Made by a program: the position numbers and the translations under genes. A stretch of DNA of 38,831 nucleotides, taken from positions 1 through 38,831 of the forward strand of contig RDXK01000103.1 in the NCBI GenBank assembly GCA_004292605.1, written 5' to 3'. The notes below the pieces were generated by a model. The model was given only the letters and a program-made list of their open reading frames with translations. It was not told the origin of the DNA and ran no database searches. Positions 1 to 38,831 of the stretch are shown one piece after another. Source of the stretch: Bacteroidota bacterium (GTDB lineage Bacteria; Bacteroidota; Bacteroidia; Chitinophagales; Chitinophagaceae). Positions within the stretch are counted from its first letter, which is position 1, and the number at the start of each line of letters is the position of its first letter.

Positions 1-3000
1 GTAGCTACTAATGTATTGCTGCTGCTCCATGTACCTCCACTTGTGGGTGATAATGTTGTTGTAGAACCTACACATATTGCTGATGCACCTAGTATGCTTG
101 ATGATGGCAACGCATTTACTACTCCTGCTACCGCAATATTTTGCGTAGTGGCTCCTAAGCTTACTAAACTTATATTTCCACTAAGTGTACCTGTTGCATT
201 GGCAGCTATTCTTACAAAAATATCTGTAGCATTTACAACTCCACTTACTTGTGTAAGCGTAATAGTATTTGTGTATGTACCTGTACTTGTAGTACTGATT
301 TCAAAACCACTTGGAGCGGTAATTACTATATTGTTTTGCAAATTGATACCGCTGGTGCTAAAACTTTGCGATGCACTGGTACTACCTAAGCAATTACTGA
401 AATTATTCAATGAACCAGATGTAGAAATAGTAGCATCGGCTACTTGTACCGTAAAATTATTATTGGCACTTATACAACCAGTTGTAGTATTTGTGACTTG
501 TAATATAAAATTATAAGTGTTTTGTGTACTAGCTGGAATGCTCACCGATATTGGGCTTGTAGATAAAGTGGCATTATTAACAGGTACAAAATTTGGCATT
601 GAGGTAGGAGAACCAGTTACAATACTATATTGATTGGGCAACCCTGTTGTATTGGTAAATGGCAAGCTAAAACTATTGGCATTTGTTCTTACCGATGTAA
701 CATTACCCAATGTAATAGTAGGTAATGTATTTACTGTTCCACTTACCAATATGTTTTGTGTGGTATAGCCAGGAGTGGATATTGTGATATTTCCTGTGGG
801 TGAACCAGTAGCAGTGCTAGCTAATCTTACATAAACTAAAGTGGCAGCTACATTACCAGCGATTTGTGTAAGAATAACCGATGAAGAAAACCCACTTCCG
901 CTAGTTGTGCTTACTTCGTAACCTACAGGTGCAGTAATAGTAATATTATTGTTTAATGAATTACCACTTACTGTAAAACTTTGTTCTGCACTTACAGTAC
1001 CAGCACATGTATTAAAGGCAGTAGGATTTGCCGATACAATTGGACCTGTTTGACCTACAAAAACCCAAGCTGCTCCTAATTGATTATTATCGGCAAAGCC
1101 ACCTACAAGTGCAGTATTTCCATCCGCACTTAATGCTACAGCGGCACCTTGATACGCAAAACCTGTGTTACCTGTTCCTACCAATTTATTGCCTTGTTGT
1201 GCCCAAGTAGTATTTGTTCTTCGAAATACCCAGGTAGCCCCTTGGTTATTGTTATCGGTTGATCCGCCAACAATAGCGGTATTACCATCGGCACTTATAG
1301 AAACGGTTCTTCCCTGACTGTTTACACTACCTACACCTCCTGTACCCACTAATTTATTGCCTTGTTGTGTCCATGTGGTACCACTTCGTGTAAATACCCA
1401 CGCTGCTCCAATACTGCTATTATCGGTATCGGCTCCAATAATGGCTGTATTACCATCGGCACTCAATGCTACAGATCTTCCTATACTTGCTGCACCTGTA
1501 TTACCAGTTGCTACCAATTTATTACCTTGTTGTGCCCAGGCAGTACCTATTCTAGTAAACACCCAAACCGCTCCTTGACCGCCATTATCATTGTAACCAC
1601 CTACCATGGCTGTATTACCATCGGCACTTAAGGCTACCGATATACCTTGAAAAGCGTTACCGGTATTACCTGTTCCTACCAATTTATTGCCTTGTTGTGT
1701 CCATGTGGTACCACTTCGTGTAAATACCCATGCTGCTCCTTGATTACCGTTATCATTCAAACCACCCACTAAAGCCGTATTACCATCGGCACTTAAGGCA
1801 ACAGAATAGCCCTGAGATGCATTACCCACATTTCCTGTTCCCACTAATTTACTGCCTTGTTGTGTCCATGTAGCACCAGTTCGTGTAAATACCCATGCTG
1901 CTCCCATGCTAGTATTATCTACATAGCCGCCTACTAATGCTGTATTTCCATCAGCACTTAAGGCAACCGACCATCCTTGAAAAGCATTTCCTATTGCACC
2001 AGTTCCAACTAACTTGTTGCCTTGTTGCGTCCAAGTGCTGCCATTTCTGGTATATATCCATACTGCTCCCTGAAAATTATTATCCTGATTGCCCCCTACT
2101 ATAGCGGTATTTCCATCGGCACTAATGGCCACTGAGTAGCCTTGTTGTGGCGTACTACCGCCACTACCTGTACCTACTAATTTATTGCCTTGCTGAAGAT
2201 TTGGCGTATTGGGTGCTGTTATGGTAAAATTAGCTGTACTATTACCTGTTCCACAAGTTGTGGTTACACTTGCTATGCCTGTAGTAGCCCCTGGCATCAC
2301 CATAGCAACTATTTGTGTGGCTGTACTATTAACAATTATGGCGGAAACACCACCAATATTTACGGTTGAAAGATTATTAAAATTTGTACCTACTATAGTT
2401 ACCAAAGTACCAATTGGGCCAGCACTTGGGGATATTGAAGTAATGGTAGGTGCCGATGTAACCGTACCATTAACAGCTATATTTTGCGTAGTTGCACCAG
2501 TACTAGTACATGCCAAATTACCACTTGGAGTGCCCGTAGCAGCATTCGATAATCTTACATAGATAGTTGTTGAAGAAACTGAACCACTACTTTGTGTTAA
2601 GGTTACCGAACTACCAAAACCACTACCACTTGTTGTACTTACCTCAAAACCCGTGGGAGCTGTAATGGTAATATCATTTGTAAGGGTACTACCACTTACC
2701 GTAAAACTTTGCTTAGCACTTGCACTGCCTACACAAGCAGTAAATGTAGTTAATGTACTGGTAACTGTAATAGTGGGTGGCGGTGCATATACAAACACCC
2801 AAGCTGCTCCTTGGCTGTTGTTATCGATTGCGCCTCCAATTATGGCTGTAGAAGCATCGGCACTTAAGGCTACAGAAGCACCTTGAAAAGCATTTCCTAC
2901 ATTTCCTGTACCCACTCTTTTATTGCCCTGTTGATTCCAAGTGCCACTACTTCTTGTATAAATCCAAGTAGCTCCTTGGTTAGAATTATCGTTTGATCCA

Positions 3001-6000
3001 CCTACTAACACTGTATTGCCGTCGGCACTTATCGCTACTGCTCTTCCTTGCTGTGCAGCACCTGTATTGCCAGTACCTACCAATTTACTACCTTGTAGCG
3101 ACCATGTAGTTCCAGTTCTTGTATAAATCCAAGCTGCACCCTGACCGCTATTATCTCCTGAGCCTCCTACAATGGCAGTATTGCCATTGGCACTTAAGGC
3201 TACTGAAACACCTTGTGCCGATGCTCCTGTATTACCTGTGCCTACTAATTTTGCACCTTGCTGTACCCAACTAAATCCATTGCGAACAAATACCCATGCT
3301 GCACCAATTCCACTATTATCTAAATTTCCTCCAGTAATTAAAGTATTACCATTAGCACTAATAGCCACAGAAGTTCCTTGATAAGGTGTTCCGCTAGAAC
3401 TACTGCCTACTAACTTACTTCCTTGTTGTGTCCAAGTTGTGCCTGCACGTACAAATACCCATGTAGCACCAATTTGGTTGTTATCAAAAAAACCACCCAC
3501 TACGGCTGTATTACCATCGGCACTTAAGGCTACTGCACTTCCTTGCCTTGCTCCGCCCGTATTGCCTGTGCCTACCAATTTATTGCCTTGTTGTGCCCAA
3601 GTTGTACCTGTTCTAACAAACACCCATGCGGCACCTTGATTGGTATTGTCCTCATTCCCTCCTACCAAAATAGTATTACCATCGGCACTAATAGCCACAG
3701 CCGCTCCCTGACGAGATTGACCTACATTACCTGAACCCACTAATTTAGTACCTTGTTGGCTCCATGTATTACCATTTCGTACAAACACCCATGCCGCACC
3801 CAAATTGCTGTTATCCGTAAACCCTCCAATAACAGCTGTATTACCATCGGCGCTGATAGCTGCTGAAGAGCCGGCTACCGCTACACCTGTATTGCCTGTA
3901 ACGGTTAATTTATTGCCTTGCTGAGCATTCAGCACTTGCGAATTATTGATAGTAAAGTTTGTAGTGCTTAATATCGACCCATTGCTAACGGTTACACCAA
4001 TACTACCTGTAATGGCACCTGGCATAACCATAGCTACTATTTGCGTTTCTGTAGTACTTAAAGTAATAGCACCAACACCTCCAATAGTTACCGATGTAGG
4101 ACTGGTAAAATTGGTTCCCGTTATTGTTACCAAACTACCAATAGTACCAGACGCAGGTGAAAATGAAGTAATAGTAGGTGAAGGCATATTGGTTAAAGGC
4201 CATGCAGCACCTAGTTGGCTATTATCTACATGCCCACCAACTAAACCAGTATTGCCATCGGCACTAATAGCAATGCTAACACCTAATTGTACAGGGCCAC
4301 TAGTTTGAGCACCCACAAATTTATTACCTTGTTGGCTCCAAGTGCTGCCAGTTCTGGTATACACCCACAGTGCTCCAATACTTGCATTATCTAAATTTGC
4401 ACTTACCAGTGCTGTATTTCCATCGGCACTTAAAGCTACAGCGTTGCCCTGTGCCGCATTACCCACTGCACCTGTGCCTACCAATTTATTGCCTTGCTGC
4501 GTCCAAGTATTACCCGTTCTGGTAAATACCCATGCAGCACCTTGATTACTATTATCACCGGTACCACCTACTAGTAATGTATTTCCATCTGCATTTAAAG
4601 CTACAGATATACCTTGAAGAGCAGGACCAGTATTACCTGAGCCTACTAATTTAGTGCCTTGCTGTGTCCAAGTTCCTGCGTTGTTTATAAAAATCCAAAC
4701 GGCTCCTTGGTTTGAATTGTCGTTTGCACCGCCAAGTGCAATGGTAGTAGCATCGGCACTAATGCTTACTGATCGTCCTATTGCTGAAATTGCACCTTGC
4801 CTACCAGAACCCACTAGTTTAGTACCTTGTTGTGTCCAACTAGTACCGCTACGGGTAAATACCCATGCAGCACCAACAGAGCTATTATCGCCATTTCCGC
4901 CAACAACAATTGTATTACCATCAGCACTAATACTTACCGACGTACCCTGCTGTGATGCACCTGTATTACCTGTACCAACTAGTTTAGTACCTTGCTGGGT
5001 CCAAGTGGTTCCTGTTCTTATAAATATCCACGCTGCCCCCACACTATTATTATCTGTCCATCCACCTACAACGGCTGTGTTGCCGTCGGCACTAATATCT
5101 ACCGACCAACCTTGCCTTGCAGCTCCGGTATTGCCAGTTCCAACCATTTTAGTGCCTTGCTGACTCCAAGTTGAGCCACTTCTAGTATAAAACCACACAG
5201 CTCCTTGATTGGTATTATCCAAAGGAGCACCTACAATGGCTGTATTACCATCGGCACTTAAAGCTACTGAATAGCCTTGTTGTGCATTGCCAGTATTACC
5301 TGTACCAACTAATTTATTGCCCTGTCCTGCATTGGGTATGGAAGATGCTACAACGGTGAAACTGCTATTGGCTGAACCACCTACATTGGTGACGGTAACC
5401 CCACCTGTTGATGCACCTGGCATTATCATGGCTACAATATTAGTGCCTGAATTACTTAAAATAATGGGTGCTACACCACCAATAGTTACAGTAGTATTGG
5501 TAGTAAAGTTGGTTCCAGTAATGGTAACCAAACTTCCAACGGATCCGGTGGCAGATGAAAGTGCGGTGATGGTTGGGGGTGGTTGTGCTACAAAAACCCA
5601 AGCTGCTCCAATATTATTGTTATCATTTGTACCGCCTACAATAGCTGTGTTGCCATCGGCACTTAATGCAATAGCCATACCCAGAGTTGCATTGCCTACT
5701 GCACCTGTTCCTATTAAGGTAGCAACTTGCTGTACCCAAATACCATTTATTTTGTTAAAAACAAAAGTGCCACCTTGATTATTATTGTATTGATGAGCAC
5801 TTGTAATAATCCTATCTCCATTAGCACTCATTGATAAAGAATAACCACTGTTTTGGCGATTTGAGTTTTCTACTGTTTCAATAGATGCACCATCTTGCTG
5901 CCATATTCCTCCAATTTTTGTAAAAATCCACATTGTACCTGAAAAATTGGAAGAAGCAATAGTAGTTCCATTTCCGTTTACGGCTATAGAAGAGCCTTGT

Positions 6001-8486
6001 TCGCTTGTTGCACTAGTTAAAGTACCTACTAACTTATTACCATCTTGTGTCCAAGTATCTCCGTTACGTATAAATACCCACACTGCACCGGTAGTGTTGT
6101 TATCAGCTCTTCCAGCAATTACTGCAGTATTACCATCGGTACTTAAAGCAACTTTGCCACCCTGTCGAGAACCACCTACATTACCTGTACCCACCAACTT
6201 ATTACCTTGTTGAACCCATGTGTTGCCAATTCTGGTAAATACCCATGCTGCACCTAACCATGACCCTTGTGACACTGAATTATCGCCACTTCCACCCACC
6301 AAAATGGTATTACCATCAGCACTTATAGAAACTGATTCACCTTGTTGAGGATTTGCACCAGAAGAACCTGTTCCTACCAATTTATTGCCTTGTTGAGTCC
6401 AAGTACTTCCAATCCTTGTAAATACCCAAACAGCACCTATACCATTATTATCGCTATTGCCGCCTACTGCTAAAGTATTGCCATCGGCACTTAACGCCAC
6501 AGAACTGCCTTGCCAAGCCGCACCTACACTACCTGTACCAACTAATTTTGTACCCTGCTGTGTCCATGTGTTACCATTTCTAATGTAAATCCAAACTGCC
6601 CCTTGTTCTGAATTGTCTCTAGGACCACCAACAGCCGCAGTATTTCCATCAGCACTAATAGCCACAGAAAAACCTTGAATTATATTGGTACCAATACTAC
6701 CTGTACCTAATAACTTATTGCCCTGTTGCGAATTGGGTGCTTGAGACGCATTAATAGTAAAATTAGTACTACTATTCACTGTTCCACTACCGGTAGTTAC
6801 ACTTACCACACCCGTTGTTGCACCCGGCATAACCATGGCTACTATTGTTGATCCATCGTTACTAATTGGGATAGCTGATACGCCACCAATGGTTACTGCC
6901 GTAAGATTATTTAAAGTGGTACCAGTAATGGTTACTAAACTACCTATTGGGCCAGAGCTAGGACTAAAATTGGTGATAGTTGGCGGCGGCGGTTGCACAT
7001 AATTATAACTCCAAAAAGCACCTTGATTAGAATTATCAGTAGGTCCACCCACTAATAAAGTATTACCATCGGCACTTATTGCAGGGTTATAACCTTGTTG
7101 TGCTGCACCTATATTACCTGTGCCTACTAATTTGTTATCTTGTTGACTCCATATTGTTCCACTTCGTGTAAAAACCCATACAGCTCCTTGATTGCTATTA
7201 TCCAGCACACTGCCTAATACAGCAATGTTACCATTGCCACTTATAGAAACAAAATTGGCTTGATAAGCCGCCCCAACATTACCCGTGCCCACTAATTTAT
7301 TACCTTGTTGACTCCATGTTGTTCCACCTCGTGTAAATATCCACGCTGCTCCATTATTGGTATTATCACCAGGCCCCCCAATAAGAGCCGTATTTCCATC
7401 AGCACTTATGGCGACAGATGTGCCTTGCTGTGCCGCACTTGTATTTCCTGTTCCTACTAATTTATTGCCTTGTTGGGTCCATGTTGTTCCGCTTCTTGTA
7501 AAAACCCATGCCGCTCCTTGCAAGGAATTATCTGCCCAACCTCCAACTAATAAAGTATTACCATCGGCACTTATTGCTACGGAAATACCCTGTTGTGCCG
7601 CACCGGTATTTCCAGTTCCTACTAATTTACTGCCCTGTTGGCTCCATGTTGTTCCGCTTCTTGTAAAAACCCACACTGCACCTTGATTAGAATTATCTCC
7701 ATACCCACCAACAATTACGGTATTGCCATCCGCACTAATATCCACTGCTCGCCCTTGATATGTAGTACTTCCCACACTACCACTACCCACTAATTTATTA
7801 CCTTGTTGGCTCCAAGTTGTTCCTGTTCTTACAAATATCCAAGCAGCTCCTCGTGAATTGTTATCAAAATTACCGCCAACTACTGCTGTGTTTCCATCTG
7901 TACTAATAGCTACTTTTATGCCTTGTTGTACGAATGAGCCTATTGCACCAGTTCCAACTAACTTGTTGCCTTGTTGTGTCCAAGTGTTTCCACTTCTTAC
8001 AAATATCCATGCAGCTCCTAAACCACTATTATCATTAAGCCCACCAACAATGGCTGTATTACCATCTGCACTTACATCTACCGACCAACCTTGTAGCGCT
8101 GCTCCTGTATTGCCTGTACCTACTAGTTTATTACCCTGTTGGGTATTGGGTGCTTGAGACGGATTAACTGTAAAATTCGTACTACTATTAGTTGTTCCGC
8201 TGCTGGTAGTTACACTTACCACACCCGTGGTTGCACCCGGCATAACCATAGCCACTAACTCCGTACCAGAATTACTTATTGGTATTGCCGCCACACCACC
8301 AATATTTATAGTTGTTGGGTTACTTAAATTGTTTCCACTAATGGTTACTAGAGTACCAACACTGCCAGAACTTGGTGTAATGATAGTAATGGTAGGGGCT
8401 TGGGCAAAAAGGCTATTGGTACTAAGCAATAAGATAGTGAATAGTAAACATACGTAGTTTACTACAGTGGGTACTTTGGGTTGCAT
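1..8486 (-). CDS. Giant secreted multi-domain protein (5'-complete, 3' end outside window): signal peptide, 5 x [IPT/TIG + seven FG-GAP-like blades], then Ig-like/SprB-like repeats
   Basis: Minus-strand reading from ATG at 8486: MQPKVPTVVNYVCLLFTILLLSTNSLFAQAPTITIITPSSGSVGTLVTISGNNLSNPTTINIGGVAAI... then many copies of QQGNKLVGTG...GxSVAISADGNTAIVGGxxDNxxxGAAWVFTRSGTTW. Same frame checked at both ends (ends ...LSPTSGGTWSSSNTLVA at base 3). The long + ORFs here all share one frame, as expected for shadows. Confidence 0.9.
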   Translation of the reverse strand, partial: MQPKVPTVVNYVCLLFTILLLSTNSLFAQAPTITIITPSSGSVGTLVTISGNNLSNPTTINIGGVAAIPISNSGTELVAMVMPGATTGVVSVTTSSGTTNSSTNFTVNPSQAPNTQQGNKLVGTGNTGAALQGWSVDVSADGNTAIVGGLNDNSGLGAAWIFVRSGNTWTQQGNKLVGTGAIGSFVQQGIKVAISTDGNTAVVGGNFDNNSRGAAWIFVRTGTTWSQQGNKLVGSGSVGSTTYQGRAVDISADGNTVIVGGYGDNSNQGAVWVFTRSGTTWSQQGSKLVGTGNTGAAQQGISVAISADGNTLLVGGWADNSLQGAAWVFTRSGTTWTQQGNKLVGTGNTSAAQQGTSVAISADGNTALIGGPGDNTNNGAAWIFTRGGTTWSQQGNKLVGTGNVGAAYQANFVSISGNGNIAVLGSVLDNSNQGAVWVFTRSGTIWSQQDNKLVGTGNIGAAQQGYNPAISADGNTLLVGGPTDNSNQGAFWSYNYVQPPPPTITNFSPSSGPIGSLVTITGTTLNNLTAVTIGGVSAIPISNDGSTIVAMVMPGATTGVVSVTTGSGTVNSSTNFTINASQAPNSQQGNKLLGTGSIGTNIIQGFSVAISADGNTAAVGGPRDNSEQGAVWIYIRNGNTWTQQGTKLVGTGSVGAAWQGSSVALSADGNTLAVGGNSDNNGIGAVWVFTRIGSTWTQQGNKLVGTGSSGANPQQGESVSISADGNTILVGGSGDNSVSQGSWLGAAWVFTRIGNTWVQQGNKLVGTGNVGGSRQGGKVALSTDGNTAVIAGRADNNTTGAVWVFIRNGDTWTQDGNKLVGTLTSATSEQGSSIAVNGNGTTIASSNFSGTMWIFTKIGGIWQQDGASIETVENSNRQNSGYSLSMSANGDRIITSAHQYNNNQGGTFVFNKINGIWVQQVATLIGTGAVGNATLGMAIALSADGNTAIVGGTNDNNNIGAAWVFVAQPPPTITALSSATGSVGSLVTITGTNFTTNTTVTIGGVAPIILSNSGTNIVAMIMPGASTGGVTVTNVGGSANSSFTVVASSIPNAGQGNKLVGTGNTGNAQQGYSVALSADGNTAIVGAPLDNTNQGAVWFYTRSGSTWSQQGTKMVGTGNTGAARQGWSVDISADGNTAVVGGWTDNNSVGAAWIFIRTGTTWTQQGTKLVGTGNTGASQQGTSVSISADGNTIVVGGNGDNSSVGAAWVFTRSGTSWTQQGTKLVGSGRQGAISAIGRSVSISADATTIALGGANDNSNQGAVWIFINNAGTWTQQGTKLVGSGNTGPALQGISVALNADGNTLLVGGTGDNSNQGAAWVFTRTGNTWTQQGNKLVGTGAVGNAAQGNAVALSADGNTALVSANLDNASIGALWVYTRTGSTWSQQGNKFVGAQTSGPVQLGVSIAISADGNTGLVGGHVDNSQLGAAWPLTNMPSPTITSFSPASGTIGSLVTITGTNFTSPTSVTIGGVGAITLSTTETQIVAMVMPGAITGSIGVTVSNGSILSTTNFTINNSQVLNAQQGNKLTVTGNTGVAVAGSSAAISADGNTAVIGGFTDNSNLGAAWVFVRNGNTWSQQGTKLVGSGNVGQSRQGAAVAISADGNTILVGGNEDNTNQGAAWVFVRTGTTWAQQGNKLVGTGNTGGARQGSAVALSADGNTAVVGGFFDNNQIGATWVFVRAGTTWTQQGSKLVGSSSSGTPYQGTSVAISANGNTLITGGNLDNSGIGAAWVFVRNGFSWVQQGAKLVGTGNTGASAQGVSVALSANGNTAIVGGSGDNSGQGAAWIYTRTGTTWSLQGSKLVGTGNTGAAQQGRAVAISADGNTVLVGGSNDNSNQGATWIYTRSSGTWNQQGNKRVGTGNVGNAFQGASVALSADASTAIIGGAIDNNSQGAAWVFVYAPPPTITVTSTLTTFTACVGSASAKQSFTVSGSTLTNDITITAPTGFEVSTTSGSGFGSSVTLTQSSGSVSSTTIYVRLSNAATGTPSGNLACTSTGATTQNIAVNGTVTSAPTITSISPSAGPIGTLVTIVGTNFNNLSTVNIGGVSAIIVNSTATQIVAMVMPGATTGIASVTTTCGTGNSTANFTITAPNTPNLQQGNKLVGTGSGGSTPQQGYSVAISADGNTAIVGGNQDNNFQGAVWIYTRNGSTWTQQGNKLVGTGAIGNAFQGWSVALSADGNTALVGGYVDNTSMGAAWVFTRTGATWTQQGSKLVGTGNVGNASQGYSVALSADGNTALVGGLNDNGNQGAAWVFTRSGTTWTQQGNKLVGTGNTGNAFQGISVALSADGNTAMVGGYNDNGGQGAVWVFTRIGTAWAQQGNKLVATGNTGAASIGRSVALSADGNTAIIGADTDNSSIGAAWVFTRSGTTWTQQGNKLVGTGGVGSVNSQGRTVSISADGNTAIVGGSTDNNNQGATWVFRRTNTTWAQQGNKLVGTGNTGFAYQGAAVALSADGNTALVGGFADNNQLGAAWVFVGQTGPIVSANPTAFNTCAGTVSAEQSFTVSGNSLNNNITITAPVGYEVSTTSGSGFSSSVILTQIAGNVAATLVYVRLASTATGSPTGNITISTPGYTTQNILVSGTVNTLPTITLGNVTSVRTNANSFSLPFTNTTGLPNQYSIVTGSPTSMPNFVPVNNATLSTSPISVSIPASTQNTYNFILQVTNTTTGCISANNNFTVQVADATISTSGSLNNFSNCLGSTSASQSFSTSGINLQNNIVITAPSGFEISTTSTGTYTNTITLTQVSGVVNATDIFVRIAANATGTLSGNISLVSLGATTQNIAVAGVVNALPSSSILGASAICVGSTTTLSPTSGGTWSSSNTLVA
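1055..2205 (-). repeat. Propeller cassette 5: seven blades after IPT5
   Basis: aattt/aactt anchors at 2179, 2011, 1846, 1681, 1516, 1351, ~1186; spacing mostly exactly 165 bp. Confidence 0.85.
2790..3930 (-). repeat. Propeller cassette 4: seven blades after IPT4
   Basis: Anchors near 3905, 3740, 3575, 3410, 3243, 3079, 2913. Confidence 0.85.
4195..5335 (-). repeat. Propeller cassette 3: seven blades after IPT3
   Basis: Anchors near 5307, 5142, 4978, 4812, 4645, 4480, 4315. Confidence 0.85.
5585..6740 (-). repeat. Propeller cassette 2: seven blades (one divergent) after IPT2
   Basis: Anchors near 6708, 6540, 6377, 6195, 6025, ~5890 (degenerate: IWQQDGASIETVENSNRQ), 5710. Confidence 0.8.
7000..8152 (-). 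repeat. Propeller cassette 1: seven FG-GAP-like blades after IPT1
   Basis: QQGNKLVG anchors (plus-strand forms of 'accaatttattgccttgttg') near 8125, 7958, 7790, 7621, 7457, 7292, 7125. Confidence 0.85.
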
Positions 8487-8553
8487 ACTGTATGAAATTG
8501 TAGCTGTTAGTTATTCTCTGACACTAAAAATATTTATATACGATTTAGTAGCT

Positions 8554-8587
8554 ATTTAAATGTTACCAAATAGCATTTAAATGTTAC
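8554..8587 (-). promoter_or_regulatory. Candidate LytTR-type operator: direct repeat ATTTAAATGTTAC x2 at 21-bp spacing upstream of the giant gene
   Basis: Identical 13-mers at 8554-8566 and 8575-8587, next to the LytTR regulator stop codon and 68-101 nt upstream of the giant gene ATG. Confidence 0.5.
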
Positions 8588-9306
8588 TAATTGGAACCGG
8601 TTAGCCCTTGCATATTGCTAATTAGTGTTTGCTGATGCGATTTACTAAGCGGAAACACTTTGTCTTTTATCCATACTGATTCGTTATTAAAAGAATCTAC
8701 GTAGTACAGGTTTACTATATAGCTTCTACTGATTTTGCAAAATCTATGGGAACTTAGCTGTTTTAAAAATTCATCAACAGTTGAGCGTATGACTATTTTT
8801 TCTGTTTTAGTATGTATATCTAAATACACATGGTTACTTTCTATATAAACAATATCAGTTTCAAAGACCTTTTTAAACCTATCGCCCACTTTCAAAAATA
8901 AAAACGGTATAGTATTGTAAGTGGCAATAGCAGAATGTTTACTTATGGCTACTTCAATGGTGGCATACAAATCGGCCTTGGTAAAAGGCTTTACTAAAAA
9001 AGCCTTGGGAGCCGTTGCCTTGGCTTTATCTACGGTTAGCTTATCGGCATTAGCTGTTAAAAAAATAAACGGTATTAAATATTTTTGATTAATTAACTCG
9101 GCCAAGCGTATGCCCTCGGTTTTTCCTTCTCCTAAACGGATATCTAAAATCATAAAATCGGGCCGATGTTGTTCAATTAACTTTACGGCATCTATGTAGC
9201 TAGCTACAGGCTCTAGCACATCGTAGCCTAGGTTCAACAGTAACTGCCCAATACTCTCTGCTATAAGGGCGTCGTCTTCTACTATACCTATTCTAACGTT
9301 TACCAT
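8587..9306 (-). CDS. LytTR-family response regulator (REC + LytTR DNA-binding domain)
   Basis: N-term RIGIVEDDALIAESIGQLL...DFMILDIRLGEG...LTANAD...KPFTKADL; C-term IVYIESNHVYLDIHT...EFLKQLSSHRFCKISRSYIVNLYYV. Confidence 0.93.
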   Translation of the reverse strand: MVNVRIGIVEDDALIAESIGQLLLNLGYDVLEPVASYIDAVKLIEQHRPDFMILDIRLGEGKTEGIRLAELINQKYLIPFIFLTANADKLTVDKAKATAPKAFLVKPFTKADLYATIEVAISKHSAIATYNTIPFLFLKVGDRFKKVFETDIVYIESNHVYLDIHTKTEKIVIRSTVDEFLKQLSSHRFCKISRSYIVNLYYVDSFNNESVWIKDKVFPLSKSHQQTLISNMQGLTGSN

Positions 9307-9393
9307 TGTTCAATTTTTTTCAAAAATGATTTATAGTAGTTTTATTAAAAAAAGCTTGTTACGAACGCCTTATTTTTTGTTACGAATAGGCAT

Positions 9394-11700
9394 TTACTTT
9401 ACGGCGAATGATACTGAGAAAATGGAACCGTTGTTGTACTGATAGGTACTTGCCCCCTTGACCTGTTTTGCTAATTTACTTACAATCCGCAGCCCTAAAC
9501 TTTGGGCCTTTTCTAAACTAAAATTGTTAGGCATACCTACCCCATTATCGGAGTAAATGAGCGTATACATTTTTTCTTCGGTTTGTTTTAAACTAACTTT
9601 TAATTGTAACTCATTGTTGGTGGGCTGAGCATATTTAAAACTATTAGTGGCCAGTTCATTTATTATTAAACCTAATGGCAAGGCTATTTCTATATCCACA
9701 TAAAATTCGTTTAAGGCATTAATAATGTTTAATTGTTGATCAGGCTTCTTAAAGGCAGCGGCAATTTGTTTGAATAACTCGTCGATAAAACGACTTAATT
9801 CAATGGTGCTTATATCGTCGTGCTGGTACAACTGTTGGTGTAAAATAGCAATGCTTTGTACCCTGCTTTGTCCTTCTTCGAAAGCTTGCTTGGCAGTATC
9901 GTTGGTAAGCCGCATACTTTGTAATTCGAGTAAAGAACTAATAAGTTGCAAATTATTTTTTACACGATGGTGTAGTTCCTGCATCAATATTTTTAAATGG
10001 TCGCTTTGTTTGGCAATTTGTATGTTAGCCAATTTTTGTTTTCTGTAGTTGATAAAATAGGTAACCGAAAAAGTAATTAAACTAATTAACCCTAACAACA
10101 ACAACCACCTAATTAGTTTTTCGTTTTTTCTATTTTTCAGCATTAGTTCATTTTCCTGAGCCAATACCTTGTTTAAGGCGAGTTGGTTTTTTTCTTTGGC
10201 ATCAGCGATAGCAATTTTTTGGTTGTATTCTAAGTTTATTTTTTGTTCTTTAATCTGTTGCTCAAATTGTAGTTGCTGTTTTTCCTTTTCAGTTTTTGCA
10301 GCTGCTTGCTTTTGCTTGTATTCAAACTCTAAGACTTTTAAGGCCAATTCTTTTTGGTAGGCTAATTCTTTTTTTTCTTGTTCAGCCTTGGTAATGGCTT
10401 CTTTTTTATCGAAATCATATTGCATTTTGGCCTTTACCAGTTGCTCTGTATTGTCGGCATTAATCATACTATCGTTGTACTTAAAATATTGGTTGTAGTG
10501 TGTAAATGCATCCCGCCAATTACCGGTTAGGCTATCTAACACTATGAGTTGCCCATAGCATTCTACAATGTTCTCTTTCGACCCTAATTGATGGGCAGTA
10601 ACCAATGCTTTATCTAAATATTTTTTGGCGTCGTCGTATTTTTTTAATCGCATACAAATACTTCCTAAAGAATACATGGCTCTGTTGGCTCCATGTTCAT
10701 CACCAATTTCTTCACTCAAATTCAAAGCAGTGGAATAACTTACAAATGCACTGTCGTGTTGATTATGATTTTCGTAAATGGTTGCTAAATTGAAATGGGT
10801 TACGGCACACCCTTTTTTATCGCCAATGGCTTCTTTTATTTTCAATGCCTTTCCGTAAAATACAATAGCTTCAGGATAGTTTCTTTGCTTTTCATACGTT
10901 ATACCAATATTATTGTAGCAAGCTGCTATGGCTTTTTTATCGCCTAGTTCAATATTGTATTGCAAAGATTTTTCATAGTTTTTACGTGCATCTTCTAAAT
11001 TGCCTTGCTTATCGTAAATAATACCAATGTTTAATAAAGAAGATGCAATGCTCCTCACCTCTTTAATTTCTTCACGTATTTTATATGCGGCTAAATAGTT
11101 TTGTAAAGCACTTGGATAATCGCCTTTATAAAAATTAGCAATACCAATATTGTGGTAAGCCATAGCTGCACCAGATTGATCGTTAATTTGTTTTTTAATA
11201 GTTAGTGCCGATGCAAAACTTTCAATGGCTTCATTATATTTCCCTTTGTTTATTAATAAGAGTCCCATCATTATATTGGCATCTGTAATTCCTTTTTTAT
11301 CATTTAACTCGCTGCGTATTTTTAATGCTGTTTCAAAATATTGTAAGGCTTTATCGTTATTTCGTTTAATGTAGTATACCAAACCAATATTATAATTACT
11401 AGTAGCTTCTAAGGGCTTACTATTAATTTTTTTTGAAACTTCTAATGCTTGCTCACCATATTGTAAAGCCTTATCGTAACTACCTATATTTCTTAACTCG
11501 TTACATAAATTGGCCAATACTTTAGCTCGTACGGTATCACTTTTATCGTAACTGGTTTTGTTTATTTTTGTTCTTAAAACATCATCTTGTTGTAAGGCAT
11601 TTAATAACGAGTCCACTTTTTTTTGCTGTGCAAATACAACGCCGGTAAAACCAAGCATAAAAAACAATAATATAAATTTAGCGTACATAATATTTTTCAT
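9394..11700 (-). CDS. Sensor histidine kinase with N-terminal TPR repeats, one TM helix and HisKA_2/HATPase_c
   Basis: Signal-like N-terminus, multiple TPRs (YNNIGITYEKQRNYPEAIVFYGKAL), TM segment WLLLLGLISLITFSVTYFI, H-box MQELHHRVKNNLQLISSLLELQ, DNGVGMP / GLRIVSKLAKQVKG. Confidence 0.93.
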   Translation of the reverse strand: MKNIMYAKFILLFFMLGFTGVVFAQQKKVDSLLNALQQDDVLRTKINKTSYDKSDTVRAKVLANLCNELRNIGSYDKALQYGEQALEVSKKINSKPLEATSNYNIGLVYYIKRNNDKALQYFETALKIRSELNDKKGITDANIMMGLLLINKGKYNEAIESFASALTIKKQINDQSGAAMAYHNIGIANFYKGDYPSALQNYLAAYKIREEIKEVRSIASSLLNIGIIYDKQGNLEDARKNYEKSLQYNIELGDKKAIAACYNNIGITYEKQRNYPEAIVFYGKALKIKEAIGDKKGCAVTHFNLATIYENHNQHDSAFVSYSTALNLSEEIGDEHGANRAMYSLGSICMRLKKYDDAKKYLDKALVTAHQLGSKENIVECYGQLIVLDSLTGNWRDAFTHYNQYFKYNDSMINADNTEQLVKAKMQYDFDKKEAITKAEQEKKELAYQKELALKVLEFEYKQKQAAAKTEKEKQQLQFEQQIKEQKINLEYNQKIAIADAKEKNQLALNKVLAQENELMLKNRKNEKLIRWLLLLGLISLITFSVTYFINYRKQKLANIQIAKQSDHLKILMQELHHRVKNNLQLISSLLELQSMRLTNDTAKQAFEEGQSRVQSIAILHQQLYQHDDISTIELSRFIDELFKQIAAAFKKPDQQLNIINALNEFYVDIEIALPLGLIINELATNSFKYAQPTNNELQLKVSLKQTEEKMYTLIYSDNGVGMPNNFSLEKAQSLGLRIVSKLAKQVKGASTYQYNNGSIFSVSFAVK

Positions 11701-11702
11701 TT

Positions 11703-12143
11703 TTAAATTGGGAAAAAAAGCTCACTCGCTTGTTCAGGCCTATGTAAGTAATACAAGCTCGCCGATTTGCATAGTAGGTAACTAATGTATTGATTTGGTA
11801 GTAGATGTTCCAAACCGTTTTGTTCAATGATATTGATGCAAAAATCTTGGTATAGTAAGGTAGAATCGTAGTCGTTCTTTCGTATAAATGAATGGAATAC
11901 AAAGGTGTAGCCCATTAACTTTTGTACAGGTGTTAATTTATTCTTACCACAAACATCGGCAAACCTGTTGGCTACTTGATCTAACTTTCCGGCATTAAAA
12001 AGTACAATAATTTCTTTGGCATACTGTTCGCCAGATTTGTATGCTTGTTCGGCCTGCGTTTTTGTATAGCTACCGTTTTGCATGCAGCCCACGCTTAACA
12101 GAATTACCCATACTATTTGCCAAACCCTATACAACGGTTTCAT
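11703..12143 (-). CDS. Small predicted lipoprotein, translationally close-coupled to the histidine kinase
   Basis: Lipobox-like VILLSVGC; stop TAA (11703-11705) lies 2 nt before the kinase ATG (11698-11700). Confidence 0.7.
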   Translation of the reverse strand: MKPLYRVWQIVWVILLSVGCMQNGSYTKTQAEQAYKSGEQYAKEIIVLFNAGKLDQVANRFADVCGKNKLTPVQKLMGYTFVFHSFIRKNDYDSTLLYQDFCINIIEQNGLEHLLPNQYISYLLCKSASLYYLHRPEQASELFFPI

Positions 12144-12283
12144 GCATTACAATATACACCGTCATTTTCACCAAAAAATAATTCTGTTTAAAAAAGATGG
12201 TCAAATAATTTTCTACTAAGGGTACAACTGGTGCATCACCCATATTGCTGAAACAGACTACTGCAAATTATTACGAGCTCTGT

Positions 12284-12357
12284 TTAGGCGAATGATTCAT
12301 TAGGGCGAATGATTCGTTAGGGCGAATGATTCGTTAGGGCGAATGATTATTCGCCCC
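12284..12357. repeat. 17-bp tandem repeat TAGGGCGAATGATTCGT (about 4 copies) of short palindromes CGAATGATTCG, ending in a GGGCGAAT/ATTCGCCC hairpin
   Basis: Copies at 12284 (variant), 12301, 12318, 12335; final copy reads gggcgaat-gatt-attcgccc. Confidence 0.85.
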
Positions 12358-12361
12358 AACG

Positions 12362-12390
12362 AAAAGCCCCACCAAAATGGCAGGGCTTTT
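12362..12390 (-). terminator. Rho-independent-like terminator 3' of fusA
   Basis: AAAAGCCC...GGGCTTTT inverted repeat; a second hairpin ggcgaat-attt-attcgcc at 12399-12416. Confidence 0.7.
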
Positions 12391-12420
12391 TATAATTGGG
12401 CGAATATTTATTCGCCAATA

Positions 12421-14571
12421 CTAATCTTCTACTTTTACTTTTCCTTTGTTTTTAGCTATCACTTCCTCAGCTACGTTGTTAGGAGCTGGGTTGTAATGAC
12501 TAAACTCCATGGTAGAAGTAGCACGACCGCTAGATAATGAACGCAATTGCGTTACATAACCAAACATTTCGCTTAATGGTACTTTGGCTTTAATCACCTG
12601 TAAGTTGGCACGGCTATCCATACCTTCTAACATACCACGACGGCGGTTTAAATCGCCTGTAACATCACCCATGTACTGGTCTGGTGTTAACACTTCTACT
12701 TTCATAATAGGCTCTAGCAAAGTAGCTTTTGCTTTTCTACCCGCTTCACGGAAGGCTGCACGTGCACACAATTCAAAACTCATAGCATCACTATCCACAT
12801 CGTGGTAGCTACCATCAAATACACGTACTTTCATATCACGTACTGGGTAACCAGCCAAAACACCATTGGTCATAGATGTTTCAAAACCTTTTGTAATGGC
12901 CGGTACAAATTCCTTAGGAATAGAACCACCAAACAAATCGTTTACAAACTGGAAGCTCTTACCCTCGTTGGCTGCTAACCACTCTTCATCGGCAGGACCT
13001 AAATCGAACTGGATATCGGCAAATTTACCACGGCCACCAGATTGTTTTTTCAATACTTCACGGTGAGTAACCGTAGCATGGAAAGCCTCTTTGTAAGCCA
13101 CCTGAGGAGCACCTTGGTTAACTTCTACTTTAAACTCTCTACGCATACGATCGATGATGATTTCCAAGTGAAGCTCACCCATACCACGTAAGATGGTTTG
13201 TCCGGTATCTTCATCGGTATTTACACGCAATGTAGGATCTTCCTCTACCAATTTAGCAATAGCCATACCCATTTTATCTACGTCGGCCTGGGTTTTAGGT
13301 TCTACTGCTATAGCAATTACTGGCTCAGGAATAAACATATTTTCTAAGGTGATAGGGTGCTTTTCATCGCACAAAGTATCACCAGTTTTAATTTCCTTGA
13401 AACCTACCGCAGCTGCAATATCACCCGCTTCAATAAAATCGATGGGGTTTTGCTTGTTAGCAAACATTTTCATGATACGGCTGATACGCTCTTTTTTACC
13501 AGAACGTACGTTCAATACGTAAGAACCAGCATCTAAATGACCAGAATAACAACGGAAGAACGCTAAACGACCAACGAAAGGATCGGTCATAATTTTAAAC
13601 GCCAAAGCCGCAAATGGTTCTTTAGCATCTGCCTTACGAATAATTTGAGCACCAGTGTCTGGGTCGGTACCTACTGTATCTTCAATATCTACAGGACTAG
13701 GCAAGTATCTACAAACCGCATCTAAAGCAGTTTGTACACCTTTGTTTTTAAAAGAAGAACCACACATCATTGGTACAATGCTTAAGTCGATACAGGCTTT
13801 ACGAATAGCTTCATGCATTTCTGCCTCGGTAATGCTGTTAGGATCGTCAAAGAATTTTTCCATCAAATTCTCATCGTATTCAGCTACAGCTTCTACCAAG
13901 TTCTGGCGCCACTCGTTGGCTTCTTCCACCATATCCCCGGGCACTGGAATTTCATCAAAGGTCATACCCTCGGTTTCCATATGCCAAATAATACCTTTCA
14001 TTTTAATCAAATCTACCACGCCTTTGAAGTTATCTTCAGCACCAATAGGTAATTGTAAAGGCACGGCTTTAGCACCCAACATTTCTTTTACTTGGTTTAC
14101 CACCATTAAAAAGTCGGCACCGCTTCTATCCATTTTGTTTACAAAACCAATACGTGGTACTTTGTAACGGTTGGCTTGGCGCCAAACAGTTTCACTTTGT
14201 GGCTCCACACCATCTACGGCACTAAAAAGTGCAATCAAACCATCTAACACACGCATACTACGTTCTACTTCCACGGTAAAATCTACGTGGCCCGGAGTAT
14301 CGATGATATTAAAGTAATAACTTTTTGTATCGGCTGTTTTTACACCTTTATCTGTAGGGAAATTCCACTGGCAGCTTACAGCAGCAGAAGTAATGGTAAT
14401 ACCACGTTCTTTTTCCTGCTCCATCCAGTCGGTAGTGGCGGCACCATCGTGTACCTCACCAATTTTGTGAATCATACCTGTGTAGCGTAAAATACGCTCG
14501 GTAGTAGTGGTTTTACCGGCATCAATGTGTGCGGCAATACCAAAGTTGCGTTGAAATTTCAAGTCCGCCAT
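12421..14571 (-). CDS. fusA: Elongation factor G
   Basis: [55 protein letters not shown]; full length 716 aa. Confidence 0.98.
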
Positions 14572-14642
14572 AATAGTCGGGTTATTTGTATTTAATATTA
14601 AACAAGTAAACGAAAAACGGAAAAACCCATTTTTTCGAGCCG

Positions 14643-14650
14643 CAAAGGTA
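14643..14650 (-). promoter_or_regulatory. Bacteroidota -7 element (TACCTTTG) upstream of fusA
   Basis: Minus strand TTACCTTTGCGGCTC; TTGGC about 22 nt upstream. Confidence 0.55.
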
Positions 14651-14804
14651 ATAATAAACGGCTACTAAATGCCAATTAAAAATTTATTTGAAGTTGGCGG
14701 TAGCTGGTAGGTAAACTAGCGAAGAAAACCCTACAGTGTCAATATTTTGTAAATATTTTACCGTGTAAACAACCTTCTATGGCCCATTGCGTTGTTTTGA
14801 ATGT

Positions 14805-15560
14805 ATGAACTACTTAGAAAACTTACAGGAGCAGCTACAGCCCTATCGCCAGCAATTATTGGCCCATCCGCTGTACCCCCAACTAAAAACCAAGCAGCAT
14901 TTACAAACCTTTACACAGCACCACGTATGGGCCGTGTGGGATTTTATGAGTTTACTAAAATCGCTTCAGCGGCACCTTACTTGTGTACAAGCACCTTGGG
15001 TTCCGGTAGGTAGTGCCAATACTCGATTTTTAATTAACGAAATTGTTGTGGGTGAGGAAAGTGATGTGGATGAAGAGGGTAATCGTATCAGTCATTTTGA
15101 ACTCTACCTACAAGCTATGAAGGCTTTGGGTGCTAGCACAGCTGCTATAGAACAATTCATTGTATTGTTACAAAAAGGTACGCCCATAACGCAAGCTTTA
15201 GCCCAAGTAAGTTTACCCGGTAATACCCGAGCGTTTGTAAACTATACATTTGCCGTAATAGAGCAACCGGTGCATGTGCAAGCTGCGGTATTTACGTTTG
15301 GCCGCGAAGATTTGATACCCGATATGTTTACACAACTGCTGCAACAACTTTCTGCCGAAAACCCAGCGGAATTGGGCATTTTAAAATATTACATTGAGCG
15401 ACATATAGAAGTGGATGGCGGCCACCACAGCCAGCTTGCATTACAAATGGTGGAGGAATTATGTGGCAACGATGCGGAAAAATGGCACCACGCTACCGAA
15501 GCCAGCATTAAAGCATTGGAAATAAGGTACCAATTGTGGAGTGGAATATTACTTGCTTAG
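14805..15560 (+). CDS. DUF3050 family protein (heme-oxygenase-like fold)
   Basis: MNYLENLQEQLQPYRQQLLAHPLY...FTQHHVWAVWDFMSLLKSLQ...YYIERHIEVDGGHHSQLALQMV; listed ORF starts at TTG 14787, ATG 14805 preferred. Confidence 0.8.
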   Translation: MNYLENLQEQLQPYRQQLLAHPLYPQLKTKQHLQTFTQHHVWAVWDFMSLLKSLQRHLTCVQAPWVPVGSANTRFLINEIVVGEESDVDEEGNRISHFELYLQAMKALGASTAAIEQFIVLLQKGTPITQALAQVSLPGNTRAFVNYTFAVIEQPVHVQAAVFTFGREDLIPDMFTQLLQQLSAENPAELGILKYYIERHIEVDGGHHSQLALQMVEELCGNDAEKWHHATEASIKALEIRYQLWSGILLA

Positions 15561-15791
15561 GGGGGGTGAATTGGTTCTTGCCACCCGAACTAGAGCGTTT
15601 TCAATATAATGCATACACCTAAAAAATAGTGGTAGACGGTTGATTATTGTATTGGCAATTAACTAGTCGTTACAACATTAACTATACAAAATGGGAATTA
15701 ACCCAAAAAACTTGTCTGGCTCAAATAAAAATAAAGGTGTGCATACCAACTGAAATACTTAAAACGTAGGCTGGCCAATTGAAACTAAATG

Positions 15792-16571
15792 TCATTTTAA
15801 GTATAACAATAATTCGGCTAACTCTTTGCTAAGCAATGGTTGCCTCACTGGAACTTGTGTTAAACGATTAACAAAATTTTCGTACTGGTCATCTTTTTTA
15901 CGTAAGTAGTGCTGAGATTTTTGAGTTGACAAATGAGCGAGTTGCATGATGATAACACTGCTTTGGAATGCCGATTCTGATAAATTGTAGGTAGAATATG
16001 CAGGAAAACAGCTTGTTGAATCTCTGAGCGGAAGCTTAATATTTAAAACATGCTTATTAACGTTATTGGATAACGGAACAATAATACCTCCTTGAGCAAA
16101 ATGGAATATTTGAATTGAGGTAGGCTGCAATTCTCTAACAGTAACTATTTTGAAAGCACCTAAACTATCAGAAATGACAAATAATTTGTTATTAAGCGTA
16201 ATAACAAATCGAAAATCGTTCGCTCTTCTTGGTTCTATTTGCCCATTAATGAAAACAGAATCGTACGGTTGAACGAGGCGATAAGATACAGAAATACCAG
16301 CATTGGTTAAAAAAAGGGTATCATTTGGTGCAAAAGCAAATTTTATGCTACCGCCCGGCAATTGTGACCATTTACCATAGCCAAAGGAAGTTAGGTAACT
16401 ATTCGAGAACCTTGTATAAACAAAAGTAGAATCTGGTTTTAAGTACCACCACTGTTCTTCTTCAGTATAACTTTTATTAGTGTACAACCCTGCCATCGAC
16501 GATTAAGCGTACACACCGTGGCTCAAAGCTATTAACAAAGTACAAGCAATAAATTGTCTTAAATTTTTCAT
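15792..16571 (-). pseudogene. Secreted protein gene interrupted by one in-frame TAA (16503-16505) at the signal-peptide cleavage junction
   Basis: In-frame upstream ATG at 16571: MKNLRQFIACTLLIALSHGVYA*SSMAGLYTNKSYTEEEQWWYLKPDSTFVYTRFSN... Confidence 0.75.
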
Positions 16572-16812
16572 TGTTGAATATTAATGGTTACTCAAATGGT
16601 TTCCCAATGGTGTCAATGTCGTTTACAGTAAGCACATTACAACCGCATAGTTACCTCACCTCACAAACAATATATTGGATTCTTTCCGCGTCAGTTACTG
16701 TAAAGTTATAAACATTATTCTGTCCATTGTTCTTACGAATATTATATTTTTACAATGTTTTATAGCGTAGTTCAGCACCAATCAGGCAAAACAACTTAAA
16801 AATGAAAATCCC

Positions 16813-16820
16813 TACTTTTG
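16813..16820 (+). promoter_or_regulatory. -7-like TACTTTTG 4 nt before the antitoxin ATG; possible leaderless start
   Basis: cccTACTTTTGtagtATG at 16813-16827. Confidence 0.4.
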
Positions 16821-16824
16821 TAGT

Positions 16825-17043
16825 ATGAAGTTAGCGTTGCAATATTTGAGTGACACAAGTGGTAAAACACTAGCCGTTCAACTGCCTTTTACCGATTGGG
16901 AAAAATTATTGAATAAGCTCAGCAAGTATGAGCAAGCGTTACAATTGAAGAGTGATCTAATAGAAGCTTATAAGCAAGCAACTATTCTTAAAAATTCAAA
17001 AGGGCAAAAACAAACATTGAAAGAATTTTTAAATGAGATTTAG
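16825..17043 (+). CDS. Putative antitoxin of a type II TA module
   Basis: 72 aa ORF overlapping the RelE-like toxin start by 11 nt. Confidence 0.7.
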   Translation: MKLALQYLSDTSGKTLAVQLPFTDWEKLLNKLSKYEQALQLKSDLIEAYKQATILKNSKGQKQTLKEFLNEI

Positions 17044-17365
17044 CGTTATCCCAACTGATAAATTCAAGAAAGAAGCTAAACGACTCATTAAAAAATTTCC
17101 TTCCTTAAAAGCTGAGCTAGTTAGTCTTTCAGATGCACTAGAAAACAACCCTAGCATTGGAACTCCTTTAGGTAATTCCAGTTTCAAAATAAGAATAGCT
17201 AGTAAAAGTAAAGGGAAAGGGAAAAGTGGTGGTGCAAGGGTAATAACCTATTTGGTAACGCAAAATATGGAAGTATACCTTCTTACTATCTACGATAAAT
17301 CTGAGTTTGAAAATATTGATGACAAAACCATTAAAACCATAGTGGAAGGTTTGCAAGTAAGGTAG
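17033..17365 (+). CDS. RelE/ParE-superfamily toxin-like protein
   Basis: MRFSVIPTDKFKKEAKRLIKKFPSLKAELVSLSDALENNPSIGTPLGNSSFKIRIASKSKGKGKSGGARVITYLV...VYLLTIYDKSEFENID. Confidence 0.8.
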   Translation: MRFSVIPTDKFKKEAKRLIKKFPSLKAELVSLSDALENNPSIGTPLGNSSFKIRIASKSKGKGKSGGARVITYLVTQNMEVYLLTIYDKSEFENIDDKTIKTIVEGLQVR

Positions 17366-17510
17366 ATAGGCGAACCACCAACACAAGGTTTTTTAAAAGT
17401 TGGGTATAGGGATGACGCCCCGCCTATCTGCCTCCTATTTTACCCGCCGTTCTAGCTCGCATGTATGCTAAGAAGCAACCTACTAAGTATAATACTGGAA
17501 TAATATTTGT

Positions 17511-17572
17511 CCGCTATTCCAAATATTCCAAAGGGCATGTGGAATTAAGAATGAAAGGGATTTCTAGATCCC
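17511..17572. repeat. REP-like dispersed element copy 1
   Basis: ccgctATTCCAAATattccaaagggcATGTGGAATt; near-perfect inverted repeat, matches copy 2. Confidence 0.6.
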
Positions 17573-17626
17573 CCTAACGATATTTTATACGAAACTTACC
17601 TTCAGCAAACCATTACGTGTTCAGTT

Positions 17627-17934
17627 TTAATCAGCACAACTACCTAAAAAGTAATCTTCTTTTTTTCTACTAAAGCGGTTAATCTTTTTGGAAGGTAAAT
17701 TGTTTTTTAGAATATGAACAAGTACCAATTGTTCGCTTTTAATTATCAAATCAAGATGATTGCACATAATTACCCAAGCAAATATCTTCGGTTTTTTTTC
17801 GCGTTGGCAACATTCAAGGCTTTCAAGTAGGATATCGAGTATAACTTACCTGTAAATACATCTAGCCATTGATTCACGGTAAATGTTACAAAATACAATG
17901 CAAACTGGTCTTTAATAATATAAGCAAAATCCAT
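17627..17934 (-). pseudogene. Degraded REP-associated tyrosine (Y1/IS200-like) transposase remnant
   Basis: MDFAYIIKDQFALYFVTFTVNQWLDVFTGKLYS (frameshift near 17836) DILLESLECCQREKKPKIFAWVIMCNHLDLIIKSEQ; the expected NHxH reads NHLD. Confidence 0.75.
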
Positions 17935-18057
17935 TATAACGAATTATGATTACGTAAGATATATTAAAAATCGATTTTTATCCATCATTCTACATGCACT
18001 GCGGAACACATCGAATAACAAAATACCAAAGGACAGATTGACTAGAAACTGTCGCTT

Positions 18058-18210
18058 TTACTCTGGTTTTATTTTCATAACCTTACCATCACGAATAACA
18101 ACAAGTACAGAGTTCTTCTGTTTTTTATATTCAATTAGTTTTTCATATACTTTTTCAAGTCCCACCAGTATTTTATCCCTTAACTCTAATTGTTTTTCTA
18201 CAGTTGTCAT
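18058..18210 (-). CDS. 50-aa small protein, ATGA-coupled partner of the zeta-like kinase (not in ORF track)
   Basis: MTTVEKQLELRDKILVGLEKVYEKLIEYKKQKNSVLVVIRDGKVMKIKPE*; its ATG overlaps the kinase TGA (18207-18210 = tcat). Confidence 0.75.
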   Translation of the reverse strand: MTTVEKQLELRDKILVGLEKVYEKLIEYKKQKNSVLVVIRDGKVMKIKPE

Positions 18211-18782
18211 AACGTTTTTTTTAATTCGTTAAATTTAATTTCATCAAGTATTGATAATTTTCCATCGACTGTTTTCTGTGCAGTTAATTCATGTTTTCCA
18301 AATGAATTATCAAATAACAATGCACCATCAACAATGGGTAAGTAAATGTCGACTAGATTCTTGAGACCCCTTACATATCGTCTTTCAATTACATCTTGGT
18401 CAATATTATGTCCGCCTTCCATAACCCTTGTCTTTACACGCTCTTTAGCTAGTTCTACATTTTGAAGCCAAAAAAAGAGCAATGTTGTAGTGTAGCCTTT
18501 CTCTTTTGCACTAATAACCATACTCTTATAACTTTTCGTTGATAGGGTTGTCTCGAAAGCGAAACTCTCACCGTTTCGTAGTAATTCATTCACACGGCGT
18601 AGCATGATTCTACCAGCTTCAAAAGCCACTGTTTCCGGCTGAAATGGAGACAGACCCCTTGCAATTTCGTCTGCATTTACAAACTCTTTGCAAAAAATAA
18701 TTTCAGGTAATATTGTAAATGATGCCGTTGTTTTACCCGCACCATTACAACCTGCGATTATATAAAGATTCTTCTCCTTCAT
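18207..18782 (-). CDS. Zeta-toxin-like P-loop kinase / AAA-type ATPase
   Basis: Walker A IIAGCNGAGKTTASFTILPE; FVNADEIARGLSPFQPE; SFAFETTLSTKSY; 191 aa. Confidence 0.82.
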   Translation of the reverse strand: MKEKNLYIIAGCNGAGKTTASFTILPEIIFCKEFVNADEIARGLSPFQPETVAFEAGRIMLRRVNELLRNGESFAFETTLSTKSYKSMVISAKEKGYTTTLLFFWLQNVELAKERVKTRVMEGGHNIDQDVIERRYVRGLKNLVDIYLPIVDGALLFDNSFGKHELTAQKTVDGKLSILDEIKFNELKKTL

Positions 18783-19058
18783 ACCACAATTTTACAGGTT
18801 TTAGCCCACTTGTTTGTTAACTACGGCGAAAATGGCGTTATACCTAACACTTACTATTAGCACAGAGCAAATACGCAACTTTAAAGCCTTTACACTACGC
18901 TAAGTGTTAAAGGAAACCATTCACGGAAAATCCGATGTAGCAACAGATCATCACCGGTTATATCAATACCTACAAAAAGGCATGAGTATTAACACCCTAC
19001 TATCCAACAAAAGAAAGTAGTAGTACAGCAAACTAGCAACGAACCAAGACAAAAAATC

Positions 19059-19119
19059 CCGCTATTCCACATGTTCCTGAGGGCATGTGGAAATGCTATT
19101 TATGAGGTTTCTAAAGGAA
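19059..19119. repeat. REP-like dispersed element copy 2
   Basis: ccgctATTCCACATgttcctgagggcATGTGGAAat; matches copy 1 at 17511. Confidence 0.6.
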
Positions 19120-19224
19120 GCAAGCTCCTTGCAAAAGCACTCGCTACACGATGGTTAGAAGTGACGCCAACTTTCTTGTAAAAATTCGGAAAACAGTAAA
19201 CAGCTGCAAACTGCTACTAGCGTT

Positions 19225-19911
19225 CTATTTCTCCTCGACTTCGATAGTATTATTTCCGGTTTCGGCATCATCTATCAATTGCTGCCGCAGGGCATCGTTG
19301 GCTTCTTGGTTTTTGGCAAATAATTCTACCATTTGTGCCATGCTATTGGGTTCTACCAGCTTTTCGCCTTCTACCTCTTTTATCTTAGGTAAGTCGGCCG
19401 TACTGTTGATGCCAAAATAATCCATAAATCCTTTGCTAGTACTGTATAGAAGGGGTTTTCCCGGTAATTCTTCGTTGCGACCGCTGATGACAATCAATTC
19501 TTTTTCTAATAATTTTTGTACGCTGTAATCGCTGTTAACCCCACGTATATTTTCAATTTCGCCTTTGCTGATGGGCTGTTTGTAAGCCACAATGGCCAAG
19601 GTTTCCAAGGCAGCGTTGGAAAGCTTTTTAATGTACTTATCGGCGTTCAGTTGGGCAATGGTGCTATGAAAATCTTTCTTAGTAAGAAACTGCCATCCAC
19701 CGCCACTTTGCTTTACTTCAAAAGGGTAAAAACTAGCATTGTATTTTTCTACTATTCCTTCCACAGCTGTATCTACTTGCTCCTGCGTAAGGCGTTTTTC
19801 CATAAACCCAAACGCTGTATTAATGAGCTCGCATAACTCGGCATTGGTTAGCGGTTTATCGCTAGCAAAAATTAGTGCTTCAATGTGCGGAATAATATCT
19901 GATAGTTGCAT
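19225..19911 (-). CDS. scpB: SMC-Scp complex subunit ScpB
   Basis: IEALIFASDKPLT...LSNAALETLAIVAYKQPISKGEIENIRGVNSDYSVQKLLEKELIVISGR. Confidence 0.93.
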   Translation of the reverse strand: MQLSDIIPHIEALIFASDKPLTNAELCELINTAFGFMEKRLTQEQVDTAVEGIVEKYNASFYPFEVKQSGGGWQFLTKKDFHSTIAQLNADKYIKKLSNAALETLAIVAYKQPISKGEIENIRGVNSDYSVQKLLEKELIVISGRNEELPGKPLLYSTSKGFMDYFGINSTADLPKIKEVEGEKLVEPNSMAQMVELFAKNQEANDALRQQLIDDAETGNNTIEVEEK

Positions 19912-19919
19912 AAAAGTTC

Positions 19920-20801
19920 TTAGCCTTGTAATGCCGCAGCACCGCTTACAATTTCCGTTAATTCCGTAGTAATAGCAGCCTGGCGAGCACGGTTATAGCT
20001 TAGTTTCAAGCTCTTTAATAGCTCATTAGCATTTTCGCTAGCCTTATCCATAGCCGTCATACGTGCACCATGTTCGCTAGCATTGGCATCTAACACCGCT
20101 TTGTATAACTGAGTGTTTAAAATTTTCGGTATTAATTCTGCAATCAAAATTTCTTTGGCAGGCTCAAATATGAAATCGGTTTTCTTGGCCGATTGTGTAT
20201 TTTCTACTTTTGGAATAGGCAAAAATGGTTCTGACTTAAACACCTGCGATGCAGCGTTTTTAAACTCGCTGTATACTATCTCCACCACATCAAATTCCTT
20301 GCTTTCAAAAGCCTGCATTGCCGCCTTAGCAGCCGATTGCACATTTTCGAAAGTTAGGTTTAGGAAAATATCTTTAAAGGTATCTTTTGTGTTGTAGCCC
20401 GATTTGGTAAGACTTTCAAAACCTTTTTTACCAATGTTCCAGATGGTAACTTTACCCGCCGCAAACTGCGAATTGTATTTCTCCGCTATACGTGCCTTGG
20501 CAGCTTTAATTACATTGGCATTATAGGCACCCGCTAATCCACGGTCGCTCGTAATCACTATTAACAATACATTTTCCACGGGGCGTGCAGTAGCCAATGC
20601 CAATTGTGTTTCGCCTTCTAAAGTGCTTACAATATTGCTAAGCATTTCCTGCAATTTTTGGGCATACGGCCTCATTTGCTGTATAGCATCCTGTGCACGG
20701 CGAAGTTTTGCCGCACTTACCATTTTCATGGCTTTTGTAATTTGCTGAGTACTCTGTACGCTTTTTATTCGGTTTCTAACCTCTTTTAACTGTCCTGCCA
20801 T
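19920..20801 (-). CDS. atpG: F1F0 ATP synthase subunit gamma
   Basis: LKEVRNRIKSVQSTQQITKAMKMVSAAKLRRAQ...ITSDRGLAGAYNANVIK...NRARQAAITTELTEIVSGAAAL. Confidence 0.97.
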   Translation of the reverse strand: MAGQLKEVRNRIKSVQSTQQITKAMKMVSAAKLRRAQDAIQQMRPYAQKLQEMLSNIVSTLEGETQLALATARPVENVLLIVITSDRGLAGAYNANVIKAAKARIAEKYNSQFAAGKVTIWNIGKKGFESLTKSGYNTKDTFKDIFLNLTFENVQSAAKAAMQAFESKEFDVVEIVYSEFKNAASQVFKSEPFLPIPKVENTQSAKKTDFIFEPAKEILIAELIPKILNTQLYKAVLDANASEHGARMTAMDKASENANELLKSLKLSYNRARQAAITTELTEIVSGAAALQG

Positions 20802-20854
20802 AGTAATTGCCTTATGTGGTTGTTGCGTTTACGCCTCTACCCTTTTATGGGCTG

Positions 20855-20862
20855 CAAAACTA
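20855..20862 (-). promoter_or_regulatory. -7-like element (TAGTTTTG) upstream of atpG
   Basis: Minus strand GTTAGTTTTGCAGCCC. Confidence 0.45.
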
Positions 20863-20984
20863 ACACAATTTCGCCGATAATCATAGCAATAACCCATAAG
20901 TTCAGCCAATGCTACTAGAAAAATTCATACAAGCATAACCCATATTTTACCATGCCTTGACACTAGTACAGCAATTTGCCCTGC

Positions 20985-21395
20985 ATGGATAGAAAACAAT
21001 TCCTATGCGTGTGTTTGGGAGCTACTGCGGTAGGTAGCTGTTCCAAAAAAGCTAGCACGCCTACAGTGCCACCCGTAAATTTATTCACCTTTATTACGGC
21101 AAATTTGGGGACCGACTTATTAACCATCGGCAGTTTTATGCAAAACACCACACAAGGGGCTTTTGTAGAAAGAATTGCCATTGGCAATACACCCGCTGCG
21201 TTTAGGGCATTATCGCTTAGGTGTACGCACAGTGGCTGCACCATTGCCCACCAGGCCAGTTTGCAGGAGTTTCACTGCCCCTGCCACGGAAGCAAATTTT
21301 TACAAAACGGACAGCTATTGCAAGGCCCAGCACCAAGAAATTTAGAAACGTTTGAGGTACGAATTTCGGGCAATGTGCTTACCGTAGTAGGATAA
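20985..21395 (+). CDS. Rieske 2Fe-2S domain protein with N-terminal signal/lipobox
   Basis: CTHSGC ... CPCHGSKF; MDRKQFLCVCLGATAVGSCSKK. Confidence 0.9.
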   Translation: MDRKQFLCVCLGATAVGSCSKKASTPTVPPVNLFTFITANLGTDLLTIGSFMQNTTQGAFVERIAIGNTPAAFRALSLRCTHSGCTIAHQASLQEFHCPCHGSKFLQNGQLLQGPAPRNLETFEVRISGNVLTVVG

Positions 21396-21397
21396 AA

Positions 21398-21420
21398 AAA
21401 CCTCCCGATAAAGGAGGTTT
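21398..21420. terminator. Bidirectional terminator between Rieske gene and yidC
   Basis: aaacctcc-cgataaa-ggaggttt between convergent genes. Confidence 0.8.
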
Positions 21421-21443
21421 CACATACAATGAGGCGATAAAAA

Positions 21444-23288
21444 CTAACTTTTCTTTCCCTTCATATCTTGTAATTTCTTCTGTGTATCTAGCATTTCTTC
21501 GTATTTACTAGCCCACTTACTTTTGGCCTTGGGCTGCTTACGTTTAGCTTCAATTTGTGCCAAAATATCATCGTGATTGATAATGAATTTTTGAATAATA
21601 AACTGTATCACCAAGGTAACCACGTTAGATACGGTGTAGTACCAAGTTAATGCCGATGGAAGTTTATTAAATACAAACAATAAAATGAACGGGAAAATGT
21701 ACGGCATATACTTCATCATAGGGTTATCCTGTGTAGGTGTACTAGCCATATTGTAGATAGAAATTAAAAAGCTGGTAGCCACCGCAGTAAGCGTAAATAA
21801 GCTAACATGATCGCCAAAGCCAGGAATGGCAAAGGGCAAAGTAGCAATACTATCGTACCTACTTAAATCGTCGGCCCACAAAAAGCTTTGTCCGCGTAGC
21901 TGAATAGCACTATTAAAAAAGCTATACAACGCAAAGAAGATGGGAATTTGTAACAATGCTGGAATACAGCCACCAAGTGGATTTACACCTGCCTCTCTAA
22001 ATAATTTCATTTGCTCCATGGCAAACCCTTGCTGATCATCGCCTAGGCGTGCTTTTATTTTATCTAACTCGGGCTTTAAAGCCTTCATTTTTGCACCGCT
22101 TAAATAACTGCTATAAATTAACGGCGATGTTACTAACCTAATAAATAAAGTAAGTAGCAAAATTACCCAACCATAATTGCTGATGAATTTGGCAAAAAAG
22201 TCGAACACGGGCATAATTACCCAGCGGTTAATATATTTTACAAACGAGAAAATACCTGAACCTAAATCAACCATATTATACATATCGTTGCCATAGGCTT
22301 TTAGTACATTATAATCGTTCGGGCCAAAGTACAGTTGCAAATTTGCATTGCTATTTACGCCAGCGGTTATAGGCAATTGTAAACTAGTAACGGCCGCAAA
22401 CAAATGCTTGCTACTATCGGGCTGAGAAGTAACATCTACCTTACCGCCAGAAAAGTTTGCTTTTGCCAGTACCGTAGCGTTAAAAAACTGTTGCTTTAAA
22501 CCCACCCATGGTGTAGGCTTATCAAAGCTTTTTTGCACACCGCTTAACATGGTTTCATAGTCGAACTTACCATCCGTTACAAAGTTTAATCGGCTTTGCT
22601 CTTTTTCGTATTTAGCATCTTTTTGTTGTGGATTTAGCAAGAAACTCCACTGTAGGTTTATTTGATTGGCAGAAACCAACTGATTGGCTCCGTTCAGTTG
22701 AATACCCCAGTCGATCATATAATCGTCCTTACCAAGGGTGTATTGGTGTACAATACTTTTGCCATCGGTGCCAGTAATGCTGAACAATACGGTTTTGCTA
22801 CCATTAGCATTGGTAACCACGGGGTTGGTTTGAAAAAATAAATCTTGCGTAGCTGCTGTGCTATTGTTAGCAGTGTTAATGGGGTAACCCATGCTGCTAG
22901 CGTTAGGCCCACCTAATACCACGGCATTACCATCGGTAGTGGTGTAATTTTTTAGCACCACTTGCTTTAGCTGACCACCGCGACTACTAAACAACGCTTT
23001 TATGACGTTATTTTCTACTTCTACCAACCGTTCTGTACCTAAGGCGGCAGCTTCAAAACCACCTGCTTGGGCTACCCTTTTGGCACTATCAGCTTTTAGG
23101 CTATCCAACTTAGCTTCGGGTGTATTTTTAAGGGCTACTTTTTTAGCGGCTACTACAGCCAGTGAATCTTCCACTCGCTTTTTTTCCGTAGCAATGGCCA
23201 TTTGCTGCTGGTTATTGATGTAAAAAAAGCCTGCAAACAAAATGGCTAAAAGTACAAACCCAATGACGGTATTCTTATCTGCTTTCAT
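21444..23288 (-). CDS. yidC: Membrane protein insertase YidC
   Basis: N-term KNTVIGFVLLAILFAGFFYINN; C-term YGWVILLLTLFIRLVTSPLIYSSYLSGAKMKALKPELDKIK. Confidence 0.96.
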   Translation of the reverse strand: MKADKNTVIGFVLLAILFAGFFYINNQQQMAIATEKKRVEDSLAVVAAKKVALKNTPEAKLDSLKADSAKRVAQAGGFEAAALGTERLVEVENNVIKALFSSRGGQLKQVVLKNYTTTDGNAVVLGGPNASSMGYPINTANNSTAATQDLFFQTNPVVTNANGSKTVLFSITGTDGKSIVHQYTLGKDDYMIDWGIQLNGANQLVSANQINLQWSFLLNPQQKDAKYEKEQSRLNFVTDGKFDYETMLSGVQKSFDKPTPWVGLKQQFFNATVLAKANFSGGKVDVTSQPDSSKHLFAAVTSLQLPITAGVNSNANLQLYFGPNDYNVLKAYGNDMYNMVDLGSGIFSFVKYINRWVIMPVFDFFAKFISNYGWVILLLTLFIRLVTSPLIYSSYLSGAKMKALKPELDKIKARLGDDQQGFAMEQMKLFREAGVNPLGGCIPALLQIPIFFALYSFFNSAIQLRGQSFLWADDLSRYDSIATLPFAIPGFGDHVSLFTLTAVATSFLISIYNMASTPTQDNPMMKYMPYIFPFILLFVFNKLPSALTWYYTVSNVVTLVIQFIIQKFIINHDDILAQIEAKRKQPKAKSKWASKYEEMLDTQKKLQDMKGKKS

Positions 23289-23348
23289 GTAATTATTATC
23301 AGTTCTTTAAAAACGGCGCTAGTAGCTCGTTGTATTTTTTTTGAGCCG

Positions 23349-23356
23349 CAAAGGTA
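23349..23356 (-). promoter_or_regulatory. -7 element (TACCTTTG) upstream of yidC
   Basis: Minus strand TTACCTTTGCGGCTC, identical 15-mer to the fusA promoter. Confidence 0.5.
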
Positions 23357-23382
23357 AGCGTTCACCACTAAAATAGTTTGCC

Positions 23383-23415
23383 AAAAAAGCCCTTCCGTTT
23401 TTGGGTGAAAGGGCT
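23383..23415 (-). terminator. Terminator 3' of pyrG
   Basis: Minus strand AGCCCTT...AAGGGCTTTTTT. Confidence 0.75.
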
Positions 23416-23420
23416 GTGCT

Positions 23421-25070
23421 TTATATGAGTTCGCTTTGCAAAAGTGGATTTTTGAAACTGCTATTTTTTTCGTGATAGCGTTTGGCAGCTGCTACAAAGG
23501 CCGTAAACAGTGGTGCCGGTGCTTCTACCGTGCTTTTTAATTCGGGGTGATACTGCACACCAATAAAAAATGGGTGACTAGGAATTTCCACTATTTCTAC
23601 CAAACCCGTGGCTGGGTTGGTACCACTGGCCACCATGCCATGCTGCTGAAGCTGCTCTAAATAATCGGAATTAAGCTCGTACCGGTGGCGATGCCTCTCG
23701 GTAATATGTGTAGTTCCATAAATTTTATGGGCTAGTGTACCTTCCTGAATTTCGCAGGGGTAAGCACCTAAACGCATGGTACCGCCCATTTTGGTAATTT
23801 TCTTTTGCTCCTCCATCATGTTAATTACAGGGTTCGGAGTATTGGCATCCATTTCTATAGAATGGGCTTGTGGCAAGTTAAGAACATTTCGGGCAAATTC
23901 AATTACACTCATTTGCATACCTAAGCAAATTCCAAAAAATGGTAAACCATTTTCACGGGCGTATTGCACAGCGGTAATTTTACCGTCAATACCTCGGTTA
24001 CCAAAACCAGGAGCCACCAATAAACCATCTAAAGTACCTAGCTTTTCCGCCACATTTTCTGGTGTAATGAGTTCGCTGTGTACATTGACCACCTGCACTT
24101 TTGTTTCATTTACAGCGCCGGCATGTATAAAACTTTCCAAAATGCTTTTGTAGGCATCTTGCAACTCAATATACTTGCCAATTAAGCCAATGGTAACTTT
24201 TGCTTTGGGGTATTTTAGTTTGTTCAAAAAGCCTTTCCAAGCATCTAAATTGGGCTCTGGATAAATAGAAATACCCAGCTTTTTCATTACTATTTCATCT
24301 AGCTTTTCGTTCAACATTAATAAAGGAACCTCGTAAATGGTACTAGCATCCATGGCCTCAATAACAGCATCGGGTTTTACATTACAAAAAAGAGCTATTT
24401 TTCTTTTCAAATCGGTGTTTAAAGGTTCTTCCGTTCTACACACAATAACATCGGGGTGTACACCACTTTCGCTCATTAGGCGTACACTGTGCTGGGTAGG
24501 TTTTGTTTTCAGTTCCTTGGCCGCTTTTAAATAAGGTATCAAGGTTAAGTGTACTACGGTTACATCTTCGTCGGGCAATTCCCATTGAATTTGCCTTACC
24601 GATTCTACAAACGGCGTACTTTCAATATCGCCAACAGTACCCCCAATTTCGGTGATGATGATATCAAAACGGCCATCCTTTCCTAGCTGCAACATTCGGC
24701 GTTTTATTTCGTCGGTTATATGCGGCACTACTTGTACCGTTTTACCCAAAAACGCACCTTCTCTCTCTTTATTAATTACATGCTGGTAAATACGGCCGGT
24801 GGTAACATTGTTATCCTGACTGGTATGGATATTTAAAAAACGCTCGTAATGGCCCAAATCTAAATCGGTTTCGGCACCGTCTTCGGTTACATAGCATTCG
24901 CCGTGTTCGTAAGGGTTTAGTGTACCTGGGTCAACATTGATATACGGGTCAAATTTTTGAATCGTAACTTTAAAACCACGGCTTTGGAGCAATTTGGCTA
25001 AGCTAGCCGCCACTATTCCCTTACCTAAACTACTAGTAACACCACCCGTAACAAAAATATACTTGGCCAT
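23421..25070 (-). CDS. pyrG: CTP synthase
   Basis: [32 protein letters not shown]...[17 protein letters not shown]; 549 aa. Confidence 0.98.
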
Positions 25071-25358
25071 AAAACATGAAAATTTGGAATAATATTAGCG
25101 ACCGACAGAATCAAACACCCCTTGCACGATGAGTAGTGGGCTTGCCGCTGGTGGTCGGGCAAATTTAATTGCTTTGAACGGGTATAGCAAATAAACTGTC
25201 TGCAGTTTTTGGTAATTGGTACACAACCTTTCCGAGCTAACATACAGACTGTACGAAGAGCAATTGAGAAAATAAGAATCAACATTCCGAATCCGATTGT
25301 TACTAAAACAGTAAAACTTACAGCGTTAGCTGTACCTTTAAGCAACAATTGCAGCAGC

Positions 25359-26255
25359 ATGAAAATTATTTTCCGTTTTTTAAGTGTGGTATTCATTGCC
25401 TTTGGCCTTGCCGCCAGCATTCAAGCATTCCAAAAACAACCTCCGGCGGCTACCCTTACTCCGGGCTGCTATGTAAGCTGTTTTAATACACAAGTAACTG
25501 AGCAATTTAGAACACACGATGTAACTGCCGAATTTGCCCAATGGCACCCTACACCCACCGCCCTAGTGTTGGAAAATACCACGGGTAAAACTATTACTTA
25601 CGCTACGCCAAGTGGCACCACTGCACAAGGCTATTATATAGAGGCACAAAAAAAATCGAACAACTACATTTTTGTTATTCAAGAATGGTGGGGATTAAAC
25701 AACCACATAAAAAACGAGGCGGAAAAGCTAGCTAAAGAATTTCCCAACACACATATTTTAGCCATTGATATGTACGATGGTAAAGTGGCCGCAACACGTG
25801 ATAGTGCCATGGTTTACATGCGAGCCGCTACAAGCGACAGATTACAAGAAATAGTAAAAGGTGCCATTGGTTTTGCAGGTGCCAAAGCCAATATTTATAC
25901 CATCGGCTGGTGCTTTGGTGGTATGTGGAGTTTACAAACTGCCTTGCTAGCTGGCAAACAGGCAAAAGGATGTATCATGTATTATGGCCGCCCGGAAAAC
26001 GACCTAGCCAAACTTCAACAATTGAACTGTGATGTGATTGGTTTTTTTGGTGCCAACGATCAAATGCCTAACACAACAGTGGTGAAACAATTTCAAGAAA
26101 ATATGGCTACTGCTGGTAAACAATTAGTAGCCCATAGCTATCCCGCCGGTCATGGCTTTGCCAACCCAAGTAACCCAAACTTTAATAAAGAAGCTACAGA
26201 AGATGCGTACGCCAAAACTTTGGCTTATTTAAGAGAAAAGTTAGCGGCAAAGTAG
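25359..26255 (+). CDS. Dienelactone hydrolase family protein, signal peptide
   Basis: MKIIFRFLSVVFIAFGLAASIQA; VIQEWWGLNNHIKNEAEKLAKEF; GWCFGG; HGFANP. Confidence 0.88.
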   Translation: MKIIFRFLSVVFIAFGLAASIQAFQKQPPAATLTPGCYVSCFNTQVTEQFRTHDVTAEFAQWHPTPTALVLENTTGKTITYATPSGTTAQGYYIEAQKKSNNYIFVIQEWWGLNNHIKNEAEKLAKEFPNTHILAIDMYDGKVAATRDSAMVYMRAATSDRLQEIVKGAIGFAGAKANIYTIGWCFGGMWSLQTALLAGKQAKGCIMYYGRPENDLAKLQQLNCDVIGFFGANDQMPNTTVVKQFQENMATAGKQLVAHSYPAGHGFANPSNPNFNKEATEDAYAKTLAYLREKLAAK

Positions 26256-26261
26256 TGTACG

Positions 26262-27065
26262 CTACATATCCTGACTTTTGATTTTTTTGTAACTAGTAAC
26301 CACGCCTTTTATAAGGCTGCTACTAAAACCTTGGTGCTCCATCTCGTTCAAACCGGCAATGGTGCAGCCTTTGGGTGTAGTAACTTTATCTATCTCCTGC
26401 TCAGGGTGTGTATTACGCTCTAGTAGTAGCTGTGCTGCCCCTTTAATGGTTTGTGCAGCAATTAAGCTAGCAGTAGCGGCACTAAACCCTATTTCAATAC
26501 CACCTTGAATATTGGCCCTGATAAACCGCATAGCATAGGCTGTACCGCAGGCACCTAGTACGGTAGCTGCATCCATTAAATTTTCCTCAATAAATACGGT
26601 TTTACCTAACTGGTTAAATAGGCGGGTAACAAACGCTTTATTAGCATTACTCGCATTGAAGGCTGTAATGCAGGTCATGCTTTGCTGTATAGCAATGGCC
26701 GTATTAGGCATGGCCCGAAAAATAGTAAATTCCGTACCCAATATTTCCACCATATCCTTTATCCATACCCCTGTTACTACACTTATAATGGTATGCTTTT
26801 GGGGTGTTAGGTAGGGCTGTATTTGTAGCAATACATCCTTTATTTGAAATGGCTTAATTGCCAAAATAATATAATCGGCATCGGCTACCGCTGCTGCATT
26901 ATCGCTAGAAATATAGGCGCCTTTAGCAGCTAGATATTCAATGGTAGCTACGGTACGCTTGGTGATGGTAAGATGTGCAGGATGAATAAACCCACTATCA
27001 AGCAAGCCCTCCGCAATAGCAGAACCTAAATTTCCGCCACCAATAATGGTAATTTTCTCACTCAT
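26262..27065 (-). CDS. proC: Pyrroline-5-carboxylate reductase
   Basis: ITIIGGGNLGSAIAEGLL...RAMPNTAIAIQQSMTCI...VTTPKGCTIAGLNEME. Confidence 0.93.
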   Translation of the reverse strand: MSEKITIIGGGNLGSAIAEGLLDSGFIHPAHLTITKRTVATIEYLAAKGAYISSDNAAAVADADYIILAIKPFQIKDVLLQIQPYLTPQKHTIISVVTGVWIKDMVEILGTEFTIFRAMPNTAIAIQQSMTCITAFNASNANKAFVTRLFNQLGKTVFIEENLMDAATVLGACGTAYAMRFIRANIQGGIEIGFSAATASLIAAQTIKGAAQLLLERNTHPEQEIDKVTTPKGCTIAGLNEMEHQGFSSSLIKGVVTSYKKIKSQDM

Positions 27066-27126
27066 GCTTTAGTAGTTTTTTGTGTGATAGGGTATATAAT
27101 TTGCAACACCGTACCATGATAAGCTG

Positions 27127-28134
27127 CTAATAAATTTTCAAGGATTGTAGGTAATTGGCCACATAATCTTGCACACCTTCTTCTAGGGAATAAAATTGGT
27201 GAGGGTAACCTACACTCCGAAGTTTTTGCATATTTGCCTCGGTAAAGTATTGGTATTTTTCTCTAATATCTTCCGGCATGGGTACAAACTCAATATTGGG
27301 CGATAAGTTCAGTGCTTTAAAAGTATTAGCAGCCAAATCATAAAAACTTCTTGCCTCACCAGTACCTAAATTAAACAACCCACTATTAACGCTATTCCAA
27401 GTAGCCGCCAACATGTTACTTAATAGCCAAGCAATCACCTGAACTACATCTTTTACATACACAAAATCTCTTAGTTGTTGTCCGTCAGCAAAATCTGGTT
27501 TATGGCTTTTGAACAACTTCACTAGCCCCGTATCGTTGATTTGATTAAAGCTATGCCAAATTACACTCGCCATTCTGCCTTTATGGTATTCGTTAGGGCC
27601 ATACACATTAAAAAACTTTAAACCTGCCCAAGCTTTCGACGATGCAGATTGTTGCAAGGCCCATTTGTCAAATTCATTCTTACTTACTCCGTATGGGTTC
27701 AGCGGTTGTAATTGAAAAGGCACTTCATGATCGTCGTTATAACCCAAACTTCCATCGCCATAAGTAGCGGCGGAAGAGGCGTAAATAAACGGAATATCGT
27801 TGCTGCTACAGTAACTCCATAGCATTTTCGAATAAGCAACATTTAGTTTTTCATGAACCGAATAATCAAACTCGGTAGTATCGGTTCTGGCACCTAAATG
27901 TATAATTGCACCAATGGGTGAATGGTTATTTTGAAGCCAAGTTTCTAAATGGGCTCTATCTACTTTTTCGGTATACGTTTTCTGGCTCCAGTTGGCTTGC
28001 TTTGCTTCCTTCAAAAAATCATCCACTATCACCAAATTATTGTACCCCAACTGGGTAAGATACTCCACTGTGCAGCTACCAATAAATCCTGCTGCACCGG
28101 TAATTAGCAAAAGCGTGTTATTGGGCTGTGCCAT
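27127..28134 (-). CDS. hldD: ADP-L-glycero-D-manno-heptose 6-epimerase
   Basis: LITGAAGFIGSC; ARTDTTEFDYSVHEKLN; YASSAATYGDGSLGYNDDHEVPFQLQPLNPYGVSKNEFD; FNVYGPNEYHKGRMASV. Confidence 0.92.
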   Translation of the reverse strand: MAQPNNTLLLITGAAGFIGSCTVEYLTQLGYNNLVIVDDFLKEAKQANWSQKTYTEKVDRAHLETWLQNNHSPIGAIIHLGARTDTTEFDYSVHEKLNVAYSKMLWSYCSSNDIPFIYASSAATYGDGSLGYNDDHEVPFQLQPLNPYGVSKNEFDKWALQQSASSKAWAGLKFFNVYGPNEYHKGRMASVIWHSFNQINDTGLVKLFKSHKPDFADGQQLRDFVYVKDVVQVIAWLLSNMLAATWNSVNSGLFNLGTGEARSFYDLAANTFKALNLSPNIEFVPMPEDIREKYQYFTEANMQKLRSVGYPHQFYSLEEGVQDYVANYLQSLKIY

Positions 28135-28137
28135 TGT

Positions 28138-30360
28138 TTAGTTATTTTGAAAATGTTTTTCAATAGCGGTATCGTATAGGTTTTTCCAAGTATCTATATT
28201 GCCCCAGTTTTGCTGGTTTACAGTAATGGCGCCGTTAGTAACAGTACCTAAAATTTGTGTAACTATACCTGCATCCGTAGCTGCTAATAGTAATTCACTC
28301 ACCTTATTTTCTGGCAAGGAAACTACTACCCTACTTTGGGCCTCGCCTAACCAAAATGCATCGGTTCTTACATCATTGGTATCCGCTGATACAGCGAAGC
28401 CTAAATTTTTGAAAAAACTCTTTTCCAATAATGTAGTAATTAAACCACCCTCACTTACATCATGGGCACTTGTAATGAGTTTTTGTTGTATAATTTTCGC
28501 AATGAATTGTTGTAAATTGTACTCCTCGTCCAAATCGAAATTGGGTGCTGGTGAAAACTCTACTCCTTTTATTTTATGCAAATATTCTGAGCTATTAATA
28601 CAGTTTTTTGCCTCGCCAATTAATACCAAAACATCCCCTTCGTTTTGCGTATAAAGGGTCATTTTATTTTCTACATTCTCTAACAATCCTACCATACCAA
28701 TAGTTGGTGTAGGATATACAGCACCATCCGGATTTTGGTTATAAAAACTTACATTTCCGCCAGTAACAGGTGTATTGAATTTTCTACATGCATCGCCCAT
28801 TCCGGTAACGGCGTGTACAAATTGATAATACACTTCCGGATCGTATGGATTACCAAAATTTAAACAGTTGGTAACTCCTAACGGCTCACCACCACTACAT
28901 ACTATGTTTCTGGCTGCCTCGGCCACCGCTATCATACCACCAGTGTGTGGGTTGGCATACACATACCTACTATTACAATCGGTAGTTACAGCTAGTGCCT
29001 TGCCCGTACCATGTGCCAATACTATGGCAGCATCGCTAGGGTTATTGGTACTTACATTCGCTGCTCCTACCATACTATCATACTGGGTGTATACGTAGCG
29101 TTTACTGGCAATATTGGGTAATTGCACCAGGTTTTGAACCGTTGCTTGTAACTCATTAGCATCCGTAATATCTGGAACTGAGTTTATATCAAATGCATTT
29201 ATTTTTTCAAAATAGGCTGGCTCCTTGTAATCTCTCGTATACTGCGGTGCACCACCACCCAATACCAATTCGTGGGCGGGCAAGGTAGCTTCCAATACAC
29301 CGTTCATGTAAAAGTTTAGCGTTCCAGTATTGGTAACCACACCTATTTCGCTACAGCTTAAATCCCACTTTTCAAAAATGGCCAATACCTCTGCCTCTTT
29401 ACCACGTTCTACCACCATCAGCATTCGCTCCTGGCTTTCGCTCAATAGTAGTTCCCATGCTTTCATATCTTTTTGGCGTGTAGGTACTTTATCTAACTGT
29501 ATATCCATACCCACACCACCCTTTGCACTCATTTCAGCAGTACTACAAATAATACCTGCAGCACCCATATCCTGCATACCTACCACGGCTCCGGTGGTAA
29601 TTACCTCCAAGCAGGCTTCTAACAATTTCTTTTCTTGAAATGGGTCGCCCACTTGCACCGCTGGTAACTCTTCCACACTATCACTAGTAATATCGGCGCT
29701 TGCAAAACTGGCTCCACCAATACCATCTTTCCCGGTAGCGCTACCTACAAAATATACAGGGTTGCCTTCGCCTTCTGCTGTGGCACTAATGGTTTTACCG
29801 TTTTCTACTATACCCACACTCATGGCATTCACTAGCGGATTGGTGTGGTATTTATCTTCAAAATAAATTTCGCCGCCTACGGTAGGTACGCCAAAGCAGT
29901 TGCCATAATGACCAATGCCTTTTACTACGCCGTTTAAAAGCCACTGTGTTTTTTTATCGGTCAGTCGGCCAAAACGTAAACTATTTAAGCTGGCAATAGG
30001 GCGGGCACCCATAGTAAAAATATCGCGTTGTATACCGCCCACACCCGTGGCAGCCCCTTGAAAAGGCTCTATGGCACTGGGGTGGTTATGACTTTCAATT
30101 TTAAATACTACACCAAAACCGTTGCCAATATCCATTAAGCCTGCGTTTTCTTCGCCAGCGGCTACTAACATACGGCCACCTTCTCTAGGTAAGGTTTTTA
30201 ACCACTTGATACTGTTTTTATAACTACAATGCTCGCTCCACATGGCGCTAAAGCAACACAGTTCGGTAAAATTGGGTAAACGACCGAGTTTTTCGTGTAT
30301 TAATTCAAATTCTTGAGAGGTTAAACGAAGCTGTTCGGCGGTTTTTACTGTTACTTCCAT
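28138..30360 (-). CDS. purL: Phosphoribosylformylglycinamidine synthase subunit PurL
   Basis: FSAMWSEHCSYKNSIKWLK; FKIESHNHPSAIEPFQGAATGVGGIQRDIFTMGARP; 740 aa. Confidence 0.97.
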   Translation of the reverse strand: MEVTVKTAEQLRLTSQEFELIHEKLGRLPNFTELCCFSAMWSEHCSYKNSIKWLKTLPREGGRMLVAAGEENAGLMDIGNGFGVVFKIESHNHPSAIEPFQGAATGVGGIQRDIFTMGARPIASLNSLRFGRLTDKKTQWLLNGVVKGIGHYGNCFGVPTVGGEIYFEDKYHTNPLVNAMSVGIVENGKTISATAEGEGNPVYFVGSATGKDGIGGASFASADITSDSVEELPAVQVGDPFQEKKLLEACLEVITTGAVVGMQDMGAAGIICSTAEMSAKGGVGMDIQLDKVPTRQKDMKAWELLLSESQERMLMVVERGKEAEVLAIFEKWDLSCSEIGVVTNTGTLNFYMNGVLEATLPAHELVLGGGAPQYTRDYKEPAYFEKINAFDINSVPDITDANELQATVQNLVQLPNIASKRYVYTQYDSMVGAANVSTNNPSDAAIVLAHGTGKALAVTTDCNSRYVYANPHTGGMIAVAEAARNIVCSGGEPLGVTNCLNFGNPYDPEVYYQFVHAVTGMGDACRKFNTPVTGGNVSFYNQNPDGAVYPTPTIGMVGLLENVENKMTLYTQNEGDVLVLIGEAKNCINSSEYLHKIKGVEFSPAPNFDLDEEYNLQQFIAKIIQQKLITSAHDVSEGGLITTLLEKSFFKNLGFAVSADTNDVRTDAFWLGEAQSRVVVSLPENKVSELLLAATDAGIVTQILGTVTNGAITVNQQNWGNIDTWKNLYDTAIEKHFQNN

Positions 30361-30383
30361 AAATGTTGGGCTATAATGCGTGG

Positions 30384-30391
30384 CAAAAGTA
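30384..30391 (-). promoter_or_regulatory. -7-like element (TACTTTTG) upstream of purL
   Basis: Minus strand GTTACTTTTGCCACGC. Confidence 0.45.
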
Positions 30392-30420
30392 ACAATACGG
30401 CACTAGATGCCATAAAAAAA

Positions 30421-30441
30421 GCCCGCCATAAATAGGCGGGC
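30421..30441. terminator. Terminator hairpin between purL promoter region and DUF2807 gene
   Basis: gcccgcc-ataaata-ggcgggc preceded by A7 (U-tract on minus strand). Confidence 0.75.
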
Positions 30442-30459
30442 CATTCATTTAGTGAACTA

Positions 30460-31161
30460 TTAATCAATTTTTCTTAAGGCGTTTTTATGGCTCGATTTCT
30501 CGTTGATATTTGCTGGTGAGCCCTTGTAGCGTACGTTTCCGCTGCCGCTTACAATAGCGTTAATGGTTTTGGTAGCGTGAACACTAGCATTACCACTACC
30601 GCTTATTTTTACATTTGCCTCACTAGCTATCACATTCACCGCATCAATATTACCGCTGCCACTAAGCATAAGATTTAGGTTGGAACAGCTAGTAGCATCA
30701 CCGTTGGTTTTAATGGTTACATTTCCTGAACCCGACATGAGTATATTAAGATCCTGACTGTTTCCCACGCTGGTGGTTACATTTCCTGAACCTGAAATAG
30801 AAATATTCACAGTACCGCTATTGGTAAAAGCCCCTTCAGCTACCACGTTTCCACTACCAGAGAGTGCTATGTTGTTTAATTCAGTAGTATATAGTACCAC
30901 TTTGATAGCATCGTAACTCCAGGATTTTGTTTTTACATAGTCGGTACCAATGCTAAGTTTATTGCCTTTTTGCTCAAACACTATTTTTTGGTTCTCACTT
31001 TCGCCGGTTATTACGGCTTCATTCTTGGTGCCGTACTGTATGGTAACATTGGCACTACCCTTTAAATTCAATTCATTAAATGCGGCGATAGATTGTGTAC
31101 GCTGAGCACTAACGGCGTTTACAGTACAAGCGGCTATCAATGCGGTAAATAATACTTTCAT
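30460..31161 (-). CDS. DUF2807 / head GIN domain protein (beta-helical adhesin-like)
   Basis: MKVLFTALIAACTVNAVSAQR; repeated SGSGNV motifs (six); FNELNLKGSANVTIQYG. Confidence 0.88.
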   Translation of the reverse strand: MKVLFTALIAACTVNAVSAQRTQSIAAFNELNLKGSANVTIQYGTKNEAVITGESENQKIVFEQKGNKLSIGTDYVKTKSWSYDAIKVVLYTTELNNIALSGSGNVVAEGAFTNSGTVNISISGSGNVTTSVGNSQDLNILMSGSGNVTIKTNGDATSCSNLNLMLSGSGNIDAVNVIASEANVKISGSGNASVHATKTINAIVSGSGNVRYKGSPANINEKSSHKNALRKID

Positions 31162-31300
31162 GTTCATTTGTTTTAGTGTGGTACGTACACCCAAAACAAT
31201 TGTTACAAAAAGTTAAAAAAAACTTTCTCATTAAACTTATTTCTCCACGCTACATCTACTATTACAACAATCATTTTTTACAATTTTAAAAACACACATT

Positions 31301-31687
31301 ATGAAAAAGGTAGTAGTATTATTATTAGTAGTAGGTAGCACATTTGCTTTACAGGCACAAGTAACACAGGAGCCCAAAAAGCAAGTTCAACGGGAAGAAC
31401 GACGCAAAGAAATAAATGAAAAACTGAACCTAACGGAAGTCCAAAAAGCGGATGTTAAAAAAATTCATGAGGAGCAAAAAACCAAACGAGAGGCTATTAG
31501 TAACAATGCCAGTTTAAGTAGGGAAGAAAAGCAAGCCGCCATGAAAAATTTAAAGAAAGACGGAGCAAAAAGAATGGACGGTGTACTGAACGAAGAACAA
31601 AAGAAAGTAGTGAAAGAGGAACGCAAGGAGTTTAGAAAAAGAGACGGTAGAAAACCTCATCGCCGCCACTCAGCCATTGGCCGATAA
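31301..31687 (+). CDS. Small secreted Spy/CpxP-like charged helical protein
   Basis: MKKVVVLLLVVGSTFALQAQ; LNLTEVQKADVKKIHEEQKTKREAI ... LNEEQKKVVKEERKEF. Confidence 0.65.
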   Translation: MKKVVVLLLVVGSTFALQAQVTQEPKKQVQREERRKEINEKLNLTEVQKADVKKIHEEQKTKREAISNNASLSREEKQAAMKNLKKDGAKRMDGVLNEEQKKVVKEERKEFRKRDGRKPHRRHSAIGR

Positions 31688-31704
31688 GGTATTTATAGAA
31701 GCAA

Positions 31705-31737
31705 AAAATCCTCCATCAAGCACCGATGGAGGATTTT
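31705..31737. terminator. Bidirectional terminator between convergent genes
   Basis: aaaatcctccatc-aagcacc-gatggaggatttt. Confidence 0.85.
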
Positions 31738-31759
31738 ATTTTGATCTGTGTCTACTGTA

Positions 31760-32548
31760 TTACTTAGCTTTATCATCACTTTGAACTAACAAAGGTGTTT
31801 TACCATCGGTAACAATAATTTTTGTGTTATTGCTCTTGCTAAGCTCCTTAAAAGCTTCAATGGTACGCCAGCTAATGAGTAGCGGGTTTAAACCTTCAGA
31901 AATTATTTTCTGAGCGTCGCGTATACCAGCGGCTTCAATTTTTTTACGCTCAGCTTCTTGCTTTTCACGGTCTAGTACAAATTGCATTCTAAATGCCTCT
32001 TGTTCAGCACGTAATTTTTGCTCAATAGCACTAGAAAGCTCAGCGGGAAGTTTCACACTTTTCAACAGCACGGCTTCAATAAATACCCCCCGCTGGCTCA
32101 AATACTTATCCATTTCCTCCTTAATTACTTTTTCTATTTTGGCACGTTCGCTAGTGTGTAAATCCTTTGCCATAAAGCGGGAACTTACATCTCTCACTAC
32201 GCTTCTAAATACGGGTAGTATGACCACGCTTTCATAATCTTCGCCCACATCCTTTAATAATTGAGGTATTTTTTTGGTTTCTAGATGGTATAAAATACTC
32301 ATTTCGGTATTAACCGTTAAACCTTCCTGCGTGGGCAAATCGGCATTAATAGGTAGGTTTACCGTACTGGTGGGCACCTTAATAATACGGGTAAATAAAC
32401 CTACGCCGTACATACCACTATTAAGGGTATAATCTTGCAGGCGACCAGCTTTGCGGCGAACACCTACTTCGGTTTGGTTTACGGTAACACAACTAGCTAA
32501 GCTAATAGCAATGAGGGCAGTGAGTGATACTATTTTCATAACAATCAA
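31760..32548 (-). CDS. Prohibitin/SPFH (Band 7) family protein with lipobox
   Basis: ALIAISLASC lipobox; NQTEVGVRRKAGRL; VFRSVVRDVSSRF...LLKSVKLPAELSSAIEQKLRAEQEAFRMQFVLDREKQEAERKKIEAAGIRDAQ. Confidence 0.88.
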   Translation of the reverse strand: MIVMKIVSLTALIAISLASCVTVNQTEVGVRRKAGRLQDYTLNSGMYGVGLFTRIIKVPTSTVNLPINADLPTQEGLTVNTEMSILYHLETKKIPQLLKDVGEDYESVVILPVFRSVVRDVSSRFMAKDLHTSERAKIEKVIKEEMDKYLSQRGVFIEAVLLKSVKLPAELSSAIEQKLRAEQEAFRMQFVLDREKQEAERKKIEAAGIRDAQKIISEGLNPLLISWRTIEAFKELSKSNNTKIIVTDGKTPLLVQSDDKAK

Positions 32549-32623
32549 TTTTATAATGCTAAGAACAGCAAAACCTAAATAATTGATTGTTAACTAAATG
32601 TAATTAGGAATAGTTTAACAGCA

Positions 32624-33244
32624 CTAGAGAACAGGCACCCAAATACTTTCGTCGGGGGCTTTTGCAGTAGCTTGTTTTAGTAACTGTAATACCAAGGCAT
32701 CAGTTTGTGCACCGTTGCCCATCGATTTACCAAAAACAGCCGTGGTATGTTGCATAGCACCGGCAAAATCAAGTTTCCAAGCGTTATTTTCAAAAGTCAA
32801 AGGCATTTGAATAAGGCTATTTTTTTCCGCAGCTGGTGTTAGGTAGGCTTTAGTACCGTTTACCACCACTTTCATACCGGTGGCGGTAAAAGTAGGCATG
32901 CTCATACCTTTAGAATCGAGCAGAGTTTGCATTACTTTGTAGCTGGAGGCTGCTTTTAATTCGGCATCGCTCATATTATGCCGGAGCGACAGAACAAAGA
33001 ACTTGTCTAATAAAGGTAAGTTTTGAACAACTTCCTTTTTGGCTGTTTTAGCGGTTTGTAAAATTTGGTTAAAATATTTTTTGGAATCGGCTGAAAGCAT
33101 ACCCCAAGCCATCGGTGCATTTTTGGCACGTACATGCGTGTTGAACTGAGATACTGCCACTAAAACTTGCCCTTCTGCATTGTTCTGGGAAAATCCAGCA
33201 ATTTCCACTAGCAGAAAGAACCCTATATTGATTATGAACTTCAT
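32624..33244 (-). CDS. Hypothetical secreted protein
   Basis: MKFIINIGFFLLVEIAGFSQ signal-like N-terminus. Confidence 0.65.
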   Translation of the reverse strand: MKFIINIGFFLLVEIAGFSQNNAEGQVLVAVSQFNTHVRAKNAPMAWGMLSADSKKYFNQILQTAKTAKKEVVQNLPLLDKFFVLSLRHNMSDAELKAASSYKVMQTLLDSKGMSMPTFTATGMKVVVNGTKAYLTPAAEKNSLIQMPLTFENNAWKLDFAGAMQHTTAVFGKSMGNGAQTDALVLQLLKQATAKAPDESIWVPVL

Positions 33245-33321
33245 GTTTATTGTGATCTTGTGAAACAATCACGCAAAACTCGACTATAAAAATGGATTTT
33301 GTTCGATTAACAGATTATATC

Positions 33322-33723
33322 CTACTTAATTTCTTGACAAATTTCAATTAAAACACCATTTGTATTCTTCGGGTGAACAAAACAAACCCATTTGTTGTCC
33401 GCACCTTTTTTAGGTTCTTCGTTTAACAAAGTAAATCCCGCCTCCCTCAAACGCTTCATTTCAGCCTTAATATCGTCTACAGCAAATGCGATGTGATGAA
33501 TTCCTTCGCCACGCTTCTCCACAAATTTCTGAATTACACCACCCGGCTGGGTACATTCCAAGAGTTCAATCTTGTTATTGCCAGTGGCTAAAAAAGCGGT
33601 TGTAACACTTTCAGTGGGTACTTCTTCCAACTTATATACTTCTGTATTTAACAATTTTTCGTACAACGGAATACTGTTTTCCAAACTTTTCACTGCTATT
33701 CCTATATGCTCTATATGTGTCAT
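33322..33723 (-). CDS. mce: Methylmalonyl-CoA epimerase (VOC family)
   Basis: IEHIGIAVKSLENSIPLYEKLL...IELLECTQPGGVIQKFVEKRGEGIHHIAFAVDDI...GVLIEICQ. Confidence 0.92.
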   Translation of the reverse strand: MTHIEHIGIAVKSLENSIPLYEKLLNTEVYKLEEVPTESVTTAFLATGNNKIELLECTQPGGVIQKFVEKRGEGIHHIAFAVDDIKAEMKRLREAGFTLLNEEPKKGADNKWVCFVHPKNTNGVLIEICQEIK

Positions 33724-33834
33724 TGAATTGCTTTCGTTTATAATAAATAGAAATTAACTATACTATGGCCATACCGAATTTTACAACCGTTTGACGTATT
33801 TTTGTGTTATTGATTAGAACAAATAAACATAAAC

Positions 33835-35052
33835 ATGCTTAAATTACCGATTTACTTAGATAATAATGCCACCACACCCATGGATCCGAGGGTATTGGAA
33901 GCAATGACGCCTTACTTTTTACAACATTATGGTAATGCGGCCAGTAGAAACCACCCTTTTGGTTGGGAAGCGGAAGAGGCGGTAGATTATGCTCGTGAAC
34001 AAGTAGCACAGTTGATTGGTGCCGACCCGAAAGAGATCATTTTTACCAGCGGTGCCACCGAGGGCGATAACCTAGCCATAAAAGGTGTGTACGAAATGTA
34101 TGCAAGCAAAGGTAACCACATAATAACGGCTACTACGGAGCATAAAGCGGTTTTAGATACTTGTAAACACTTGGAAAAATTAGGTGCCGAAGTTACTTAT
34201 TTAGAAGTTGGTGCCGACGGCTTGGTGAATTTACAAGAGCTTGAAGCTGCCATAAAGCCTACTACTATTTTAGTAGCTATTATGTATGCCAACAACGAAA
34301 TAGGCGTAATACAGCCGGTGAAAGAAATTAGTACGATTGCCAAAAAACATGGCGTATTATTTTTTACCGATGCTGTGCAAGCTGTGGGCAAAATACCTGT
34401 AAATGTACAAGCCGACGGTATAGATATTATGGCATTTACTGCCCATAAAATGTATGGACCTAAAGGTGTAGGTGCCTTGTACGTGCGTAGAAAAAATCCA
34501 CGTGTAAAAGTTACTGCCCAAATGGATGGCGGTGGCCACGAACGTGGTATGCGTAGCGGTACTTTAAATGTACCCGGCATTGTAGGTTTTGGTAAGGCTT
34601 GTGAAATTTGCAGATTAGATATGGAAGCGGATACGAAGCGAATAGTAGCTATGAGAAACCGCCTTGAAAATTCCTTGCTTGAAATAGAGGAAAGCTATTT
34701 GAACGGTCATAAGGAGCATCGCCTACCGCATGTATCTAATATTTCGTTCAAGTATGTGGAAGGTGAAGGTTTGATGATGGGTTTCAATAAAAATATAGCC
34801 GTATCATCGGGTTCTGCCTGTACATCGGCCTCTTTAGAACCAAGCTATGTATTGAAAGCTTTGGGTTTGGGCGACGATTTAGCTCACAGCAGTTTGCGTT
34901 TTGGCTTAAGTAGGTTTACTACCGATGAGGAAATAGACTATACGATAGAGCATGTACGTACTACAGTATTAAAATTAAGGGATATGAGCCCGCTGTGGGA
35001 AATGTACAAAGAAGGAATTGATTTAAACTCAATAGAGTGGGCTCATCATTAG
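33835..35052 (+). CDS. iscS: Cysteine desulfurase
   Basis: [74 protein letters not shown]. Confidence 0.97.
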
Positions 35053-35089
35053 TTAACATTTTTTTTCTAACAATTAAATATAAATTTTT

Positions 35090-35506
35090 ATGGCATACTC
35101 AGAAAAAGTAATCGATCATTACAGCAATCCCAAAAACGTGGGAACATTAGACAAAAGTAAAACCAACGTAGGCACCGGTTTAGTAGGTGCTCCCGAGTGT
35201 GGCGACGTGATGCGTTTGCAAATTGAAGTAGATGAAACTACCCACACAATAACAGACGCCAAGTTCAAAACTTTTGGATGCGGCTCGGCCATTGCATCCT
35301 CTAGCTTAGCTACAGAATGGTTAAAAGGTAAAACGGTAGACCAAGCTTTGGCTATAGATAATATGGAGTTAGTAGAAGAATTAAACTTACCTCCAGTAAA
35401 AATTCACTGCTCGGTTTTAGCGGAAGACGCTATTAAAGCGGCCATTAACGATTACCGTGTGAAAAACGGTATGGACGCCTTGGTTTTTGAGGAAAGAATT
35501 CACTAA
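35090..35506 (+). CDS. iscU: Fe-S cluster assembly scaffold IscU
   Basis: YSEKVIDHYSNPKNVGTLD; GAPECGDVMRLQI; FKTFGCGSAIASSSLATEWLKGK; LPPVKIHCSVLAEDAIKAAI. Confidence 0.97.
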   Translation: MAYSEKVIDHYSNPKNVGTLDKSKTNVGTGLVGAPECGDVMRLQIEVDETTHTITDAKFKTFGCGSAIASSSLATEWLKGKTVDQALAIDNMELVEELNLPPVKIHCSVLAEDAIKAAINDYRVKNGMDALVFEERIH

Positions 35507-35521
35507 TACAATAGTATAACT

Positions 35522-35872
35522 ATGGTAGCAACAGATAACGGAATATATATTAGCGCTAAAGCAAAAGCGAAGGTTCAGCAGCTGATGCAGGAAGCCAATG
35601 TAAGTTCCGACGATGGATATTTTTTACGGGTGGGCGTAGTGGGTGGTGGATGTAGCGGATTAAGCTACAAGATGGATTTTGATAATGAGCAAAAGCCCAT
35701 GGACCAAGTATTTGAAGACAAAGGAATAAAAATTGTAACCGATTTAAAAAGCTTTCTATACTTAGTAAATACCGAGTTAGAATTTAGCGATGGTTTAAAT
35801 GGTAAAGGGTTTTATTTTGATAATCCCAACGCTAGCAGAAGCTGCGGCTGCGGTGAAAGTTTTGCAGTGTAG
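35522..35872 (+). CDS. iscA: IscA/HesB-family iron-sulfur assembly protein
   Basis: ISAKAKAKVQQLM; LRVGVVGGGCSGLSYKMDF; GFYFDNPNASRSCGCGESF. Confidence 0.94.
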   Translation: MVATDNGIYISAKAKAKVQQLMQEANVSSDDGYFLRVGVVGGGCSGLSYKMDFDNEQKPMDQVFEDKGIKIVTDLKSFLYLVNTELEFSDGLNGKGFYFDNPNASRSCGCGESFAV

Positions 35873-35902
35873 ACGCCCCATCTGCAATAATATTTTTAGT
35901 AG

Positions 35903-35937
35903 AAAGAGCTTTGACCATTAGGTTGAAGCTCTTTTTT
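35903..35937 (+). terminator. Terminator 3' of iscSUA
   Basis: aaagagctt...aagctcttttttt. Confidence 0.75.
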
Positions 35938-36105
35938 ATTACAGATAACTAAGCCGGAATTCCAAACGATCCATCAATCACTCACCCCAAGAGGTAGTTC
36001 CTATTGGGTATTTACAGACTTGACATTCCTGGCATAAATAAATCTTGATAACTAGGCCTACCAAACCGTTGAATCTTGAATCCATATACTTTTAGAGTAA
36101 AAAAA

Positions 36106-36133
36106 TGGCTGCTCCTTTTGCAAGAAACAGCCA
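36106..36133 (-). terminator. Terminator 3' of the PID-CTERM-like gene
   Basis: Minus strand TGGCTGTTTCTTGCAAAAGGAGCAGCCA followed by TTTTTTT. Confidence 0.65.
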
Positions 36134-36168
36134 ACTACATCAGGGGTGTAATTCGTAGGTTGATTAAT

Positions 36169-36384
36169 TTACTTTTTTATGTTTCTTTTACGCTGCTGTA
36201 CTTTTTTTGCACCGTAAGCTGCACCCGCCGCTACAAGTAGGCTTAGGCCGCCATCTACAGGTAAATCTCTCACGTCGTCTTCAAGACCTGGCTGGGCGTT
36301 GCCGATGAACGGAATTAAAAAAAATAAAATAACCAAGTAAAATAATACTTGGTATCTGCTTTTGAAAGTGATTTGTTGTTTCAT
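36169..36384 (-). CDS. Short secreted protein with probable PID-CTERM-type sorting signal
   Basis: Signal-like MKQQITFKSRYQVLFYLVILFFLIPFIGNAQ, then LPVDGGLSLLVAAGAAYGAKKVQQRKRN: motif, hydrophobic stretch, basic tail. Confidence 0.6.
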   Translation of the reverse strand: MKQQITFKSRYQVLFYLVILFFLIPFIGNAQPGLEDDVRDLPVDGGLSLLVAAGAAYGAKKVQQRKRNIKK

Positions 36385-36504
36385 TTTTCATTTTTTTCCC
36401 TACCTACTTTGTGTAATATTTTTGGTACGGCATTTTATTTTACTTAACTCCCAGCTAAACCTTTATCGACCTGCCTGTGATACTGTACCCAGCTTTTCAC
36501 TGCC

Positions 36505-38831
36505 TTACTGCACCACTATTCTTTGAGTGGAACTTACCTGCCCATTGGTTATTTGAAGTTGATAGGTACCTGCCGTTAGTGTGTTTAATTCCAAACTTTG
36601 GATAGTACTGCCACCTGCATGACTCACAACTTGTTGCTTTACCAACTGGCCTGCTGTGTTGTACACCTTGAGCGTGTATTGTCCTTCATCAGCGTTTTCA
36701 AATAATACCGTAACTATACCATTTGTTATTCGAGTGGGAGCCACCACAAATCTTTTTTCACTTTGTCCAATTCGCACATTTACAATATTGCTGTATTGGA
36801 CGGTGCCATCTGTATTAATGGCTTTTATACGGTAAAAGTTGTTACCATTGTTTACCGAACCATCGTACCAACTGTAATTATTTCTTCCCGTCGCTATTTT
36901 ACTGCCTGCCTTGGTAAAATTAATGCCATTGGCACTTTCTTCCACGTCGTACGATGCCAAGTGATGTTCTACACCTACGTTCCATTCCACGTTTATGCCG
37001 CTGGCCTGTTGGTATGCTTTTACACTCGTAAAAGTTACGGGCAAGGTTGCCGACTGCTTAAATACAAGTTCAAATCTATGGTTGCCTTGACTAGCAGTGT
37101 CCGTAGTGGTACCAAAATTATACGTGTACCCACCACTAGTAATGGCTTGCTCTACCTGCAGCCATTTATCTCGTAAGAAAGCACTATACCCTGTAGGTAT
37201 TTGCAGGTTGACCACCTTTATTACAAATCGTTTAGAAGTGATGCTATTTAGACCGAGCCTTACTATACTGGTTGCATCTCGAGGTTCAGGGCGACTGTCT
37301 AGTTTGAGCATCTGGTTGTCGCCATCCGAAATAGAATAAATTGCATAATTATTGAGCATCTTGCCACCATCCTTGGCATCGTTTATGGTACCCACTAATG
37401 CATGGTTATCAAATCTTAAGTCATAATCGTCTAGTATTTCTTCTGTAGCACTATCCAATAAGTGAATACTAATATTTGCATTTAGGGTAGTGGTTCTGAA
37501 AGCAAGACTTGAGCCCGTAGTTTTATCAACTTCGGCAAAGTTGATAGTGTTGGCTGTGGCCTGTTTGTTTTGTACCAATACTACGCCGTATGCCGGTAGC
37601 ACAAAGCTACCAGTACTACTTATATCAATTGCATCGTATCCGCCACGGCTAGTTCCTGCTTTATTTGGATTAAATACATAAGCCACTGCACCAATATTAC
37701 CTGCACCACCATTGTATTTATTGTTTAGTAGTGTTCGTACTTGTATGGGGCTTGGGTAAGGATTACCCACCAAACTCCATTGATTATTAGCACCTCCCGG
37801 CAAAGTAAATGTTTGGTTGCCCGTGTTGACGGTGCCATTCATGCTAAGCGTTACGTCGCTAGCTGTATAGTTGGTACCGTTGTAAGTAAGGCCTTCGCCT
37901 TTTGCTCCTCTAAACAACACACGTATACCATTTCCTTTTTTCCAAAGGTTGGGGTTACTTCCAACTGCTACACCAGTTCCGCGGGTAAACGCTTGCCAGC
38001 CAGCATCGTTACTTACACCACTGCCTACAGTGGTACTGTTGCCGGCATTTAAAGCAGTAGGATCGTACCAGAAAGCACTAGCATTATTGGTAGTGGTGGC
38101 ATCAAAGCCGTTGGCGGCACCACCCATACCAGAGATATCTATATTTCCCGTAGCTCGCAATTGTGTTAGTGATAAGTCGGTAGTAAATGGATGACTTAAA
38201 AATCTAAACCCTCGTCTACCGGGTGTACCATCGCTATTACCGCCGGCTATATAACGTTGCACATGGAACCGACCGGTGCCGTAAGTAAAGGGATTAACCA
38301 CCGTAGTAGCGGCGATACTTGCTGTATTGGTAGCCGAAGAAACTAGGGTGATATTATTATTGCCCAGAGCAAGCTGGCCAGCTAGCGTATTTATTGCTCC
38401 GCTAATATTTATATTACCACCAAGCGTTACACCTGCTTCATTATTTATGACAAGATTTTTTAGGTTATTACCGGAAAATAAATTTGCTGGAATAGTTTGT
38501 ACGGTGGTACCTACTAGTACTAAACTGCCATTACTGGCATTGATAGTTCCATTGTTAATAATTTGACCAGCGAGTTTGAAATTGCCGGTGGCCCCGATGG
38601 TTGCTTGTGCATTATGAGGAACGCTAAAATTTCTGGAAAACCCATCTCCCGAATTTAAAATTGGAAAATTGGAAACCGTACTGTTTATATAAACATTTGA
38701 TTTTATACTAGGAATACCCCCCAACCAGTTACTGGCATTAGCCCAATCGGAGCTAACTGCACCCGACCATGTACTGGTGGGCTCATAAGCACCTCTGCTG
38801 TTACTATTAAAGCGGCTATTACCTAAAATAT
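36505..38831 (-). CDS. Large secreted protein with C-terminal T9SS type A sorting domain (5' end outside window)
   Basis: C-term YTLKVYNTAGQLVKQQVVSHAGGSTIQSLELNTLTAGTYQLQITNGQVSSTQRIVVQ*. Frame stays open to 38831 (...NGRFNSNSRGAYEPTSTWSGAVSSDWANASNWLGGIPS), so the listed start at 38724 is internal. Confidence 0.9.
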   Translation of the reverse strand, partial: ILGNSRFNSNSRGAYEPTSTWSGAVSSDWANASNWLGGIPSIKSNVYINSTVSNFPILNSGDGFSRNFSVPHNAQATIGATGNFKLAGQIINNGTINASNGSLVLVGTTVQTIPANLFSGNNLKNLVINNEAGVTLGGNINISGAINTLAGQLALGNNNITLVSSATNTASIAATTVVNPFTYGTGRFHVQRYIAGGNSDGTPGRRGFRFLSHPFTTDLSLTQLRATGNIDISGMGGAANGFDATTTNNASAFWYDPTALNAGNSTTVGSGVSNDAGWQAFTRGTGVAVGSNPNLWKKGNGIRVLFRGAKGEGLTYNGTNYTASDVTLSMNGTVNTGNQTFTLPGGANNQWSLVGNPYPSPIQVRTLLNNKYNGGAGNIGAVAYVFNPNKAGTSRGGYDAIDISSTGSFVLPAYGVVLVQNKQATANTINFAEVDKTTGSSLAFRTTTLNANISIHLLDSATEEILDDYDLRFDNHALVGTINDAKDGGKMLNNYAIYSISDGDNQMLKLDSRPEPRDATSIVRLGLNSITSKRFVIKVVNLQIPTGYSAFLRDKWLQVEQAITSGGYTYNFGTTTDTASQGNHRFELVFKQSATLPVTFTSVKAYQQASGINVEWNVGVEHHLASYDVEESANGINFTKAGSKIATGRNNYSWYDGSVNNGNNFYRIKAINTDGTVQYSNIVNVRIGQSEKRFVVAPTRITNGIVTVLFENADEGQYTLKVYNTAGQLVKQQVVSHAGGSTIQSLELNTLTAGTYQLQITNGQVSSTQRIVVQ

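Follow-up and report, generated by a model that had tools for sequence, protein, structure and literature searches.

A giant open reading frame in Bacteroidota with five tandem cassettes, each an IPT domain followed by a predicted seven-bladed FG-GAP_2-type propeller

The IPT-containing glycan- and nutrient-binding proteins of Bacteroides, which we take to be lipoproteins, include auxiliary nutrient-binding proteins in which an IPT domain precedes a beta-propeller; the propellers of these proteins (3kya, 3tc9 and 4hw6) are presumably of the NHL type. Bacterial seven-bladed propellers of the integrin type were reported in 2011, some of them as two tandem copies, by Chouhan et al. (PMC3192720), and arrays of repetitive propellers are also known (Pereira and Lupas 2022, PMC9218822). 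When a chain holds many near-identical propeller blades, an open question is how it defines where each ring stops and the following one starts. Here, we describe a string of propeller cassettes in which an IPT domain and a last unit without its fourth strand delimit every ring, so that the ring boundaries can be read from the sequence.

The window, i.e., the whole stretch of 38,831 nucleotides that was analysed, is the entire contig C256 of a draft genome (2.97 Mb in 331 contigs). Its minus strand carries an open reading frame (ORF) that runs from position 8486 to the contig edge, over at least 2828 amino acids, and has the following features.

3..8486, minus strand: giant ORF, ATG start at 8486; open at position 1, C-terminus missing.
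8397..8486, minus strand: signal-peptide-like N-terminus, aa 1-30 (translation, by eye).
6993..8405, minus strand: cassette 1, IPT and seven blades (IPT and unit HMM).
5586..6992, minus strand: cassette 2, IPT and seven blades, of which blades 5 and 6 are degenerate (IPT and unit HMM).
4188..5585, minus strand: cassette 3, IPT and seven blades (IPT and unit HMM; structure model).
2787..4187, minus strand: cassette 4, IPT and seven blades (IPT and unit HMM; structure models).
2457..2786, minus strand: Ig-like module of about 105 aa (translation; no Pfam family above cut-off).
1047..2459, minus strand: cassette 5, IPT and seven blades (IPT and unit HMM).
3..1046, minus strand: C-terminal region as present, with copies of the Ig-like module and a PKD/SprB-like linker (translation).

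Using a unit HMM trained on 33 clear repeats, we found 35 FG-GAP_2-type units of about 55 amino acids (E values from 1e-8 to 1e-31), which fall into five blocks of seven, each preceded by an IPT/TIG domain. Two of the 35 units are degenerate, namely blade 5 (50.4 bits) and blade 6 (aa 873-917, 20.8 bits) of block 2. By profile, the ORF is classed as FG-GAP_2 plus IPT/TIG: Pfam FG-GAP_2 (PF14312) matched 16 stretches (4.2e-48, 161.7 bits for a cut-off of 23) and Pfam TIG (PF01833) matched five (2.4e-25, 88.8 bits for a cut-off of 20.9). Matches to SET7_N and Kelch_2, which were below cut-off, were dropped. The five IPT domains begin at aa 31, 502, 971, 1437 and 2013 (window positions 8396, 6983, 5576, 4178 and 2450), in steps of 471, 469, 466 and 576 aa, the last step being longer because the Ig-like module precedes cassette 5. 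This module (motif FTxCxGSxSAxQSFTVSGxxL...GFEVSTTSGSGF...) occurs in about three copies, one before cassette 5 and about two after it; it was also found in one of the relatives described below (L020).

These results bear out the initial annotation of the locus as five IPT plus seven-blade cassettes, with 35 blades in all and an extra Ig-like module ahead of the fifth, in a frame free of stops and frameshifts throughout the assembled 2828 aa; both FG-GAP_2 and TIG/IPT exceeded their curated cut-offs in the HMM search that it had suggested. Other parts of this description had to be adjusted. The array is real, but it spans about 8405-1047 rather than 1055-8405, and the gene continues beyond the array and past the end of the contig. 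Each block does contain seven units, but they cannot all be counted from literal QQGNKLVG anchors, since a search for this string missed blade 6 of block 2. Likewise, the seventh unit lacks its fourth strand as proposed, but GAAWVFV is not its constant ending, which reads AFWSYNY in block 1 and AAWPLTN in block 3.

The fold was modelled with AlphaFold2 for cassette 4 (mean pLDDT 87.2, pTM 0.78), using the other four cassettes of the giant ORF as the alignment, and for cassettes 3 and 4 together (mean pLDDT 91.0, pTM 0.74), using an alignment that included 18 further two-cassette sequences. In the strand lists of these models, a four-stranded blade period recurs seven times per cassette, and the last blade has strands 1-3, which are followed directly by the next IPT domain or by the chain end. 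Blades crossing a cassette boundary, or numbering other than seven, would have spoken against the initial annotation; none appeared in the model of the two consecutive cassettes. In Foldseek, the top PDB matches of the single cassette were integrin alpha headpieces (4irz_A, E 2.9e-16, TMq 0.62), with which the IPT part (about 85 of the 467 residues) is not expected to align, and the best match of the two-cassette model was 2ymu (a 'highly repetitive propeller structure'), followed by other multi-propeller chains. That each cassette would form seven four-stranded blades, as integrin-type propellers do, is well supported by the predicted structure.

Closure of the ring by the N-terminal anchor predicts a seventh unit without the fourth strand that the other units pass to their neighbour. 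In the related loci, the fourth-strand pattern follows 449 of the 533 inner units (it is absent after the other 84) and none of the 87 seventh units. Taking together the strand pattern, the Foldseek matches and the comparison of relatives, it is very likely that the N-terminal anchor closes the ring, which supports the earlier suggestion that the N- and C-terminal strands jointly complete one blade.

The relatives comprise 76 loci (L numbers), mostly from Bacteroidota, in which 88 of the 103 interior blocks have exactly seven units. Most of them carry one cassette, several carry two or three, and L021 and L024 carry four; a string of five, the longest seen, occurs only in the giant ORF among the loci compared. 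The architecture had been called unusual, but it is less so than this suggests: the IPT plus seven-blade cassette itself is not unique and occurs across Bacteroidota, in tandems of up to four elsewhere. The blocks of 14 units in L070 and L072 are presumably two rings without a spacer. Apparently complete blocks of five units (in L020, from a Runella genome, and in L075) or six units (L054, L080) start normally and have the usual truncated end; they are either collapsed assemblies or genuine smaller rings. Draft genomes under other labels, among them Ignavibacteria, Acidobacteria and Actinobacteria, also hold seven-unit blocks without IPT, and binning errors may be behind some of these non-Bacteroidota labels. 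In L062, from a genome labelled Dependentiae, three adjoining ORFs each hold a seven-unit block without IPT.

In the family of the host, a match was found in 25 of the 299 sampled genomes and 20 of the 104 genera, and none was found in the one listed genome of the same genus (80% complete); the gene is accessory in this family. In the cassette tree, which is poorly resolved, the cassettes of one gene often group together (L020, L021, L029, L050), which suggests that cassettes were duplicated repeatedly within genes. The five cassettes of the giant ORF form no supported clade in this tree, and cassettes 3 to 5 alone group, weakly, at 85. The blades of the giant ORF are rather uniform (about 60% identity from blade to blade), and those at the same position in different cassettes are slightly more alike than expected (0.609 versus 0.592; 2 of 2000 permutations), which hints weakly at whole-cassette duplication. 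The host genome (G000) also harbours a paralogue, seemingly split between contigs C169 (L008) and C287 (L007), which comprises SBBP repeats, Ig, IPT, seven-blade-like FG-GAP_2 and a T9SS type A tail. The frames of the two contigs fit seven blades in total and no exact overlap was found between the contigs, the join being one that we infer.

Concerning secretion, the N-terminus of the giant ORF (MQPKVPTVVNYVCLLFTILLLSTNSLFAQ) is hydrophobic and resembles a signal peptide when its translation is inspected by eye. A search of the same genome for the missing C-terminus, with the protein and the terminal 130 bases, found nothing past the contig end, and seven contig-edge stretches with possible T9SS tails held no recognisable continuation of the ORF. 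In most of the complete relatives tested, the C-terminus is a T9SS sorting domain, which scored above cut-off in L021, L033 and L037 (type A) and in L028 and L044 (type B), and slightly under NCBI's cut-off in L039 (type A), L023 and L047 (type B); L023 also has CHU_C above the Pfam cut-off. The C-terminal domain of L020 is of another kind (3-coathanger), and the C-terminal scan of L029 found no sorting domain. The host genome has 39 matches to T9SS type A tails, one of them on the FG-GAP_2-repeat paralogue at C287. The relatives and this paralogue suggest that the product of the giant ORF, whose own C-terminus is missing, would undergo type IX secretion. At the other end of the contig, a second large ORF (36505-38829, minus strand), which is open there, has a T9SS type A sorting domain.

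Blades differ most from one another in two loops, 4-1 and 2-3, and at the beginning of strand A, and the 1-2 loop (SADGN) and the anchor are nearly fixed. Across 732 units, the mean entropy of the 4-1 and 2-3 loops was 2.54 bits, versus 1.25 bits for the 1-2 and 3-4 loops (permutation p 0.0025); the corresponding values for the 35 units of the giant ORF were 1.87 and 1.15 (p 0.054). From propeller geometry in general, the variable loops are assigned to one, the upper, face. Loop variability would also be expected from relaxed constraint. The integrin propeller participates in ligand recognition (PMC3192720). Because of the variable loops and of this role of the integrin propeller, we favour surface-anchored multivalent binding and propose that the product is probably a type IX-secreted, surface-anchored, fibre-like multivalent adhesin or binding scaffold made of closed seven-bladed propellers, the type IX secretion of this copy, its anchoring and its ligand binding being what we infer. 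The giant protein would be exported by Sec, secreted by the type IX system and then anchored at the surface. Each cassette would consist of a spacer with the Ig fold, the IPT domain, and after it a seven-bladed beta-propeller that closes on its own, with its leading QQGNKLVG strand pairing with the three-stranded last blade to lock the ring. The IPT spacers and the C-terminal Ig-like stretch would keep the propellers apart, the variable upper-face loops would bind ligands, for which glycans or surface proteins on particles or other cells are the likeliest candidates, and the five propeller copies would give avidity. More tentatively, the protein could be a multi-headed adhesin in which the five propellers, with different variable upper-face residues, hold several different ligands per chain, and the IPT domains act as punctuation that sorts the blades into sevens.

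Other readings give the propellers a different part, the main rivals being a stalk role and nutrient capture. The propellers could be mainly structural spacers of a rigid stalk, with binding performed by a C-terminal domain missing from the assembly or not at all. In support of this, long low-charge repeat arrays with Ig-like modules are a typical feature of stalks, fibrillar adhesins are known to have TIG as a stalk domain (PMC9210967) and the blades are rather uniform. However, next to the Ig-like folds that stalks usually have, propellers are bulky, the variability is gathered in the loops of one face, and the single cassette of many relatives would make a poor stalk; we regard a mainly structural role as doubtful. 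Alternatively, the product could be secreted in soluble form and, instead of being an adhesin, act as a lectin-like glycan binder or capture nutrients, comparable to the IPT-containing surface glycan-binding proteins of Bacteroides. This would agree with the resemblance of the IPT part to SGBP-B (BACOVA_02650, 5e7h, E 3e-7) and to auxiliary nutrient-binding proteins made of IPT plus a propeller (in sequence to 3kya, in fold to 3tc9 and 4hw6). The weak match of L020 to the CV39L lectin family (3e-4) points the same way, but it reaches 20 of 350 bits, far under cut-off, and was dropped. The IPT-containing Bacteroides comparators carry one propeller only, and no SusC/SusD or carbohydrate-enzyme genes were found among the neighbours scanned (response regulator, sensor kinase and EF-G), which do not point to a ligand; nutrient capture thus appears improbable.

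As the C-terminus is not assembled, a giant exported protein could also bear an effector or a toxin past the contig edge, with the propellers as its delivery stalk, but it is T9SS sorting domains, not effectors, that end most of the complete relatives tested, and we give this idea very little credence. Finally, the five times seven count could be an assembly artefact, given that repetitive DNA is hard to assemble and that the draft genome is in 331 contigs. Collapse or expansion by the assembler is nevertheless unlikely because DNA identity between the unit copies is mostly 60-78%, which is too low for them to be collapsed at ordinary read length, and unrelated assemblies also have seven units in a block as a rule; an artefact would be extremely surprising. 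The family of IPT plus seven-blade proteins, widespread but little studied, also points to a class of large Bacteroidota surface proteins that is so far uncharacterised.

Compared with known FG-GAP_2 (PF14312) proteins, the giant ORF likewise scores above the family cut-off and has units of about 55 aa and, in its relatives, seven units per ring, but it carries five rings per chain, each headed by an IPT domain. It shares seven four-stranded blades with the integrin alpha N-terminal and bacterial integrin-type propellers (PMC3192720), which are the nearest solved fold of a single cassette. By contrast, the motifs given in that study are rare or absent here: the DxDxDG calcium-binding 1-2 loop occurs in none of the 35 blades and the FG-GAP/Cage motif with its conserved proline in four. 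Under the strict published definition, the giant ORF therefore falls outside the integrin-type propellers, although the two may well share their fold and way of working; the initial label of FG-GAP, integrin-like, is right as to the fold and wrong as to the motifs, and the family is PF14312, not PF01839. The bacterial integrin-type tandems of the same study have two copies, versus five here, and its accessible portion does not mention IPT spacers. The Bacteroides auxiliary nutrient-binding proteins (3kya, 3tc9, 4hw6) likewise come from Bacteroidota and have an IPT domain followed by a beta-propeller, but this propeller belongs to another family and the cassette is single.

Seven-bladed bacterial propellers and repetitive arrays are known already, and we found no description of IPT-punctuated seven-blade strings in the open-access literature. 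In the family of IPT plus seven-blade cassettes, the rule that rings close at seven blades can be examined in numerous natural cases, a few of them exceptions with five or six units, and this testable rule is the main scientific value of the five-propeller string. Like the highly repetitive propellers (PMC9218822; PDB 2ymu), the giant ORF has amplified near-identical blades and several rings per chain, but the ring boundaries, which are ambiguous in some of those proteins, are marked here by the IPT domains.
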